Positions 1-64,000 of a stretch of 64,000 nt of DNA are shown here, piece after piece; position 1 is the stretch's first letter, and every line of letters begins with the position of its first letter. Origin of the DNA: Thermococcus sp. AM4 (lineage in GTDB: Archaea; Methanobacteriota_B; Thermococci; Thermococcales; Thermococcaceae). Below the pieces are notes generated by a model. The model searched no databases, was not told the origin of the DNA, and saw nothing but the letters and a program-made list of their open reading frames with translations. A program made the position numbers and the translations under genes. The stretch lies in the NCBI RefSeq assembly GCF_000151205.2, contig NC_016051.1, positions 1,178,001 through 1,242,000 on the forward strand, written 5' to 3'.

Positions 1-414
1 ATTTTGAAGTGCGGTGAGAACAGGATCTGGATCGACCCCGAGAGGATTGATGACGTTGCCGCTGCAATAACGAGGGAGGACATAAAGAGGCTCATCCACG
101 ACGGCGTCATCAAGAAGAAGCCCATCAAGGGCCAGAGCAGGGCCAGGGCGAGGGCCTTCCACGAGGCGAGGAAGAAAGGAAGACACAGGGGTCCCGGAAG
201 CAGGAAGGGCAAGAAGACCGCCAGGATGGGCAAGAAGGAGCGCTGGATGATGACCATAAGGGCCCTCAGGAAGGAACTTAGAAAGCTCAAGGCCGAGGGC
301 AAGCTCGACGCCCACACCTACAGGAGGCTCTACATCAGGGCCAAGGGCGGCCAGTTCAAGAACAAGAGGCAGCTCTACCTGTTCATGCAGGAGCACGGCA
401 TCTTGAAGGAGTGA
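1..414 (+). CDS. rpl19e: 50S ribosomal protein L19e (5'-truncated)
   Basis: The frame is open from base 1 and the usual start region is missing, so the window edge cuts off roughly the first dozen residues of this large-subunit protein. The visible 137 codons are strongly basic and begin in the conserved N-terminal part (residues [11 protein letters not shown]), followed by the Arg/Lys/Gly-rich middle ([20 protein letters not shown]) and the C-terminal helix. L19e (eL19) is an archaeal/eukaryotic protein that binds 23S rRNA near the tunnel exit. It is followed 10 bases later by L18 in the standard archaeal spc-type order. Identity is secure; only the N terminus is unseen. Confidence 0.97.
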
Positions 415-424
415 GGTGAGATAA

Positions 425-1030
425 ATGGCGAGAGGACCAAGGTATAGGGTTCCCTTCAGGAGGAGGAGAGAGGGTAAGACCAACTACCACAAGAGGCTCA
501 AGCTCCTCAAGAGCAAGAAGCCGAGGCTCGTCGTGAGGAAGACCCTCAACCACCACATAGCGCAGATTATAGTCTACGACCCGAAGGGCGACAGGACTAT
601 AGTTTCCGCCCACACCAGGGAGCTCATCAGGGACTTCGGCTGGAAGGGCCACACCGGAAACACCCCGAGCGCCTACCTCCTCGGACTGCTCATCGGTTAC
701 AAGGCGAAGCAGGCCGGCGTTGAGGAGGCCATACTCGACATAGGCCTTCACCCGCCGACCAGGGGAAGCTCAATATTCGCCGTCCTCAAGGGAGCCGTTG
801 ACGCGGGCTTAAACGTCCCGCACAGCGAGGAGATATTCCCTGAGGACTACAGGATAAGGGGCGAGCACGTTGCAAACTACGCCAAGGCCCTCAAGGAGGA
901 GGACGAGACCCTTTACAGGAAGCAGTTTGGTGGCTACCTCGTCAAGGGCCTTGAGCCCGAGAAGCTGCCGGAGCACTTTGAAGAGGTTAAGGCCAAGATA
1001 ATCGAGAAGTTTGAGGGGGCGAGAGAATGA
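425..1030 (+). CDS. rpl18: 50S ribosomal protein L18
   Basis: This is a 201-residue archaeal L18 (uL18), the 5S rRNA-binding protein of the central protuberance. The basic N terminus ([21 protein letters not shown]) is typical, and the core contains the conserved DRT and [16 protein letters not shown] segments. The ATG follows a GAGGTGAG ribosome binding site at 415-422. The 3' end overlaps the start of rps5 by four bases (ATGA), indicating translational coupling within the ribosomal operon. Confidence 0.98.
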
Positions 1031-1734
1031 GCGACCCGAGAGAGATTGCCCAGAGGGTTCTTGAGGAGTGGGAGCCCAAAACGAAACTCGGCAAGCTTGT
1101 GAAGGAGGGCCAGATAACTGACATTCACGAGATATTCAGGAAGGGTTACCAGATAAAGGAGCCCGAGATAGTTGACGTCCTCCTTCCCGAGACCAACCTC
1201 AGGGAAAACCAGGAAGTGCTCGACATCGCTCTCACCGTCAGAATGACCGACAGCGGCAGGAGGATTCGCTTCCGCGTTCTTGCCGCTGTTGGCAACAGGG
1301 ACGGCTACGTCGGCCTCGGAATCGGCCACGGAAGGGAAGTCGGCATAGCCATCAGGAAGGCCATCAGCTACGCCAAGATGAACATCATCGAGATCAAGCG
1401 CGGTTGCGGTTCATGGGAGTGCAGGTGCAGGAGGCCACACTCGATTCCGTTCGCCGTCGAGGGCAAAGAGGGTAGCGTCCGCGTCAAGCTCATGCCCGGA
1501 CCGCGTGGTCTCGGACTCGTCATAGGTGACGTCGGCAAGAAGATACTGAGCCTGGCTGGCGTTCAGGACGTCTGGTCCCAGACCCTCGGTGAGACGAGGA
1601 CAACGGTTAACTTCGCCAAGGCAGTTTTCAACGCCCTCTACAACACCAACCGCGTCGCCATACAGCCCGGTATGGAGGAGAAGTACGGTATCGTCGTTGG
1701 CAGGGCGATGCCCCAGAGCTTCACCCTTGAGTGA
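1027..1734 (+). CDS. rps5: 30S ribosomal protein S5
   Basis: This 235-residue protein is archaeal S5 (uS5), which acts in decoding fidelity. A double-stranded RNA-binding-type domain is visible around residues 50-125 (the [20 protein letters not shown] segment) and an S5 C-terminal fold follows. An archaeal insertion [17 protein letters not shown] near residues 125-142 contains three cysteines. The start overlaps the L18 stop by four bases, so it is probably translated by coupling. Confidence 0.98.
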
Positions 1735-1745
1735 GGTGAGAGAAG

Positions 1746-2213
1746 ATGGCAAAGCTTGCACTCATAAGGCTTAGGAGCGGGATTAGGGCGAGGGGAGAAG
1801 TGAGGGACACCCTCGCCATGCTTCGCCTTCACAGGATTAACCACCTCGTCATAGTCGACGACAACCCGAGCTACCGCGGAATGATACAGAAGGTCAAGGA
1901 CTACATCACCTGGGGCGAGATAGACAAAGAAACTCTCGTCAAGCTCCTCAGGAAGAGGGGCAGGCTCGTCGGCAACAAGCCGATTACCGACGAGTACGTC
2001 CAGGAGAAGCTTGGAATGAGCCTTGAGGAGTTCGCCGAGAAGGTCATCAACGGCGAGATGAAGCTCAGGGATTTACCCAACATCAAGCCCGTCTTCAGGC
2101 TCCACCCGCCGAGGGGAGGACTGAAGGGAAGCAAGAAGCGCTCCTTCAAGGAAGGTGGGGCTTTAGGCTACAGGGGCGAGAAGATTAACGAGCTCATTGA
2201 GAGAATGCTCTGA
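1746..2213 (+). CDS. rpl30: 50S ribosomal protein L30
   Basis: This is a 155-residue archaeal L30 (uL30). The N-terminal ferredoxin-like fold ([23 protein letters not shown]) is shared with bacterial L30. The C-terminal extension, ending [15 protein letters not shown] and beyond, is the archaeal/eukaryotic one and explains the length above the ~60 residues of bacteria. A GAGGTGAGAG binding site lies just before the ATG, and spacing to rps5 is 11 bases. Confidence 0.98.
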
Positions 2214-2224
2214 GGTGGCGAGAG

Positions 2225-2671
2225 ATGATTAGGAGGAGGAAGAAGGTTAGAAAACTCCGCGGAAGTCACACTCACGGATGGGGATGCAAGAAGAAGCACC
2301 GCGGCGGCGGAAGCAAGGGCGGTAAGGGAATGGCCGGTACCGGTAAGAGGAAGGACCAGAAGTTCACCTGGACCATCAAGTACGCCCCCGACCACCTCGG
2401 CAAGCGCGGCTTCCACAGGCCCAAGGCCGTTCAGTACATCCCCAAGGTCATCAACCTGAGCGACATCGACGAGAACTTCGAGCTCTTCAAGGACATGGGC
2501 GTCATCTACGAGGAGGAAGGAAAGCTCATCTTCGACGCCACCCAGCTCGGCGTTGACAAGGTTCTCGGTACCGGGAAGATCACCAGGGCGATAGTTGTCA
2601 AGGCCTACTACGTGACTCCAAAGGCCGAGGAGAAGATTAAGGAAGCGGGCGGCGAGGTCATCCTCGCCTGA
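2225..2671 (+). CDS. rpl15: 50S ribosomal protein L15
   Basis: This 148-residue protein is archaeal L15 (uL15), a late-assembly large-subunit protein. The N terminus is rich in Arg, Lys, His and Gly ([20 protein letters not shown]), as expected for its rRNA-penetrating tail. The C-terminal domain ends in the family motif [13 protein letters not shown]. It is the last ribosomal gene before secY, the standard arrangement in both archaea and bacteria. Confidence 0.98.
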
Positions 2672-2711
2672 CCTCTTTCTCATTATATACAGCTACACCA
2701 AGGTGTTGAAA

Positions 2712-4097
2712 ATGGGCGTCCGCGATGTGGTCTACGCCATCGAAAGGTGGTTCCCAGAGGTAGAGCGTCCCAAGAGGAGGGTCCCCCTCAAGGAGAAGTT
2801 CATGTGGACCGGTGTCGCTCTGCTGCTCTACTACATCCTCGCTGAAATCCCCCTCTACGGTCTCCCGTCGAGGATAGTCGATTACTTCTCCACGCTTCGT
2901 TTCGTGCTCGCCGGTAGGAACGGTTCGCTCCTCACCCTCGGTATCGGACCGATTGTTACCGCCGGTATCATACTCCAGCTTCTCGTCGGTTCCGAGATAC
3001 TGAAGCTCGACCTCTCCGATCCCGAGGACAGGAGGTTTTACCAGGCCCTCCAGAGGCTGTTCTCGGTCTTCATGAGCTTCTTCGAGGCGGCCATCTATGT
3101 CCTGGCCGGTGCCTTCGGAAAGGTTGGGGTTGACATAACCGTCACCATAGCGATCCTGCTCATCCTCCAGCTCGGCCTCGGTTCAACGATACTCATCATG
3201 CTCGACGAGCTCGTCAGCAAGTGGGGAATAGGCAGCGGTATCAGCTTATTCATCGCCGCCGGAGTTTCGCAGCAGGTTATGGTGAAGTCCCTCAACCCGC
3301 TCCCGCTTCCGCAGAACCCCAACGAGCTCAGCGGTGCGATCCCTGCATTCATCCAGCACCTCATAAACGGCGACATCGGGGGCGCCATCTACAGACCGGG
3401 TTATCCTGACATGACGAACTTACTTGCAACCATAATCGTCTTCCTGATCGTCGTCTACCTGGAGAGCATGCGCGTTGAGATACCCCTCAGCTACGGCCGC
3501 GTTACCGTTCGCGGCAGGTACCCGATAAGGTTCATGTACGTCAGTAACATCCCGATAATCCTCACGATGGCACTCTACTCCAACATCCAGCTCTGGGCCA
3601 GACTGCTCGCTTCAAGGGGCTACACCTTCCTCGGCACGTTCAACGAGAACGGCTACCCAATCTCGGGCCTCGCCAAGTACACGGTTCCGCCCTACGACAT
3701 ATTCCAGCTGATCCACAACCCGGTTCACGCGCTCATCTACGCCATCCAGACGATATTCTGGTCGGTGCTCTTCGGCTTCCTCTGGGTTGAGCTGACGGGC
3801 CTCGACGCGAAGAGCATAGCCAGACAGCTCCAGCGCGCCGGCCTTCAGATCCCAGGATTCAGGCGCGACCCGAGGATCCTCGAGAGGGTCCTCCAGAGGT
3901 ACATCCCGTACGTTACGTTCTGGGGTTCGTTCACCCTGGCAATAGTTGCAGTGCTTGCAAGCTTCCTCGGTGCACTCGGTACCGGAACGGGAATACTGCT
4001 GACGGTCGGCATACTCTACAGGTTCTACGAGGAGATAGCGAGGGAGCAGGCAACGGAGATGTTCCCCGCTTTGAGGAAGTTCTTCGCGAGCCGCTGA
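2712..4097 (+). CDS. secY: Preprotein translocase subunit SecY
   Basis: This 461-residue integral membrane protein forms the Sec protein-conducting channel with SecE and Sec-beta. About ten hydrophobic segments are visible, together with conserved elements such as [20 protein letters not shown] (TM2 and plug region) and the cytosolic loop [19 protein letters not shown] before TM7. I place the start at the ATG at 2712, six bases after an AGGTG site; a GTG nine bases upstream is also in frame but would consume the binding site. It follows rpl15 as in most prokaryotes. Confidence 0.97.
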
Positions 4098-4181
4098 TGT
4101 TTTGGATTTCCTTTTTCCTGCCCAAATCTTTTAAAGAGACCCCCCAATTTTTACCGGGATTGTTTAAAGCGGGTGGTGCTG

Positions 4182-4772
4182 ATGCCGTTTGTGGTCATGA
4201 TAACCGGCATTCCCGGAGTTGGTAAGAGCACGATAACCCGGCTCGCCCTCAAGAGGACGGCCATAAGGTTCAGACTCGTAAACTTCGGGGACCTTATGTT
4301 CGAGGAGGCCGTAAAGCAGGGACTCGTCGAGCACAGGGACGAGATGAGAAAGCTGGACCCCATGGTTCAGAAGCAGCTCCAGCTTCGCGCCGCGCAGAGG
4401 ATCGTTGAGATAGCCCGGGATGAGCCGGTTCTACTCGACACCCACGCCACGATAAGAACGCCTATGGGCTACCTCCTCGGCTTCCCCAAGGAGGTTATAG
4501 AAACCATCAGGCCAAACTTCATAGTCATAATAGAGGCAACGCCGAGCGAGATACTCGGAAGGCGCCTCCGCGACCTCAAGAGGGACAGGGATGTTGAGAC
4601 GGAGGAGCAGATACAGAGGCATCAGGACCTCAACAGGGCCGCGGCGATAAGCTACGCCATGCATTCCGATGCCCTTATAAAGATAATCGAGAACCACGAG
4701 GACAAGGGTCTTGAAGAGGCCGTGAACGAACTCGTTCAAGTCCTTAACCTGGCGGTGAGGGAGTATGATTGA
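4182..4772 (+). CDS. adkA: Adenylate kinase, archaeal type
   Basis: This cytosolic kinase of about 196 residues converts ATP and AMP into two ADP. The Walker A P-loop GIPGVGKST is near the N terminus, and an Asp-containing strand ([13 protein letters not shown]) fits the nucleotide-binding core. The sequence is of the archaeal AdkA type rather than the bacterial Adk type. I choose ATG 4182 because GGTGGT stands at 4172-4177; two upstream GTG codons are in frame. A TTTTAAAG box A-like element near 4130 suggests a promoter of its own. The stop codon overlaps the next gene. Confidence 0.95.
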
Positions 4773-5286
4773 GAGCATATACCAGTTCCTTGATAACCTC
4801 TTTGGCGGTTACATCGTCCAGCACCCCCTGCTGGCGATAACGATAGCGGGCTTCGTCATAGGCGGCTCGTACACCCTGCTCTACTACTTCATGACCGACG
4901 TCGAGAAGACCAGGAAGATACAGAGGATGGCCAAGGAAATCCAGAAGGAGATGAAAGAGGCCCAGAAGTCCGGGGACGAGAAGAGGATCAAAAAAGTTCA
5001 GCAGAAGCAGATGGAGCTCATGAAGATGCAGAGCGAGATGATGAAAGAGACCATGGTTCCGATGTTCCTCACCCTTCCGATATTCTGGATCTTCTTCGGC
5101 TGGCTGAGGAGATGGTACGCCGAGGTCGCGATAGTCAAAGCCCCCTTCAAGTTCTTCCTCTTCGACTGGTTCCACAGCATGTACCACTCGGCCCTCAAGC
5201 CGGACGAACTCGGCTACTTCGGCTGGTACATCCTTTCCAGCTACATAATCGGTATGGTGCTCAGGAAGTTCCTCGACATGGGTTAA
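4765..5286 (+). CDS. EMC3/TMCO1-family (DUF106) membrane insertase-like protein
   Basis: This 173-residue membrane protein has one hydrophobic segment at about residues 19-43, a long charged coiled-coil-like cytoplasmic stretch (residues 50-95, rich in KK, EE and [11 protein letters not shown]), then further hydrophobic segments at 97-112 and about 150-168. This layout is that of the archaeal DUF106 family, related to YidC/Oxa1, Get1 and EMC3, which insert membrane proteins. Its position just downstream of secY and overlapping adkA by eight bases is conserved in archaea and fits a role beside the Sec channel. Family assignment is strong; direct function is inferred. Confidence 0.9.
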
Positions 5287-5328
5287 ATTTAAAAACGCTC
5301 CGCTGATAGGGGTTGCGAGGTGAGAATT

Positions 5329-5601
5329 ATGAAGCCGATGTACCGCTCAAGGTCATGGAGGAGGAAGTACGTTAGGACTCCCGGAGGAAGGACAGTGATT
5401 CACTTCGAGAGGAGGAAGCCCAAGGTCGCCCACTGCGCCCTCTGCGGCAGACCGCTCAACGGCGTTCCGCGCGGGAGGCCGAGCGAGCTCAGGAAGCTCC
5501 CGAAGACCGCGAAGAGGCCCGAGAGGCCCTACCCGAACCTCTGCCCGAGCTGCATGAGGAAGGTCATGAAGGCCCAGGTTAGAGCTTCGATAGCCCTCTG
5601 A
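5329..5601 (+). CDS. rpl34e: 50S ribosomal protein L34e
   Basis: This is a 90-residue archaeal L34e (eL34) with a zinc-binding pattern: CALCGRP in the middle and CPSC near the C terminus, giving two CxxC pairs. The N terminus is basic ([19 protein letters not shown]). ATG 5329 is preferred to the in-frame GTG at 5320, because the GTG is part of the GAGGTGAG ribosome binding site. It sits between the EMC3-like gene and cmk, as in other Thermococcales. Confidence 0.96.
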
Positions 5602-5611
5602 AGGTGTTTCC

Positions 5612-6205
5612 ATGCCGAAGGGCTGCCTCGTCATAACCGTCAGCGGCCTAGCAGGTTCCGGAACAACAACCCTCTGCCGGAACCTCGCCAGGCACTACGG
5701 CTTCAAGCACGTTTACGCCGGGCTGATATTCCGGCAGATGGCGAAGGAAAGGGGAATGACCCTTGAGGAGTTTCAGAAGTACGTCGAACTCCACCCTGAG
5801 ATAGACAGGGAAGTTGACAGGAGGCAGGTCGAGGCGGCCAAGGAGTGTAACGTCGTCATTGAGGGCAGACTCGCCGGCTGGATGGTGAAGAACGCGGACC
5901 TTAAGATATGGCTCGACGCTCCAATAATGGAGCGGGCCAAGAGGGTTGCAAGAAGGGAAGGCGTCTCCGTCGAGGAGGCCTTCGTCCAGATTGCCGAGAG
6001 GGAGAAACAGAACAGGAAAAGGTATTTAAACCTCTACGGTATCGACATCGAGGACAAATCGATTTACGATTTAATCATAAACACTGCCAAATGGGGTCCC
6101 GATGGGGTCTTCGCGATTGTGAAGGCCGCCATCGACCACCTTTACCCCGACGGCGACGCGGGGTCGGGTGAAAACCCGGAAAACAAAAAGAAGGAGGTGG
6201 GATGA
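5612..6205 (+). CDS. cmk: Cytidylate kinase
   Basis: This 197-residue P-loop kinase phosphorylates CMP/dCMP. The P-loop is SGLAGSGTTT, the archaeal variant with Thr where most kinases carry Lys. The YAGLIFRQMAKERGM and VIEGRLAGWM segments are typical of archaeal Cmk. The C-terminal tail (about 20 residues rich in Asp, Gly, Glu and Lys) looks disordered. An AAGGTG site lies just upstream, and the stop is directly followed by rpl14e. Confidence 0.95.
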   Translation: MPKGCLVITVSGLAGSGTTTLCRNLARHYGFKHVYAGLIFRQMAKERGMTLEEFQKYVELHPEIDREVDRRQVEAAKECNVVIEGRLAGWMVKNADLKIWLDAPIMERAKRVARREGVSVEEAFVQIAEREKQNRKRYLNLYGIDIEDKSIYDLIINTAKWGPDGVFAIVKAAIDHLYPDGDAGSGENPENKKKEVG

Positions 6206-6457
6206 ATGCCAGCTATTGAGGTCGGAAGGATTGCCGTCGTTATTGCCGGAAGGAGGGCCGGACAGAAGGTCGTCGTTGCCGACGTAATCGACAAGAACTT
6301 CGTCCTCGTCACCGGCGCTGGCCTCAACAAGGTCAAGCGCAGGAGGATGAACGTCAAGCACCTCGAGCCCCTTCCGGAGAGAATCAACATCGAGCGCGGT
6401 GCCTCCGACGAGGAGATAAAGAAGGCCCTCGAAGAGGCCGGCATAAGCCTTGAGTGA
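6206..6457 (+). CDS. rpl14e: 50S ribosomal protein L14e
   Basis: This 83-residue protein matches archaeal L14e (eL14), with an SH3-like/KOW fold at the N terminus ([23 protein letters not shown]) and the conserved [15 protein letters not shown] segment. A strong GGAGGTGGGA site precedes the ATG and overlaps the end of cmk. It ends the first block of the ribosomal cluster; the next ribosome-related gene, cbf5, is displaced by an inserted accessory block. Confidence 0.97.
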
Positions 6458-6524
6458 GGGCTTTCCCTCACTCTTCTTCCAATAAGTTTCTTAACGCTCT
6501 CTCGCTAATTCTTCGGGGATTGGC

Positions 6525-7238
6525 ATGATTGCACTCGTTACCGGCGCAACCGGTGGAATCGGAAGGCTTCTTGTGAAGGCGTTGCTTGATGAAGGTTACA
6601 GGGTCGTTGGCGTGGGAAGGAGACGGGAGAAGCTCGAGGAGCTGAAGGCCCTCGGTAACTTTGACTACATCGTCGAGGACCTGAGCGAGCCGGGCAGTAC
6701 AGAAAGAATAGCGAAGGCCCTAAGAGAACTTGGAATAGGAGAACTCGACCTCCTCGTGAACAACGCCGGCTATGCACTCCGGAAGCCTATCCTCCAACAT
6801 AGCGACGAGGAACTCGAGAGGCTCTTCAGGGTTAACGCGTTGGTTCCCGTTGAGCTCACGCGGGAGCTGTTGCCCCTCCTTAGGCCCGGCTCAACGGTCG
6901 TCTTCGTAATCAGCGGGGTCGCCTTCGTGAACGTTCCCGAGCTTCCGTCTTACTGCGCCGCCAAGGGTGCACTGCACTACCTCGCGGTGAACCTCGAGCG
7001 GGAGCTGAAGGGTAGGGGAATCCGAGTTATGCGCGTCTATCCAAAGCAGGTGAAGACGGAGTTCTTCACCCGAAACAACGTGCCCTACCCGAAGGGTTCA
7101 ATAGAACCCGAAGACGTCGTTAGGGCAATAATGAATGGACTGAAGAAGGGTAAACGGGAGGTCTTCGTCCCCGGCTACCTCAAACTGGTCAAATACCTTC
7201 CAAACTGGCCGGTTTTCACGTACCGCTTCAGGTATTAG
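6525..7238 (+). CDS. Short-chain dehydrogenase/reductase (SDR)
   Basis: This 237-residue protein is a classical SDR oxidoreductase. The nucleotide-binding motif TGATGGIG is at residues 6-13, NNAG at the end of strand 4, and the catalytic Tyr-Lys pair appears as YCAAK after a Ser-containing strand (VFVISGVAF). The Arg residues after the second strand (GVGRRREK) suggest NADP(H). The substrate cannot be deduced. It lies between rpl14e and a HicBA pair, outside the expected ribosomal order, so it is probably an acquired gene. Confidence 0.9.
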   Translation: MIALVTGATGGIGRLLVKALLDEGYRVVGVGRRREKLEELKALGNFDYIVEDLSEPGSTERIAKALRELGIGELDLLVNNAGYALRKPILQHSDEELERLFRVNALVPVELTRELLPLLRPGSTVVFVISGVAFVNVPELPSYCAAKGALHYLAVNLERELKGRGIRVMRVYPKQVKTEFFTRNNVPYPKGSIEPEDVVRAIMNGLKKGKREVFVPGYLKLVKYLPNWPVFTYRFRY

Positions 7239-7283
7239 GTGGGTTTATTAAGTCTGACCTCAAACTCTATGGGGGTGAGTGAG

Positions 7284-7505
7284 GTGCAACTCCACGCCGT
7301 CATCTGGGAGGAAGAGGGCGTTTACGTCATTCGGGAGGTCTTCACAGGAGTTACGACTCAGGGAGAGACAATAGAGGAGGCAATTGAGAACCTCAAAGAG
7401 GCCGTTGAGCTGTACCTTGAGGAGTTTCCGGAGCTGAGAAATGAACTGGAGAAGGTAAAGTTCGTGGGCGATTTCCATGTCGAAGTTGCCAAGGCTCTCG
7501 GGTGA
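7284..7505 (+). CDS. hicB: HicB-family antitoxin
   Basis: This short acidic protein (73 residues from GTG 7284) has the HicB fold: a partial RNase H-like domain starting LHAVIWEEEGVYVI, then the GVTTQGETIEEAIENLKEAVELYLEE helix region typical of the family. No separate DNA-binding tail is seen, so it is the short form. The start is uncertain: GTG 7275 and ATG 7269 are also in frame, and I prefer 7284 because GGGGGTGA precedes it. Its end overlaps the toxin gene by 29 bases, showing a coupled toxin-antitoxin unit with the antitoxin first. Confidence 0.85.
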   Translation: MQLHAVIWEEEGVYVIREVFTGVTTQGETIEEAIENLKEAVELYLEEFPELRNELEKVKFVGDFHVEVAKALG

Positions 7506-7716
7506 AGAAGTCGTTAAAGTGCTCACCAAAAAGTTCGGCTTCGAGGTGTCCCGTCAAAAGGGTAGCCACGTTGTCCTCGTTAAATACGTTGACGGCAGGA
7601 AAATAGGAACTGTGGTCCCGCTTCACAAAGAGTTAAAAGCCGGTACGTTGATTGGAGTCCTGAGACTTGCTCAAATAAGCAGGGAGGACTTTATCAAAGC
7701 GTTGGAAGACCCGTAG
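7477..7716 (+). CDS. hicA: HicA-family mRNA interferase toxin
   Basis: This 79-residue basic protein has the double-stranded-RNA-binding-like HicA fold. It begins with the family signature LPRLSGEEVVKVLTKKFGF and carries the KGSHVVL motif with the catalytic His, then VVPLHKELKAGTLIGVLRLA. HicA proteins cleave mRNA and are neutralised by HicB. It overlaps hicB by 29 bases and its stop is nine bases from the cbf5 start. The lack of any obvious debris suggests the pair is intact. Confidence 0.88.
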   Translation: MSKLPRLSGEEVVKVLTKKFGFEVSRQKGSHVVLVKYVDGRKIGTVVPLHKELKAGTLIGVLRLAQISREDFIKALEDP

Positions 7717-7725
7717 GTGATGCTC

Positions 7726-8730
7726 ATGGCGAGGGACGAAGTGAGGAGAATCCTTCCGGCTGACATAAAGCGAGAGGTTCTGATTAAGGACGAGAAGGCC
7801 GAGACGAACCCGAAGTGGGGCTTTCCGCCCGAGAAGAGGCCGATTGAGATGCACATGCAGTTCGGCATAATCAACCTCGACAAGCCACCGGGGCCGACGA
7901 GCCACGAAGTTGTCGCGTGGATTAAGAAGCTCTTCAACCTGAGCAAGGCCGGCCACGGCGGAACCCTCGACCCCAAGGTCAGCGGCGTCTTACCGGTTGC
8001 CCTTGAGAGGGCCACGAGGGTCGTTCAAGCGCTCCTCCCTGCCGGTAAGGAGTACGTAGCTTTGATGCACCTTCACGGCGACGTTCCAGAGGACAAAATC
8101 CTCGCAGTCATGAAGGAGTTCCAGGGCGAGATAATCCAGAGGCCACCGCTGAGGAGTGCGGTGAAGAGGCGCCTGAGGACGAGGAAGGTCTACTACATCG
8201 ACGTGCTCGAGATAGACGGCAGGGACGTGCTCTTCCGCGTTGGTGTCGAGGCGGGAACGTACATACGTTCGCTCATCCATCACATAGGCCTGGCCCTCGG
8301 CGTTGGAGCGCACATGGCAGAGCTGAGAAGGACGAGGAGCGGTCCCTTCAAGGAGGACGAGACGCTGGTGACGCTTCACGACTTGGTGGACTACTACCAC
8401 TTCTGGAAGGAGGATGGCATTGAGGAGTACTTCAGGAAGGTGATACAGCCGATGGAAAAAGCGGTTGAACATCTGCCCAAGGTGTGGATAAGGGATTCTG
8501 CCGTTGCAGCAGTGACACACGGCGCGGACCTGGCCGTTCCGGGAATAGTCAAGCTCCACAAGGGCATAAAGAAGGGTGACCTCGTTGCGATAATGACCCT
8601 CAAGGACGAGCTGGTGGCACTTGGAAAAGCCACGATGACGAGCGGTGAGATGCTCCAGAGGAGCAAGGGCATAGCCGTCGATGTGGACAAGGTCTTCATG
8701 CCGAGGGACTGGTATCCCAAAATGTGGTAG
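7726..8730 (+). CDS. cbf5: tRNA/rRNA pseudouridine synthase Cbf5 (TruB/dyskerin family)
   Basis: This 334-residue protein is the catalytic subunit of H/ACA ribonucleoproteins and also makes tRNA pseudouridine 55. The catalytic Asp (about residue 85) is in GHGGTLDPKVSGVL. A C-terminal PUA domain covers roughly residues 255-334 (DSAVAAVTHGADLAVPGI onward). The start is set at ATG 7726, which gives the Thermococcales N terminus ARDEVRRILP and lies five bases after TAGGTGA; upstream GTG/ATG codons overlap the hicA stop. It is highly similar in length and motifs to Pyrococcus Cbf5. Confidence 0.97.
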   Translation: MARDEVRRILPADIKREVLIKDEKAETNPKWGFPPEKRPIEMHMQFGIINLDKPPGPTSHEVVAWIKKLFNLSKAGHGGTLDPKVSGVLPVALERATRVVQALLPAGKEYVALMHLHGDVPEDKILAVMKEFQGEIIQRPPLRSAVKRRLRTRKVYYIDVLEIDGRDVLFRVGVEAGTYIRSLIHHIGLALGVGAHMAELRRTRSGPFKEDETLVTLHDLVDYYHFWKEDGIEEYFRKVIQPMEKAVEHLPKVWIRDSAVAAVTHGADLAVPGIVKLHKGIKKGDLVAIMTLKDELVALGKATMTSGEMLQRSKGIAVDVDKVFMPRDWYPKMW

Positions 8731-9029
8731 CGGCCCTTGCTGACGCAAGCGCCGGCGGAAGATTTAGTGCCTTTTTAGAATTTTGCTGATTTTTCATTGG
8801 GGTTTTCTGTGTATCCCAGGGTAACGGGTGTTTCTCTCTTTGAAGGCGCCCGATGGGCGCTGATATTGAAGTCGAAACTATCTCAAAGGGCTTTAGTGTG
8901 ATTTAACCCCATCTCAGCTTGCTCTTTTGTTAGTGCACGATTGACCTTTCGCCTATGAGTAAGAAGGGCACTCTTTGGTCAAGCTTTGCGGGAGCAAAGG
9001 TTGATAAACCCCTCAACGAAGCACCCCAC
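8731..9029 (+). other. Non-coding stretch with small hairpin
   Basis: No convincing gene lies here. It holds a small perfect hairpin with stem GCGCCC, loop GAT and stem GGGCGC near 8849-8863, scattered GCTGA words, and on the minus strand at about 8955-8990 a segment resembling part of the non-coding region at 18338-18796 (shared words CCCGCA and TTGACCAA followed by a TTCTT run). It looks like a decayed copy of an intergenic repeat family. An open frame from 8955 continues into the downstream methyltransferase but is not homologous to that family before residue 26. Confidence 0.5.
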
Positions 9030-9617
9030 ATGAGCCACTACTACTCCGAGGAGCCGAACGTCCCTCTGAAGACGAAGACAATAGATGTCTGCATCAGGGG
9101 TTACTGCTTCAAGTTCATAACTGCCAGCGGTGTCTTCTCCTTCGGGAAGCTCGACAGGGGAACGGAGTTGCTCATAGAGAATATGGTTCTCGATATGAAC
9201 TGGCGCGTCCTCGACTTGGGCTGTGGCTACGGGGCAATCGGGATAGTTGCATCGCGCTTTGTTGACTACGTCGTTATGACCGACGTGAACAGGCGCGCGG
9301 TCAGTATAGCGAGGAAAAACTTAAAAATCAACGGCGTTAGAAACGCCGAGGTCAGGTGGGGAAGCCTCTACGAGCCCGTTAAGGGCGAAAAATTCGACTC
9401 AATCATCACCAATCCCCCCGTGCACGCGGGAAAGGAAGTCCTGAGGGAAATAGTTATAAACGCTCCCCGGCATCTCAACGATGGTGGCCTCCTGCAACTG
9501 GTGATTAAGACGAAGCAGGGGGCAAAGTATATTAAGGCCCTCATGGATGAGCACTTCACCGAAGTGAGAGAGCTCGCGAAGGGGAGCGGTTACCGCGTGT
9601 ACGCCGGGATTGCCTAG
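9030..9617 (+). CDS. Class I SAM-dependent methyltransferase, RsmC-like
   Basis: This protein of about 195 residues is a Rossmann-fold methyltransferase. Motif I is LDLGCGYGAIG and the catalytic NPPV(H) motif (ITNPPVHAG) marks it as an RsmC/RlmG-type base methyltransferase, which modifies guanines in rRNA. I choose ATG 9030 because the sequence SHYYSEEPNVPLKTK is the usual archaeal N terminus; a longer frame from 8955 runs into repeat-like DNA. No clear ribosome binding site precedes it. The last 15 bases are also the first 15 of tRNA-Ser. Confidence 0.88.
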   Translation: MSHYYSEEPNVPLKTKTIDVCIRGYCFKFITASGVFSFGKLDRGTELLIENMVLDMNWRVLDLGCGYGAIGIVASRFVDYVVMTDVNRRAVSIARKNLKINGVRNAEVRWGSLYEPVKGEKFDSIITNPPVHAGKEVLREIVINAPRHLNDGGLLQLVIKTKQGAKYIKALMDEHFTEVRELAKGSGYRVYAGIA

Positions 9618-9686
9618 CCTGGGAAGGCGCGGGCCTTGAGAGCCCGTGGGCGTTTGCCCGCCGGGGTTCAAATCCCCGTCCCGGCG
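9603..9686 (+). tRNA. tRNA-Ser (anticodon TGA)
   Basis: The acceptor strands GCCGGGA (9603-9609) and TCCCGGC (9679-9685) pair perfectly with discriminator G at 9686. The anticodon arm is CGGGC-CTTGAGA-GCCCG, giving anticodon TGA. A long variable arm (GGGCGTTTGCCC) marks a class II tRNA, and the T arm contains GGTTCAAATCC. CCA is encoded at 9687-9689. The 5' end overlaps the methyltransferase gene by 15 bases; no intron is seen. Confidence 0.97.
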
Positions 9687-9731
9687 CCAAAATCCCTTTG
9701 ATTCCCAAGAGGGATGGGAGGTGTATTGATA

Positions 9732-10181
9732 ATGACCGAGAACTTCAGGCACATAGTCCGCGTTGCGGGCGTTGATCTGGATGGACACAAGCAGTTGAGA
9801 TGGGCACTGACAGGGATTAAGGGAATAGGAATAAACTTCGCCACGATGGTGCTCAGGGTTGCTGGAATAGACCCCTACATGAAGACCGGTTACCTCACCG
9901 ACGAGCAGGTCAAGCTGATAGAGAAGATCCTCGAGGACCCCGTTGCCCACGGAATCCCGGCCTGGGCCGTCAACAGGCCGAAGGACTACGAGACCGGTAA
10001 GGACATGCACCTCATTACAGCCAAGCTCGTTATGGCCTGGCGTGAGGACGTCAACAGGCTCAGGAGAATACGCGCCTACCGCGGCATAAGGCACGAGCTC
10101 GGCCTGCCGCTCCGCGGTCAGAGAACCAGGTCGAACTTCAGGCACGGAACCACAGTCGGCGTTAGCAGGAGGAAGAAGTGA
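9732..10181 (+). CDS. rps13: 30S ribosomal protein S13
   Basis: This is a 149-residue archaeal S13 (uS13), which contacts tRNA and the bridge to the large subunit. The helix-two-turn-helix motif ([18 protein letters not shown]) and the basic C-terminal tail ([15 protein letters not shown]) are visible. ATG 9732 is preferred over ATG 9714 because GGGAGGTG at 9716-9723 serves as the binding site. It starts the S13-S4-S11-Rpo3 block, the archaeal counterpart of the alpha operon. Confidence 0.97.
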
Positions 10182-10191
10182 GGTGGTGTAA

Positions 10192-10734
10192 ATGGGAGAC
10201 CCGAAGAAGCAGAGAAAGAAGTACGAGACTCCATCTCACCCCTGGATTAAGGAGAGGCTCGACCGCGAGAGGGTTCTGAAGAGGAAGTACGCCCTCAAGA
10301 ACAAGAAGGAGCTCTGGCGCCACGAGACCCAGCTCAAAGAGTTCAGGCGTAGGGCGAGGAGGCTTCTCGCAGCGAGAGGCAAGCAGGCCGAGATCGAGAG
10401 ACAGCAGCTCCTCCAGAGGCTCCACAGGCTCGGCCTCCTCCCGGCCGATGCCGTGCTCGATGACGTTCTCTCGCTCACCGTCGAGGACGTCCTTGAGAGA
10501 AGACTCCAGACCCTCGTCTACAAGAAGGGACTCGCGAGGACCATAAGGCAGGCCAGGCAGCTCATAGTCCACGGCCACATCGAGGTCAACGGCCAGATAA
10601 TCCGCTCACCGGGCTACCTCGTGCTCCGCGAGGAGGAGGACACCATCACCTACGCCAAGAACTCACCCTTCGCCAAGGAATCTCACCCCGAGAGGATGGT
10701 TATTGAACAGGCCAAGCAGGGTGGTGAGGCATGA
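10192..10734 (+). CDS. rps4: 30S ribosomal protein S4
   Basis: This 180-residue protein is archaeal S4 (uS4), a primary 16S rRNA binder. It has a basic N terminus ([17 protein letters not shown]) and an S4 RNA-binding domain at about residues 105-170 ([34 protein letters not shown]). The start is eleven bases after the S13 stop with a GAGGTGGTG site. The 3' end overlaps rps11 by four bases (ATGA). Confidence 0.97.
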
Positions 10735-11144
10735 CCGAGGGACAGGTTAACCTCAAGAAGAAGGAGAAGTGGGGAGTTGCCCACATCTACTCCTCCTACA
10801 ACAACACCATCATCCACATCACCGACATAACCGGTGCAGAGACTGTAAGCAGATGGAGCGGTGGTATGGTCGTCAAGGCCGACAGGGACGAGCCCTCGCC
10901 GTACGCGGCGATGATAGCCGCCAGAAGGGCCGCCGAAGAGGCCATGGAGAAGGGCTTCGTCGGCGTCCACATAAAGGTCCGCGCCCCGGGAGGAAGCAAG
11001 AGCAAGAGCCCTGGACCTGGTGCTCAAGCGGCAATTAGAGCTCTCGCCAGGGCCGGCCTCAGAATCGGCAGGGTGGAGGACGTCACCCCGATACCGCACG
11101 ACGGAACCAGGCCCAAGGGCGGTAGGCGCGGTAGGCGCGTCTGA
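10731..11144 (+). CDS. rps11: 30S ribosomal protein S11
   Basis: This 137-residue protein is archaeal S11 (uS11), a platform protein near the mRNA exit. It contains the family core [14 protein letters not shown] and [11 protein letters not shown], and the basic C terminus [15 protein letters not shown]. Its start overlaps the S4 stop, indicating coupled translation. It is followed by the gene for RNA polymerase subunit Rpo3, the normal archaeal order. Confidence 0.98.
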
Positions 11145-11174
11145 CCTCCACAACTTCCTTTTTTGGTGATGCCA

Positions 11175-11957
11175 ATGGAGCCGAAGTTTGAAATTCTTGA
11201 AAGGCGTGGGGACGCCATCAAGTTCATCCTGCGGGGAGTTGATGTACCCTTTGCAAACGCCCTGAGGAGGACGATTCTCGCAGAGGTCCCCACCTTCGCC
11301 GTTGATGAGGTCGAGTTCTTTGAGAACGATTCGGCGCTCTTCGATGAGATAATCGCCCACAGATTGGCCATGATCCCCCTCACAACCCCCGTCGAGAGGT
11401 TCTCCCTCGATTCGCTCGATCTCGACGACTACACCGTTACCCTCTCACTCCAGGCGGAAGGACCAGGCATGGTGTATTCGGGCGACCTCAAAAGTGATGA
11501 CGAAGGCGTAAAGCCCGCCAACCCCAACATTCCAATAGTCAAGCTCGCCGAGGGGCAGAAGCTCACATTCAACGCTTACGCCAGGCTCGGCCGCGGTAAA
11601 GACCACGCCAAGTGGCAGCCGGGCTTCGTTTACTACAAGTACCTCACCGAGATACACGTGAGCAAAGAGGTTCCCGACTGGGAAGAGCTCAAGGAGCTCG
11701 CCGAGAGGCGCGGATTGCCGGTGGAGGAGAAGGAGGACGAGATAGTCATAAAGACCACCAAAGCCTTCTACCTCCCAAGAAAGTTCGAGGAGTATGAGGG
11801 CGACAAGATCAGGGAAGAGATAATACCCGGGGCGTTCGTCTTTACCGTGGAAACGAACGGAGAGCTCCCCGTTGAGGAAATCGTGAGCATAGCGCTCAAG
11901 ATACTCATGAGGAAGAGCGATAGATTTATAAACGAACTCCATAAATTAGCCGACTGA
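11175..11957 (+). CDS. rpoD: DNA-directed RNA polymerase subunit Rpo3 (D)
   Basis: This 260-residue protein is the archaeal homologue of half of the bacterial alpha dimer and of eukaryotic Rpb3; with Rpo11 it nucleates polymerase assembly. The dimerisation domain begins [16 protein letters not shown] and contains [12 protein letters not shown]. No cysteine is present, so the Fe-S cluster found in this subunit of some archaea is absent, as in other Thermococcales. I choose ATG 11175 after GGTGAT; upstream TTG, GTG and ATG codons are in frame. The stop is one base from tRNA-Leu. Confidence 0.96.
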
Positions 11958-11958
11958 C

Positions 11959-12043
11959 GCGGGGGTTGCCGAGCCTGGTCAAAGGCGGTGGACTCAAGAT
12001 CCACTCCCGCAGGGGTTCCGGGGTTCAAATCCCCGCCCCCGCA
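11959..12043 (+). tRNA. tRNA-Leu (anticodon CAA)
   Basis: The acceptor strands GCGGGGG (11959-11965) and CCCCCGC (12036-12042) pair, with discriminator A at 12043. The anticodon arm GTGGA-CTCAAGA-TCCAC gives CAA, and a long variable arm follows (class II). The T loop is GGTTCAAATCC. CCA is not encoded. It begins one base after the rpoD stop and ends upstream of rpl18e, so it must be processed from, or transcribed within, the ribosomal/RNA polymerase operon. Confidence 0.97.
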
Positions 12044-12106
12044 TCAGTTTCACGCTCACCCCATCCGCTGTCGGTTTCCCTGCGAGAGCGTTGAGGAGGT
12101 ATGTTC

Positions 12107-12472
12107 ATGGTCAAGAGAACCGGTCCAACCGATATCAACCTGAGAAGGCTCATTCGGGCACTCAGGAAGAAGTCGAACGAGGAAGGGGTTAAGATCTGGA
12201 AGGACATCGCGTGGAGGCTTGAGAGGCCGAGGAGGCAGAGGGCTGAAGTCAACGTCAGCAAGATAAACCGCTACACCAAGGAGGGCGACACCGTCATCGT
12301 TCCGGGGAGTGTCCTCGGTGCAGGAAAGCTCGAGCACAAGGTCACCGTTGCGGCATGGAAGTTCAGCGAGACCGCCAAGAGGAAGATAGTCGAAGCCGGT
12401 GGAGAGGTCATAACCATCGAGGAGCTTATGGAGAGAAACCCGAAGGGTAGTGGAGTAATCATAATGGAGTGA
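12107..12472 (+). CDS. rpl18e: 50S ribosomal protein L18e
   Basis: This 121-residue protein is archaeal L18e (eL18), homologous to bacterial L15 in fold. The N terminus [20 protein letters not shown] and the region [19 protein letters not shown] are characteristic. The start is ATG 12107, six bases after GAGGAGGT; ATG 12101 is in frame but too close to that site. It opens the L18e-L13-S9-Rpo10 segment that is conserved across archaea. Confidence 0.97.
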
Positions 12473-12478
12473 TGGGCC

Positions 12479-12907
12479 ATGAGGATTATTAACGCTGAAG
12501 GACTCATACTCGGAAGGCTCGCCTCGAAGGTTGCCAAGATGCTCCTCGAGGGCGAAGAGGTCGTCATAGTCAACGCCGAGAAGGCCATCATCACCGGAAA
12601 CCGCGAGGACATCTTCGCCAAGTACAAGCAGAGGACCGAGCTCAGAACCAGGACCAACCCGAGGAGGGGTCCCTTCTATCCGAAGAGGAGCGACGAGATA
12701 GTCAGGAGAACCGTCAGGGGCATGCTCCCCTGGAAGACTGACCGCGGAAGGAAGGCCTTCAGGAGGCTCAAGGTCTACGTCGGCGTTCCCAAGGAGTTCG
12801 AGGGTAAGGAGCTTGAGACCATAAGCGAGGCCCACATGTCGAGGCTTGCCACGCCGAAGTACGTTACCGTTGGTGAAGTGGCGAAGTTCCTCGGTGGAAA
12901 GTTCTGA
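12479..12907 (+). CDS. rpl13: 50S ribosomal protein L13
   Basis: This 142-residue protein is archaeal L13 (uL13). It begins with [20 protein letters not shown], followed by the conserved [13 protein letters not shown] and [15 protein letters not shown] segments. The start is six bases after the L18e stop. L13 and S9 are neighbours in bacteria as well as archaea, and the next gene here is S9. Confidence 0.98.
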
Positions 12908-12917
12908 GGTGAGAAAG

Positions 12918-13325
12918 ATGAGGGTCATCCAGACTGCTGGAAAGAGGAAAACCGCTATAGCGAGGGCCACCATAAGGGAAGGAAAGGGAAGGGTTAGGAT
13001 CAACCACAAGCCCGTCGAGATAATCGAGCCCGAGATAGCGCGCTTCACCATCATGGAACCGCTCATCTTGGCTGGAGAGGAGATAGTCAGCAAGGTTGAC
13101 ATCGACGTCAAGGTCGAGGGCGGAGGCTTCATGGGCCAGGCCGAGGCCGCGCGCGTCGCCATTGCCCGCGCGCTTGTCGAGTGGACCAACGACATGAACC
13201 TGAAGGAAAAGTTTATGAAGTACGACAGAACTATGCTCGTTGGCGACAGCAGGAGAACCGAGCCCCACAAGCCCAACCGCTCTACCAAGGGTCCAAGAGC
13301 GAAAAGGCAGAAGTCATACCGTTGA
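12918..13325 (+). CDS. rps9: 30S ribosomal protein S9
   Basis: This 135-residue protein is archaeal S9 (uS9), whose C-terminal tail reaches the P-site tRNA. It starts [23 protein letters not shown] and ends [12 protein letters not shown], the conserved basic tail. The start is ATG 12918 after GAGGTGAG; a longer open frame reaching back into rpl13 is not part of the protein. Confidence 0.97.
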
Positions 13326-13359
13326 TGCCTTCCCTTTAACAATTTGAGGTGTTAGGAAA

Positions 13360-13557
13360 ATGATAGTCCCCGTCAGGTGCTTCACCTGCGGAAAGGTGCT
13401 GGCGGACAAGTACTACGAGTTCAAGAAGAGGGTTGAGGCCGGGGAAGACCCTGGCAAGGTCCTCGACGACCTCGGCGTCGAGAGGTACTGCTGCAGGAGA
13501 ACCCTGCTGAGCCACGTGGAGCTCATCGACCAGGTAATGGTTTATAAAGTCTACTAA
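13360..13557 (+). CDS. rpoN: DNA-directed RNA polymerase subunit Rpo10 (N)
   Basis: This 65-residue protein is the archaeal Rpb10 homologue. It has the zinc-bundle signature: CFTCGK at residues 7-12 and the paired CC in RYCCRR near residues 44-45. It stabilises the Rpo3/Rpo11 platform. It follows S9 after a short gap with a GAGGTG site and precedes tRNA-Pro. Confidence 0.98.
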
Positions 13558-13573
13558 AAACCGCAATTCTTGG

Positions 13574-13648
13574 GGGGCCGTGGGGTAGCTTGGTCTATCC
13601 TCCCGGCTTGGGGTGCCGGAGACCCGGGTTCAAATCCCGGCGGCCCCA
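13574..13648 (+). tRNA. tRNA-Pro (anticodon GGG)
   Basis: The acceptor strands GGGGCCG (13574-13580) and CGGCCCC (13641-13647) pair, with discriminator A at 13648 and CCA encoded at 13649-13651. The anticodon arm is CCGGC-TTGGGGT-GCCGG, giving GGG. The T arm contains GGTTCAAATCC. It lies in the 127-base gap between rpoN and rpoK; no intron is seen. Confidence 0.96.
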
Positions 13649-13684
13649 CCAAAATTTGCAGAGGACGTTTGGAGGGAGGGGGTA

Positions 13685-13858
13685 ATGTTTAGGTACACCC
13701 GCTTTGAAAAGGCCCGCATCATCGGGGCGAGGGCTCTCCAGATCGCGCTCGGTGCCCCAGTCCTGGTGGACGTGCCGGAGGGTTCGACTCCACTGCAGGC
13801 CGCGATAATAGAGTTCGAGAAAGGGATAATCCCGATCACAGTAATCAGACCGAGCTGA
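13685..13858 (+). CDS. rpoK: DNA-directed RNA polymerase subunit Rpo6 (K)
   Basis: This 57-residue protein is the archaeal Rpb6/omega homologue that clamps the largest subunit during assembly. The core [20 protein letters not shown] and [11 protein letters not shown] segments are diagnostic. I place the start at ATG 13685 after GGAGGGGG; a longer open frame runs back into tRNA-Pro and is not coding. It is followed six bases later by the enolase-like gene. Confidence 0.97.
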
Positions 13859-13864
13859 TGGAAG

Positions 13865-14890
13865 ATGACGATCATAGAGAACGTTATCGGCAGGGTGGCC
13901 GTGCTCAGGGGCGGCAGGTATTCCGTTGAGGTTGACGTCATAACCAGCTCGGGCTTTGGCAGATTCGCCGCCCCGATTGACGAGGATCCCCACCTTTACA
14001 TAGCCGAGGCGCACCGTGCCGTGAGTGAAGTCGATGAGATAATCGGGCCGGAGCTCATAGGCTTCGATGCCAGCGAGCAGGAACTGATAGACAGCTACCT
14101 CTGGGAGATCGACGGAACCGATGATTTCAGCCACATCGGTGCAAACACTGCCCTGGCCGTTTCGATCGCCGTTGCCAAAGCCGCCGCGAGCGTTAAGAGG
14201 CTTCCCCTTTACAGTTACATCGGCGGAACGTTTACGACCGAGCTGCCCGTTCCGATCCTCGCCTTTGCCGAGGATGAAACGTTCGAGTACTACGTGCTCG
14301 TCCGCGACATAATGGAGATAACGGACGTGGTGGACGCCGCCAACAAAGTTCTCGAGGCAACGGAAGCGATATCCCTGGAGGCGCTGTCAGAGGCAACCGA
14401 GAAAGCGGGCAAAGAGCTAGGTCTTGAGGTTTCCCTGGGCATCGCACTGAAATCCGAGGTCGAAACTGAAGAGCTATTGAACCTCGTCGAGGACAACAAC
14501 GTTGCCTACGTCAAGCCCGTTGGGAGCGAGGAGCTCTTCCTCGAACTCATAGCCGGAACGCACGGGGTTTTCATCGATGGGGAGCACCTGTTCCGGGAGA
14601 AGGGGATCATAGACAGGCGCTATTACAACGCCCTCTCCATAAAGCCTATAAACCTCGGCACTCTCACAGACCTCTACAACCTCGTGAACGATGTTAAATC
14701 AGAGCGCATAACTCCCATTCTGGCGGAGGCCAGATACGAATCGGCCGACGAGGCCCTTCCCCACCTGGCCGTGGGCCTGAAGTGCCCGGCTATGATCCTG
14801 GGGAAGGACTCGGTGGCCAAGATGAACGAACTCAACCGCATTGCCGAGGACCTCGGCGAAAGGGGTAGGTTGATAACGTTTGAGGAATAA
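13865..14890 (+). CDS. Enolase-like protein lacking catalytic motifs
   Basis: This 341-residue protein is homologous to enolase but shorter than the usual ~430. Recognisable parts are HIGANTALAVSIAVAKAAA (enolase LGANAILGVSLA-like), ELPVPIL, and KPINLGTLTDLYNLV, which keeps the position of the catalytic Lys. The loop that should read GGxHA after the PVP strand is replaced by AFAEDE, and the region expected to be SHRSGET reads EARYESADE, so the substrate His and Ser/Arg ligands are missing. In archaea this paralogue commonly sits between rpoK and rps2. It is therefore unlikely to be a glycolytic enolase; its role is unknown. Confidence 0.82.
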   Translation: MTIIENVIGRVAVLRGGRYSVEVDVITSSGFGRFAAPIDEDPHLYIAEAHRAVSEVDEIIGPELIGFDASEQELIDSYLWEIDGTDDFSHIGANTALAVSIAVAKAAASVKRLPLYSYIGGTFTTELPVPILAFAEDETFEYYVLVRDIMEITDVVDAANKVLEATEAISLEALSEATEKAGKELGLEVSLGIALKSEVETEELLNLVEDNNVAYVKPVGSEELFLELIAGTHGVFIDGEHLFREKGIIDRRYYNALSIKPINLGTLTDLYNLVNDVKSERITPILAEARYESADEALPHLAVGLKCPAMILGKDSVAKMNELNRIAEDLGERGRLITFEE

Positions 14891-14905
14891 CCGGAGGTGT
14901 GAAGG

Positions 14906-15511
14906 ATGGAGGAATATCTCGTCCCACTTGATCAGTACCTCGCGGCTGGTGTCCACATAGGAACCCAGCAGAAGACCCAGGACATGAAGAAGTTCATCTA
15001 CCGCGTCAGGCAGGACGGCCTCTACGTCCTCGACGTCAGGAAGACCGACGAGAGGCTCAGGATAGCGGGCAAGTTCCTGGCCAAGTTCGACCCGGAGAGC
15101 ATCCTCGCTGTCAGCGTCAGGCTCTACGGCCAGAAGCCGGTCAAGAAGTTCGGTGAGGTTACAGGGGCCAGGACGATTCCGGGCCGTTTCCTCCCGGGAA
15201 CCATGACCAACCCGCAGGTCAAGAACTTCTTCGAGCCGGACGTCATCATAGTCACCGACCCGAGGGCCGACCACCAGGCGATGAAGGAAGCGATCGAGGT
15301 TGGCATACCCATAGTTGCCCTCGTCGATACCGAGAACTTCCTCAGCTACGTTGATCTCGCGATTCCGACGAACAACAAGGGTAGAAAGGCTTTAGCGCTC
15401 ATCTACTGGATACTCGCGAGGGAAATACTCTACAACAGGAAGGAAATCGAGAACAGGGAAGATTTCAAGGTCCCTGTTGAGGACTTCGAGATGAGGATCA
15501 TCAGAACCTGA
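14906..15511 (+). CDS. rps2: 30S ribosomal protein S2
   Basis: This 201-residue protein is archaeal S2 (uS2), which with S1-like factors forms the mRNA platform. It carries the family signature [21 protein letters not shown] near the N terminus and [14 protein letters not shown] with IVALVDTEN in the second half. A GGAGGTGTGAAGG site precedes the ATG. It ends the polymerase/ribosomal block before tRNA-Leu(TAA) and L40e. Confidence 0.98.
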
Positions 15512-15551
15512 GGGGAAGGTTTTTAACTCCTCCTCCCTTTATTCCCCTCGC

Positions 15552-15636
15552 GCGGGGGTGCCCGAGCCTGGCCAAAGGGGCCGGACTTAAGATCCGGTGC
15601 CGCAGGGCTTCGCGGGTTCAAATCCCGTCCCCCGCA
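15552..15636 (+). tRNA. tRNA-Leu (anticodon TAA)
   Basis: The acceptor strands GCGGGGG (15552-15558) and CCCCCGC (15629-15635) pair, with discriminator A at 15636 and CCA encoded at 15637-15639. The anticodon arm CCGGA-CTTAAGA-TCCGG gives TAA. The variable arm is long (class II). It shares its acceptor sequence with tRNA-Leu(CAA) at 11959. A TTTTTAACTCC element near 15520 may be its promoter. Confidence 0.96.
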
Positions 15637-15698
15637 CCAAAGGTTTAAAAATTCCGCGCTGGATGAAAGTTCAGTTCAAGATCATTGAGGTGGTCGAG

Positions 15699-15854
15699 AT
15701 GGCGAGATTCCCAGAGGCTGAGGCAAGAATCTTCAGAAAGCTTATCTGCATGCGCTGCGGCGCCACAAACCCCTGGGGCGCCAAGAAGTGCAGAAAATGC
15801 GGCTATAAGGGGCTTAGACCAAAGGCCAGGGAGCCGCGCGGTGGCGGCCGCTGA
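15699..15854 (+). CDS. rpl40e: 50S ribosomal protein L40e
   Basis: This 51-residue zinc-ribbon protein (eL40) contains two CxxC pairs, CMRCGATN and CRKCGYKG, and a basic tail ending PRGGGR. The start is ATG 15699 after GAGGTGGTCGAG; the longer open frame begins inside tRNA-Leu. It is followed by a convergent regulator gene. Confidence 0.96.
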
Positions 15855-15896
15855 CGCCCCGTTTCAAAATTTTTATCAAGAAAATTTTACTCCGTT

Positions 15897-16238
15897 TCAC
15901 CCTTTCTTTGGATTTCCTTTGAGCTTTGAGAGGGTCTCCTCAAGGAAGGCCAGCCCCTCTTCGAGAAGCTTCTCCCCCTGGGGCGTTAGCTCGTAGTATT
16001 TCCTGGAAGGCTTGCCGCTCAGGCCCTCCTGCCATTTCGCCTTTACGTAGCCGTCCTTCTCAAGCTTGTACAGAACAACGTACGAGCTCACGGTGGCGGG
16101 TTCAAAGCCAAAGGCCTTCTTTATCTCCTGCTTCAGCTCGTACGCATACATGGGTCTTTCCCTGAGAAGCTTGAGTATGTAGAGCCACAGGACTTCCTTG
16201 GTGATCTTATCCCGCAATCTTTCCATTGGACTGGGCAT
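15897..16238 (-). CDS. PadR-family transcriptional regulator
   Basis: This 113-residue protein is a winged-helix regulator of the PadR family. The N-terminal part (EVLWLYILKLLRERPMYAYELKQEI) and the wing region (RKYYELTPQGEKLLEEGLAFLEETL) match the family. PadR proteins dimerise and bind palindromes near the promoters they repress. A GGTGAGA site precedes the ATG. An inverted repeat at 16251-16268 lies just upstream of this gene and may be its operator. The FUN14 gene is divergent and 112 bases away, so it is a possible target. Confidence 0.9.
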   Translation of the reverse strand: MPSPMERLRDKITKEVLWLYILKLLRERPMYAYELKQEIKKAFGFEPATVSSYVVLYKLEKDGYVKAKWQEGLSGKPSRKYYELTPQGEKLLEEGLAFLEETLSKLKGNPKKG

Positions 16239-16250
16239 GGTCTCACCCGG

Positions 16251-16268
16251 TTAGTTCATCCTTACTAA
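16251..16268. promoter_or_regulatory. Inverted repeat, possible PadR operator
   Basis: The sequence TTAGT-N8-ACTAA forms a perfect five-base inverted repeat 13 bases upstream of the padR start codon and between it and an AT-rich promoter-like region (16269-16295). PadR regulators usually bind such dyads and repress their own genes. The assignment as an operator is inference from position and symmetry only. Confidence 0.4.
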
Positions 16269-16350
16269 ATATTTCAGGCCGATATAATTTAAAGTTTTGG
16301 GCCAGAAAACTATTTTAATCCCGATCTCCTAATTTTGGGTGGTGGTGAGC

Positions 16351-16650
16351 ATGCAGTTCGATCTAAACGGAATGATCGGTGATCTCGGCGTTGGGGGGAT
16401 AACGGGCTTTATAACGGGCTACGCCCTCAAAAAGTTCATGAAAATCGTGATGACAATAATCGGAGCCTACGTCCTAAGCCTGTTCTGGCTCCAGCAGAAG
16501 GGCGTTATAACGATAAACACCGACAAACTCTTCAACTTGACCGGAAGCGTTACCTCTCAGGTGGTTAGCCTGGGTCAGAAAGTCCTCGGACTCCTTCCGG
16601 GAACGGGAGCCTTCGTTGCCGGTTTCTACCTGGGGTTCCAGAAAGGATAA
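16351..16650 (+). CDS. FUN14 domain membrane protein
   Basis: This 99-residue protein carries a FUN14 domain: GVGGITGFITGYALKKFMKIV, a second hydrophobic helix (IIGAYVLSLFWLQQKG), an intervening polar stretch, and a C-terminal glycine-rich hydrophobic segment (LPGTGAFVAGFYLGF). The function of the archaeal members is unknown; the domain is named for eukaryotic mitochondrial outer-membrane proteins. ATG 16351 follows GGTGGTGA; three GTG codons upstream are in frame. It is divergent from padR and convergent with the phosphoesterase homologue. Confidence 0.82.
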   Translation: MQFDLNGMIGDLGVGGITGFITGYALKKFMKIVMTIIGAYVLSLFWLQQKGVITINTDKLFNLTGSVTSQVVSLGQKVLGLLPGTGAFVAGFYLGFQKG

Positions 16651-16657
16651 AGAAAGA

Positions 16658-17419
16658 TCAAACCTTCCCCCTGTACAGAATCTTGATGAGCTCCTCCGGG
16701 AGACCTTCCCTTTTGATTTTCTCCTCAACGAGCCGCTTCTCCTTTTCGTAGTCAACCTCGATGAACTTGGCGTGGAGCGTGTCAACGTCAACCAGGGCAA
16801 AGGTTGCCTTGTGGTTCTTGCCGGGTGGATAGCCGATGCTTCCGGGGCAGATAACCCTTCCGTACCTCGTTCTCGCGTTGACCGGGTACTTAGGTGATGC
16901 CACAAAGAGTATCTCGTAGTCCTTGACGGGCCTCATTATGGCCTCATAGTAGCTGGTCGGCTGGTCGGGAAGAACCTGTCCGCCGAAGGGGTTGAGCGGG
17001 CTTCCGTAAACGCCAAAGATATCGTTCTTTCCTATCTTATCCACGAGGTAAATCGGCAGATCCCTGATGAACTCCCTGCCCTCGTGGCCGAGCTTCTCCC
17101 ATGTGTACTTCAGGGCCTTCTTGATGTAGGGCGGGTACTCAAGGTTGTCTATGTAGTCCGGGCCCTCGGCGTGCGGGTCGCTGGCCGCTATGACCTGGTC
17201 GAACTCACCTCGGATGACCTTGACGACGTTGTTCCTGATGAGGTCGTCGAGCGTGTCGAGAACCTCCCTCGGGTACGGGAAGAGGCCGACCACGTTTCCA
17301 AGAACGTAGTACTTCTCGATCTCATAACCTTCCTCCTTAAGGGCCTCAATCTTTTCAAGAGCCTTCGCCAGGGCTGGAAGGTTTCCGTTTATGTTCGCCA
17401 AAACAGCCACGTACACCAT
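16658..17419 (-). CDS. Metallophosphoesterase-fold protein with lost metal ligands
   Basis: This 253-residue protein follows the YfcE/MJ0936-like calcineurin phosphoesterase fold from end to end, but the metal ligands are replaced. The usual DIHGN is NINGN (residues 9-13), GD is GN (residue 42), GNHD is GEFD (71-74), the HGSP motif is YGSP, and the GHTH motif reads ASPK; the late segment CPGSIGYPPG is retained. The gene is full length with a GGAGGTGGTAGC binding site, so it is under selection. It is probably a non-catalytic binding or regulatory protein, though the true substrate is unknown. Confidence 0.85.
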   Translation of the reverse strand: MVYVAVLANINGNLPALAKALEKIEALKEEGYEIEKYYVLGNVVGLFPYPREVLDTLDDLIRNNVVKVIRGEFDQVIAASDPHAEGPDYIDNLEYPPYIKKALKYTWEKLGHEGREFIRDLPIYLVDKIGKNDIFGVYGSPLNPFGGQVLPDQPTSYYEAIMRPVKDYEILFVASPKYPVNARTRYGRVICPGSIGYPPGKNHKATFALVDVDTLHAKFIEVDYEKEKRLVEEKIKREGLPEELIKILYRGKV

Positions 17420-17591
17420 GCTACCACCTCCCGTTTTTCTTACCTAAAGGAACTAAAAACCTCAAGGTATTTAAACGTTTCGGGGACGGAACCCATTGAA
17501 AAACACCCTAAAGGGACTTCACAGAAAATAGCCGTTTAAAGCACGAACTTTCAAAATTGCATTTGAAAGAGTGAACCCGCGAAAAAGCTGG

Positions 17592-17665
17592 TGCGGTGGC
17601 CGGGATTTGAACCCGGGCCAGCGGCGTGGCAGGCCGCTGTCCTAGCCAGGCTAGACTACCACCGC
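17592..17665 (-). tRNA. tRNA-Gly (anticodon GCC)
   Basis: On the minus strand the acceptor strands are GCGGTGG (5' end at 17665) and CCACCGC, with discriminator A at 17592 and CCA encoded at 17589-17591. The anticodon arm GCGGC-CTGCCAC-GCCGC gives GCC. The D arm is AGTCTAGCCTGGCTAGGA and the T arm contains GGTTCAAATCC. The box A at 17697-17704 is correctly placed for its promoter. Confidence 0.96.
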
Positions 17666-17696
17666 ACAGGCCCGGTTAATACTCAATCTTGGTGGA

Positions 17697-17704
17697 TTTA
17701 TAAA
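17697..17704. promoter_or_regulatory. TATA box shared by tRNA-Gly and a class III signal protein
   Basis: The palindromic box A TTTATAAA lies 32-39 bases upstream of the tRNA-Gly 5' end on the minus strand. It is also placed upstream of the divergent + strand gene starting near 17747, with a GAGGGGGA binding site at 17726-17733. It may serve either or both; the tRNA assignment is the more certain one. Confidence 0.6.
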
Positions 17705-17746
17705 TCTTTCGGTAAAGCTTTTTCAGAGGGGGAACAATTTACGTTG

Positions 17747-18214
17747 GTGGAATACGTGAAGAGGGCCCAAGGTTCCCTTGAATACCTGCTGATGGCCGTT
17801 GCTGCACTCATCGTCATTGCGGTTGCAGTTAAGTACACCCTGCCCGCATCCAAGGGGACCCCAATAACGGGAATAGCCTACATAGACCCCGAGCTCTCCC
17901 CCGAAAAGCCCGGCTACGATCACCCGGTGACCTGGGTTGTCTACAGGTATCCGGAGGGCTGTAAAGCCACGAAAAACTGCGACTTCTACGTCTCCGTGAA
18001 CCTCCATTACTATCCAGATAGCAACAGGTACAAGGTGTGGGTCTACGCCAACGGTGACGAGAACAAGATCCGGGAGGTCCACGTTAGACTGTGCAACGGG
18101 AAATCGGCCACCTGGCACTTTCCAGACGACAAGGGAAAGACGAAAATCAGGGGGGTTAAGCTGACCGAGAAAGACTTCCCCTGCGAACTCTACGTCATGG
18201 CCTACATGAGGTGA
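17747..18214 (+). CDS. Class III signal peptide (pilin-like) protein
   Basis: This secreted or surface protein of about 155 residues starts with EYVKRAQGSLEYLLMAVAALIVIAVAV cut into a short basic leader and a hydrophobic helix. The QGSLEYLLM stretch fits the QxSxExxxL class III signal of archaeal pilins, which prepilin peptidase cleaves just before the Gln. The rest (residues 35-155) is a polar domain with four cysteines (GCKATKNC, RLCNGK, FPCELY), which may form disulfides. The start is uncertain (TTG 17744 or GTG 17747). No other pilus gene is nearby. Confidence 0.78.
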   Translation: MEYVKRAQGSLEYLLMAVAALIVIAVAVKYTLPASKGTPITGIAYIDPELSPEKPGYDHPVTWVVYRYPEGCKATKNCDFYVSVNLHYYPDSNRYKVWVYANGDENKIREVHVRLCNGKSATWHFPDDKGKTKIRGVKLTEKDFPCELYVMAYMR

Positions 18215-18223
18215 GGGATTAAA

Positions 18224-18231
18224 TTTATAAA
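18224..18231 (+). promoter_or_regulatory. TATA box of tRNA-Arg(GCG)
   Basis: A perfect box A TTTATAAA begins 36 bases before the mature 5' end of tRNA-Arg, within a run of A/T just after the stop of the preceding gene. Placement fits an archaeal tRNA promoter. Confidence 0.75.
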
Positions 18232-18259
18232 GCGTTCACGAGAAGGGTTAGCGGGCAGT

Positions 18260-18334
18260 GCCCCGGTGGCCTAGTCTGGATAGGGCGCGAGGCTGCGGAC
18301 CTCGAGGTCCGGGGTTCAAATCCCCGCCGGGGCG
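18260..18334 (+). tRNA. tRNA-Arg (anticodon GCG)
   Basis: The acceptor strands GCCCCGG (18260-18266) and CCGGGGC (18327-18333) pair, with discriminator G at 18334 and CCA encoded at 18335-18337. The anticodon arm CGAGG-CTGCGGA-CCTCG gives GCG. The T arm contains GGTTCAAATCC. No intron is seen. Confidence 0.97.
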
Positions 18335-18337
18335 CCA

Positions 18338-18796
18338 TCGAAACTTTGCCTTCGCAAAGTTTCATCAAAGCTGGTAGCTCCTTTTGGAAAGCGATATTTC
18401 GGGTGATTTTCTCATTGACTTGTCGTCTTGAGTGTGAGAACCCTTCCAATTGCTCCTTTTTGCAGAGGTTTACTTTTAGAATCGACGCCCGAAGGGCGTC
18501 AAGGGAGAGCAAACCCTCTTGTAGGGTGCTGTTTTTGTGGTCTCTAGTTGGAAAGAGCGATTTTGTGAGTAAAATCAATTTTATTGGGGCCCTTAGCGAG
18601 GAGCTACTAACTTTTGGTCAAACTTTTCCAAAAGCTTGCTTGTGAGTGTTTCAATCTTTAAACGGCGTCCTTTGGATGCCAAAAGCAAAGTTGAAACTGT
18701 TTTAAGTAACGCTTGACGCAAGGGACAAAAGTCCCGCAGAGTTTGACCAAGGGTCGATTCTTCTCACAAAATTGAAATTCAAAAAGAAGCCAAAAA
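18338..18796. other. Repeat-rich non-coding region
   Basis: No credible gene is seen in this 459-base stretch. It contains three small hairpins: the ten-base one at 18340-18363, GACGCCC-GAA-GGGCGTC near 18484-18500, and GGCGTCC-TTT-GGATGCC near 18664-18680. Words such as AAGTTTGACCAA, CTCACAAAAT and TGACGCAAG occur more than once on both strands, some shared with 8731-9029. It appears to be a patchwork of degenerate copies of an intergenic repeat family. Confidence 0.6.
18340..18363 (+). repeat. Perfect hairpin after tRNA-Arg
   Basis: GAAACTTTGC and GCAAAGTTTC form a perfect ten-base inverted repeat around the loop CTTC, two bases after the encoded CCA of tRNA-Arg. It could be a transcript 3' end structure, or the first unit of the repeat-rich region that follows; related words (GCAAAGTTGAAAC) recur near 18690. 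Confidence 0.7.
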
Positions 18797-20134
18797 TCAC
18801 GTTCTCAGCTTCGCCAGTGCATCTTCGGCCGCCTGGAGTATCTGGTAACCGACGGGCGAGGCCGTAAGGAGCGGATGGGTCGCTATCTGGAGGGTGTAGA
18901 GCTCGCTCGCCGTGAGCCTCTTCTGTATGGCCAAGGCAAGGATGTTTATCATCTCTCCGACGCTTTTGCCACCAGCTATCTGGGCCCCGAGTATCGCACC
19001 CCTGTCGCGGGAGAAGATGAGCTTGACAGTTACCATCGAGGTGTCCGGGAACTTCGCCGGGTGCCTGTCCGGGCCCTTGCCGTAGCCCACGATGACCTCG
19101 AATCCTTCCCTCTTTGCCTGCTCTTCCGTCAAACCGGCCGCGGCGAGGGTGAGGCCGGCAATGTGGGTTGAGTAGGCACCTATCGTCCTCCTGTTCTCCC
19201 TGACAATCTGGAGCTTGAAGAGATTCGCCCCTGCAATCCTCGCCTCGAAGGTGGCCGTTGAGGCAAGCATGAGCTGGTAGGGCTTGCCCGTGAAGAAGTC
19301 CCTGTGCTCCACGCAGTCTCCAACCGCGAAGATGTCGGGGTGAGAGGTTCTCATGTACTCGTCGGTCCAGACCCCGTAGCGAGTAACCTTGAGGCCGGCC
19401 TTAACTGCCAGCTCGACGTTGGGCCTGTAACCGGTGGAGAGGATTACCAAATCGGCAGGGATTTCCCTTCCGTCAAGGAGCCTAACCTTCTCCACCTTCC
19501 CGTTCCCGGCAAAGCCCTCAACCTGCTCGTAGGCAATGTTTATTCCGGCTTCCTTCAGCCTCTCCTCAATCATCTCGCTAAACTCCGGGTCAAAGGAGCC
19601 CCTCAGAAGCCTGCTCCTGACGACCAGAGTCACGTCCTTGCCGAGCTTCCTTATCTCGTCGCCAACTTCAAGGGCTATGAAGCCACCGCCGACGATGACG
19701 ATTTTCTCGGCTTCCTCAACCCTCTCGCGGAGCTTCTTGAGGTACTCGTAGTCCTTGGGAACGGTGTATATCCCATCGAGGTCAACGCCCGGAAAGTCCG
19801 GCTTTGCAGGCTTCGAGCCCGTCGCCAAGACCAGCTTCTCCCAGGCTATCTCCTTCCCGGACTTGGTCCTGACGACCTTCCTCTTCGGGTCGATGTCGGT
19901 AACCTCGTCCGTCAGGATATCGACGCCGAGGGGCTCCAGGAACTTCTCAACCGGCAGTACGTCATCGTCAACGCTCTTCAGGGTTCCGAAGATGTAGGGA
20001 ATTCCACAGGGAATCATGCCCACCTTTTCCCTCTTGATGACGAGGACGCTCCTGTCGGGGTAGAACTTCTTGGCCGAGATAGCAGTTGTGATACCTCCTG
20101 CAGAGGCTCCGATAATCACGACGTCGTACCTCAT
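18797..20134 (-). CDS. CoA-disulfide reductase / NAD(P)H sulfur oxidoreductase family flavoprotein
   Basis: This 445-residue FAD/NAD(P)-dependent pyridine nucleotide disulfide oxidoreductase begins with a GASAGG FAD-binding motif at about residue 10. Its single redox Cys lies in MIPCGIPY near residue 42, the signature of CoA-disulfide reductase and the Thermococcales NADPH-sulfur/polysulfide reductases. A second Rossmann motif ([10 protein letters not shown]) binds NAD(P)H, STGYRPN precedes the FAD motif with FAVGDC, and the dimerisation domain follows. The start is ATG 20134 after GGTGAT, with an upstream in-frame GTG/ATG as alternatives. The exact substrate (CoA disulfide, polysulfide or oxygen) cannot be told from sequence. 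Confidence 0.88.
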
Positions 20135-20238
20135 TCGCATCACCGGAAGAATTAGGCCGACCTACTATTAAACACTTTCTTTAACTTCCGGTTCCCAACG
20201 TAAGCACTTTTCGGGGGAGAAATGAAGGGAAGAGAACA

Positions 20239-21042
20239 TCACTCGCCCGTTGCGCCCTTGAGGGCATCCTTGCACGGACAGCGACGCTCCTTGGGAATGT
20301 GCTCCACTGCCTTCATGAGGAGGAGCTTTATCTCCTCGCCCTTCTTCGCCATGAGCTCGACGACCTCGGTGTGGGTGAGTTTCTCCCTGCTGATTCCCGC
20401 GGCGTAGTTGGTGACTATGGCAACGCTCGCGTAGCACATCTCAAGCTCCCTCGCGAGAACAGCTTCCGGGCACTGAGTCATGCCAACGACGTCGGCGCCG
20501 AGTATCTTGAGCGCCCTTATCTCTGCCCTCGTCTCAAAGCGCGGTCCCTCCATGCAGGCGTAGGTTCCCGTCGGGTGGTAGGTGAAGCCGAGCTCCTTGG
20601 AGGCGGTGATGAGGGCCTTCCTGAGCTCGGGACAGTAGGGGTCGGTGAAATCCACGTGGGCGACGAACTTCCTGTCGTGGGGGCTGTCCTCACCGTCGTA
20701 GAAGGTGTAGTGCCTCGTCTTCGTGAAGTCCATGAGCTGGTCGAGGATTACGAAGTCGCCGGGCTTCATGTCAAGGTTGAGCGAACCAACGGCCGAAGTT
20801 GCCAGAATCCTTTCAACACCGAGCTCGTGGAGCGCCCAGATGTTGGCGTGGTAGTTTATCTTGTGGGGCGGAACGCTGTGCTTCTCCCCGTGCCTCGGCA
20901 GGAACGCTATCTCCTCGCCCTTGTACGTTCCTATCTTGACCCTTACCGTTCCGTAGGGGGTCTCAACGGTTTCCTCCCTTACGTTCTCAAGCAGTTTGGG
21001 GTCGTAGACTCCGGAGCCTCCAATAATAGCTATCCTGACCAT
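20239..21042 (-). CDS. mtnP: S-methyl-5'-thioadenosine phosphorylase
   Basis: This 267-residue protein is a trimeric purine nucleoside phosphorylase-family enzyme that cleaves methylthioadenosine to adenine and methylthioribose-1-phosphate, salvaging the by-product of polyamine synthesis. Seen motifs are IIGGSGVYD (phosphate loop), FLPRHGEKHSVPPHKINYHANI, and CMEGPRFETRAEI with the Met-Glu pair that binds ribose. The late NYAAGI is typical of the methylthioadenosine/inosine group. A CPC pair near the C terminus may form the disulfides known in Pyrococcus homologues. ATG 21042 fits the GGGAGGA site better than ATG 21048. Confidence 0.92.
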   Translation of the reverse strand: MVRIAIIGGSGVYDPKLLENVREETVETPYGTVRVKIGTYKGEEIAFLPRHGEKHSVPPHKINYHANIWALHELGVERILATSAVGSLNLDMKPGDFVILDQLMDFTKTRHYTFYDGEDSPHDRKFVAHVDFTDPYCPELRKALITASKELGFTYHPTGTYACMEGPRFETRAEIRALKILGADVVGMTQCPEAVLARELEMCYASVAIVTNYAAGISREKLTHTEVVELMAKKGEEIKLLLMKAVEHIPKERRCPCKDALKGATGE

Positions 21043-21105
21043 GGCCATTCCTCCCTAAGGGCTGTAGATGATAGAACGGCGCGAGGGTTTAAAACTTTAG
21101 ACTTC

Positions 21106-22425
21106 TCAAGATCCCCCTCTGCTCCTCCGGTGAAGCTCGGCCTTTCTCTCCAGCTCCCGCTCCGGGTGCTCCCCCAGGGAGCCCTCAAGGATTTTAACGA
21201 GTATTTCGCCCATGAGCCACGAGCCCCACTCAATGTCGGGAACGTTTTTAACGGCATCTATCGCCCCGTCTATGTCTCCCCTCCTGAGCTTTTCGAGTGC
21301 TATCGCCCCAAAGGCCAAGGACCTCAGGTAGGGATCGTCTATCGCCCTTCCGAACTCCTCGGCGGTTTCGAAGTCCCCGATCTTGGCGAGATACGTCGCA
21401 ACCTTCACCAGAACCCTCTCGTTCTCGGCTTTTCGCCCCAGGAACTCCACGATGTTCCTGTATTCGGGAGAGGGCTTTCTCTCAAGCAGGGCGTCTAAGG
21501 TGGCCTTGGCAACCCCATCGAATTCCTCAGGGCTCAGACGGATTGAACTCAGGAAGGCTTCAAGCTCACGGGGCCTGTCAATGAGCAGTTTCGAAAGGTA
21601 AGAGGCTATGCCTCCCCTGTTGCCGGTTACCGAGTTCAGTATCTCCGCGGCCCCGAGTACATCGCCTCCCTCCACGAGACCCGTCAGAAAGGCCCTCAGG
21701 AGGTCCTTCCCCAGCCTTTCCGAGAGCTCCTTGGCAGCCTCGACGAACTTCTCGTAGGTTGCCTTAGGTACTCCGGAATCCCTCAGGCTCTTCGCGGTTT
21801 CCTCGAGAGCCGTTTCAAGCCAGTACTCGTTCTCTATCATAGGGAGAAGCGAGAGCACGCTCGCAAACTCTTCCCTGGCCAGATGCCCCCTTATCACCTC
21901 AACGATGGCCTGAGATCTCTCGGGTTCACTGGAGAATACGTTGAGAACCTTTCTCGCCATCTGAACGTCTCCCTCTTGAACGAGGCTCCTCACTATCTCA
22001 AGGAGCAGTCTGTTTCTCAGGCTCTCATCCTCTATGTCGGTGGCGTAGAGTATGGCGTCCCTTTTCTTTCCAGCCCGCATCGATTCCCGTATGATATCCA
22101 CGAGGAGGGAATCCTTGACCCTTCCCCTGAGCAGCAGCGCTCCCTCGTAGGCCCTGTGAAGCATGCTCTCCGATAGCTCCTTCACTCCAGCCATGCGAAG
22201 GTACCTGGAGGTGGAAACTATAGCCCTGAGTATGAGCACGGGATCGTCTATGTAATCGAGGGAAGAAACGGCAAGCTTAAACGCCTTCACGGACGCCTTG
22301 GGTTCGCTTTTGCTCAGAAGGTAACCGAGTCTCGCGAGCGTGAGGGTTCTGACGTAGGGATCGGGGATCGTTTCGGCTATTTTCAGAACCTCCTCGCCAA
22401 TCCCCGTTTGCGTCCTTTTTTGCAT
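21106..22425 (-). CDS. Helical-repeat protein of unknown function
   Basis: I do not recognise this 439-residue protein. It is almost entirely alpha-helical, with recurring units of about 30-35 residues that contain patterns such as RAEEILNSV, GDFETAEEFGRAI and GDIDGAIDAVKNV, resembling a TPR/HEAT-like solenoid. No signal peptide or membrane segment is seen and the C terminus is basic (LERKAELHRRSRGGS). The ATG at 22425 follows GGTGGG and a CTTTTATAG box A lies about 25 bases upstream, so it has its own promoter. It is probably a scaffold for protein contacts. Confidence 0.75.
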   Translation of the reverse strand: MQKRTQTGIGEEVLKIAETIPDPYVRTLTLARLGYLLSKSEPKASVKAFKLAVSSLDYIDDPVLILRAIVSTSRYLRMAGVKELSESMLHRAYEGALLLRGRVKDSLLVDIIRESMRAGKKRDAILYATDIEDESLRNRLLLEIVRSLVQEGDVQMARKVLNVFSSEPERSQAIVEVIRGHLAREEFASVLSLLPMIENEYWLETALEETAKSLRDSGVPKATYEKFVEAAKELSERLGKDLLRAFLTGLVEGGDVLGAAEILNSVTGNRGGIASYLSKLLIDRPRELEAFLSSIRLSPEEFDGVAKATLDALLERKPSPEYRNIVEFLGRKAENERVLVKVATYLAKIGDFETAEEFGRAIDDPYLRSLAFGAIALEKLRRGDIDGAIDAVKNVPDIEWGSWLMGEILVKILEGSLGEHPERELERKAELHRRSRGGS

Positions 22426-22515
22426 AAAACCCACCAATACTATAAAAGAGCGTTCCAATATTTAATCCTTGCGAATTCAAAGGGACTTATTGGAAAAGCC
22501 TCAAACAACGAAAGT

Positions 22516-22725
22516 TCAACTCATGTCATCGTAAACGACGCTGACCGTCTCTCCGTCGTCGAGGACGACAAAGCTGACCTTGGCCTTTTTGCCGGTTTTC
22601 TGGTCAACGACGAGGAAGTCCGGATCCTTGAGGTACTCGCTTCCCGGCATCTTCCAGACGTCGTCGTAGTACTCCCTGAGCTCCCTCAGGAAGAGAGCAG
22701 GGTTCTTTCTAATAACGGTCGCCAT
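22516..22725 (-). CDS. Small conserved-looking protein of unknown function
   Basis: This 69-residue protein starts ATVIRKNPALFLRELREYYDDVWKM and ends in a beta-rich acidic stretch (VSFVVLDDGETVSVVYDD). There are no cysteines and no membrane segment. A CTTTTTATAC promoter element on the minus strand lies about 35 bases upstream, and codon use matches the neighbours, so it looks real. Function unknown. Confidence 0.65.
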   Translation of the reverse strand: MATVIRKNPALFLRELREYYDDVWKMPGSEYLKDPDFLVVDQKTGKKAKVSFVVLDDGETVSVVYDDMS

Positions 22726-22878
22726 AACGCATCACCGTTGTTATCTACAACCTTTAAGTATAAAAAGATTTCGGAAAGACAATCGTTAAACAGGGTTTCG
22801 ACAATCGACGTTATAACTCCCCTGGCCGGGCACAAGGGTTATTAACTCCCGGGCGTCTTTGATTCAGGAGGGGTGAAC

Positions 22879-24225
22879 ATGGCACTTGAAAAGCTCGGCA
22901 AGGCCCTAAACAGTGCCCTGAGAAAGCTGGCGAGATCGAGCACTGTCGATGAAGCGCTCATAAGGGAGGTCGTTAGGGACATCCAGAGGGCCCTCATTCA
23001 GTCCGACGTTAACGTAAGGCTTGTTCTGCAACTGACGAAAAGGATACAGGAGAGGGCCCTCAACGAGAAGCCTCCCGCAGGCGTTAGCCCGAGGGAGCAC
23101 GTGGTCAAAATAGTCTACGAAGAGCTCACGAAGTTCCTTGGAAAGGAAGCGGTCCCCCTGGAGATCAGGGAAAAACCAACGATACTGCTCACCGTTGGAA
23201 TCCAGGGATCCGGTAAAACGACGACGATAGCAAAGCTCGCCCGGCACCTTCAGAAGAGGGGCTACAAGGTAGGTCTCGTGTGCACCGACACCTGGCGTCC
23301 CGGCGCCTACTACCAGCTCAAGCAGCTGGTCGAGCCCTACAACATAGAGGTCTTCGGCGATCCCAACGAGAAAGACGCCATAAAGCTCGCCAGAGAAGGC
23401 GTTGAGCACTTTCGGGAGAAGGGCGTGGACGTCATAATCGTCGATACAGCAGGAAGGCACAAGGAAGAATCCGGGCTCATAGAGGAGATGAAGCAGATAA
23501 GCGAGGCCATTAAGCCCCATGAGGTCATCCTGGTCATCGACGGAACGATAGGCCAGCAGGCTTACCATCAGGCCCTCGCCTTCAAGGAGGCCACTCCGAT
23601 AGGCTCGATAATCGTCACGAAGCTCGACGGTTCGGCCAAGGGCGGAGGGGCACTTTCAGCAGTGGCAGCCACGGGGGCGCCGATAAAGTTCATAGGCGTC
23701 GGCGAGAAGATAGACGATCTCGAGCCCTTCGACCCGAAGAGGTTCGTTTCCAGGCTTCTCGGCCTTGGTGACATTCAGGGCCTTCTCGAGAAGATCGAGG
23801 AACTCCAGAAGGAGCAGGAGTTCAAGGAGGAGGACGTCGAGAAGTTCCTCAGGGGCAAGTTCAACCTGAAGGACATGTACGCCCAGCTTGAGGCGATGCA
23901 GAAGATGGGCCCGCTGAAGCAGATACTCCAGATGATACCCGGCCTCGGTTACTCCCTCCCCGACGACGCCATAAGGGTTGGGGAGGAGAAGCTCAGGCGC
24001 TACCGCATCATAATGGACTCCATGACGGAGGAGGAACTCGAGAACCCGGACATAATAAACTACTCCAGGATAAAGAGAATCGCAAGGGGTTCGGGAACGT
24101 CAACGCGCGAGGTGAGAGAACTTTTGGCACAGTACAACCAGATGCGAAAAATGTTTAAGAACCTGGACAAAAGAAAGTTAGCAAAGATGGCCAAGAAGTT
24201 CAACTTTGGAGGGCTGGGGATATGA
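22879..24225 (+). CDS. srp54: Signal recognition particle protein SRP54
   Basis: This 448-residue GTPase binds signal sequences and targets ribosomes to the membrane with its receptor FtsY. The N domain covers residues 1-90. The G domain contains GIQGSGKTTT (G1), DTAGRHK (G3) and TKLDGSAKGGG (G4), and the Met-rich M domain starts near residue 300 (LEAMQKMGPLKQILQMIPGLG). ATG 22879 follows AGGAGGGGTGA. The stop overlaps the next start (ATGA). Confidence 0.97.
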   Translation: MALEKLGKALNSALRKLARSSTVDEALIREVVRDIQRALIQSDVNVRLVLQLTKRIQERALNEKPPAGVSPREHVVKIVYEELTKFLGKEAVPLEIREKPTILLTVGIQGSGKTTTIAKLARHLQKRGYKVGLVCTDTWRPGAYYQLKQLVEPYNIEVFGDPNEKDAIKLAREGVEHFREKGVDVIIVDTAGRHKEESGLIEEMKQISEAIKPHEVILVIDGTIGQQAYHQALAFKEATPIGSIIVTKLDGSAKGGGALSAVAATGAPIKFIGVGEKIDDLEPFDPKRFVSRLLGLGDIQGLLEKIEELQKEQEFKEEDVEKFLRGKFNLKDMYAQLEAMQKMGPLKQILQMIPGLGYSLPDDAIRVGEEKLRRYRIIMDSMTEEELENPDIINYSRIKRIARGSGTSTREVRELLAQYNQMRKMFKNLDKRKLAKMAKKFNFGGLGI

Positions 24226-24476
24226 AGAAGATGGAGGCGATAATTCTCGTTGTCGCGAGGCCCGGTACGGAGGAGAAGGTCTACGAGAAGCTGAAGGACC
24301 ACCCCAAGGTCAAGGAGATATACAGGGTCTACGGGGAGTACGACCTGATCCTGAGGGTCGAGGCCGACACGATAGAGGACCTCGACAGGTTCCACGACGA
24401 GGTTCTCAGGAAGGTCAGGGAGATAGAGCTGACCGAGACGCTGATCGCGAGCACCTACGGCCTAAAAGAGGGCTGA
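24222..24476 (+). CDS. Stand-alone Lrp/AsnC ligand-binding (RAM) domain protein
   Basis: This 84-residue protein consists only of the beta-alpha-beta-beta-alpha-beta RAM domain found at the C terminus of Lrp/AsnC regulators: AIILVVARPGTEEKVYEKLK, VKEIYRVYGEYDLILRVEAD. It has no helix-turn-helix, so it cannot bind DNA by itself and may bind small molecules or associate with full-length Lrp proteins. It overlaps srp54 by four bases and is followed by the YkgJ gene, so it is co-translated with core genes. Confidence 0.88.
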   Translation: MKKMEAIILVVARPGTEEKVYEKLKDHPKVKEIYRVYGEYDLILRVEADTIEDLDRFHDEVLRKVREIELTETLIASTYGLKEG

Positions 24477-24485
24477 GGTGGGATC

Positions 24486-24992
24486 GTGGCCACCGAAGTC
24501 AGAAAAACCCTGGTGGCCACGGTCGATCTTTTAACTTTGAACGTCGAGTTAGTCAATCCCGTGAAGTTCAAATGCGTCGAGAACTGCGGGCGCTGCTGCT
24601 ACGAGCTCGAGATCCCCCTGAGAGATGAGGACGTTGAGGCGATTGAGGAGCTAGGATACAGTGCCTGGGAGTTCGTGGACTACGAAAAGATGTTCTACCG
24701 CGGCGACAAGTTCCTCGGCTACGCCCTCAAAAAGAGGCCCTTCGACGGCGGTTGCGTTTTTCTCGACCCCGAGACGAAGAAATGCAGGATATACCCCAAC
24801 AGACCCATGGCGTGCAGGCTGTACCCCTTCGTCTTCATCAAACACGGGGCCAAAATGGAGGTGTACATCAAAGAGGACTCCTTCTGCCCCGGGATAAATC
24901 ACCCCGACGGCGAGCCGGTTGACGGCAGTTTTCTCCTCCGCGAGTACGGATGGCTCTTCGAGGAGTACCGGAGAAAGCTCGAGGAGAGCTGA
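24486..24992 (+). CDS. YkgJ-family cysteine cluster protein
   Basis: This 168-residue protein has the YkgJ (UPF0153-like) cysteine set: CVENCGRCC near residue 31 (CxxxCxxCC), then CVFLDPETKKCRIYPNRP with CRLYPF, and a final FCPG. The cysteines probably bind an iron-sulfur or zinc centre. Function is unproven for the family. It starts with GTG 24486 behind GAGGTGGGATC, nine bases after the RAM-domain gene. Confidence 0.88.
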   Translation: MATEVRKTLVATVDLLTLNVELVNPVKFKCVENCGRCCYELEIPLRDEDVEAIEELGYSAWEFVDYEKMFYRGDKFLGYALKKRPFDGGCVFLDPETKKCRIYPNRPMACRLYPFVFIKHGAKMEVYIKEDSFCPGINHPDGEPVDGSFLLREYGWLFEEYRRKLEES

Positions 24993-25050
24993 GCAACCGA
25001 AACCTATTTATACATTTTTTTGTTAATCAGTGGCCACCGGGGGTGAGTGC

Positions 25051-25770
25051 ATGACACAGTTGAAGTCAGTGCAGGAGAAGATCAGGCTCGTTAACATGCT
25101 CAGGCTCCTCAAAAAGAGCTACACCTACGAGGAGCTCTCGAAGATAACCGGACTGCCGATAACGGTGCTGAACCGGTACGTCCGCGGAAAGGTGCTCCCA
25201 AGCACCGAGAGAACCAAGGCCCTCATCGAACTCCTCAGTCCCTACATAGATCTCAGGGCAGAGGTCAGGAAGAGGCTCAAGTTCGACAGCAGGGGATTCT
25301 TCGACACGATGGCGGTTTTGAGCGATACGTCGCTCATGACCCTCCTCTCCGAGGAGCTGGCCGGCAGGCTCTCAGAGCTGAACCCTGACAAGATCCTGAC
25401 TGCGGCGACCGATGGCATACCCTTCGCCGTCCACATCGGCAGACAGCTCGGCGTTGACGTCGTGTACGCCAAGAAGAAAAAGGAAGTCGGAGTTGAGAAG
25501 TTCTACGAAGTTAGCTACGTTCCAAGCGCCTCTGGAAGCGTTACAACGCTTTATCTGCCCTCGTGGGCCCTCAGCAAAGGGGACAGGGTTCTCATCGTGG
25601 ACGACGTCGTGAGGAGCGGGGAAACCCAGAGGGCACTCCTTGAGCTCGCCCTTCAGGCGGGGGCAAGGCCCGTGGGCATGGTCTTCCTGGTCAGCGTTGG
25701 CGAAACCGCGAAGAGGTTCGGGGAGGAGCACGGCATACCCGTGGAGAGCGTCATAACCCTCGAGAGGTAG
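25051..25770 (+). CDS. gfcR: GfcR-like regulator (HTH plus phosphoribosyltransferase domain)
   Basis: This 239-residue protein combines an N-terminal helix-turn-helix (LLKKSYTYEELSKITGLPITVLNRYVRGK, residues 20-48) with an orotate-type phosphoribosyltransferase domain bearing the PRPP motif VLIVDDVVRSGET. This architecture matches GfcR, a regulator of glycolytic and related genes in haloarchaea; in Thermococcales the target set is not known to me. The PRPP site may sense a sugar-phosphate or nucleotide ligand. ATG 25051 follows GGGGGTGA, and a TTTATACA box A at about 25007 fits an own promoter. Confidence 0.85.
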   Translation: MTQLKSVQEKIRLVNMLRLLKKSYTYEELSKITGLPITVLNRYVRGKVLPSTERTKALIELLSPYIDLRAEVRKRLKFDSRGFFDTMAVLSDTSLMTLLSEELAGRLSELNPDKILTAATDGIPFAVHIGRQLGVDVVYAKKKKEVGVEKFYEVSYVPSASGSVTTLYLPSWALSKGDRVLIVDDVVRSGETQRALLELALQAGARPVGMVFLVSVGETAKRFGEEHGIPVESVITLER

Positions 25771-25774
25771 GGCC

Positions 25775-26110
25775 ATGAAGTTCATGCTGTACAACGTTGA
25801 GGGGCTGAGCATACCGGTCGAGGCCGAACCCGGCCGGCCCTTTAAATTTAACTGTTCCGAGGAGGAGTGCGGAAAGAACTTGACGATAGAGGGCGTAATT
25901 CTCCCGGTCTCAGAGGACGAGTTCGCGGTCGTTCTAAACGCCACGATAGATGAAAACCCGGACTTCAAGGCCATAGAAGAGATAAAGGCGAGAAAGTACG
26001 TCTTCAAGGGAAAGGTCAACGGCGTTGAGGTCGTCCTTCCGGCAGAGACCTTTGAGGACTTTGCCAAGAGGTTCCTTGAAGCCGTTGATTCGGTCTTACT
26101 CCTCAGATAG
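25775..26110 (+). CDS. Protein of unknown function
   Basis: I do not recognise this acidic 111-residue protein. It has a mixed beta/alpha pattern, two cysteines in FNCSEEECGKNLT, and the C-terminal part FEDFAKRFLEAVDSVLLLR is helical. The start is four bases after the gfcR stop, so the two are probably co-transcribed. Its last 15 bases overlap the end of the convergent Lrp gene. Confidence 0.7.
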   Translation: MKFMLYNVEGLSIPVEAEPGRPFKFNCSEEECGKNLTIEGVILPVSEDEFAVVLNATIDENPDFKAIEEIKARKYVFKGKVNGVEVVLPAETFEDFAKRFLEAVDSVLLLR

Positions 26111-26554
26111 AGCCTCAAGGCTTATGGTGAAGTCCTCCTTGGCCACGTCCATGACGACGCTCGTGTTCGTCTTTTCAACTCCCTCGAGGGAGAGCAGCCA
26201 CTTAACGAACCTGTTCATGTCCGCCCTGTCCCGGAACTTCGCCACCGCGATTATGTCGTACTCCCCAGTCACATCGTAAACCTGCATGACCCTCGGATTC
26301 TTCGCGATTTCGCGCTCTATCCTCACGATTTCCCGTCCCCTCGCCTTTATCCCTATCACCGCGGTCAGGCCAAAGCCGACTTTCTCGTAGTCGATGGCCA
26401 CGCAGAAGCCCCTGATAACGCCGTTTTCCTCCATCCGCTTTATCCTGTTGTAGACAGTCCCGACGGCGACGTTGAGTTCCCTCGCTATTTCGCGATAGGA
26501 GAGCCTAGCGTTTCTCTGAAGGAGCTGAAGTATCTTGAGGTCGAGCTCGTCCAT
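26096..26554 (-). CDS. Lrp/AsnC-family transcriptional regulator
   Basis: This 152-residue protein is a full-length feast/famine regulator. The winged helix at residues 1-50 (DELDLKILQLLQRNARLSYREIARELNVAVGTVYNRIKRM) is followed by the RAM domain (residues 65-140). Such proteins form dimers and octamers and respond to amino acids. The start is taken as ATG 26554, six bases after a GGGGG run; ATG 26560 is an alternative. It is convergent with the preceding gene, with a 15-base overlap. Confidence 0.9.
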   Translation of the reverse strand: MDELDLKILQLLQRNARLSYREIARELNVAVGTVYNRIKRMEENGVIRGFCVAIDYEKVGFGLTAVIGIKARGREIVRIEREIAKNPRVMQVYDVTGEYDIIAVAKFRDRADMNRFVKWLLSLEGVEKTNTSVVMDVAKEDFTISLEALSEE

Positions 26555-26584
26555 ACCCATCCCCCAGCTTAATGCACCGTAAAC

Positions 26585-26592
26585 TTTAAATA
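26585..26592 (+). promoter_or_regulatory. TATA box of tRNA-Arg(CCT)
   Basis: Box A TTTAAATA begins 36 bases before the mature tRNA 5' end in the short gap between the divergent lrp gene and the tRNA. It may also help transcribe lrp on the other strand. Confidence 0.65.
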
Positions 26593-26620
26593 CCCACCGC
26601 TAAAGGAGATAGCGGGCAGT

Positions 26621-26695
26621 GGACCGGTAGCCTAGCCAGGATAGGGCGGCGGCCTCCTAAGCCGCAGGTCCGGGGTTCGAAGCCCCGCCGGTCCG
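26621..26695 (+). tRNA. tRNA-Arg (anticodon CCT)
   Basis: The acceptor strands GGACCGG (26621-26627) and CCGGTCC (26688-26694) pair, with discriminator G at 26695 and CCA encoded at 26696-26698. The anticodon arm GCGGC-CTCCTAA-GCCGC gives CCT. The T arm contains GGTTCGAAGCC. It is the second tRNA-Arg in the window. Confidence 0.96.
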
Positions 26696-26762
26696 CCAGT
26701 TTTAACGTTCCCGTTTAACAAAACCCATTTATACGCCTTTTCGGACTTTCTCCGGTGGTTGC

Positions 26763-27965
26763 ATGGCGTTCCTTAAGGTCGTTTCACTGGAGGAGGCCTT
26801 GGAGGTTATCAACTCCTTCCGGCTTGAACCCGAAGTGGAGACAGTCCCCCTCAGCGAGGCCCTCGGCAGGGTTCTGGCAAAGGACGTTCTCTCCCCGATA
26901 GACGTTCCGCCCTTCGACCGCGCCACAGTCGATGGATACGCGGTTCGGGCTGAGGACACGTTCATGGCGAGCGAAAGCGAACCGGTCAGGCTGAGGGTCA
27001 TCGGGGAGGTTCACGCCGGCGAGGAACCCAAGCTCAGGATCGAGAAGGGCCTGGCCGTTTACATTTCAACGGGCGCTCCCCTGCCCGAGGGGGCCGACGC
27101 GGTGATACAGTTCGAGGACGTCGATCGCGTTGGAGACGAGATTCTCATCTACAAGCCAGCCTACCCGGGACTCGGCGTCATGAAGAGGGGAACCGACATC
27201 CCCTCCGGCAAACTGCTCCTAAAGAGGGGCACGAGGCTCGGGTTCAAAGAGACCGCACTCCTGTCCGCGGTTGGTCTTGCGGAGGTTCCCCTCTTCAGAA
27301 AACCGAAGGTTGCCGTGATAAGCACGGGAAACGAGGTAACTCTCCCCGGAAACGAGCTCAAACCCGGGCAGATATACGACATAAACGGGAGGGCGATAGC
27401 AGACGCCGTGAGGGAGCTCGGCGGTGAGGCCTGCTTCCTCGGCGTTTCCGGCGACGATCCGAAGGCCCTCGCGGAGATGATACTCAACGGGGTCGCGAGC
27501 TGCGATATCGTCGTCCTCAGCGGCGGCGCGAGCGGAGGGATGAGGGACCTGACGAGCTCCACGATAGAACGTCTAGGCAGGGTTCACGTGCACGGCATAG
27601 CGATTCAGCCGGGCAAACCCACAATAATCGGCGAGATCGATGGAAAGCCCGTCTTCGGCCTCCCCGGCTATCCGACGAGCTGTCTGACAAACTTCACCCT
27701 GCTCGTGGCTCCCCTCCTCAGAAGGCTCATCGGGAGGGAAAGCGAGGTCAGAAAGGTCAGGAAGAGGCTCGCCCACAAGGTCTTCTCGGTGAAGGGCAGG
27801 AGGCAGTTCCTCCCGGTGAGGATTGAGGGCGAAAAGGCCGTTCCGATACTCAAGGGGAGCGGTGCCGTTACGAGCTTCATCGATGCGGACGGCTTCATCG
27901 AGGTTCCGGAGAACGTGGAGATACTCGAGGCGGGGGAGGAAGTCGAGGTCACGTTCTTCGGATGA
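26763..27965 (+). CDS. moeA: Molybdopterin molybdotransferase MoeA
   Basis: This 400-residue cytosolic enzyme inserts molybdenum or tungsten into molybdopterin; Thermococcales use tungsten. Visible features are the N-terminal PPFDRATVDGYAV motif, the MoCF-binding-like domain with VISTGNEV and LSGGASGGMRDL, and GLPGYPTSCLTNF, followed by a C-terminal beta-barrel (residues 325-400). The length is typical of single MoeA without fused extra domains. It is preceded by an ATTTATACG box A at about 26728. Confidence 0.95.
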   Translation: MAFLKVVSLEEALEVINSFRLEPEVETVPLSEALGRVLAKDVLSPIDVPPFDRATVDGYAVRAEDTFMASESEPVRLRVIGEVHAGEEPKLRIEKGLAVYISTGAPLPEGADAVIQFEDVDRVGDEILIYKPAYPGLGVMKRGTDIPSGKLLLKRGTRLGFKETALLSAVGLAEVPLFRKPKVAVISTGNEVTLPGNELKPGQIYDINGRAIADAVRELGGEACFLGVSGDDPKALAEMILNGVASCDIVVLSGGASGGMRDLTSSTIERLGRVHVHGIAIQPGKPTIIGEIDGKPVFGLPGYPTSCLTNFTLLVAPLLRRLIGRESEVRKVRKRLAHKVFSVKGRRQFLPVRIEGEKAVPILKGSGAVTSFIDADGFIEVPENVEILEAGEEVEVTFFG

Positions 27966-28021
27966 AGCCCCATCAAAATCTTTTTTAACGCCCCCTCGTT
28001 TCTCATTCTTAGGTGTTGGCT

Positions 28022-29389
28022 ATGCTCGACATAAAGCTCATCCGCGAAAAGCCCGAGCTGGTGAAGAAGGACCTCCTCAAGAGGGGCGAAACCGAGAAGG
28101 TCAAATGGATTGACGAAATCCTCGAACTCGACAGGAAGTGGCGCGAGAACCTGAAGAAAATCAACCAGCTCAGGAAGGAGCGCAACCAGCTGGCTGTACA
28201 GATAGGAAAGCGCAAGAAGGCTGGAGAGCCGGTAGAAGAGCTCCTCGCGAGGAGCAACGAGATAGTGAAGCAGATTGAGGAACTCGAGAGGGAAGTTGAA
28301 GAGCTGAGGAAGAAAATAGACTACTACCTGTGGCGTTTGCCCAACATCACCCACGAGAGCGTTCCGGTTGGTGAAAGCGACGAGGACAACGTGCCGATTA
28401 GGTTCTGGGGCAAGGCCAAGGTCTGGGAAGGCTTCCTCGAGACCTTCAAGGAGCAGAGCCTTGGAAAGATGGAGTACGAGCTCCTGAGCTGGAGACCGAG
28501 GCTTCACGTTGACATGCTCGAGCTTTTGAGGGGAGCAGACCTCGAGAGGGCTGCGAAGGTGAGCGGTTCGCGCTTCTACTACCTCCTCAACGAGCTGGTC
28601 ATACTGGACTTGGCCTTAATCCGCTTCGCCCTCGACAAGCTAATCGAGAAGGGCTTCACGCCTGTGATTCCACCTTACATGGTGCGCAGGTTCGTCGAGG
28701 AAGGCGCTACCACCTTCGATGACTTCGAGGACGTTATATACAAGGTCGAAGGCGAAGACCTCTACCTGATTCCGACGGCGGAGCACCCGCTAGCGGGCAT
28801 GCACGCCAACGAAATCCTCGACGGAAAAGATTTGCCCCTCCTCTACGTCGGCGTTAGCCCGTGCTTCAGGAAAGAGGCCGGAACGGCTGGAAAAGACACC
28901 AAGGGAATATTCAGGGTGCACCAGTTCCACAAGGTCGAGCAGTTCGTCTATTCCCGCCCGGAGGAGAGCTGGGAGTGGCACGAGAAAATCATAGCCAACG
29001 CCGAGGAGATATTCCAGGAGCTTGAGATTCCCTACCGCGTCGTCAACATCTGCACCGGCGATTTGGGTTACGTTGCAGCTAAAAAGTACGACATCGAGGC
29101 CTGGATGGCGGGCCAGGGCAAGTTCAGGGAGGTTGTCTCTGCCAGCAACTGCACCGACTGGCAGGCGAGGCGCTTGAACATCCGCTTCCGCGACAAGACC
29201 CACGAGAAGCCGAAGTTCGTCCACACGCTGAATTCAACGGCGATAGCGACTTCGAGGGCAATCGTCGCCATACTCGAGAACCACCAGACAGAGGAAGGAA
29301 TCGTCAAGCTCCCGAAGGCCCTCTGGAAGTATACGGGCTTCAAGGAGATTCTGCCCGCGAACATGAAGGAGAAGTGCTGTCAGGGCTGA
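28022..29389 (+). CDS. serS: Seryl-tRNA synthetase
   Basis: This 455-residue class II synthetase is of the common (not methanogen-type) kind. An N-terminal antiparallel coiled coil that grips tRNA-Ser covers residues 25-105 (rich in Lys, Glu and Leu). The catalytic core has motif 2 (FRKEAGTAGKDTKGIFRVHQF) and motif 3 (TLNSTAIATSRAIVAILE). ATG 28022 is used; a GTG nine bases upstream overlaps the AGGTG site. Its partner tRNA-Ser(TGA) is also in the window. Confidence 0.96.
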   Translation: MLDIKLIREKPELVKKDLLKRGETEKVKWIDEILELDRKWRENLKKINQLRKERNQLAVQIGKRKKAGEPVEELLARSNEIVKQIEELEREVEELRKKIDYYLWRLPNITHESVPVGESDEDNVPIRFWGKAKVWEGFLETFKEQSLGKMEYELLSWRPRLHVDMLELLRGADLERAAKVSGSRFYYLLNELVILDLALIRFALDKLIEKGFTPVIPPYMVRRFVEEGATTFDDFEDVIYKVEGEDLYLIPTAEHPLAGMHANEILDGKDLPLLYVGVSPCFRKEAGTAGKDTKGIFRVHQFHKVEQFVYSRPEESWEWHEKIIANAEEIFQELEIPYRVVNICTGDLGYVAAKKYDIEAWMAGQGKFREVVSASNCTDWQARRLNIRFRDKTHEKPKFVHTLNSTAIATSRAIVAILENHQTEEGIVKLPKALWKYTGFKEILPANMKEKCCQG

Positions 29390-29429
29390 ATCCTTTTCTC
29401 CTTTTGTTTGCCATAGTCCACGCTTCTTG

Positions 29430-29478
29430 GACAGTATGTAGTACAAGAGTTTATAAAGGGTTGTACTGTATGTAGTCC
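29430..29478. promoter_or_regulatory. Repeat-flanked promoter of the DUF4143 ATPase
   Basis: Box A TTTATAAA (29450-29457) is bracketed by an inverted repeat, GTACAA (29441-29446) and TTGTAC (29461-29466). The nine-base word GTATGTAGT occurs on both sides as a direct repeat, at 29434-29442 and 29468-29476. A second small dyad GTCCA-N7-TGGAC lies just upstream at about 29417-29433. Such symmetry around a TATA box suggests a repressor site. Confidence 0.5.
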
Positions 29479-29488
29479 ATGATGAGTC

Positions 29489-30745
29489 ATGATTGAGAGG
29501 GAAACCTGGGCCGAGGTCGTTCTCGATTACCGTTTGCTTCCCTTCGAGGGCATAGAGCGAGAAATAGAAGTTAAACTTCCCAACACCCAAATGGCGGTGG
29601 CGATAATCGGGCCGAGAAGGGTGGGGAAGACTTACCTCATGCGCCAAATTATGGAGAGGCTTAAGTCCGAGGGCGTCCCCAAGGAGGGCATCGCCTACGT
29701 GAACCTTGAGGACCCAAGGCTCGTTGGAGCTTCCCTTGATGATCTGATGACCCTGCTCGAAGTTCTGAGGGAGATGGGAGGAGAAAAGTTCTACCTCTTC
29801 CTCGATGAGGTTCAGGCGGTTGAGGGCTGGGAGCGCTTCGTTCGATATCTTCTCGACACAGGCCACAGGGTCTTTGTCTCAGGCTCCTCCTCAAAGCTCC
29901 TTTCGAAAGAGATAGCGACCCAGCTGAGGGGTCGTTCTATAGAAGTTCGCGTCTTTCCCTTCTCGTTCCGCGAGTTCCTGAGGGCCAGGGAATTCCAGTT
30001 CAAGCGCTACCTTTCTAGCACTGAAAAGGCCCGCCTCAGGGCGCTTCTTGGGGAGTACCTGGAGTGGGGAGGCTACCCAGAGGCCGTGCTCAACCCCCAC
30101 ATGAGGATTGAAGTCCTGAAGGGAATCCTTGACCTTGCAATATACCGCGACATCGTGGAGCGCTGGGAGGTTAGAAACGTCTCCGCTTTACGTTTGCTCC
30201 TCAAAATCCTCGCCCGCTCAAGCCATCTCACGCTCACAAAAGCGTATTCGACGATGAAGAGTCTCGGAATCTCGATAGGCAAGGGGACGGTTGCGGATTA
30301 CCTTGAATACCTGAGCGATGCCTTCATACTGCACAGGCTTCCCCCCTACGTGAAGTCCTATAAGAAGGCTGAACTGCTCGGCTTCAAGCCTTACCTCGTT
30401 GATAACGGCCTCCTCCGAATTATGGGGGTCAAAGACAGAGGGAGATTGCTCGAAAACCTCGTCATGGTCGAGCTCCTCAGGAGGGGCTTTGAGCCGGGGG
30501 AGAATTTGTTCTACGTCCCCGGCGACGGCTGGGAGGCGGATTTCCTCGCTGGAGACGAGCTGATTCAGGTTAGCTACGAACTCCACCCGCTCAACAGGGA
30601 GCGTGAGCTTGGAGCGCTCGCGAAAGCAGTGAAGAGAACCGACGCCGAAAGGCTCACGGTCGTTACCTTCGCGGATAAGGAAAGTGTCGAGCTGAACGGG
30701 AAAAGAATTGAGGTCGTCCCGCTCCACGAGTGGCTTCTCCGCTAA
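29489..30745 (+). CDS. AAA-type ATPase with DUF4143 domain
   Basis: This 418-residue protein is a mobile-type archaeal ATPase. The Walker A motif is IGPRRVGKT near residue 40, Walker B is FYLFLDEVQ near residue 100, and VFVSGSSSKLLSKEI is a sensor-like segment. The C-terminal DUF4143 part ends with an EADFLAGDELIQVSYEL stretch that resembles a PD-(D/E)xK nuclease-like core. The family is widespread as accessory genes in archaea, often beside toxin-antitoxin loci, and its function is unknown. It has its own repeat-flanked promoter and overlaps the convergent vapC by four bases. Confidence 0.88.
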   Translation: MIERETWAEVVLDYRLLPFEGIEREIEVKLPNTQMAVAIIGPRRVGKTYLMRQIMERLKSEGVPKEGIAYVNLEDPRLVGASLDDLMTLLEVLREMGGEKFYLFLDEVQAVEGWERFVRYLLDTGHRVFVSGSSSKLLSKEIATQLRGRSIEVRVFPFSFREFLRAREFQFKRYLSSTEKARLRALLGEYLEWGGYPEAVLNPHMRIEVLKGILDLAIYRDIVERWEVRNVSALRLLLKILARSSHLTLTKAYSTMKSLGISIGKGTVADYLEYLSDAFILHRLPPYVKSYKKAELLGFKPYLVDNGLLRIMGVKDRGRLLENLVMVELLRRGFEPGENLFYVPGDGWEADFLAGDELIQVSYELHPLNRERELGALAKAVKRTDAERLTVVTFADKESVELNGKRIEVVPLHEWLLR

Positions 30746-31206
30746 CCTAAGAGACCCAAAAGTTCCTCTTTCGAGGATACGATGTGGAGGTTCTCTTTTC
30801 GGCCAAGCTCCGTGAAGTCCTCATCAAGGGTTATTATCCCGTCAAGTTTGTAGAAGAGGGCCGTTGCACCGATAAGGGCATCGTTGGGCAAAAGGCCGTA
30901 CTTCTCAATGAGCTCTTTTGATATGTTGAAGATAAACTCGTTAGTTTCGAGGAACCGAAACAGCGAGAGAAGCTCATAAACTGGCTCTTTTCTGACTGCT
31001 TTAACGAGTTCTGGCCTTTTCTTCAGCGTTCTAAAACTCCTGCCTGTTGTGAACTTTAGGTAGATAAAAATGACTTCAGACGCTACCGTTTCGTTGATGT
31101 ATCCAGCCACGTTCTCCTCAACAATCGCTTCGAGTATTTCTGTTGCCTCTGGGTTTCCCTTCAGGTGCTCCACGAGAACCGTTGAGTCAACCATAAAGCT
31201 CTTCAT
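30742..31206 (-). CDS. vapC: PIN-domain toxin, VapC-like
   Basis: This 154-residue protein is a PIN-domain ribonuclease. Acidic residues expected at the metal site are visible in MVDSTVLVEHL (Asp near residue 7), VASEVIF (Glu), LPNDALIGATA (Asp) and ITLDEDF (Asp). VapC toxins cut tRNA or rRNA and are held inactive by a cognate antitoxin. The antitoxin reading frame ends 20 bases inside this gene, which indicates coupled translation. Confidence 0.88.
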   Translation of the reverse strand: MKSFMVDSTVLVEHLKGNPEATEILEAIVEENVAGYINETVASEVIFIYLKFTTGRSFRTLKKRPELVKAVRKEPVYELLSLFRFLETNEFIFNISKELIEKYGLLPNDALIGATALFYKLDGIITLDEDFTELGRKENLHIVSSKEELLGLLG

Positions 31207-31357
31207 ACAGCTCCACCTTGAGTTCCTTGGCTGGCTTTGGGGTTTTCAGGATTCCTGCGGTCTTTTTCAGAATCTCCCGCCTCTTTTCAAGTTCCTGGAG
31301 GTACAGGCGAACCTTTCTCTCAAGCTCCTTTGGAACCTTCAAATCTACAGTCTCCAC
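31187..31357 (-). CDS. vapB: Small VapB-like antitoxin
   Basis: This 56-residue frame starts at GTG 31357 behind GGTGGG and ends at 31187. It begins ETVDLKVPKELERKVRLYL, like the antitoxins whose strand-helix start binds DNA, and is rich in Lys and Glu through a single long helix (EKRREILKKTAGIL), ending ELYEELYG. It overlaps the toxin start by 20 bases in another frame, the normal order for vapBC. At 56 residues it is below common gene-size cut-offs. Confidence 0.75.
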   Translation of the reverse strand: METVDLKVPKELERKVRLYLQELEKRREILKKTAGILKTPKPAKELKVELYEELYG

Positions 31358-31400
31358 GTTCCCACCATTCCTGATTTCTCGGAGAAGAATATAAGGATTG

Positions 31401-32105
31401 CTAGACCCCTCCCCGCTCCCTCACCTTCCTCCTGACGTTCGGGTCGCGGTCGGCGATGATTTTTAGGGCTTCCTCAAAGGTCATCCAGTCCGGAACTTCT
31501 TCGTTGAGATAAATGCCCGTCCTTCCAATCGCGTCCCTCCTCGTGAGGACGTGAACGCGCTCTTTAACGATGTCAACGCTAACGCCGAGGATTTTCGCCA
31601 CCTCGCTCTCCCTTCCAACGACTTCGCGCTCGATGTGGCCCCTCTCGGTGGGAATTATCAGAATCAGCTTCTTATTCACTCCCGGAACGCGCTCCTTCGT
31701 CTTGACGCCCCACAAATCAACGGCCCCTCCCCAGCGGTAGAAGTCCAGCTCCCTGTCGGTCGGCTCGATGAGGGGAAACGTCACGGTCGTTTCTTCGTCA
31801 ATCTCAATCACTCCCTTTATCAGGTGCCAGGGGGTTGCCATGACTATCTTCCTTCTCCTCACGAGGCCCTCTAGAGCCAGCTCTATGAGGTAGCTCGGGA
31901 CCTTAATGGGGATAAAGATGTCCACATCGCTGTCCCTTCTCACGTCGCCCCTCGCGACGCTCCCGTAGAGCAGGGGGTCGAACTGTGCGAGACGCTCCAT
32001 TATGGCTAAGGCCTTCTCGCGCTTCTCCCAGAGGTAGCGCCATCTCTTTGGGGTGTAGATGATTTCCCTCTCGTCCCAGACGCGGACTACCTTTTCCCTC
32101 GGCAT
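31401..32105 (-). CDS. Nucleotidyltransferase-domain protein
   Basis: This protein of about 234 residues has the polymerase-beta-type nucleotidyltransferase motif LLYGSVARGDVRRDSDVDIFI (Gly-Ser, then Asp-x-Asp) near residues 50-70. The C-terminal part (residues 160-234) contains VAKILGVSVDIVKERVHVLTRRDAIG, which could be a helix-turn-helix-like segment. It is larger than MNT antitoxins and no HEPN partner is adjacent. The start is not sure (ATG 32105 or GTG 32126). Substrate unknown. Confidence 0.8.
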   Translation of the reverse strand: MPREKVVRVWDEREIIYTPKRWRYLWEKREKALAIMERLAQFDPLLYGSVARGDVRRDSDVDIFIPIKVPSYLIELALEGLVRRRKIVMATPWHLIKGVIEIDEETTVTFPLIEPTDRELDFYRWGGAVDLWGVKTKERVPGVNKKLILIIPTERGHIEREVVGRESEVAKILGVSVDIVKERVHVLTRRDAIGRTGIYLNEEVPDWMTFEEALKIIADRDPNVRRKVRERGGV

Positions 32106-32167
32106 CGCATCAGGTTCACCGCTCACCTTTTTAAGGGGATCGTCGAGAGCGAGCTTTGGTGGAAAAG

Positions 32168-32593
32168 ATGCCGGTGATAGGGATCAATCTGACGAAGATA
32201 GAGTTCGAGAAGAGGGGAGTGCCGCCCATCGGGGGGAGGATCGAGGTCAACCTGACGCCGAAGGTCAGGGACATGAGGCTCGGGGAGATCAGGAGCCCCA
32301 CCGGTCGGATGAACGGGGTTGAGGTGCTCTTCAAGTACGAGATAACCTACAGGCCAGAGATAGCTGAGGGGCTCATCGAGGGGGCCGTTATGTACCTGCC
32401 GCAGAGGAAGGAGGACGTGGACAGGATCCTGGACACGTGGGAAGCCGAGAGGAAGGTTCCCCCGGAGGTTTTCGCGGAGATCATAAACTTCCTCACGGCC
32501 GAGATAAGTCCGCTCCTCTTCGTCATCGCCAAGGAAATGCGCCTCCCGTACCACATTCCCCTGCCGAGGGTCGAGATAAAGCCGCAGGGGTGA
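32168..32593 (+). CDS. Conserved-looking protein of unknown function
   Basis: I do not recognise this 141-residue protein. It is beta-rich in the first two thirds (IGINLTKIEFEKRG, RIEVNLTPKVRDMRLGEI, GVEVLFKYEITY) and has a helical C-terminal part (VFAEIINFLTAEISPLLFVIAKEMRL). ATG 32168 lies six bases after GGTGG. It lies seven bases upstream of the Sua5 gene, so the two are probably co-transcribed. Function unknown. Confidence 0.72.
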   Translation: MPVIGINLTKIEFEKRGVPPIGGRIEVNLTPKVRDMRLGEIRSPTGRMNGVEVLFKYEITYRPEIAEGLIEGAVMYLPQRKEDVDRILDTWEAERKVPPEVFAEIINFLTAEISPLLFVIAKEMRLPYHIPLPRVEIKPQG

Positions 32594-32600
32594 GAGCCCG

Positions 32601-33632
32601 GTGACCATCGTCATCCCGATGAAGGCCGGCCCGGATGAGAGGCTGAGGGTCGCCGCGAGGCTGATAAGGGAGGGGAAGCTCGTCGCTTTTCCTACCGAGA
32701 CGGTTTACGGACTCGGTGCCGATGCACTCAATGAAAAGGCCGTTAGAAGGATATTCGAGGCCAAGGGCAGGCCAGCGGATAACCCACTCATAATCCACAT
32801 AGCCGAAAGGGAGTGGCTCTTCGAGCTCGCGAGAGATATTCCCGAAAAGGCACTTGAACTCGCCGAGCGCTTCTGGCCGGGACCTCTAACCCTCGTCCTG
32901 CCCAAGGGGGAGAGGGTTCCGTCGGTAACTACCGGCGGTCTCGACACGGTGGCCGTGAGAATGCCCGCCCATCCGATAGCGCTTGAGCTCATAAGGCTCA
33001 GCGGAAGGCCGGTAGCGGCTCCCTCCGCCAACATAAGCGGAAAACCCAGCCCGACCGACGCGGATCACGTCGTGGACGATTTCTACGGCAGGATCGAGTG
33101 CATAGTTGACGGAGGCCCAACCTGGATCGGCGTCGAGTCAACGGTTCTGGACCTCACCGGGGACGTTCCGGTTCTCCTAAGGCCCGGAGGCCTCCCCCTG
33201 GAGGAGATCGAGATGGTCGTCGGCAGGGTCGAGATTCACCCGGCGGTGAAGGGAGTTGAGGTCGATCTCGCGAGGGCCCCGGGAATGAAGTACAAGCACT
33301 ACTCCCCAAACGCCCAGGTTATTGTCGTTGAGGGATCGAGGAATGCAGTCAGGGAAAAGATAGACGAGCTGGTCAGGGAGTTCAGGGGAAAGGGCCTCAG
33401 GGTTGGCGTCATGGCAACGGAGGAGCACGGGGCGGATGCATTCTTCCACCTCGGGGAGAGCACGGAAGATGTGGCGAGAAACGTTTTCCGCGCGCTCAGA
33501 GAGCTCGACAAGGCGGGCGTGGACGTGATAATAGCGGAGGGCGTGGAGGAGAGGGGTCTTGGACTGGCGGTGATGAACCGCCTGAGAAAGGCCGCCGGCT
33601 ACCGGGTGATCCGGGCGGATAAGCTTAAATAG
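32601..33632 (+). CDS. sua5: L-threonylcarbamoyladenylate synthase (Sua5)
   Basis: This 343-residue protein makes the threonylcarbamoyl-AMP used for the t6A37 modification of ANN-decoding tRNAs. The N-terminal YrdC domain (residues 10-205) contains FPTETVYGLGADAL and PSANISGKPSPT; the C-terminal Sua5 domain starts after a linker with the family segment APGMKYKHYSP. It is the long two-domain form. It begins with GTG 32601 after GGGGTGAGAG. Confidence 0.94.
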   Translation: MTIVIPMKAGPDERLRVAARLIREGKLVAFPTETVYGLGADALNEKAVRRIFEAKGRPADNPLIIHIAEREWLFELARDIPEKALELAERFWPGPLTLVLPKGERVPSVTTGGLDTVAVRMPAHPIALELIRLSGRPVAAPSANISGKPSPTDADHVVDDFYGRIECIVDGGPTWIGVESTVLDLTGDVPVLLRPGGLPLEEIEMVVGRVEIHPAVKGVEVDLARAPGMKYKHYSPNAQVIVVEGSRNAVREKIDELVREFRGKGLRVGVMATEEHGADAFFHLGESTEDVARNVFRALRELDKAGVDVIIAEGVEERGLGLAVMNRLRKAAGYRVIRADKLK

Positions 33633-33686
33633 AAAAATCTCCAAGGGATCCCATGGGTGCGACCCTTAAATCACGGGGTGAGAACG

Positions 33687-34874
33687 TTGGCTTTGATTCC
33701 TGATATGGCGTCACCTGAGGAACTCGAGCACATGGGCTTTGAACACCTCCGAAAGGGTGAGCTCAAGGAGGGCCTCAAGCTGATCCTCCGGGCGGCGAAG
33801 AAGTACGAGGACGAGGGAAAGCTTGAGGACGCCGCGAGGCTGTACTACTACTTCGGCTACTTCTTCCTGGACAGGCTGAAGAAACCGGACAAGGCCAGGC
33901 CCCCCCTCCTCAAGAGCGCGGCCCTGTACATAGACCTCATAGAGAGAGAACTCAGCCGCTTCGACATCGACACCGAGCGGCTCAACGAGTACTGCACCAA
34001 AACGCTCTCGGTTTTCGCGACCGTGGGGGACGAGAAGAACCTGAGGAAATACGCCAAGTACTTCGCCGAGATATACGAGGACATGGCGAGGAGTTACATG
34101 GAGAACGACGAGATCGAGCTCGCGGTCAAGGCGTACGAGGATGCCTTCCGCTACTACAAGATAGTGGGTGATGAAGAGGCGATAAAGCGCATAGCCGACG
34201 AGCTGATCACCGCCTACGGGCGCATAACCGAGGAGAAAGTTGCCGAGGGCGACGCGGCCGGCGCTGCGGAGGCCTTTTACAGGTTAGCCGGCTACGTTCT
34301 CGAGATATTCGGCTACGACGCCCACTACATCGAGATGATGGACACGGCCGCGAGGAACTACGAGAAGGCGAGCAAGCTGGCGTATTCAGAAGGGGACCTC
34401 GACGGGACGACGACTTACCTCCTGAAGGCCCAGTACGCGTACCTGCTCGCCGGAAACACCAACAGGGCAAAGCTGATAGGATTGAACAACATAAGGATCA
34501 CCTATCAGGTTATAAGCTCGTTCCAGAGCGCCGGAAGGGATAAGGACGTCGCGAGGAAGATGCTCGAACTGGGCCAGTCCCTGCTGGCGGTGGGCAAGAC
34601 AAAGGAAGCATTCAAGGCCTACAAGGAATCCCTGAACCTTGAGAGCTCCCTCAAAAGCCGCACCCTCATGAGGATAGCCATCCTCAAGATCTACGGGGCG
34701 CAGAGAAAGGACGCCCGCGTTCTCTCAGCCGTCTGCGATGCCGAGTACTACCTCGACAGGAACAACGAGGTCAGGGCGATAGAGATAGCGAACGAGACCC
34801 TGCAGGGAATTCCCGAGCTCGAGCCCCTCGTCAAGATGCTCCACGAGGCGGAGGGAATAAGTCAGGAGGAGTGA
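33687..34874 (+). CDS. TPR-like helical protein of unknown function
   Basis: This soluble protein of about 395 residues is a run of helix pairs with TPR-like repeats: HMGFEHLRKGELKEGLKLILRAA, ARLYYYFGYFFL, ELAVKAYEDAFRYYKIVG and GQSLLAVGKTKEAFKAYKESL. The start is uncertain: TTG 33687 is six bases after GGGGTGA, GTG 33678 and ATG 33705 are also in frame. A CTTAAATAG box A precedes it near 33624. Such solenoids bind other proteins; the partner is unknown. Its end overlaps the convergent asparagine synthetase gene by 13 bases. Confidence 0.78.
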   Translation: MALIPDMASPEELEHMGFEHLRKGELKEGLKLILRAAKKYEDEGKLEDAARLYYYFGYFFLDRLKKPDKARPPLLKSAALYIDLIERELSRFDIDTERLNEYCTKTLSVFATVGDEKNLRKYAKYFAEIYEDMARSYMENDEIELAVKAYEDAFRYYKIVGDEEAIKRIADELITAYGRITEEKVAEGDAAGAAEAFYRLAGYVLEIFGYDAHYIEMMDTAARNYEKASKLAYSEGDLDGTTTYLLKAQYAYLLAGNTNRAKLIGLNNIRITYQVISSFQSAGRDKDVARKMLELGQSLLAVGKTKEAFKAYKESLNLESSLKSRTLMRIAILKIYGAQRKDARVLSAVCDAEYYLDRNNEVRAIEIANETLQGIPELEPLVKMLHEAEGISQEE

Positions 34875-36301
34875 AAGACCTCCCTGAAGAGCTGAAGGGC
34901 GAGATCCCTCGGCGAGAGGCCCCTCCTCTTTCCGATCCTTTTGAGGATCTTTTGAGCACCGCTGCCGTACTGTGCGGCCTTTTTCTCCCTCTCCACAACT
35001 TCCTTCGGAAGTCCGAGTTTTTCGGCGGCGTTCCGCAGGATGAACTTTCTGACCCCGTTCCGTATCTTAAGCTCGACCGGGATTCCAAGGGCGGCCGTGA
35101 CGACGGGGAGCGCAAGATATGGGAAACGACCCTCCACGCCGTTGAGCATCGCTATCTTGTCGTCCCTCGCGAGGTTCCTCTCGGCCAGCTCCCTGAGGTC
35201 CTCCTCCATGAGCCAGGGCTTCTCAACGTACTTAGCGTAGCCCCCGAAGAGCTCGTCCGCCCCCTGCCCGCTCAGGAGAACCCTGACATCGTCCCTCGCC
35301 GCGAGCAGGGTCGAGAAGTAGAGGGGAACACCGATGGCGAGGTTCATGGCGTTTGGTTCCTCCATGGCGAAAACGATCCGTTTCAGGGCTTCCTCAACGT
35401 CCTCCTCGGTGAAGACGTACTCCCTGAGCTCCAGCCCGAGGAGTTCGCTCACCTTCCTCGCCCACTCGAGATCCTGACTGCCCTCGGCTCCGGCCGTGTA
35501 AAGCACAACGTCCGAGTGTTTAGAGGCAAGGAGAGCGATCAGCGAGCTGTCAAGGCCCCCCGAGAAGAGAACCCCAGTTTTCCTTCCGCACCTTATCCTC
35601 ACGGAGTAGGGGATCGTCCTCAGGAGCGAGCCCAAAGCCCTCTCCGCCGTGAAGGTCCCTGGCCTTAGATCCTCAACGCTCAGGAGGCGGCTTACCTCAA
35701 CGCCCCCCCGCGAGATGGTCACGAGACTGCCCGGCTCAACGGGAACGGCCTCCTCACCGATCGCCCAGAGGACCTTCTTCTCGCTGGCGAAGAAGCCGTT
35801 GGGGGAGAAGTAGAGGGGCCTTATCCCGACGGGATCGCGGAACAGGTAGATCCTCTCGCCGTCCGAGAACGCCACCGCGTAGTCGCCCTCGATCCAGCGC
35901 ATCGCCTCCCTCACGGCCTGGGGGAAGCTAAGGCCTTTCCCCCTCAGAAACTCGATGAGCCTGAGGATTACCTCGCTGTCAACGTCGCTCTCGAAGGAAA
36001 CGCCCCTTCCCTCTAAAAACGCCCGGATCTGGGCGTGATTGTAAACCTCACCATTGTGCACTAAAGCTAACTCGTTAACGAAGGGCTGGGTAAAGGCCTT
36101 CGAGCCCGTCATGGCCAGCCTGCACTGAAGGAGCCCTATCCTCCCGCCCGGGATCTGGCCCAGCTTTGAAAAATCGTCCGACTTCAGCACTCCCTCGTCG
36201 GTCCAGACGCCGAAGCTGTCCGGCCCCCGGTGTTTCCCAGCGAGGGCCATTTTGATGAGCCTTTCCCTGATCTCCCCGATTCCACCGGCAATCAAGCACA
36301 T
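34862..36301 (-). CDS. asnB: Asparagine synthetase (glutamine-hydrolysing)
   Basis: This 479-residue protein has an N-terminal class II glutaminase domain with the catalytic Cys at position 2 (CLIAGGIGEI) and HRGPDSFGVW, VHNGEVYN. The C-terminal synthetase domain has the pyrophosphate loop VLFSGGLDSSLIALLA and LSGQGADELFGGYAKY. It makes asparagine from aspartate with ATP and glutamine. It is a little shorter than the common ~550-residue AsnB. It shares the minus strand with the GPN and MinD genes but is 98 bases apart from them. Confidence 0.93.
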   Translation of the reverse strand: MCLIAGGIGEIRERLIKMALAGKHRGPDSFGVWTDEGVLKSDDFSKLGQIPGGRIGLLQCRLAMTGSKAFTQPFVNELALVHNGEVYNHAQIRAFLEGRGVSFESDVDSEVILRLIEFLRGKGLSFPQAVREAMRWIEGDYAVAFSDGERIYLFRDPVGIRPLYFSPNGFFASEKKVLWAIGEEAVPVEPGSLVTISRGGVEVSRLLSVEDLRPGTFTAERALGSLLRTIPYSVRIRCGRKTGVLFSGGLDSSLIALLASKHSDVVLYTAGAEGSQDLEWARKVSELLGLELREYVFTEEDVEEALKRIVFAMEEPNAMNLAIGVPLYFSTLLAARDDVRVLLSGQGADELFGGYAKYVEKPWLMEEDLRELAERNLARDDKIAMLNGVEGRFPYLALPVVTAALGIPVELKIRNGVRKFILRNAAEKLGLPKEVVEREKKAAQYGSGAQKILKRIGKRRGLSPRDLALQLFREVFHSS

Positions 36302-36399
36302 GCCCTCTCACCCAACTTCCTTCGCCCGGGGGGAGAAAAGGCTTAGCCCTTCCCACTTGGGAGAGTTTGCAGGAAAAGGAGGACACTTTGAACGTCCGT

Positions 36400-37149
36400 T
36401 CACGTCAGGTCTCCGCAGGTGCAGTAGTGCTCGTAGGACAGCGTCTCCAGCTCGTCAAACCCCCTACCGTCCCGGGCGGAGGCGTAGACGACCCTCACCG
36501 GCGGGGAAACCTCGGGCAGAAAGGAGCACATCCTGTAAGCCAAGAGCCCCTGCATCGTCGGATCGAATTTAAGCCTTGCCGTGAGGTACTCGATGTCCTC
36601 GAGGTACTTCCTGTGCCTCTCGAGCTCATCCTCGCCCAGGAGGTCGACCTTGTTGAGAACCGGAACGGTGGTGGTGCCGAGGCGGAGGTCTATCATGAGG
36701 GCGAAGAACCTCACGAAGCAGTAGTCGTGGGGCCTCCTCAGGATCTCAGGATCGAAGAGGTACGCCAAGAGGGGCTCGCTGAGGTTCTCCATGAGCTTTA
36801 CCCCGAACTCGTGGAAGAGGAAGCTCTCCATCTGACCGGGGGTGTCTATCAGGGTGTACTCCCTCTCCCGGTCGAGCCCGAGTATCTCATCCGCGATCCT
36901 CCCGACCTCTGGGAGAAGCCTGTCGTAGCTCTCGACTATGGCACCGTTGGGCCCGTATCCTTCAGCCATCAGCTCCTCAACGGTCACTATCTCCCTCACG
37001 TCGAGATCGGGCTCGTAGGGGAGCTTCCTCACTCCAGTATCAAGGTTCACGTAGGCCACGCTGTGGCCGTTCTTCTCGAGGTACTTCCCGAAGGAGCCCG
37101 TCATGGTGGTCTTCCCGCTCCCGGCGGTTCCGAGAAAGGCCACTATCAT
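36400..37149 (-). CDS. GPN-loop GTPase
   Basis: This 249-residue protein is a homodimeric GPN-loop GTPase. The P-loop is FLGTAGSGKTT, the diagnostic GPN tripeptide is in GYGPNGAIVES (near residue 67), and IDTPGQMES, LNKVDLL are the G3 and G4 motifs. Eukaryotic relatives act in RNA polymerase II assembly; the archaeal role is not established. A GAGGTGGTGCC site precedes the ATG and nine bases separate it from minD upstream in the same operon. Confidence 0.92.
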   Translation of the reverse strand: MIVAFLGTAGSGKTTMTGSFGKYLEKNGHSVAYVNLDTGVRKLPYEPDLDVREIVTVEELMAEGYGPNGAIVESYDRLLPEVGRIADEILGLDREREYTLIDTPGQMESFLFHEFGVKLMENLSEPLLAYLFDPEILRRPHDYCFVRFFALMIDLRLGTTTVPVLNKVDLLGEDELERHRKYLEDIEYLTARLKFDPTMQGLLAYRMCSFLPEVSPPVRVVYASARDGRGFDELETLSYEHYCTCGDLT

Positions 37150-37158
37150 GGCACCACC

Positions 37159-37896
37159 TCAGTACATGACCCTCGCCTTGAAGCCGGCTATCCTGAGCAC
37201 TTCCTCCGCCAGCTTCATAAAGGCCCTGGCACCCTCGGAATCGGGATCGTACTCGACGACGGGAACCCCTTCCAGCGTTGCCTCCCTGACCTTCGGGTCC
37301 TCGGGAACCACCACGAGGAGAGGAACCTCCATGACCTCCTCGGCGGCATCCGGCGGGATGTCGTTCTCGCTCCTGCCGTAGCGGTTGAGAACGAAGCCGA
37401 GAACGGCCAGGCCGGCCTTCTTGAGGACGATTCCAACCTTCATGGTGTCGGTTATGCACGAGATCTCGGGGTTCGTTATTAGAATGACCTCCTCACCGCT
37501 CAGCATCGCGTTCATCGCGTCCATTTGAAGCCCGGCCGGGCAGTCGATTATCACAAAATCGTAGTACTCCTTGAGAGGTTTTATCGTCCCGGGCAGCTTC
37601 CTCGGGTCTGCTTTCTTGACGTGCTCCCAGTCTATCGCCGCTGGAATCAGATCAACGTTCTCAAAGCTCGTCTGGTAGATGGCGTCCGAGATGGACGCTT
37701 CCCCCGCGAGTACATCGTGAAGGGTAACCTCCGCGTCGTCTATTCCCATGACGAGGCTCAGGTTGGCCATCGTGAGATCGGCGTCAATGGCGAGGACCTT
37801 CTTACCCAGCTTCCCGAGGGCGATGGAGAGGTTAGCCGTCGTCGTGGTCTTACCGGTCCCGCCCTTACCGCTCGCTATCGATATCAAATGCCCCAT
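37159..37896 (-). CDS. minD: MinD/ParA-family ATPase
   Basis: This 245-residue ATPase has the deviant Walker A motif SGKGGTGKTTT at the N terminus, the ParA/MinD strand IDADLTMANLS, and IIDCPAGLQMDAM. Archaeal MinD homologues help to place surface structures or chemoreceptor clusters; no MinE is expected. The C terminus (LRIAGFKARVMY) shows no long amphipathic membrane-targeting helix. ATG 37896 follows GGTGGG. It is upstream of the GPN GTPase gene in the same direction. Confidence 0.9.
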   Translation of the reverse strand: MGHLISIASGKGGTGKTTTTANLSIALGKLGKKVLAIDADLTMANLSLVMGIDDAEVTLHDVLAGEASISDAIYQTSFENVDLIPAAIDWEHVKKADPRKLPGTIKPLKEYYDFVIIDCPAGLQMDAMNAMLSGEEVILITNPEISCITDTMKVGIVLKKAGLAVLGFVLNRYGRSENDIPPDAAEEVMEVPLLVVVPEDPKVREATLEGVPVVEYDPDSEGARAFMKLAEEVLRIAGFKARVMY

Positions 37897-37994
37897 GAAT
37901 CCCACCCATAGGCTTTATTCCCCAACCTTTATGAAGCTTTAGGAGAGGCTAAAACCTTATGAACCGTTCCATCAAGTTAGGCCGGGTGAGAGAG

Positions 37995-39803
37995 ATGAAG
38001 GTGTTCGTTCCAGACACGAGCGTGATAGTTGATGGCAGGTTAACGCAGTTCCTCTCAACCCTCGACGAGAAGGTCAAGGTCGTCGTTCCGGAAGCGGTCA
38101 TAGCCGAGATAGAGCACCAGGCCAACGAGGGGAAGGCGATAGGCCATACGGGCCTTGAGGAACTCAAAAAGCTCCGCGACATGGCCGACAGGGGAGAGAT
38201 ACTCCTCGAGTTCTACGGCGAGAGGCCGGAGCTCTGGCAGATTAGACGGGCCAAAGCCGGCGAGATAGACCACATGGTCCGCGAGACGGCGAAGCAGCTC
38301 AACGCCACCCTGATAACCGGCGACCAGGTGCAGAGGGACATAGCGGTAGCCAAGGGCATCGACGTGATCTATTTAACCGCCAAGAAAGAAGTAAGGCATC
38401 GCCTCGAGGACTTCTTCGACGAGACGACGATGAGCGTCCACCTCAAGGCAGGGGTTAAGCCCCTCGCCAAGAAGGGGAAGCCCGGCGAGTGGAGGCTCGT
38501 CCCAATCCGCGACAAACCGCTGAGCGACGAGGAGCTGGAGGAGATAGCGGACGACATCGTGGAAAGGGCCAAGCGCGAACCCGACAGCTTCATAGAGCTC
38601 GACGAGCCCGGAGCTACCGTCGTCCAGCTCAGAAACTACCGTATCGTCATAGCCAGGCCACCCTTCGCCGACAGAATTGAGATTACCGCGGTCAGGCCCG
38701 TCAAGAAGCTGAGCATAGAGGACTACGAGCTGAGCGAGAAGCTTCTCGAAAGGCTCAAGGACAAGGCCGAGGGAATACTCATCGCTGGCGCTCCCGGTGA
38801 AGGAAAGACGACCTTCGCCCAGGCTTTAGCTGAGTGGTACGCGAGCATGGGCAAGATAGTGAAGACGATGGAGAAGCCGAGGGACCTGCAGGTGAACGAG
38901 GAGATAACGCAGTACACCGCTCTAAACGGTAGGATGGAGCTCACCGGCGACATACTGCTCCTCGTGAGGCCGGACTACACGATATTCGACGAGATGAGGA
39001 AGACGAGCGACTTCAAGATCTACTCCGACCTGAGGCTTGCCGGCGTCGGAATGGTCGGAGTGGTTCACGCGACGAAGCCCATAGACGCCATTCAGCGCTT
39101 CATTGGAAGGGTCGAGCTTGGAATGATACCGCAGATAGTCGATACCGTTCTCTTCATCAAGGCTGGAAAAGTTGCGAAGGTTTTGACGCTCGAATACCTC
39201 GTTAAGGTTCCGAGCGGGATGAAGGAGGAGGACCTCGCGAGGCCGGTCATCGAGGTTAGGGACTTCGAGACTGGGGAGCTCGAGTACGAAATCTACACCT
39301 ACGGCGAGGAGATAAGCGTCGTCCCGGTTAAGAAGGAGGAGAAGGCTCCTGCCCTGAGGCTCGCCGAGAAGAGGCTCAAGCAGGAGATTAAGAAGTTCCT
39401 TCCAGATGTTTACACCGAGGTCGAGATAGTCAGCCCGCACAAGGCCGTGATTTACGCCGACGAGTTCGACATTCCGGCAATCATAGGCAAGAAGGGCAAG
39501 AGGATAACCGAGCTGGAGAAGAGGATAGGCATAAGCATAGACGTCAAGAGCTTCGCCGAGCGGGAAGCCGAGAAACCCAAGGAGAAAATACCCGTCGAGG
39601 TCGAGGAGAAGAAGAAAACGATTGTCCTTCGCGTCTCGCCTGACTACGCGAAGAAGCCGCTCAAGTTCTACGGCGGCGAGCAGTACGTTTTCACTGCGAC
39701 GCCGAGCAAGAAGGGCCTCGTCAAGGTCAGCAAGAGCACGCCGATAGGCAAGGAACTCAAGAGGCTCATCCAGGCCGGCATACCCATCTGGGCCAGCACC
39801 TGA
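37995..39803 (+). CDS. PINA: PIN, ATPase and KH domain protein
   Basis: This 602-residue protein has three parts. An N-terminal PIN domain (KVFVPDTSVIVDGRL, ending IDVIYLTAKKE) covers residues 1-145. A PilT/VirB11-like ATPase at about 235-430 has Walker A GAPGEGKTT and DEMRKTSDF. A C-terminal KH domain (DIPAIIGKKGKRITELEKRIG) lies near residues 490-535. It matches the archaeal PINA family, hexameric DNA/RNA ATPases. ATG 37995 follows GGGTGAG; GTG 37986 and ATG 37959 are alternatives. It is not part of a pilus operon. Confidence 0.92.
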   Translation: MKVFVPDTSVIVDGRLTQFLSTLDEKVKVVVPEAVIAEIEHQANEGKAIGHTGLEELKKLRDMADRGEILLEFYGERPELWQIRRAKAGEIDHMVRETAKQLNATLITGDQVQRDIAVAKGIDVIYLTAKKEVRHRLEDFFDETTMSVHLKAGVKPLAKKGKPGEWRLVPIRDKPLSDEELEEIADDIVERAKREPDSFIELDEPGATVVQLRNYRIVIARPPFADRIEITAVRPVKKLSIEDYELSEKLLERLKDKAEGILIAGAPGEGKTTFAQALAEWYASMGKIVKTMEKPRDLQVNEEITQYTALNGRMELTGDILLLVRPDYTIFDEMRKTSDFKIYSDLRLAGVGMVGVVHATKPIDAIQRFIGRVELGMIPQIVDTVLFIKAGKVAKVLTLEYLVKVPSGMKEEDLARPVIEVRDFETGELEYEIYTYGEEISVVPVKKEEKAPALRLAEKRLKQEIKKFLPDVYTEVEIVSPHKAVIYADEFDIPAIIGKKGKRITELEKRIGISIDVKSFAEREAEKPKEKIPVEVEEKKKTIVLRVSPDYAKKPLKFYGGEQYVFTATPSKKGLVKVSKSTPIGKELKRLIQAGIPIWAST

Positions 39804-39852
39804 ATTCCAAAGCTTTTTAATGACCTTTCCAATTCCCTTTTTGGTGGTATCG

Positions 39853-40221
39853 ATGAGATACGACGTCGTTATCATCCCGGAGAGCTTCCACAAGTTCGAC
39901 AAACACAACATGGAGCACATCTGCCCTCCGATGGTCATCGGCGACAGAAACTACGACATAGCGATGGAGATAGTGAACGGAGTTGACAGGATCATAAGGG
40001 CGAACTTCGAGGTGAGCGTCGAGGAGCTTGAGGGCGAGGAATGCGACGTTCTCTACCGGAAGTACACGCTCGAGAAGGACGGTAAGAAGGGCATCGTCCA
40101 CGTCAAGCTGAGGAAGATAGCCGAGAACTGCCCGCCGATAGACGGGAACCGCTGTTCGGTCCTCGAGTTCGAGAGGGATATCGAGTGCATAGTTGCGGCG
40201 ATAGAGGAGTGCCTCGATTAG
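39853..40221 (+). CDS. Protein of unknown function with conserved-looking cysteines
   Basis: I do not recognise this 122-residue acidic protein. It starts RYDVVIIPESFHKFDKHNMEH and contains five cysteines (HICPP, EECDVL, NCPPIDGNRCSVL, IECIVAA, EECLD). The spread does not match a known zinc ribbon. ATG 39853 follows TGGTGGTATCG. A CTTTTTAATG promoter-like element lies about 45 bases upstream. A C/D box sRNA starts on the other strand three bases beyond the stop. Confidence 0.65.
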   Translation: MRYDVVIIPESFHKFDKHNMEHICPPMVIGDRNYDIAMEIVNGVDRIIRANFEVSVEELEGEECDVLYRKYTLEKDGKKGIVHVKLRKIAENCPPIDGNRCSVLEFERDIECIVAAIEECLD

Positions 40222-40223
40222 GC

Positions 40224-40272
40224 TCGGTTGCGAGGGTACTCATCACGGTTCAGCTAGCGAAATTGTCGTCAT
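40224..40272 (-). ncRNA. C/D box guide sRNA (2'-O-methylation)
   Basis: Read on the minus strand the parts are box C ATGACGA (one mismatch to RTGATGA), a 12-base spacer CAATTTCGCTAG, box D' CTGA, three bases ACC, box C' GTGATGA (perfect), a 12-base spacer GTACCCTCGCAA and box D CCGA (one mismatch). Flanking GGC and GCC can close a short terminal stem. Both guides have the 12-base length normal in archaea. The D' guide pairs over ten bases with TAGCGAAATT, part of the universally conserved 23S rRNA sequence GGTAGCGAAATTCC; the +5 rule points to the C of AGC in that sequence. The target of the other guide is unknown to me. Confidence 0.78.
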
Positions 40273-40320
40273 CGCCCGTTCAACTTGGGCGCTTTCCTTT
40301 TAACGTTTGGGGGTGAGGGA

Positions 40321-40881
40321 ATGCTCGTTCTGGCGTCGGCTTCACCGAGGAGACGGGAGATACTGTCGCGCTTCATCGCTGACTTTCACGTAATCCCGAG
40401 CAACGCCGAGGAGAAGTGCTCCAGCACTGTTCCCGAGGAGTGTGCCGTCGAGCTTGCAAGGCTGAAGGCGCGGGAGGTTTATTCGCGCGTTGGTGGAACG
40501 GTCATCGGCGCCGATACAGTCGTCAGCATCGACGGAAAAATCCTCGGAAAGCCAGGGGACGAGAATGAAGCCTACGAGATGCTCAAGCTCCTCAGCGGAA
40601 GGGTTCATCGCGTCACTACCGGCTACTGCATAATCCACGAGGGGAGCGAGATAACCGGCTCCGTGACGACGGAAGTCAAGTTCAGAGACCTCGACGACGA
40701 GCTGATCTGGGCCTACATAAGGACGGGCGAGCCTATGGACAAAGCCGGAGCCTACGGAATCCAGGGAAAGGCGGGCCTTTTCGTCGAGTGGATTAAGGGG
40801 GACTACTACAACGTCGTCGGCTTCCCGATGGAAATCATCTGGGAGCTCCGGGAGCTCGGCTTTGATGTGTTATCACGCTGA
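40321..40881 (+). CDS. maf: Maf-family nucleotide pyrophosphatase
   Basis: This 186-residue protein is a house-cleaning nucleoside triphosphate pyrophosphatase of the Maf/YhdE family. The N-terminal LASASPRRREIL loop binds the triphosphate, GADTVV carries the catalytic acidic residue, and KAGAYGIQGKAG is the third conserved motif. It may hydrolyse dTTP/UTP or modified nucleotides. ATG 40321 follows GGGGGTGAGGG. It is the last gene before the CRISPR leader. Confidence 0.92.
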   Translation: MLVLASASPRRREILSRFIADFHVIPSNAEEKCSSTVPEECAVELARLKAREVYSRVGGTVIGADTVVSIDGKILGKPGDENEAYEMLKLLSGRVHRVTTGYCIIHEGSEITGSVTTEVKFRDLDDELIWAYIRTGEPMDKAGAYGIQGKAGLFVEWIKGDYYNVVGFPMEIIWELRELGFDVLSR

Positions 40882-41335
40882 GGCGAGGCCTTCTTTGGGT
40901 TCCATGCAAATCCTGCCCTGTTTTTCCATTTGAAGCCCGGAAACGGTCCGGGAGATGGAATTTTAAGTTTCCAAAAATGTGACAGTTTGTTACAATTTAT
41001 TGAGCCCAATGTAACGAATATTTTTCGAAAATGGAAGCCGAGGGATTCAAGCCCGCGAATCCCGCCAATCCGGATTCAAACTGCATCTTATCCAGTTTAA
41101 AGCCGAGATGAGAGTTTGTTTTTGATTACAGCCCCTGTAAAGTCCCTGGAGATGCCACAAAATTTCACACGCCCGGATTTTTGGACGGACCTCGTTCCTC
41201 CACAGGGAAATCGGCGTTTTCACCCGGCTTGAATCCCGGGTCTCCCCTGGGTTTTTGCGGAGGCTTTTTCAGAAAGGCTTAAATATCGGGGCGTTCTTAT
41301 TTCTTCGTTGGGCGAAAGGGCAAATTTCGCGCCCT
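40882..41335 (+). promoter_or_regulatory. CRISPR leader
   Basis: No gene is seen in these 454 bases. They carry the AT-rich parts and short runs typical of a CRISPR leader. A BRE-like CAGAAAGG followed by box A TTAAATAT (41279-41286) lies about 50 bases before the first repeat, so transcription should begin near 41308 and proceed into the array. Upstream there are GC-rich dyads (CGGAAACGGTCCGG near 40941; CCCGGCTTGAATCCCGGG near 41223-41240) that could bind proteins. The first repeat side is intact and the far end is degenerate, which fits this as the leader side. Confidence 0.8.
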
Positions 41336-44272
41336 GTTGCAATAAGACTCGAGGAGAATTGAAAGGAAGGTGAAGACGGATGGACAGGCGAGCGGGGCCG
41401 GGTTGCAATAAGACTCGAGGAGAATTGAAAGCTGACTGGCTCGACAGCGATGAGCTTTTAACGGTTTACAGTTGCAATAAGACTCGAGGAGAATTGAAAG
41501 CAGAAAGCCGTCGAAGGAGATGGAGAACTGGAGCGTGCTGTTGCAATAAGACTCGAGGAGAATTGAAAGTCAAATCTGGCAAGTTGTCTTCCGTCAATTT
41601 GCCCGCGTTGCAATAAGACTCGAGGAGAATTGAAAGTGAGTAATTCGATGAGGGCAGGTTGTAGCTTTCGCCTTCGTTGCAATAAGACTCGAGGAGAATT
41701 GAAAGCAATCGTGAACGTGGGTTCGCTTTCGGCGTATTTTCTGTTGCAATAAGACTCGAGGAGAATTGAAAGCTCTCAAAGAAGAGCTTGCGAAGCTGAC
41801 TTACACGGAGTTGCAATAAGACTCGAGGAGAATTGAAAGTTCATTAAAATTTTCGGCGTTGTGGCTTATTACATTTGCGTTGCAATAAGACTCGAGGAGA
41901 ATTGAAAGGTCATCGCAATCGCGGCACTAATCGCGGCGATTGTCGGTTGCAATAAGACTCGAGGAGAATTGAAAGATCAGTGATTACGAGAACTGCAGAG
42001 ATGATCGCGCTATAAACGTTGCAATAAGACTCGAGGAGAATTGAAAGGGTTGAACGCAACAAACTGGCTCAGGCCGTCGTAGAGGAGTTGCAATAAGACT
42101 CGAGGAGAATTGAAAGGTGACACGAGGAACACGTCACTGTTTGCATGGAGCTTGTTGCAATAAGACTCGAGGAGAATTGAAAGCAGGGCCTCATCCTGAT
42201 CTTCCTCGCGAGTATTGGGGTGTTGCAATAAGACTCGAGGAGAATTGAAAGGCGCTCAATGCCGAGCACTAGGTAAACGTAGTGTATGTTGCAATAAGAC
42301 TCGAGGAGAATTGAAAGATGCGGAATTTGTTTACATCAAGGCCGTGCGGAAAGTTGCAATAAGACTCGAGGAGAATTGAAAGATCACGGTATCAAGGCAT
42401 CGCAGGCGGGCACTTACTGTTGCAATAAGACTCGAGGAGAATTGAAAGTGTAGAGTTCAGGGCCAGCCTCGGGCTTCGCGTAAACCATGTTGCAATAAGA
42501 CTCGAGGAGAATTGAAAGCAACGTGCTTCTTCAAGCCCTTTGCCGCCGCGAGGATTGTTGCAATAAGACTCGAGGAGAATTGAAAGAAAACTTTAATTAT
42601 TATTGGTGCGTACGTTTGTTGGTGTTGCAATAAGACTCGAGGAGAATTGAAAGCCCAGAAACGGGCGAAACGGCAGACTAAACGGGCTTGTTGCAATAAG
42701 ACTCGAGGAGAATTGAAAGGAGGGAACTGAGGGAGGGGCGCCTATGAGGCCGGGGGGTTGCAATAAGACTCGAGGAGAATTGAAAGTGTTGTGTGCATTG
42801 TGGACGGGCACGGGTCAGGAGCGCGTTGCAATAAGACTCGAGGAGAATTGAAAGACATGGTGGAGGAGATATACAACCTTGAGGAACTGGTTGCAATAAG
42901 ACTCGAGGAGAATTGAAAGGAAGAGACCCCTGAAGCTGAAGAGGAGCACGCCCCGTGTTGCAATAAGACTCGAGGAGAATTGAAAGTGGGCATCGGCATA
43001 CTCTGCATGGCAATATCGGACAGCGTTGCAATAAGACTCGAGGAGAATTGAAAGTACTGAGTCTGCAATCCCCAACAAGCGAAGGCTTTTTGTTGCAATA
43101 AGACTCGAGGAGAATTGAAAGGCACGCTACTGATGTTGAAGTGCTCCTCATTCGCAAGTTGCAATAAGACTCGAGGAGAATTGAAAGCCTGCAGACGCTG
43201 AGGGACGTTTCCGGGCTTGGCCTCTGTTGCAATAAGACTCGAGGAGAATTGAAAGTGCCGTACAGAATTGAAGGTATCAGCACGAGAACTGGGTTGCAAT
43301 AAGACTCGAGGAGAATTGAAAGCGCGGAGGTAGAGGAAAAACCCGCCCCTCGGGACGCGCGTTGCAATAAGACTCGAGGAGAATTGAAAGCTGTTGAATG
43401 TGCCGATAAAGGTGCTCCCGAGGTACACGGTTGCAATAAGACTCGAGGAGAATTGAAAGCGACGTAGGTCGTGACGGTCGTATCGACGTAGTGCAGGTTG
43501 CAATAAGACTCGAGGAGAATTGAAAGGAAATCAAGGTGGCGTCTCAGGTAATAGCTGTATCTCTTTGCGTTGCAATAAGACTCGAGGAGAATTGAAAGTG
43601 GAAATATTCGCTCTCTATCCCCGCGTGCGCCACCTGTTGCAATAAGACTCGAGGAGAATTGAAAGATACCAAAGAACCGCGACAAGCTCTTCGTTGACAG
43701 GTTGCAATAAGACTCGAGGAGAATTGAAAGCTGTTTATGATTCCGTAAGAAGCGCCGTCTACGTAGTTGCAATAAGACTCGAGGAGAATTGAAAGTTTGC
43801 CCCTGAGCCGCCTGAGCCGGAGCCGGTTCCCGTTGCAATAAGACTCGAGGAGAATTGAAAGTGAGATAGATTCAGTTCTACACGAGCATTTGTTGGTACG
43901 TTGCAATAAGACTCGAGGAGAATTGAAAGACGGAGACAGCATCACGTACGAGTACAAGTTCGAGGGTTGCAATAAGACTCGAGGAGAATTGAAAGCATGG
44001 ACTGACATTACTGGCCTAAAGGTAAAGACAGAGTTGCAATAAGACTCGAGGAGAATTGAAAGGCGAAAGGAGTTGATGTCGTCGAGCTTCCGGTCCATGT
44101 TGTCGAGTTGCAATAAGACTCGAGGAGAATTGAAAGTCCTCATGGACGGATTCACCGATGCCCCCCGCCTTACGGCGTTGCAATAAGACTCGAGGAGAAT
44201 TGAAAGGGGCTGATTGCTGTACCTTCCAACGACCCCCGCCTGGTTGCAATAAGAGTCGAGGAGAATCGAAAC
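41336..44272 (+). CRISPR. CRISPR array, 44 repeats, 43 spacers
   Basis: A 30-base repeat starting GTTGCAATAAGACTCGAG and ending GAATTGAAAG occurs 43 times without change from 41336 to 44206, then once (44243-44272) with three changes at positions 13, 25 and 30. Spacers are 35-44 bases, most often 36-38, and no two looked alike. The 3' eight bases ATTGAAAG are the crRNA handle of Cas6-processed Thermococcales arrays. Transcription is on the + strand from the leader. A further remnant lies at 44310-44331 after another 37-base spacer. No cas gene is in the window. Confidence 0.98.
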
Positions 44273-44309
44273 GAGAAGATATATGGTTTTCTGCTGTTCC
44301 GGTTCAGAT

Positions 44310-44331
44310 GTTGCAATAAACCCTTGAAAAG
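44310..44331 (+). repeat. Internally deleted CRISPR repeat remnant
   Basis: After a spacer-like 37 bases the first ten bases of the repeat (GTTGCAATAA) recur, followed by ACCC and TTGAAAAG, which resembles the repeat 3' end. About ten central bases of a repeat appear to have been lost. It marks the decayed trailer of the array and lies nine bases from the end of the convergent PHP gene. Confidence 0.6.
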
Positions 44332-44340
44332 CCCAAGCCA

Positions 44341-44988
44341 CTACAAAAACTCCCGGAACAGCAGATCCTCAGGCTTTCCGCCGGCTTTTCGGAAGACCGC
44401 CACGCTCCAGCCGACGTTTCCCACCCGCTCGGGCCTGTGGGCGTCGCTGGCAAAGGTCAGCTTAACGCCCCGCCGTATGCACTCCCTCACGAACTCTAAA
44501 TCCGGAACGCGGTAGCGGGAGCTTATCTCAAAGGCCTTTCCCCTCTCCTCGGCGAGTGCGATGAGTTCAAGGAGATCCTCCCACGAAGGATAGCCGATGT
44601 AGGGGAAGCTCGCCCCGAAGTGGCCTATTACATCGACGTTCTCGTCTAGGAGAGCAACCCTGACGAGCTCGGCGTACTGTTCCGGCCTGTCAACCCACTC
44701 GTGAACGCTCGCTATCACGAAGTCGAGCTTTTTAGCCATCCAGTCCGGCACGTCAACGCCGTTGGGGGTGATGTTGCCCTCGATTCCCGCTAAAACCGTT
44801 ATCTCGCTCTCCTCGCCCCAGCGCCTTATCTCGCTCAGGTAGGCGTTGAAGCTGCCCCGCAGGAGGTAGTGGCTGTGGTCCGTTATCGCAACGAGCGAGA
44901 GACCCTTCCGCTCGGCCTCCGCGATGTTCTCGAAGACCTCCCCGAGGCCGTCAGAGTGGAGCGTGTGGGTGTGTGAATCATGGATCAT
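44341..44988 (-). CDS. PHP-domain phosphoesterase
   Basis: This 215-residue protein has the PHP (polymerase and histidinol phosphatase) metal-binding motifs: DSHTHTLHSDG at residues 4-14, ITDHSHY, an IEGNIT segment, SVHEW, GHFG and a final ASDAHRPE. These can bind three metals. The family includes histidinol phosphatase and nucleotidases; the substrate is not certain. The gene is convergent with the CRISPR transcript and ends nine bases from the last repeat remnant. Confidence 0.88.
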   Translation of the reverse strand: MIHDSHTHTLHSDGLGEVFENIAEAERKGLSLVAITDHSHYLLRGSFNAYLSEIRRWGEESEITVLAGIEGNITPNGVDVPDWMAKKLDFVIASVHEWVDRPEQYAELVRVALLDENVDVIGHFGASFPYIGYPSWEDLLELIALAEERGKAFEISSRYRVPDLEFVRECIRRGVKLTFASDAHRPERVGNVGWSVAVFRKAGGKPEDLLFREFL

Positions 44989-45107
44989 GTTCGAGGCTAT
45001 TCTGGAGCTTTAAAAAAGCTTGTGGACAAAAAATCCAACGTAAAGCTAAACCTTGAGTTTTGACAACCTTTAAATAATGCAAGGGAGAAACATACCCGGT
45101 GGTGTCA

Positions 45108-45536
45108 ATGGTGGAGCGCTCAAAGGTTCGCGTCGTCATAGCGAAGCCCGGACTTGACGGTCACGACAGGGGAGCCAAGGTCGTGGCGAGGGCCCTGAAA
45201 GAGGCAGGCTATGAGGTCATCTACACGGGAATCAGGCAGACCCCCGAGCAGATAGTCGAGACGGTTATCCAGGAAGATGCTTCAGTTCTTGGAATAAGCA
45301 TTCTCTCCGGTGCGCACATGGTCCTGATCCCGAAGATTATCAAGCTCCTTGAGGAGAGGGGCATAAAGCCCAACGAGGACATCGTAATCTTCGCCGGCGG
45401 AATAATCCCGCCCGACGACGCGGAAGAGCTGAAGAAGATGGGCGTCGCGGAGGTCTTCGGCCCGGGAACGTCCCTGAAGACGGTCATCGAGTTCGTTGAT
45501 AAAGCAGTTCAGAACCTCAAGAGGTTCAGGGCTTAA
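45108..45536 (+). CDS. Methylmalonyl-CoA mutase, B12-binding subunit
   Basis: This 142-residue protein is the stand-alone cobalamin-binding subunit of methylmalonyl-CoA mutase. The signature KPGLDGHDRGAKVVARAL carries the DxHxxG-type motif with the Co-coordinating His; SILSGAHM and FAGGIIPPDD are the second and third B12-binding motifs. The mutase interconverts succinyl-CoA and methylmalonyl-CoA. The catalytic large subunit is not in the window. A TTTAAATA box A at 45069-45076 is followed by a short leader. MeaB and the epimerase follow in the same operon. Confidence 0.92.
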   Translation: MVERSKVRVVIAKPGLDGHDRGAKVVARALKEAGYEVIYTGIRQTPEQIVETVIQEDASVLGISILSGAHMVLIPKIIKLLEERGIKPNEDIVIFAGGIIPPDDAEELKKMGVAEVFGPGTSLKTVIEFVDKAVQNLKRFRA

Positions 45537-45570
45537 CTTTATATTCTCCCCCTGGATAATTTCTCCAGTG

Positions 45571-46542
45571 ATGAAAATGACGCTCGAGCCCCTCATTCAG
45601 TCGGCACTATCGGGCGATAAGAAGGCCATAGCAAGGCTCATAACCCTCGTTGAAAACGACGAGGAAAAGGCAAGGAAGATAATACGGAGGATTTATCCCC
45701 ACACGGGAAGGGCCTACGTCGTCGGCATAACAGGTCCGCCCGGTTCTGGAAAGTCAACCCTTCTCGACAAGCTCATCAAGCTCGCCAGGAACGAGGGACA
45801 CAAGGTTGGAGTCATAGCCATTGACCCGACGTCGCCATTCACCGGGGGTGCACTGCTCGGCGACAGGCTGAGGATGCAGAGGCACTCCACCGACCCCGGC
45901 GTCTTCATCAGGAGCATGGCGACGCGCGGTTCCCTCGGCGGTCTGGCGAAAGCAACCAACGACGCGGTTAAGGTTTTGGACGCTGCCGGCTACGACCTGA
46001 TATTCGTCGAGACCGTTGGAGTCGGGCAGATCGAGGTTGACATCGTCAAAACCGCAGATACCGTCGTTCTCGTAACCGTCCCGGGCCTCGGCGACGAGGT
46101 CCAGGCCATTAAGGCCGGTCTAATGGAAGTGGCGGACATATTCGCCATCAACAAGGCCGACAGGGAAGGAACGGAGATGGTCTACCTCGAGCTCAAGATG
46201 GCCCTCGAGTTCGAGAGGGAAAAGTGGAGGCAAATCGGCTGGGAGCCCCCGATAGTCGAGACCACTGCTTTCACCCTCAAGGGCGTCAGGCCTCTCTGGG
46301 AGGCGATAAAGAGGCACAGGAAGCACATGGAGGAGAGCGGAAGGTTGAGGGAGAGGAGGGCCTTCCGCGCGAGGGAGGAAGTGAAGACGATTATCGCCTC
46401 GACGATAGCGAGCAAGGTGGAGGAGAGGCTCGCGAAGGGCGAAGCGAAAGAGCTCATCGAGGAGGTCGTTGAGAGGAAGCTCGACCCCTATTCGGCATCT
46501 CAAATCGTGATGGAGAAGCTTAAGGAGGATCTCTGGAGGTGA
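45571..46542 (+). CDS. MeaB-type GTPase, chaperone of methylmalonyl-CoA mutase
   Basis: This protein of about 323 residues is of the ArgK/MeaB G3E GTPase family that loads and protects B12 in methylmalonyl-CoA mutase. P-loop [10 protein letters not shown], switch segment [19 protein letters not shown], Walker B VETVGVGQ and NKADREG are seen. A CTTTATATT box A (45537-45546) puts the expected start of transcription at about 45570, so translation from ATG 45571 or 45577 would be nearly leaderless. It sits between the B12 subunit and the epimerase. Confidence 0.92.
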
Positions 46543-46546
46543 TCCC

Positions 46547-46948
46547 ATGTTCAAGAAGATAGACCACGTGGGTATAGCCGTTAAGAACCTTGAGGAGGCC
46601 ATAAAGGTCTGGGAGGGCCTCGGCCTCAAGGTTGAGGAAATCGAGGAAGTGCCGGACCAGAAGGTTAGGACCGCAATAATCCGCATCGGCGAGAGCAGGA
46701 TCGAGCTCCTTGAGCCGACCGCCGAGGACTCGCCGATAGCGAAGTTCATAGCCAAGCGCGGTGAGGGGATACACCACATTGCTTTAGGCGTTACGAACAT
46801 CGAGGAACATCTCAAGGAGCTCAAGGAGAAGGGTTACAGGCTCATAGATGAGGAGCCGAGGATTGGAGCCGGTGGAGCTAAGATAGCCTTCGTCCACCCG
46901 AAGGCCGTGACAGGTGTGCTTCTCGAACTCTGCGAGAGGGGAGAGTGA
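46547..46948 (+). CDS. mce: Methylmalonyl-CoA epimerase
   Basis: This 133-residue vicinal-oxygen-chelate protein interconverts the R and S forms of methylmalonyl-CoA. Metal ligands fit the His in [15 protein letters not shown] (residue 6), Glu in SRIELLEPT, His in IHHIALGV, and Glu in LLELCER. The start is four bases after the meaB stop. It completes the methylmalonyl-CoA operon of B12 subunit, chaperone and epimerase. Confidence 0.94.
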
Positions 46949-47113
46949 GCCCCTCGTTTACCCTTCTGTTTAGTTTTTGGTCACCGGTTGTCATGTAATT
47001 CGAGTATTAGCTTTTGTATTGGTTCTTCTGTGCTCATCTGATCATACATTTTGTTACATATTTTCGCAACATTTATATACCATGAGCGTAGACCCCGATC
47101 CAGTGATGACGAA

Positions 47114-47605
47114 ATGAGCCCCCTGTTGTACCGCAAAAGCGTGGGTTTGAAATGGAAACCTTCAGACAACGGGGGGCGAAGTGACGTAGTCGTTCATCCC
47201 TCCCAGTTGAAGAAGCTCGTGATAAACAAACTGTCTTCCAACAGGCCGGTTCTTCTCGTGGGCCGCAATCCACCCCAGCTAATGGCAGAGAGGCTGGGCG
47301 TAAACGACAGCAGGCTGAGGATGATCTGGCTGTCGGCCGTCGATCATCCCAACGCAGTAAGCCCAAGGGACCTGTACAAGCTGGAATTCCACATCGCCAG
47401 GGACGTCTCCACGAGAAAATCCGACGTGATCCTCGATGGCATCGAGTACCTCATACTGGAGTCCGGCCTCGTCCCGACGCTGAAGTTTCTGGCGAAGGTG
47501 AACGATATAACCATCCTCAACGGGTCGAGGCTTCACCTGGTTCTGGGGGATGCCCTCGGGGAGCGAGAGGTTGCCCTGCTGAGGAGAACTCTGGGAGTGT
47601 TCTAA
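47114..47605 (+). CDS. Soluble DUF835-domain protein
   Basis: This 163-residue protein carries a DUF835 domain, common in Thermococcales: RPVLLVGRNPPQLMAERLG, then WLSAVDHPNAVSPRDL, SDVILDGIEYLILESGL and ITILNGSRLHLVLGD. The fold looks like a P-loop-free RecA-like or KaiC-like core. There is no membrane segment. Function is unknown. A TTTATATA box A (47072-47079) is 35 bases before the ATG. A second DUF835 protein, with membrane helices, is encoded at 50992-52023. Confidence 0.82.
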   Translation: MSPLLYRKSVGLKWKPSDNGGRSDVVVHPSQLKKLVINKLSSNRPVLLVGRNPPQLMAERLGVNDSRLRMIWLSAVDHPNAVSPRDLYKLEFHIARDVSTRKSDVILDGIEYLILESGLVPTLKFLAKVNDITILNGSRLHLVLGDALGEREVALLRRTLGVF

Positions 47606-47626
47606 GTCGTTAGAAGTGATTCGTGG

Positions 47627-47701
47627 TGGGCCCGGGGGGCTTTGAACCCCCGACCACGCGGTTATGAGCCGCGCGCTCTGACCAGGCTGAGCTACGGGCC
47701 C
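47627..47701 (-). tRNA. tRNA with CAT anticodon (Met, or Ile2)
   Basis: On the minus strand the acceptor strands are GGGCCCG (5' end at 47701) and CGGGCCC, with discriminator A at 47627 and CCA encoded at 47624-47626. The anticodon arm CGCGG-CTCATAA-CCGCG gives CAT. The initiator features (three G-C pairs flanking the loop as GGG/CCC) are not present, so it is elongator Met or Ile2 (read after C34 modification). The acceptor stem resembles archaeal Ile tRNAs, so Ile2 is a fair possibility. Confidence 0.9.
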
Positions 47702-47709
47702 ACAGCTGG

Positions 47710-47782
47710 CGCCGCCGCCCGGATTCGAACCGGGGACCGCCGGATTAACAGTCCGGCGCTCTACCGACTAAGCTACGGCGGC
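47710..47782 (-). tRNA. tRNA-Asn (anticodon GTT)
   Basis: On the minus strand the acceptor strands are GCCGCCG (5' end at 47782) and CGGCGGC, with discriminator G at 47710 and CCA encoded at 47707-47709. The anticodon arm CCGGA-CTGTTAA-TCCGG gives GTT. The T arm contains GGTTCGAATCC. It lies five bases upstream of the CAT tRNA's 5' end, so the two are probably one transcript. Confidence 0.97.
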
Positions 47783-47811
47783 ACGACCCAATGTAGGGAA
47801 CATTGGGTGAA

Positions 47812-47819
47812 TTTATAAA
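47812..47819. promoter_or_regulatory. TATA box for tRNA-Asn and divergent gene
   Basis: The palindromic box A TTTATAAA lies 30-37 bases upstream of tRNA-Asn on the minus strand. On the + strand it would start transcription near 47842, a few bases before the PAP2-like gene. It is preceded by an inverted repeat CCCAATGT-N6-ACATTGGG (about 47788-47809). Confidence 0.65.
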
Positions 47820-47849
47820 TCTTGCGGTCTCTTCCAGGCTGTGGGGAAC

Positions 47850-48512
47850 ATGCTCGGACCGGGGATCGTGCTCAAAGGAAAAAGCCACACGAGGCTCAGG
47901 GCGGTGGCTATTCTTCTCCTCGCCTACGCCTACTGGAACCTCTACGGGTTAATATACCCCGCACTCGGCAGGTGGAGCCTCAACTACACGGATCTGCTGA
48001 TGAACCTCCCTGGAACTTCCCACGACTTCATTCTCGGATTGCTGCTCTGGACGAAGTCACATGGAGCCCTGTACCTTCTGATGGACGTCCTTTACAGAAT
48101 AGGTTTCACGGGCGTCATGTTCGGAACGACCCTTTACCTCATCATCCTCGATCCAGAGGGGGCGGAAAAGCTCGCGAAGGGCTATCTCACGGCGTTCCTG
48201 ATACTCAGCGCGGTATTCATCATTGCCCACGTGTACCCACCGCACCTGATCTACCCGGATCTGCCGAGGAGGTACTCACCTCCGAGCTGGCAAGCGAGGC
48301 CCCAGTTCGTCCTCCCCTCGCCCCACTGCACCATCGACACCCTGAGCTTCCTAGCCCTCGTGAAGAGGAAGGACAGAACATCGAGGGCACTTGCCCTGAT
48401 ACCCGCGCTGATCCCCGTCTCAACGGTTCTCCTCGCCGAGCACTGGATTTGGGATGCGCTCACCGGGGTGCTCCTCGGTTACCTTGTCCACAGGCTCTCG
48501 GAACGTTTTTAA
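47850..48512 (+). CDS. PAP2-like membrane phosphatase homologue
   Basis: This 220-residue membrane protein has about six hydrophobic segments. Late in the sequence RPQFVLPSPHCTIDTLSFLAL resembles the C1/C2 motifs of PAP2/inositolphosphotransferase proteins (RP and PSxH), and AEHWIWDALTGVLLGY resembles C3 with its His and Asp. The canonical PSGH is PSPH here. If active it would act on a lipid phosphate at the outer face. The start at ATG 47850 would give a nearly leaderless mRNA. Function is inferred from motifs only. Confidence 0.68.
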   Translation: MLGPGIVLKGKSHTRLRAVAILLLAYAYWNLYGLIYPALGRWSLNYTDLLMNLPGTSHDFILGLLLWTKSHGALYLLMDVLYRIGFTGVMFGTTLYLIILDPEGAEKLAKGYLTAFLILSAVFIIAHVYPPHLIYPDLPRRYSPPSWQARPQFVLPSPHCTIDTLSFLALVKRKDRTSRALALIPALIPVSTVLLAEHWIWDALTGVLLGYLVHRLSERF

Positions 48513-48543
48513 TTCCGGAGGGGTACCCCATCAGGTGGTGACT

Positions 48544-49620
48544 TTGAGGATCGAGAGGTTCATCTCCGAGATGGCGCGGGCAGGCTTCGACGGGGCCATA
48601 GTAAGCCCCGGGGCAAACTTCTACTATCTAACCGGCTTCAACCTCCACGAAACGGGCGAGAGGCCGACTTTACTCGTCATCAACTCGGACGGTGATTATC
48701 ACCTCCTCGCGCCGGCCATGTACCGGAACCAGATCTCAAACTTTCCCGTCACTTTCTGGAGCGATGGGGAGAACCCCTACCACAAGCTCTCGTGGATATT
48801 CGGCGAGCTGAGGCTTTCCGAGGGCAAATTGCTCGTTGAAAACACCATGAGGGCGGACTGGCTTATAAACATCCTCAGACTGGGAAACGGTCGCTTCGAG
48901 CTGCAGCCGCTAAGCCAGGTCATCAGGGAACTCAGGATGAGAAAGGACGGAAAGGAGCTCAAACTGATGGAGCACGCCGCCAGGGCTGTGGACAGGGTTT
49001 TTGATGAGATCCTAAGCTGGGACCTCCTTGGGATGAGCGAGAGGGAGCTTGCCCTGAGGATCGAGCTCAGAATACGGGAGCTGTCCGATGGCCTGTCCTT
49101 CGATCCGATAGTGGCGAGCGGTGAAAACGCCGCCAACCCCCACCACGAACCGGGGGATAGGAAGCTGAGGAAGGGCGACATGGTGATACTCGACTACGGG
49201 GCCAGATGGAAGGGCTACTGCTCCGACATAACGAGGACGATAGCGATAGGCCGGCCCGACGAGAGCCTAATCGAGATATACGAGACAGTTAAGGAGGCCC
49301 AGGAGAGGGCGTTTCGGACGGTCAGGGAGGGCATCCCCGCCAGGGAAGTTGACTCGGCGGTGAGGGAAACGATTGGAAAGGCAGGTTACGGCGAATACTT
49401 CCCCCACAGAACGGGCCACGGGCTTGGCCTTGAGGTGCACGAGGAACCTTACATAGGCCCGGACGGAGAGGTCATTCTCGGGGAGGGCATGACCTTTACG
49501 ATCGAGCCCGGAATCTACGTTCCCGGACTTGGAGGCGTCAGGATCGAGGACGACGTGGCTGTCATAGATGGCAGGGGCAAAAGATTGACCAGATCCAACA
49601 GAGAGCTCGTCGTGCTTTGA
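48544..49620 (+). CDS. pepQ: Xaa-Pro dipeptidase/aminopeptidase (M24 family)
   Basis: This 358-residue protein is a cytosolic M24 peptidase (pita-bread fold). The five metal ligands are seen as Asp in DYGARWKGYCSDITRT (two), His in HRTGHGLGLEVHEEP, Glu in FTIEPGIYV and Glu in VRIEDDV. It cleaves X-Pro dipeptides or N-terminal X-Pro bonds. I place the start at TTG 48544 after AGGTGGTGA (peptide RIERFISEMARAG); the frame upstream overlaps the end of the PAP2-like gene. Confidence 0.93.
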   Translation: MRIERFISEMARAGFDGAIVSPGANFYYLTGFNLHETGERPTLLVINSDGDYHLLAPAMYRNQISNFPVTFWSDGENPYHKLSWIFGELRLSEGKLLVENTMRADWLINILRLGNGRFELQPLSQVIRELRMRKDGKELKLMEHAARAVDRVFDEILSWDLLGMSERELALRIELRIRELSDGLSFDPIVASGENAANPHHEPGDRKLRKGDMVILDYGARWKGYCSDITRTIAIGRPDESLIEIYETVKEAQERAFRTVREGIPAREVDSAVRETIGKAGYGEYFPHRTGHGLGLEVHEEPYIGPDGEVILGEGMTFTIEPGIYVPGLGGVRIEDDVAVIDGRGKRLTRSNRELVVL

Positions 49621-49790
49621 TTTCTTTTAATTCGTTTCTGAAAGTTTCTCTTTCGAAGACTGGCCAGATAAACCCTAAAGACCAGAAAAACCACCGTTTT
49701 CAGTCTCTGATTTCCTGAAACCTCCGTTTCTGGAATTTTTCACCGGGTTCCTGAAATATGAGTTCGACGCAGTTTCCAACGGTGATACCC
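49621..49790 (+). promoter_or_regulatory. Intergenic region with repeated TTTCTGAAA-like motifs
   Basis: No gene is seen. Four variants of the motif TTYCTGRAA occur: CGTTTCTGAAAG at about 49631, ATTTCCTGAAACC at about 49710, CGTTTCTGGAAT at about 49726 and GTTCCTGAAAT at about 49747. They lie upstream of the secreted helical protein and could bind a regulator; no clear TTTATA box is visible, the nearest being GAAATATG at 49753. The regulatory role is inferred. Confidence 0.35.
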
Positions 49791-50969
49791 ATGAGACGGT
49801 TGATGGCCCTACTCATCTCGGCCGTGCTGGTGCTGTCGATAGTACCGTTTGGGTTCGGTTCGGTAAGCGCCACCTCAACGACGGACGAGCAAAGCTTGAC
49901 AAACTCAACAGCGAACTCAACGGCGGAACAGGTGCTCGCCCAGAGGATAGTCGCGATAGTCGAGCGCCTCCACAACATGACGTCAGCGCTGGAGAACGTG
50001 AGCCTGCCCGAAAACGCGAGCGTAATGGAGAGGTACCAGCTTGCAGAGGAGTACAGGGAAAGGATGGAGGAAGCCTACAGGAACGGCAACTACTCGGAGG
50101 CAGTAACGGAGGGAATACTGGCGATGCACCAGTACAGAGTGGTTCTGCAGAGCATGGAGCAGTTCAGGGAGCAGGTACGGGTTTCGGTTGAGCGCATGGA
50201 AGAGTACTTCAGGGACGCGGAGAAGTTAATAGCCACGTGCGACCGGGCGGGGATAAACACCACTCTCGCATGGAGACTCCTCAACGAGACCAGGAAAGCG
50301 TACGGACTCGTGATTGAGGATCTCAGGGAAGGGAACTTCACGAAGGCCAGGGAAGACCTCAAAACGGCAAACGAACTCAAGGCGAAACTCGACGGAGAGC
50401 TCGAAAGGCTCAGGGGAAGCTTGGCCTACGCAAACGCGGAAAGGATCGTAAACGCTTTCCTGGAGAGGGGCCAGAAGGCCATTACCTTCATGGAGAACGT
50501 GCTCGCCCGCGTCAATGAAACCGCAACCAACGCAACGGTGCTCCAGGAGAGAGTAACCAGCTTCGAGGAGCTTTACAACAGGGTCAAGGAGATGAGCGAG
50601 GCCGGCAACTACACGGGGGCAATGGCGCTCCTGCTCGAGGAGAAAGAGATCGTCAAAGAGTTCCAGGTTACAGTCGAGCACGTCCTAAAGAAGACGAAGG
50701 AGAAGAAAATTAAGGAGAAGCTCGAAGACCTCAAGACCTTTGAGAGGGAGATCCAGGAGAGGCTTAAGGAAGCAACCAAGGCCCTGGAAAAGCTCAAGCG
50801 GAAGGGCATCAACACGAGGGAAGCGGAGCTCAAGCTGAAAGCAGCGGCTCAGGAGTTCAGAGCGGGCTTTGAGCTGGCCAAGAAGGGAGACCCAAGCGCA
50901 AAGGTCCACATAGAGCTGGGCCTCAAGCTGCTCCATGAAGTGGAGGAGTTCATAGCAGCGAATTCCTGA
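49791..50969 (+). CDS. Secreted helical (coiled-coil) protein of unknown function
   Basis: This 392-residue protein starts with a Sec signal peptide (RRLMALLISAVLVLSIVPFGFGSVSA, cleavage after about residue 27), then a Ser/Thr/Asn-rich stretch (TNSTANSTAEQ) with several N-glycosylation sequons (NMT, NVS, NAS, NTT, NET, NYT). The rest is charged amphipathic helix, with coiled-coil patterns towards the end (KTKEKKIKEKLEDLKTFE). No membrane anchor is seen at the C terminus. It is probably an extracellular or surface-attached protein. The start is ATG 49791 behind GGTGAT. Function unknown. Confidence 0.78.
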   Translation: MRRLMALLISAVLVLSIVPFGFGSVSATSTTDEQSLTNSTANSTAEQVLAQRIVAIVERLHNMTSALENVSLPENASVMERYQLAEEYRERMEEAYRNGNYSEAVTEGILAMHQYRVVLQSMEQFREQVRVSVERMEEYFRDAEKLIATCDRAGINTTLAWRLLNETRKAYGLVIEDLREGNFTKAREDLKTANELKAKLDGELERLRGSLAYANAERIVNAFLERGQKAITFMENVLARVNETATNATVLQERVTSFEELYNRVKEMSEAGNYTGAMALLLEEKEIVKEFQVTVEHVLKKTKEKKIKEKLEDLKTFEREIQERLKEATKALEKLKRKGINTREAELKLKAAAQEFRAGFELAKKGDPSAKVHIELGLKLLHEVEEFIAANS

Positions 50970-50991
50970 TCCGGCTTTTCTTTTTTCCTCC

Positions 50992-52023
50992 TCATCTGTA
51001 GACGTGATCGCTTATCCTCTCGAGAACCGCCAGTTCTTTTGGGTTCAGTGTGCCCTCCGGGAGTGCCAAAAATACTATCCCGTTGTTCACAATCGCATGA
51101 TCCCTTAAGTCTGCTAGAAACTTCAGTAAGACCTTATCCTCATTATATAACCTCAGGTAATCCACTCCATCGATAACCACGATTCCTTGGGATCCTGCGG
51201 TTCTCGCCTCCGTTAGATACCGGACAACAAGATGCCTCAGGCGTTCTAAAGCTGTTGGATTAATAGAACCGGAGGTATCAACAGAGGTTAGATAGAAGAC
51301 CGTCCACTGTTGTGGATACTCATCTCTCTTTCTAGTAATGAGCAGAAGAGGATATTCCCGATACTCATCAAGAAGCTTTTCAAGTCTTGACTGTTCTATA
51401 AGAAAAAGTCCCTTCATATCTCCAGTACTCGGTTTTTTCAAACCGGAACCCTTGAAGAGTCTTAAACCCATAACGCGAATCGTTGATATTGCAAAAACTA
51501 TGGTACCAAAGGACATTAGTGCGAAACCAATCGGAGTACCCTGAATGACCTTATAGAACAACAGGGCGATTGCCATGGGAATGAGAGGAAACGAGAGAAT
51601 TGCCCTTCTAAAGGTCACGTAAGTTACGTAAGCAGTTATCAGGAGCATAATTCCAGAATCTCCCGCGATACCTCCTATTCGTGGCACCAGACGGACACCA
51701 GCATACGATAGAAGACGATAGAAGATATGAGAGGTGGGTATTAGCATGTACATCCACAACAATCTAGCGCTTTCGGGATCGAATTCTAAAACATTCAGAA
51801 TCAGATAGAGGGACACGAACAGTGCAAACAGATACGTCAAAATTTCCCTCAGTGCAACTGGAACACCCCCAGCTCGAAGAATGGCATGGATTGCAAAAAA
51901 CGCCCATCCTATTGCAGCAAAATGGTAGTATCTACCTGAATCTCTACATTTTATCAAGAAAAGCACTGAAATAGCCGTGCTGAGACAAGCCATAGTGATA
52001 GCGAGCAACATGCTTGTGTCCAT
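50992..52023 (-). CDS. Membrane protein with C-terminal DUF835 domain
   Basis: This 343-residue protein has about seven hydrophobic segments in residues 1-190 (starting LLAITMACLSTAISVLFLI) and a cytosolic C-terminal DUF835 domain (from LEKLLDEYREYPLLLITRKR to the end), with GIVVIDGVDYLRLYNED and NNGIVFLALPEGTLNPKELAVLE. The architecture suggests a membrane sensor or signal-linked protein. Codon use is more AT-rich than the neighbours, which hints at recent acquisition. Function unknown. Confidence 0.82.
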   Translation of the reverse strand: MDTSMLLAITMACLSTAISVLFLIKCRDSGRYYHFAAIGWAFFAIHAILRAGGVPVALREILTYLFALFVSLYLILNVLEFDPESARLLWMYMLIPTSHIFYRLLSYAGVRLVPRIGGIAGDSGIMLLITAYVTYVTFRRAILSFPLIPMAIALLFYKVIQGTPIGFALMSFGTIVFAISTIRVMGLRLFKGSGLKKPSTGDMKGLFLIEQSRLEKLLDEYREYPLLLITRKRDEYPQQWTVFYLTSVDTSGSINPTALERLRHLVVRYLTEARTAGSQGIVVIDGVDYLRLYNEDKVLLKFLADLRDHAIVNNGIVFLALPEGTLNPKELAVLERISDHVYR

Positions 52024-52122
52024 TGGTGTTCCCTCCTACAGTCAGGGATGTCCACTGTTATTTAAAGATGTTATATGTAGCAGTACAAAACTTTTGTGCC
52101 CCAAACAAGTTACCCAAAAACC

Positions 52123-52268
52123 TTAAATACCCAAAGCCGTTACTCGCACCGATGCCGATGAGGGGGGAGTGTCTTCTCCGCTGGAATCACACCGGTGCCT
52201 GATTTCATCGATAACCCCCCTATTCTTGACTCCCGCTCTTTTGGAAAAACCTTGAGGAGGTTTTGGAC
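52123..52268 (+). promoter_or_regulatory. leuS promoter and structured 5' leader with short ORF
   Basis: Box A TTAAATAC begins at 52123 and predicts a transcript start near 52152, where an ATG opens a 16-codon frame (52152-52202; peptide MPMRGECLLRWNHTGA) containing adjacent Leu codons CTT CTC. The run A-GGGGGG (52161-52167) can pair with CCCCCC-T (52215-52221), which would enclose most of the small frame. The leuS ribosome binding site AGGAGG is at 52255-52260. Together these look like a leader that could control LeuRS synthesis; this is inference. Confidence 0.45.
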
Positions 52269-55166
52269 ATGAAAGTTGACTTCAAGGCCATTGAGGAGAA
52301 GTGGCAGAAGCGCTGGCTTAAGGAGAGGGTTTTTGAGCCCGACAGAAACGCGAAGCCCAAGGATAAGAAGTTCTACATAACCGTCGCCTTCCCCTACCTC
52401 TCGGGCCACCTCCACGTCGGCCACGCGAGGACATACACGATTCCCGACGTCATAGCTCGCTTTAAGCGCATGCAGGGCTACAACGTGCTGTTTCCGATGG
52501 CGTGGCACATCACCGGCGCGCCGATAGTCGGAATCGCTGAGCGCATAAAGAACCGCGACCCCAAAACCATACACATCTACCGCGACGTCTACAAGGTGCC
52601 CGAGGACATTCTCTGGAAGTTCGAGGACCCGAAGGAAATCGTCAAGTACTTCATGAAGGCCGCGAAGGAGACCTTCATAAGGGCCGGCTTCAGCGTGGAC
52701 TGGACGCGCGAGTTCCACACCACCAGTCTCTTTCCGCCCTTCAGCAAGTTCATAGAGTGGCAGTTCTGGACGCTCAAGGACATGGGGCTGGTCGTCAAGG
52801 GCGCTCACCGCGTCCGCTGGGACCCGGTTGTTGGCACTCCCCTCGGCGACCACGACATAATGGAGGGTGAGGACGTCCAGATTCTCGAATACGTGATAAT
52901 CAAGTTCATCTTGGAGGAGAACGGCGAGAAAATCTACCTTCCGGCCGCGACGCTGAGGCCCGAGACCGTCTATGGAGTAACCAACATGTGGCTCAACCCC
53001 AACGCCACCTACGTCAAAGCCAGGGTCAGGCGCGGTGACCGGGAAGAGACCTGGATAATCAGCAAGGAAGCGGCCTACAAGCTCTCCTTCCAGGACAGAG
53101 AGATAGAGGTCATCGAGGAGTTCAAGGGCGAGAAGCTCATAGGAAAATACGTGAAGAACCCGGTAACGGGCGACGAGGTCATCATTCTGCCGGCGGAGTT
53201 CGTCGACCCCGACAACGCGACGGGAGTGGTTATGAGCGTTCCCGCCCACGCGCCCTTCGACCACATAGCCCTCGAAGACCTGAAGAAGGAAACCGAACTG
53301 CTCCTCAAGTTCGATATCGACCCGCGCGTCCTGGAGGACATCACCTACATTTCACTGATAGAGCTTGAGGGTTACGGCGAGTTCCCGGCCGTTGAGGAAG
53401 CCGAGAGGCTCGGCGTGAAGAGCCAGAAGGACAAGGAAAAGCTCGAAGAAGCTACCAAGAACATCTACAAGGCCGAGTACCACAAGGGGCGCTTCAAGAT
53501 TGAGCCCTACGCGGGCAAGCCGGTCCAGGAGGTAAAGGACCTCATCGCCAAGGAGCTGATGGAGAAGGGAATAGCGGAGATAATGTACGAGTTCGCGGAG
53601 AAGCCCGTCATCTCGCGCTTCGGCAACCAGGCTGTCATCAAGATAATCCACGACCAGTGGTTCATAGACTACGGAAACCCCGAGTGGAAGGAGAAAGCTC
53701 GCGAGGCTCTGGCAAACATGACGATTTACCCGGAGAGCAGGCGCGCGCAGTTCGAGGCTGTAATAGACTGGCTCGATAAGAAGGCCTGTGCCAGAAAGGT
53801 CGGCCTCGGAACGCCCCTGCCCTGGGATCCAGAGTGGGTCATCGAGAGCCTGAGCGACTCGACAATTTACATGGCCTACTACACGATAAGCAGGCACATA
53901 AACAAGCTCCGCGAGGAGGGCAGGCTCGACCCCGAGAAGCTCATGAGGGAGTTCTTCGACTACATCTTCCGCGAGGACTTCAGTGAGGAGCGCGAGAAGG
54001 AGCTTGAAGAGAAGACCGGAATCCCGGCAGAGACAATCCACGAGATGAAAGAGGAGTTCGAGTACTGGTACCCACTCGACTGGCGCTGCTCTGCCAAGGA
54101 CTTGATACCGAACCACCTGACGTTCTTCATATTCAACCACACGGCTATATTCAGGCGCGAGCACTGGCCGAAGGGCATAGCGGTTAACGGCTTCGGAACG
54201 CTTGAGGGCCAGAAGATGAGCAAGAGCAAGGGCAACGTGCTGAACTTCATTGACGCAATCGAGGAGAACGGGGCAGACGTTGTGAGGCTGTACATAATGG
54301 GTCTCGCCGAGCACGACAGCGACTTCGACTGGCGCAGGAAGGAGGTCGGAAAGCTCCGCAGGCAGGTCGAGCGGTTCTACGAGCTGATAAGCGAGTTCTC
54401 AGGCTACGAGACCGAGGAGACCGAGCTCAAGAACATCGACCGCTGGATGCTCCACCGCCTTAACAAGGCCATCGAGGGAACCACCAAGGTCCTTGAGGAG
54501 TTCAGGACGAGGACCGCCGTCCAGTGGGCGTTCTACACGGTCCTCAACGACCTGCGCTGGTATTTGAGGAGGACGGAGGGAAGGGATGACAGGGCGAAGC
54601 GCTTTGTATTGAGAAAGCTCGCGGAAATCTGGGTCAGGCTCATGGCGCCGTTTACGCCACACATCAGCGAAGAACTCTGGGAGAAGCTGGGCGGAGAGGG
54701 CTTCGTCAGCCTCGCTCCCTGGCCAGAGCCCGTTCCCGAGTGGTGGGACGAGACGGTAGAGGCGGAAGAGGAGTTCGTCAAGGCCTTCATCGAGGACGTC
54801 AAGGAGATAATCCGCGTTGCGAAGATAGAGAACCCGAGCAGGGTTTACGTCTACACCGCCCCGGAGTGGAAGTGGAGGGTCGTTGAGGTCGTTGCCGAGA
54901 AGAGGGACTTCAAGTCTGCGATGGCGGAGCTCATGAAGGACCCGGAGATGAGGAAGCACGGCAAGGAGATAAGCAAGCTGATACAGAGGCTCATCAAGGA
55001 GAGGGCCTTCGAGGTCAAGAGAATAGACGAGGAGAAAGCTTTGAGGGAAGCAAAGGACTTCATAGAGAAGGAACTTGGCGTCGAGCTGATAATCAACCCC
55101 GAGGAGGACAGGGGAGGAAAGAAGAAAGCCGCGATGCCGCTGAAGCCCGCTGTGTTTGTTGAATAA
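52269..55166 (+). CDS. leuS: Leucyl-tRNA synthetase
   Basis: This 965-residue class I synthetase is of the archaeal/eukaryotic type. The HIGH-type motif is in [16 protein letters not shown] near residue 50, and KMSKS is in [11 protein letters not shown] near residue 650. An editing domain (CP1) lies between, with [16 protein letters not shown]. The C-terminal anticodon-binding and tRNA-contact regions follow. Its ATG at 52269 is eight bases from AGGAGG. Its two cognate tRNA-Leu genes with CAA and TAA anticodons are in the ribosomal block of the window. Confidence 0.96.
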
Positions 55167-55168
55167 TA

Positions 55169-55960
55169 TCACTTCTTTTTCCCATTCTTTAATTTCTCGT
55201 ACATGATATCTTCTGGAGTTATAGGATCAATGCATAGGAGTTCTTTGCCTTTCCTAATGAGTTTCATAACCATATTCACGTCATTCTCCACTACAGTACC
55301 ATCTTTAAAGGTAGCCTTGAATCCCCCAACGGTACTAACCTCACGACCCACTTTGTTTAAAACGACCTCTCCATTGTGGAGCAGGACAAGAGAGTCCAGA
55401 TTTTTGAGACCAGATATTATGTGGGAAACTATAACGATGCTGACTTCCCGTTTTATTTCCTGGAAAGCCCTTCCGAGTTCTACCTTTGAGACTATGTCCA
55501 GGTTGCTAAAGGGCTCATCAAGAAATACAGCCTTGGGTTTTCCCGCGAAAGCTGTCGCGACTAAGAACCTCCTCTTGTAGCCTTGCGAGAGCTCTTTGAA
55601 TTTCTTTGTTCTGTACCTTCTCAGCCCAAAGAGATCGAGGAGTTCATCAACGTTGTCTGTTCCCCTGTACTCTGCAACCGCCCTTAGATAGCTCTCAACT
55701 TGAATGCGTGGAGGAGCTACTGTACGTTCGAAGGCAAATCCAATCTCGTTCTTGGGAACACTGAGATAATCTCTCTTCAGCACTCTGATATCACCTTCAT
55801 CAGGTTTGATAATTCCTGCCAGTATTTTGATTAAGGTTGTCTTCCCGCTTCCATTGGGTCCAAGGATCAAAGAGAGTCCCCTGGATAGTGAGAAAGTAAC
55901 ACCCTTTAGGGCCTTTACTCTTCCGTAGGATTTACTCAAATTTGAACACTCTAACAGCAT
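55169..55960 (-). CDS. ABC transporter ATP-binding protein
   Basis: This 263-residue ATPase has Walker A GPNGSGKTT (near residue 34), ABC signature LSQGYKRR, Walker B AVFLDEP and the H-loop VSHI. It is of the CcmA/NatA-like export type. It is the last gene of a five-gene minus-strand cassette and overlaps the preceding gene by 29 bases. The cassette has a permease, two membrane-anchored extracytoplasmic proteins and a secreted protein but no binding protein, which suggests export or self-protection rather than uptake. Confidence 0.92.
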   Translation of the reverse strand: MLLECSNLSKSYGRVKALKGVTFSLSRGLSLILGPNGSGKTTLIKILAGIIKPDEGDIRVLKRDYLSVPKNEIGFAFERTVAPPRIQVESYLRAVAEYRGTDNVDELLDLFGLRRYRTKKFKELSQGYKRRFLVATAFAGKPKAVFLDEPFSNLDIVSKVELGRAFQEIKREVSIVIVSHIISGLKNLDSLVLLHNGEVVLNKVGREVSTVGGFKATFKDGTVVENDVNMVMKLIRKGKELLCIDPITPEDIMYEKLKNGKKK

Positions 55961-56396
55961 ACCCCATCACGCTCCCCACAACCAGAAGAAACACGGGGGT
56001 TGTGTAGTCGATTCTGCGTTGCGGGATAAACTTCACAACGACATCGGTCGTCTGATTGAGGAGAATGACCCTGATACCTCTGTTGGTCACGGTGATGGTG
56101 TTCGGGTTCCTAAGCAAGCCGCTATCCGTTTGCACGTAAAGGGTACAGTTTCCACTCAGGGAAACGCCATACGTTCCTGCCGCTGGAAGAACGAGATCCT
56201 TCTCGGCAACCTGGACAATATCGAAAGTGCTCGAGGTGTTTCCCATTCCTGGAGGCATAAAGAGCTGAAGTTTGAACTCTACCATGACTGGGGTAACCGT
56301 CTGGTAGTAGTTCATGGTGAAGAAAGCCCCCGAGAGCAGGGCTGCTATTAGGAACAAGTGAAAAATCTTGAGGTTAATAAAAATCACCCCCTTCAA
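55932..56396 (-). CDS. Two-helix membrane protein of an ABC cassette
   Basis: This 154-residue protein has an N-terminal membrane helix (FHLFLIAALLSGAFFTMNYY), a beta-rich extracytoplasmic domain (residues 32-125, with sequons NTS, NCT, NQT) and a C-terminal helix (TPVFLLVVGSVMGYAV). I do not recognise the family. TTG 56396 is the likely start, as GGTGA lies six bases before it; GTG 56387 is an alternative. It overlaps the permease gene by 23 bases and the ATPase gene by 29, so its synthesis is coupled to both. Confidence 0.7.
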   Translation of the reverse strand: MKGVIFINLKIFHLFLIAALLSGAFFTMNYYQTVTPVMVEFKLQLFMPPGMGNTSSTFDIVQVAEKDLVLPAAGTYGVSLSGNCTLYVQTDSGLLRNPNTITVTNRGIRVILLNQTTDVVVKFIPQRRIDYTTPVFLLVVGSVMGYAVRVFKFE

Positions 56397-57162
56397 ATGA
56401 TTTCACCGTGGCAATGGCAAGCACCGCGTACAAGGCTAAACCTGCATGTACGTAAATAGAGAGCTTTGTGCTCTTTGGATTCCACACGAAGTACGTGAGC
56501 TTCTCAAACGGCAGTAATAGGTTATTGATGTTGACTGTTGTCATAGACAAGAAACCCACAATGAAAAGCATGGCTAATGGAATTACAGGCTCCTTAGATA
56601 CCGTCGATAGAAAAGTTACGAGGAGGGACCCCGCGATCAGGGACAGAAGAGATGTTACTAAGAGTGAAAGGAAAAACCTTGACTCCAATGAAAGACCCGC
56701 AAGGTTTGCGATATTCCAGAATATCATCCCAGTTGACACTACCAGAAAAAGGGCGTAAATCATAATGAACAGAAACCTGCCAGTTAGGGTTTTCCTTTTT
56801 CCCATGAGGCCGATGTCGTTCACTATGCTACCCCGGTAGATGGGCTCAGCAATGAGAAACGCCGCCAAGAGTCCCCCAGTCAGGAACAGTATCAGATGCA
56901 CCTTTGAGACTGCATTAAATAGTGATGACATTTGAGCCGACGCAACGTTGGCGAAAAATTCGGCGTTTGATGTGGTGTTAACGAGATACTGTTCCATCAT
57001 GTCTCGCAGTACCGAAGACACCTCCCCACCGGTACTAACACCCCTAATCTCCGGGAGATAATTCCAGAGTGTGTACTGGATAACAATCGGAGATGTCAAC
57101 AGCACGAGTATTAACTGCAGGTTCGATTTGATCTCCTCTCCAATGGTTTTAAGTGGTTCCAT
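56374..57162 (-). CDS. ABC-2-like permease
   Basis: This 262-residue protein has about six hydrophobic segments, including LILVLLTSPIVIQYTLW near the N terminus, LILFLTGGLLAAFLIAEPIYRG, FLFIMIYALFLVVSTGMIF, LLVTSLLSLIAGSLLVTFL, PVIPLAMLFIVGFLSM and ALYAVLAIATV. A polar extracytoplasmic loop lies between the first two. It fits an ABC-2/NatB-like permease partner for the ATPase two genes downstream. The spacing of six bases to the upstream gene supports one transcript. Confidence 0.8.
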   Translation of the reverse strand: MEPLKTIGEEIKSNLQLILVLLTSPIVIQYTLWNYLPEIRGVSTGGEVSSVLRDMMEQYLVNTTSNAEFFANVASAQMSSLFNAVSKVHLILFLTGGLLAAFLIAEPIYRGSIVNDIGLMGKRKTLTGRFLFIMIYALFLVVSTGMIFWNIANLAGLSLESRFFLSLLVTSLLSLIAGSLLVTFLSTVSKEPVIPLAMLFIVGFLSMTTVNINNLLLPFEKLTYFVWNPKSTKLSIYVHAGLALYAVLAIATVKSFEGGDFY

Positions 57163-57168
57163 GTTGAG

Positions 57169-57993
57169 CTACCCCCTTCTTGCTTTAACTGCCAAGACTA
57201 AGAAAACACTAACTGCACCCGCTCCGATGAGGTAGAAAGGCCATGACGAATTAGGTGGAGGAGATATTGATTTGACACTTCTAAGGAATTCTCTGGTCTC
57301 AGGCGTGTCCTCGACGCTAATAAACATGATAACGTCCCGGTTTTTGATTATTCCAAATGGATCGGATGGAAGGTATATCTGACCGCTGACTAAGTACGGG
57401 CCTTTGAAAGTTATATCGATTGAGAAATTCTTGTAGCCTTCATCTATGCAGCGGGGAGGGCCGTCGAAATCTTCGGGCACACTCCAGCCAGTACACCTGA
57501 GGACTTTTAATGGGCCTCCCTGAAGAGAAATTGCCCATCCTATACGATTCTCCGGGCTGTTATTTTTTAAATACAGCTCCACGGGAGTGGGTTTGAGCTC
57601 GATACCACCACTGTAAACGGAGTCGTTAATGGAAAATTCTGGCCAGTACTGAAAGAAGAACACGGGTTTGTTGGACAGCATGAATGTGTTGGTATCTTTC
57701 TTGACTATGAAGGTGACTTCCTTTCCACTCACAGGGCAGTGTTCAACGACTGTTCCGTTCCTGTATATCACGCACTCATAGAAGGAGACGTTTTCGTGGA
57801 CAATATAATAACTCTCTCTGTCTTCAATGCTCATATTGGTTATGCGGAAGCTGTAATGGGAGGAATCCAGTTTTCCCCCAAGTGCCACTACGTTCCCTTT
57901 CCAAGTCAAAGGAACATTTGAACTGGCTGTGTATAAGGGCATCAGGAATGTAAAAAATAAAAGGATGGCAGCTACAAACTCCCTTTTCGACAT
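57169..57993 (-). CDS. Membrane-anchored extracytoplasmic protein of an ABC cassette
   Basis: This 274-residue protein has a signal peptide (FVAAILLFFTFLMPLYTASS), a large extracytoplasmic beta-rich region (residues 25-240) with several sequons and four cysteines, and a C-terminal anchor (PFYLIGAGAVSVFLVLAV) followed by the basic tail KARRG. The start follows GGGTGA. It resembles in layout the 154-residue protein of the same cassette. I do not recognise the family. It lies 20 bases downstream of the secreted protein gene. Confidence 0.72.
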   Translation of the reverse strand: MSKREFVAAILLFFTFLMPLYTASSNVPLTWKGNVVALGGKLDSSHYSFRITNMSIEDRESYYIVHENVSFYECVIYRNGTVVEHCPVSGKEVTFIVKKDTNTFMLSNKPVFFFQYWPEFSINDSVYSGGIELKPTPVELYLKNNSPENRIGWAISLQGGPLKVLRCTGWSVPEDFDGPPRCIDEGYKNFSIDITFKGPYLVSGQIYLPSDPFGIIKNRDVIMFISVEDTPETREFLRSVKSISPPPNSSWPFYLIGAGAVSVFLVLAVKARRG

Positions 57994-58013
57994 TCTGTTT
58001 CACCCGCTCATAT

Positions 58014-58550
58014 TTAGTTTATATAGTCGGGATTAGGAATGAAATAGGATACTGAGTCACCACTGTCGACTATTTTTTCTATCTTCGGATGATCCCAGAA
58101 CCATTTATCTGTTTTCTTATAGACTATCACATGATAATAAGTTTTCACATAGTATTGCCGCCCGTTCCTTGCTGAATAGGATACTGGGTCTCCAATGGTC
58201 AGTTTGACAGAATAGCTTATCTTTGTATAACCAAGTATGGGAGTGCTATACCCTTTTACCTTGTAAGTTCCATCCGCATAAAATCCAATGTATTTATTAA
58301 TTGAGTCATCATAGTTAGCCCACTGCCAAACTCCCCAAGCTGCGCCGTGGTGATCGTTCCAGGAAACACTGAAGGAGACTTCAACCTTTCCATATGCGAC
58401 ACCTATTGTAATATGGGGATCTATTCCAGAGTCAGTAGCCCCGGTTCTTGAACCAGCAGGAGTTCCCCACACTGTGGCAGCAGCACTCCCAGCAGTTACT
58501 CCAACCATCAGCAGTCCCAACAGGACTGCCATCAAACCCTTCCACCGCAT
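58014..58550 (-). CDS. Small secreted protein heading an ABC cassette
   Basis: This 178-residue protein begins with a clear signal peptide (RWKGLMAVLLGLLMVGVTAGSAAA), leaving a mature part of about 150 residues rich in Trp, Tyr, Gly and Ser (SWNDHHGAAWGVWQWANY; later KTYYHVIVYKKTDKWFWDHP) and without cysteine. ATG 58550 is five bases after GGAGGTGA; ATG 58565 is in frame but overlaps that site. A TTTATAAA promoter lies about 50 bases upstream. As first gene of the ABC cassette it may be the exported product, possibly a toxin-like or surface protein; no family was recognised. Confidence 0.68.
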   Translation of the reverse strand: MRWKGLMAVLLGLLMVGVTAGSAAATVWGTPAGSRTGATDSGIDPHITIGVAYGKVEVSFSVSWNDHHGAAWGVWQWANYDDSINKYIGFYADGTYKVKGYSTPILGYTKISYSVKLTIGDPVSYSARNGRQYYVKTYYHVIVYKKTDKWFWDHPKIEKIVDSGDSVSYFIPNPDYIN

Positions 58551-58598
58551 AGAGTTCACCTCCATGGTAGGTCTGCGATACCAACTATCTAACTTTTC

Positions 58599-58606
58599 TT
58601 TATAAA
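58599..58606 (-). promoter_or_regulatory. TATA box of the secreted protein/ABC cassette
   Basis: Box A TTTATAAA, preceded on the minus strand by an A-rich stretch, lies 49-56 bases upstream of ATG 58550. It is the only strong promoter element upstream of the five minus-strand genes, whose gaps are 20 bases or less. Confidence 0.65.
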
Positions 58607-58872
58607 TTTTTCTGCTTACTATAAGTGGATAATTCTTTTTTTTTCAGGCACAAATTCATTCAGAGTTGGAGTTTCATCTCAGCTCTCCAGAAGAAACCCA
58701 AGTAAAAGAGTTGCATGATGATGCAATCAAGGTCATCATCAACAAAATACATCAATCACAAAAACACAACAAGAAGAATTTCAACCCCACAATTAATTCT
58801 CCCCCACCTTATAAAACCTTTTCTCCGAAAACGCCTTAAAGAGAGCGTTTTTAGCCCTTTTCGGTGTCCTCC
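58607..58872 (+). other. AT-rich intergenic stretch with possible gene remnant
   Basis: No confident gene is seen. An open frame of 57 codons runs from TTG 58666 to the stop at 58837-58839 and reads as a plausible helical peptide (LEFHLSSPEETQVKELHDD, then VIINKIHQSQ), without ribosome binding site or ATG. It may be the remnant of a lost gene or a small acquired one. A CTTATAAAACC box A near 58809 probably serves the downstream methyltransferase. Confidence 0.35.
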
Positions 58873-59676
58873 ATGCCGGTTAGTGAAGAAACGTTTAAGG
58901 GAGAAGTTCTTTCAAAAATCCCGCCCCGGAACGAGCCACCTTTACCTTCCGATTGGCTCCATGTCGAAATGCTCGAACGCTTCCGCGTCCTCGGGTTCGC
59001 GCCCCTCAATGAGGGAATGAACGTCCTTGAGATAGGGTGTGGCGCCCATGCCTTAACTACCGTTCCCCTCGCTTATCTCGTCGGTGAGGCCGGCCGTGTC
59101 GTTGCGGTTGACCGCTCCCGCTGGCGCTTCTTTGAGGATGTAACTTCCTCAGCCGGCGTGAAGCACAGGATAATCCCGCTCAAGCTTGACGCGCGGGAGT
59201 TGCCGTTCCCGTTCAGAGCCTTCGACTTGGCGATTCTCGTCCATGGAGTCAGGAGCCTGAAAAACGAAGAGGCGATGATTAAGGTCATCTCTGAAATGCT
59301 CCGTGTCTCGGAGCGGGTATTCATCGCGGAGAGCCTCCCTGTGGCGAAAAACGAGCGACAGAGGGCGCACCTCGAACTCTACAACCTGCGCGAGGAAATC
59401 ATTGAGGCGCTGTTCGGCGAGAAGGACGACCTCCACTACCCGACGCTTGAGAAGCTCGTGGAGCTCGTTGAGTGGGCAGGGGGAGATGTAATCGAGAGCG
59501 GAACCTTCGAGCCCGAGTTGCCGCACTACCTCGCCTACATTCCGGGGGAATATGTGGAGAGGATAGAAGACGAGGAAAAGCGCGCCGAGCTTTTGAGAAG
59601 GCGGGAGGAAGCCTACGAAAAGTGGAAGGAAGGGGCGGAGCATCCTCTGGTGGGGTGGCTGATTGCAAAGCGCTGA
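58873..59676 (+). CDS. Class I SAM-dependent methyltransferase
   Basis: This 267-residue protein has motif I VLEIGCGAHALTTV near residue 50, a following acidic strand end VVAVDRS, and LDARELPFPFRAFDLAILVHGV typical of UbiE/MenG-like methyltransferases. The C-terminal part is helical and charged (ERIEDEEKRAELLRRREEAYEKW). The substrate is unknown. ATG 58873 is used. Its stop is 11 bases from the end of the convergent secreted protein gene. Confidence 0.86.
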   Translation: MPVSEETFKGEVLSKIPPRNEPPLPSDWLHVEMLERFRVLGFAPLNEGMNVLEIGCGAHALTTVPLAYLVGEAGRVVAVDRSRWRFFEDVTSSAGVKHRIIPLKLDARELPFPFRAFDLAILVHGVRSLKNEEAMIKVISEMLRVSERVFIAESLPVAKNERQRAHLELYNLREEIIEALFGEKDDLHYPTLEKLVELVEWAGGDVIESGTFEPELPHYLAYIPGEYVERIEDEEKRAELLRRREEAYEKWKEGAEHPLVGWLIAKR

Positions 59677-59687
59677 GCTTGCTGAGC

Positions 59688-60863
59688 TCAGGGTTCGTCT
59701 ATGAACCACGGATAAAGCTCAACCGTAAACTCAATGGGCGGTGCCTCTACGTCGTGCCGTGATATGAAGGTTCCGCTGAAGGGGGAATCGATGACCGCCT
59801 CATAGTGGAAGAGGGCCTCTGCCTTGAGTTTCAATCTCGCCAGATGGAACGTGACACCGGGATCAACATGAACGATTACCGCAGGGTGGGCACTGAAGCT
59901 CTTTCCCCATGCCGGATGGCTGAATATAAACCCCCGCTCTTTGAGGTCGTAGAAGTTGAACTTCACTTCCAAGTTGGGATCCACGTCGTCGGTGTACCAT
60001 TTGAAGCCTAGAGCCGTGGAGTGGCTCTCCGTAAAGCCCGCCTGGGCGTTTAGTAGGGATCTTCCTGAGCAATCAACCCCAAAGCCAACGTTCATGCCCC
60101 ACGTAATCACAGAGGTGGAACTTGAGCCGCTTCCCTCCGGTCTGAAATTGCCAACACCTATGAAGGCGTCTTCGGGATTGAGGACTTTTAATCTCTCCTT
60201 CACTTCTTTAACGGCAACCTTGAGACCTTCAGATACGGTTGAGGGTACTTTGGCGTCGTGATTTATGTGAATGTAGTACACGTACTGACCGCTAAGTGCG
60301 GACGTTACCCAGAAATTGGCTCCAAATACGTTATAGACGGTGCCTCTTTTCTTTGTCCACATGCTGGTTGAGACCTCGATGTCTTTTGATGTAACCGGTG
60401 ATCTAATTCCCCCAATGTATTTCCAATCCCGGGCAGGTTCGCCAGCGAGGGATCCCTTAACCTCGAGGGGAATCCTTTTGAACATGCTTACTTCCGAGAT
60501 GAACTGCTCTTCTAGGACCCTAAGGTCTGTGAGGTTATCTCCAAAGTAGTACAGTGGCGCATATGCTCCGGACGGTAGGGGACGTAAGGCGATTCCGACA
60601 AAGGTAGCGTTGCTAAACTGGCTGAGGTTCAGCCGGAGGGTTAGCTTGTCCCAATACTCTGCGAGGAACTTCTCCGCCAGTTCGATGCTTGAGTTGCCAG
60701 TGAATGTTTTCATTATGAATCCTTTCTCAGGTGTAGGTGATGGGTGGTTGGAAAGTTTAAACATATCTCTGTCTGTGATATTGGACTGGGGGAACAAAGA
60801 CACGACAACCGTTGCCGCAAGCATAAACCCGAGGAGAAACACCAATAGGAGCTTCTTTTTCAA
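59688..60863 (-). CDS. Secreted or lipid-anchored protein of unknown function
   Basis: This 391-residue protein starts with a signal peptide or uncleaved anchor (KKKLLLVFLLGFMLAATVVVS), followed by a linker and a large extracytoplasmic region with sequons (NSS, NLS, NAT, NLT). One Cys only is in the mature part (VDCSGRS). The last third is beta-rich and aromatic (GFKWYTDDVDPNLEVKFNFYD). It overlaps the upstream membrane protein gene by four bases. I do not recognise the family. Confidence 0.7.
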   Translation of the reverse strand: MKKKLLLVFLLGFMLAATVVVSLFPQSNITDRDMFKLSNHPSPTPEKGFIMKTFTGNSSIELAEKFLAEYWDKLTLRLNLSQFSNATFVGIALRPLPSGAYAPLYYFGDNLTDLRVLEEQFISEVSMFKRIPLEVKGSLAGEPARDWKYIGGIRSPVTSKDIEVSTSMWTKKRGTVYNVFGANFWVTSALSGQYVYYIHINHDAKVPSTVSEGLKVAVKEVKERLKVLNPEDAFIGVGNFRPEGSGSSSTSVITWGMNVGFGVDCSGRSLLNAQAGFTESHSTALGFKWYTDDVDPNLEVKFNFYDLKERGFIFSHPAWGKSFSAHPAVIVHVDPGVTFHLARLKLKAEALFHYEAVIDSPFSGTFISRHDVEAPPIEFTVELYPWFIDEP

Positions 60864-61225
60864 GATCTCACCTCCATTTTTCTGAATCCTGGCCAGACCA
60901 GCTCAAAAAACCCGCTGAGGGCCCAAGCTGTGAGAAACATCGCCCCTTCCTTCGAGATCCCGTGAATGCTACCAGTAGGGGAAAGGTACTCAATCGCCAC
61001 CAAACCCATCAAGATGCCGTAAAGGGCTACGTTCCAAACCCATAATTTTTGCCTTTGCCTTTCCACTCTGTATTTCCAAGCGCGGAAGAGAAGAGCACTC
61101 GAGACCCAGAGAGCTATGAGAACGAGTGCAGTCTCAGGGGATAAGCCGTAAAACCAAAGGAAAAGAATCATCATGGCGAGGAAAGGAACACCTATAATCA
61201 GTCTGAATGAATTGTTCAATCGCAT
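60860..61225 (-). CDS. Small membrane protein paired with a secreted protein
   Basis: This 121-residue protein has four hydrophobic segments (LIIGVPFLAMMILFLWFYG, TALVLIALWVSSALLF, LWVWNVALYGILMGLVAIEYL, AMFLTAWALSGFFELVW) with a basic loop KYRVERQRQK. It overlaps the downstream secreted protein gene by four bases, so the two are translationally coupled. ATG 61225 follows GGGAGATGA. A CTTTTAAGAG promoter-like element lies about 40 bases upstream. Function unknown; it could be an immunity or export partner. Confidence 0.68.
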   Translation of the reverse strand: MRLNNSFRLIIGVPFLAMMILFLWFYGLSPETALVLIALWVSSALLFRAWKYRVERQRQKLWVWNVALYGILMGLVAIEYLSPTGSIHGISKEGAMFLTAWALSGFFELVWPGFRKMEVRS

Positions 61226-61356
61226 TTCTATCATCTCCCAACTTGCAATTGTACTCGACTCTTAAAAGTTTTACTAAAAGAGCAATAGTTTACAACTTTG
61301 ACCCAGCGGAATTTAAAGGGGATATAAATTCAACCTGACCCCATAAAATCTTTATG

Positions 61357-61847
61357 TCACTGCCTAAGATTAGGGGCTCTTCTCTTGTTACAGACCACCG
61401 CGTCGGGAGGCATTCCAAAGAGTGCAAATGCTGTTATGATATCGCTGGACATCCCCACTGTGTTGGAGACGAAAACGAGCGCCCAGAAGTTTGAATGGAA
61501 AAGCCACGCAAGGAGAAGTGAAAACACAGAAAGCAGAGTCGGCGCAAGAGTTGCGAAGAGATACTCCCTCGCGCGGAGAGGTGTCTCAACTGACACATAG
61601 GGAGATAACAATTTTCCAAAAAAAGTAACCCCCACTCTGATTCTTGCCTTGAATAGCTTAGCTGTGAGTGCATGGAGCCCCTCGTGAAGGGGATTATAAA
61701 TAACTGTAGGGTTAAAAAATACAGAATCTCTCGAAGCGAACTTGGGAATATATCAACCCATGGAACCGCGAGGACCGAACCCACGAAAAGCAGAAAGGAG
61801 AGAACGATGACATTAGAGGAACAATCAGGGAGTCGAGGCCCTCCCAT
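61357..61847 (-). pseudogene. DUF3267-like HExxH membrane protein split by a -1 frameshift
   Basis: Two frames make one protein. The first starts at ATG 61847, overlapping the idsA stop (TGATG), and gives a membrane helix (NVIVLSFLLFVGSVLA) and WVDIFPSSLREILYF. At the six-T run (plus-strand A6 at 61714-61719) the homology jumps to the -1 frame: NPTVIYNPLHEGLHALTAKLF, with the zinc-protease motif HEGLH, then VGVTFFGKLLSPYVSV and two further helices, ending PNLRQ at 61357. One extra T would join them. The heptamer is T-TTT-TTA, a classic slippery sequence, so either a pseudogene, an assembly error or programmed frameshifting is possible. Confidence 0.75.
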
Positions 61848-62878
61848 CAGAACTCCCTCTCGACGAGGAACTCGGCGAGGAGTTCAAGATCTTTCCTCGC
61901 CTCGCTCTCAGGGAGGATCTTTAGGGCCTCGTTCGCTTCCTTCACCAGGTTTTTCGCGTAGTTGGCGGCGTAGTCGATGCTGCCGTACTTTTTGAGGAGC
62001 TCAATGGCTTTGGCGACTTCCTCCTTAACTTTCTCGTCGTGGATGAGAGCATCGCCCTTAGCGTCACCGGCGTACTTGCCGAAGACCTTCAGGAACTCGG
62101 CCTTGTCCTCCTCACTCGCGTGCTGGAAGAAGTGGCTGACTATAAGGGTTTTCTTGCCCTTCCTTATGTCGCTTCCGACGGGCTTCCCGAGCTTCTCCTC
62201 GTCGGCAATCAAATCGAGAACGTCATCCCATATCTGGAAGGCTATTCCCACGTTCCTTCCCCACTTCGAGAGGGCCCTTATGTACTCCTCATTGTCGGTG
62301 CCGACGATTGCGCCTATCGTCGCCGAGCCGTCGAAGAGCGCCCCGGTCTTGCCGCTGATCATCTTGAGGTACTCGTCAACGGTAACCTCGTCCTTCGTCT
62401 CGAACTCTATGTCGAGTGCCTGACCCTCGCAGAGCTCGTTTGAGGTCTTCACGAGAACCTCGAGGATTCTCGCCTTCTTCTCGGGGCTTACCTCAGCCTT
62501 GGCTATCGCCTCAAAGGCCTTTGAAAACAGCAAATCGCCAGCTAAAATGGCCATGTTGACGCCCCAGACCTTGTGGACGGTCGGCCTTCCGCGCCTCAGC
62601 TCGTCCATGTCCATTATGTCGTCGTGAACCAGCGAATAGTTGTGAATGAACTCCACAGCGGCCGCTGGATAGAGAGCCTTCTCGGGGTCGCCGCCAACGG
62701 CCTCCGCTGCCCTGAGAACGACGAAGGGGCGAACCCTTTTGCCGCCGGCGAGCGGGTAGTGGCGGGCGGCCTCGTATAATTTCTTCGGGTCCTTTTCGGG
62801 AACGAGTTCGAGGATAATTTTATCGACGTCCTTCGCGAGGTTTTTGATCCGCGTGAAGAGTTCCTTGTAGTCCGTCAT
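61847..62878 (-). CDS. idsA: Geranylgeranyl/farnesyl diphosphate synthase
   Basis: This 343-residue prenyltransferase builds the isoprenoid chains of archaeal membrane lipids. The first Asp-rich motif is LVHDDIMDMDELRRGRP, the second FQIWDDVLDLIADE, and the early GGKRVRPF binds the allylic or homoallylic substrate. It is of the short-chain bifunctional FPP/GGPP type common in Thermococcales. The stop overlaps the start of the DUF3267-like gene. The upstream neighbour is the RNase J gene on the same strand, 68 bases away. Confidence 0.94.
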   Translation of the reverse strand: MTDYKELFTRIKNLAKDVDKIILELVPEKDPKKLYEAARHYPLAGGKRVRPFVVLRAAEAVGGDPEKALYPAAAVEFIHNYSLVHDDIMDMDELRRGRPTVHKVWGVNMAILAGDLLFSKAFEAIAKAEVSPEKKARILEVLVKTSNELCEGQALDIEFETKDEVTVDEYLKMISGKTGALFDGSATIGAIVGTDNEEYIRALSKWGRNVGIAFQIWDDVLDLIADEEKLGKPVGSDIRKGKKTLIVSHFFQHASEEDKAEFLKVFGKYAGDAKGDALIHDEKVKEEVAKAIELLKKYGSIDYAANYAKNLVKEANEALKILPESEARKDLELLAEFLVEREF

Positions 62879-62946
62879 ACTATCACCTCATCGGGATCTA
62901 AAGCTGAAGGGAAAAGGGTGAAAACCTTTATCAGTTTTTTGGAGGA

Positions 62947-64000
62947 TCACTCGATTTCCACGGTGTAACCGTTCCTTGAAACGAAGACGTCTCTGCCGAT
63001 CAGATAGCCTTCCTCCTCAGCCAGCTCCGCGTACTGTGTGAGCATCTGGAACTCTCCATGGGCCGGGACGATGTTCTCGGGGTTGAGCATCCTTATCAGG
63101 TAGCGGTGGTCCTCCCTGCTCGCATGGCCTGAAACGTGCATGTCCTTGATCATCCTCACACCCTTCATCCTGAGCTTGGTTTCCAGGATGTAGCGCTGGG
63201 CCCTGTTGAGGGGGTTTGGTATTGTTCCGGCCGAGAACACGACGGTGTCGCGCTTCCCGATGTCGTAGAGCTCCCCGTTGGCCATCCTCGTTAGCACCGC
63301 ACCCGGTTCACCCTGGTGACCAGTAACGATGAGCAGGTAGTTCTCCCTCGCCTGCGAGACCTCGGCAAGAACCTTCTTTATCGCGTTTGGGCTCCTCAGA
63401 ACCCTCGAGCCCTTCATCTTTATTAGCCCGAGCTGCTTCGCTATTCCGGTGTACTTGGCGAGGGAACGGCCTATGAAGACCGCCTGCCTGCCCATTCTGT
63501 TGGCTATCCATATGAGCTCCTGAAGGCGGGCGATGTGGCTAGCGAAGGTAGTGGCGATGAGACCATCGGCCTCCATGCCTTCGTAGAGAAAGAAGTCCTC
63601 GAGGAGCATCTGGGCAACTGCCTCGCTCGGGGTCTTCGTTGGCTCTCCAACGCGGGTCGATTCCGGTATGAGGACTTTAACGCCCTCCTTGCCGAGCTCC
63701 TTCAGCCTCTTGTAATCGGGTCTCTCGCCCAGGGGGCTGTTGTTGTCGAACTTGAAGTCGCCGGTGTGAACGACGGCGCCATCGGGCGTGTGCACAACCA
63801 CCATGGCCGCCTGGGGGATGGAGTGGGTGGAGCGGACGAACTCTATCGCGAGGTTCTCGCTGACCTGCACTATCTCCCCGAACTCGGTCTCGTACATGGG
63901 GTTCTTTACGTCGAAATACTTCTCGCTCTTAACCTCGCTCTTGGCGAGCTTCACGGTGTATGGAGTCCCGTAAACGGGAACGTCGGGGTAGTGGGGGGCT
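62947..64000 (-). CDS. Ribonuclease J (5'-truncated by window edge)
   Basis: The frame is open to the last base of the window; the visible ~350 codons are the C-terminal three quarters of archaeal RNase J, a 5'-3' exonuclease and endonuclease of the metallo-beta-lactamase/beta-CASP group. Visible motifs are VRSTHSIPQ (His), VVHTGDFKFD (Asp), the beta-CASP segments VTGHQGEPG and VSGHASREDH, and VPAHGEFQML (His). The N-terminal HxHxDH motif lies outside the window. It shares strand and probably regulation with idsA. The archaeal family is usually ~450 residues. Confidence 0.93.
   Translation of the reverse strand, partial: APHYPDVPVYGTPYTVKLAKSEVKSEKYFDVKNPMYETEFGEIVQVSENLAIEFVRSTHSIPQAAMVVVHTPDGAVVHTGDFKFDNNSPLGERPDYKRLKELGKEGVKVLIPESTRVGEPTKTPSEAVAQMLLEDFFLYEGMEADGLIATTFASHIARLQELIWIANRMGRQAVFIGRSLAKYTGIAKQLGLIKMKGSRVLRSPNAIKKVLAEVSQARENYLLIVTGHQGEPGAVLTRMANGELYDIGKRDTVVFSAGTIPNPLNRAQRYILETKLRMKGVRMIKDMHVSGHASREDHRYLIRMLNPENIVPAHGEFQMLTQYAELAEEEGYLIGRDVFVSRNGYTVEIE

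Follow-up and report, generated by a model that had tools for sequence, protein, structure and literature searches.

What purpose a short open reading frame (ORF) might serve directly upstream of leuS, the gene for leucyl-tRNA synthetase, was the question raised by this locus, which was analyzed within a window comprising the whole stretch of 64,000 nucleotides. The original prediction had described a 16-codon ORF with two adjacent Leu codons and a leuS ribosome-binding site downstream, and all of these were found in the sequence: the ORF runs from an ATG at 52152, the CTT CTC pair spans 52173-52178, and GAGGAGG precedes the leuS ATG at 52269 (Table 1). The transcript start had been placed at or beside the ATG of this small frame. 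From the P. furiosus promoter geometry given in the available part of the source (TATA at -30 to -23; PMC6640164), the 5' end of the leuS transcript was predicted to be the G at 52151, so the mini-ORF would probably be leaderless. Comparison among leaders indicated that it is the second ATG (52158) that is conserved as the start, the first being replaced by ATA in many of the sister leaders upstream of ileS; counted from the second ATG, the frame has 14 codons. The core of the leuS leader reads ATG-AGG-GGG-GAG-TGT-CTT-CTC-C, in which AGGGGGG occupies 52161-52167, the final C (52179) lies directly 3' of the Leu codon at position 7, and the frame-0 stop follows 7 codons past that codon. The original prediction was silent on two further features. 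One is a +1 frame that meets no stop between the Leu codon and the leuS start, where stop and start overlap as A-TGA; the other is the presence of sister leaders upstream of ileS and trpB, in which an Ile or a Trp codon, respectively, occupies the same position. Taking these features together with the comparisons described below, we consider it very likely that the leader is an aminoacyl-tRNA sensor that would work by programmed +1 ribosomal frameshifting.

Table 1. Features of the leuS leader and their positions in the window.
Feature	Position	Strand	Basis
TATA-like element CTTAAATA, putative leuS promoter	52122..52129	+	Sequence
Upstream ATG, in frame with the second ATG	52152	+	Sequence
Frame-0 mini-ORF MRGECLLRWNHTGA-stop, from the second ATG	52158..52202	+	Conserved in 85 leuS and 76 ileS leaders
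Shine-Dalgarno-like AGGGGGGA within the mini-ORF, proposed frameshift stimulator	52161..52168	+	Anti-SD duplex energy
P-site codon 6 CTT, proposed slipping tRNA site	52173..52175	+	Codon 6 identity across leaders
Proposed sensor ("hungry") Leu codon 7 CTC	52176..52178	+	Leu in 79/79 leuS leaders
+1-frame continuation, 31 residues, TGA 52270-52272 overlapping the leuS ATG	52177..52272	+	Sequence; +1 open across leaders
Frame-0 stop TGA, proposed to end translation once the Leu codon is read	52200..52202	+	Frame-0 stops across leaders
CCCCCCT, 3' arm of the stem in the original prediction; partner not conserved	52215..52221	+	Leader comparison
leuS ribosome-binding site GAGGAGG, inside the +1 frame	52254..52260	+	Sequence
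leuS, leucyl-tRNA synthetase, proposed regulated gene	52269..55166	+	TIGR00395 leuS_arch, 1192.5 bits (cut-off 648.5)

Conservation in close relatives, one of the checks proposed for the leader, was borne out by a leuS leader match in 59 of 61 genomes of the window's genus, which places the frame far from a chance occurrence. Most genomes of the genus held a second match to the 31-nt leader core, upstream of another class I synthetase that proved to be ileS (TIGR00392). The pattern ATGAGGRGGGANNNNNTTMTC was present in 90 of 94 genomes of the family, typically in exactly two places (before leuS and before ileS), and none of 21 genomes from the phylum's other families contained it. A search allowing two mismatches uncovered a related form of the leader preceding a TrpB-like gene (TIGR01415), which in this genome has three RxDCFW-like coding copies (G000:C1:1255132-1255232). 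Two-mismatch and degenerate motif scans of this genome returned only the leuS, ileS, and trpB leaders; no such leader was seen before its valS (L228), and other motif matches, when read in context, looked unrelated (L083, L084, and L098 were left out). The leuS and ileS leader sets represent part of the 94 family genomes, and the counts, which come from related genomes of six genera, are not independent events. Two observations stood apart from this distribution. In G087 (L181 / L338), the leuS leader appeared to be interrupted, with a 324-codon ORF, by eye resembling a transposase, lying between leader and leuS; in G072, a MRKECLW match was followed by no obvious amino-acid gene.

The first codons are common to the leuS, ileS, and trpB leaders, so that the triplet that changes among them stands out. 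With codon 7 left free in the search pattern, and only the third base of codon 6 fixed, codon 7 encoded Leu in 79 of 79 leuS leaders (78 CTC, 1 CTT); in the ileS leaders, it encoded Ile in 75 of 75 cases (74 ATC, 1 ATT). The lone CTT and the lone ATT both occurred in a single genome, G033. The corresponding codon in trpB leaders was TGG. Cognate identity of this codon is thereby established, and the leaders share with leader attenuators the presence of cognate codons in a short leader ORF. In the same free-codon list, codon 6 was CTT or GTT in leuS leaders and TTT in ileS leaders; NTT followed by the cognate codon was thus found in all 79 leuS and 75 ileS leaders, an arrangement from which slow decoding and slippage are predicted. 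Only one of the two Leu codons that had been singled out held up as a Leu codon, as codon 7 (CTC in the window) keeps its amino acid throughout whereas many leuS leaders have GTT (Val) at codon 6. Re-pairing of the P-site tRNA after a +1 shift is good for UUU-U and imperfect for UUU-A and GUU-C. A frameshift at a set ratio, in which a constant rate of +1 movement couples leader and gene with no response to charged tRNA, would fit all of the frame evidence presented below, and a P-site NTT with an SD-like element could suffice for it. However, the A-site codon is always that of the downstream enzyme's own amino acid, including the synonymous CTT and ATT of G033, and a constant-rate site would not need a cognate codon there. 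We therefore regard a set-ratio frameshift as improbable.

The reading frames were compared using a pattern that fixed codon 6 as NTT and codon 7 as [CA]T[CT], codon identities having been counted from the free-codon pattern. Past codon 7, the +1 frame contained 2 stops among 2782 codons in leuS leaders and 3 among 1768 in ileS leaders, while frame 0 contained 311 among 2784 and 162 among 1769, and frame +2 contained 122 among 2729 and 116 among 1747. Counting distinct leaders, no stop interrupted the +1 frame in 82 of 84 for leuS and in 65 of 68 for ileS, the maxima among dinucleotide shuffles being 24 and 38, respectively. By genus, it was open in 54/55, 3/3, 8/8, 11/11, 5/6, and 1/1 leuS leaders (six genera) and in 45/48, 3/3, 8/8, 2/2, and 7/7 ileS leaders (five genera sampled). 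Frame 0, in turn, ended no more than 10 codons after codon 7 in 84 of 85 distinct leuS and 69 of 69 distinct ileS leaders (shuffle means, 33.4 and 24.4). Paired frames, one closing early and the other held open, are therefore an established property of these leaders.

In all 161 leaders, the TGA within the leader's own ATGA closed the +1 frame on its upstream side, and in 60 of them (25/85 leuS and 35/76 ileS) this frame lacked any ATG, GTG, or TTG. Because the frame is closed upstream and has no conserved start of its own, it must be entered from frame 0, and a frame-0 ORF overlapped by a start-less +1 ORF is the layout of a +1 cassette. Coupling could also be achieved without frameshifting if ribosomes initiated separately in the +1 frame, or re-initiated in it once past the frame-0 stop, the latter being plausible in compact genomes, and some leaders do contain an ATG, GTG, or TTG in the +1 frame. 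The universal upstream closure and the leaders with no such codon speak against separate entry, as does the absence of +1 stops also between the sensor codon and the frame-0 stop, a stretch whose openness re-initiation would not require; such entry is decidedly improbable.

At its other end, the open frame leads to the gene. All 76 ileS leaders had their +1 stop within -4 to +20 nt of the ATG, 49 of them as an ATGA overlap. For leuS leaders, the offset from the script's choice of start ranged from -15 to +41 nt, with +4 to +11 the commonest, these offsets being partly inflated because the script took an upstream TTG as the start in several genomes. In two leuS and four ileS leaders, the stop fell 3-15 nt short of the gene. 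An upstream stop that overlaps or abuts a downstream start is the arrangement expected for translational coupling, and its presence here is established. Substitutions in the +1 peptide showed no third-position excess, which indicated that only the openness of the frame, and not the peptide, is selected. An unconserved +1 peptide fits a role in coupling, yet it removes one usual line of proof. The possibility of a conserved leader peptide was rejected on the same lack of third-position excess and on the variability of the N-terminal MRGEC, which among leaders also appears as MRGDR, MRGDL, MRGEY, and MRRD.

The stretch before codon 6 was predicted to form a duplex of -10 to -16 kcal/mol with an archaeal anti-SD sequence, whereas background windows gave a median of -2.4 kcal/mol against the same sequence, with the strongest 5% at -6.4 kcal/mol. 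In most leader types, this duplex ended 1-3 nt before codon 6, so that, given this anti-SD sequence, the leaders carry the 5' SD-like stimulator at short distance that characterizes +1 cassettes. The original prediction had assigned AGGGGGG to a seven-pair stem with CCCCCCT. Both arms are present in the window, and the perfect partner occurred in 41 of 56 leuS leaders of the genus, but it was found in 0 of 29 leuS leaders from other genera and in 1 of 76 ileS leaders, and the leuS leader folded no better than its shuffles (z = +0.53). As a switch, the stem was rejected for these two reasons, and as a working part of the leader it was not supported. Classical attenuation, in which a ribosome stalled on the Leu codons would change this hairpin and so control termination or the leuS ribosome-binding site, draws on the cognate codons of the short ORF and on the complementary pair within the genus; however, the pair's absence elsewhere, the lack of any folding surplus, and its failure to predict either an open +1 frame or start-less Trp copies leave it with very little probability. 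Conserved, mutually exclusive hairpins, which a leader-peptide attenuator would have, were not found in the leaders. Pure stalling was likewise rejected, as it leaves the open +1 frame and the start-less Trp copies unexplained.

T-box riboswitches sense the charging of a specific tRNA by means of a cognate triplet upstream of synthetase or amino-acid genes. They are untranslated, structured RNAs, whereas the leaders described here are translated and not structured. A T-box-like element, in which a specifier triplet in the RNA reads the tRNA directly and without translation, would be in keeping with a cognate triplet at a fixed place and with second and third Trp copies that mostly have no start codon. 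Nevertheless, Rfam scans returned two tRNAs only at the gathering score, the sole further matches being two weak snoRNA ones (E>3), with no match to a T-box covariance model, and constraints on frame 0 and the +1 frame would be pointless in an RNA that is not translated, so that we give this reading virtually no weight. A T-box or other known RNA was rejected on the basis of these scans. Elsewhere in the window, two adjacent tRNA genes lie on the minus strand at 47627-47782. The proposal of a leucine-specific translated leader has thus survived as a family-wide conserved frame with Leu at codon 7, but not with the stalling or T-box-like logic attached to it.

Leaders of trpB usually carry two to three tandem Trp sites, spaced 24 to 85 nt apart. 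When copies were located irrespective of frame, 108 of 113 intervals were 1 mod 3, and in all 108 the +1 frame was open and frames 0 and +2 were closed. This recount was independent of our leader walk, which makes tandem distances 1 mod 3 by construction, and it establishes the phase of the tandem copies. Walking each leader with a +1 step at every YTT-TGG brought 63 of 64 to an end between -4 and +17 nt relative to the trpB start, precisely at the ATGA in 53, and the 64th (G053) continued into trpB in frame. The walk covered 64 of 67 loci and left out three: G064, whose leader proved by eye to be there and to keep its phase; G066, where trpB is fused to the leader; and G068, where trpB has no leader. 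The first copy had an in-frame ATG 6-8 codons before its TGG in 65 of 65 trpB leaders, whereas 91 of 99 later copies had no upstream in-frame ATG, as expected if shifted ribosomes reach them.

The five exceptions to the spacing were all 0 mod 3. In four of these (G017, G025, G048, and G071), the last site was out of phase, and the composite frame nevertheless ended at +1 of trpB; for G022, the fifth, the end lay at -4. G025 differed from G004 by a single-G deletion in the 175 nt compared, and it reads as a natural version with a hard-wired shift, the frame being hard-wired in most of the exceptions. The trpB frame of G066 (L349) had no nearby ATG, GTG, or TTG of its own and connects to the leader only when read with a +1 shift, which may represent either a prfB-like arrangement or a broken gene. 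Between the final Trp site and the start of trpB, a TTATTCCCTCNCNTTTGGGA-like block was conserved (e.g., L090, about 1640-1670); CTT/TTT-TGG-like triplets occur within it, and it may be a displaced shift site in G022 and G060. In G063 (L354), a Trp leader preceded an apparent trpB fragment, a leader outliving its gene.

A Trp leader with two sites was also found upstream of a transporter-like gene in eight g4 genomes (G073, G074, G075, G076, G077, G079, G080, and G085; L334 and L355-L361). It was in phase in 8 of 8 and ended 14-28 nt inside an ORF starting with GTG. The G074 gene matched Pfam SNF, the sodium:neurotransmitter symporter family, and we predict tryptophan to be the substrate of this transporter.

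For the frameshifting sensor that we favor, the following sequence of events is proposed. A ribosome would start at the 5'-proximal AUG and translate MRGEC-L, which would place the internal SD-like AGGGGGG just behind the P site as the A site meets the sensor codon, CUC for Leu (leuS), AUC for Ile (ileS), or UGG for Trp (trpB). When charged tRNA is plentiful, the codon would be read, and the ribosome would terminate in frame 0 a few codons on, far from the gene. When charged tRNA is scarce, the P-site tRNA on NUU would slip +1, and the shifted ribosome would translate the otherwise start-less +1 frame until it terminates on the gene's start codon, where it could re-initiate or open the start site, coupling the leader to the downstream gene. 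In trpB leaders, each +1 slip at a Trp codon would put the ribosome in frame with the next copy, and the last slip would bring it to the trpB start; with two or three sites in series, several slips would be needed. Slippage, its rise on starvation, and coupling as the output are what we infer from the leaders; an advancing ribosome that relieved transcription termination would leave an identical sequence pattern. In its general form, the reading that a starvation-driven +1 shift at a cognate sense codon activates the matching synthetase, biosynthetic enzyme, or transporter, with tandem Trp codons acting as a filter, is one that we hold with good confidence. If it is true, the tandem Trp sites would constitute a multi-step filter in which access to the gene is the product of two or three slip probabilities.

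The closest known likeness is to bacterial RF2 (prfB), which also has a short frame-0 ORF and a 5' SD-like stimulator near the P-site codon. In E. coli, the prfB P-site codon is CUU. According to the available part of a 2016 review, the RF2 cassette includes an SD stimulator and a conserved 3' C, and, as proposed for our leaders, a slow A-site codon is followed by C and the product relieves the shortage (PMC5009743). The A-site codon of prfB is the stop UGA, whereas here it is a sense codon for the enzyme's own amino acid, and the shift in prfB makes RF2 itself, whereas here it would deliver ribosomes to a separate gene start. The leaders also differ from prfB in that their sites can be tandem and their host is archaeal, and with sense codons as sensors and LeuRS, IleRS, and TrpB-like proteins as products, in place of a UGA sensor and RF2, they fall outside the prfB family.

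The yeast Ty1/ABP140 site is slow owing to a scarce tRNA. This site, CUU-AGG-C in the part of the review available, is similarly a heptamer with a P-site NUU, a slow sense codon, and a C (PMC5009743), but it is not a regulatory leader. Like the attenuators trpL, leuL, and pheL, the leaders place a mini-ORF with codons for the regulated amino acid before synthetase or biosynthesis genes; unlike in those, the output here would be a reading frame and not alternative hairpins, and frameshifting in pheL is described as incidental in the available text of the same review (PMC5009743). The telithromycin-induced ermC leader, again as described there (PMC5009743), lets shifted ribosomes into the spacer and thereby turns on the downstream gene, but it is bacterial and drug-triggered, and its signal is not aminoacyl-tRNA.

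We found no description of these leaders in the open-access papers searched, and the word "synthetase" was absent from the main texts of the transcriptome papers on T. kodakarensis, T. onnurineus, and P. furiosus. Hungry-codon frameshifting has been investigated as an effect of amino-acid starvation. The 2016 review, in its available part, reports no known use of it for starvation-specific trans-frame products (PMC5009743). In the available part of a 2021 review of archaeal recoding, the cases given are one cellular -1 frameshift, a suggested chelatase case, and viral cases that include a likely +1 shift in a halovirus (PMC8211752).

Judged from their sequences, the leaders of these heat-loving archaea of the Thermococcus family look like a new way of sensing amino-acid shortage, one that would serve two tRNA-charging enzymes and the supply of tryptophan. 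If true, this would be a natural, conserved, multi-gene use of hungry-codon frameshifting for regulation, and it would also mean that a +1 frameshift operates in cellular genes throughout an archaeal family; we found neither described in the open-access papers searched. With single sites, tandem sites, and natural hard-wired variants, the leaders would also provide a ready system for measuring +1 slippage, and they would illustrate a route by which tRNA charging is sensed in an archaeon with no T-box involved.
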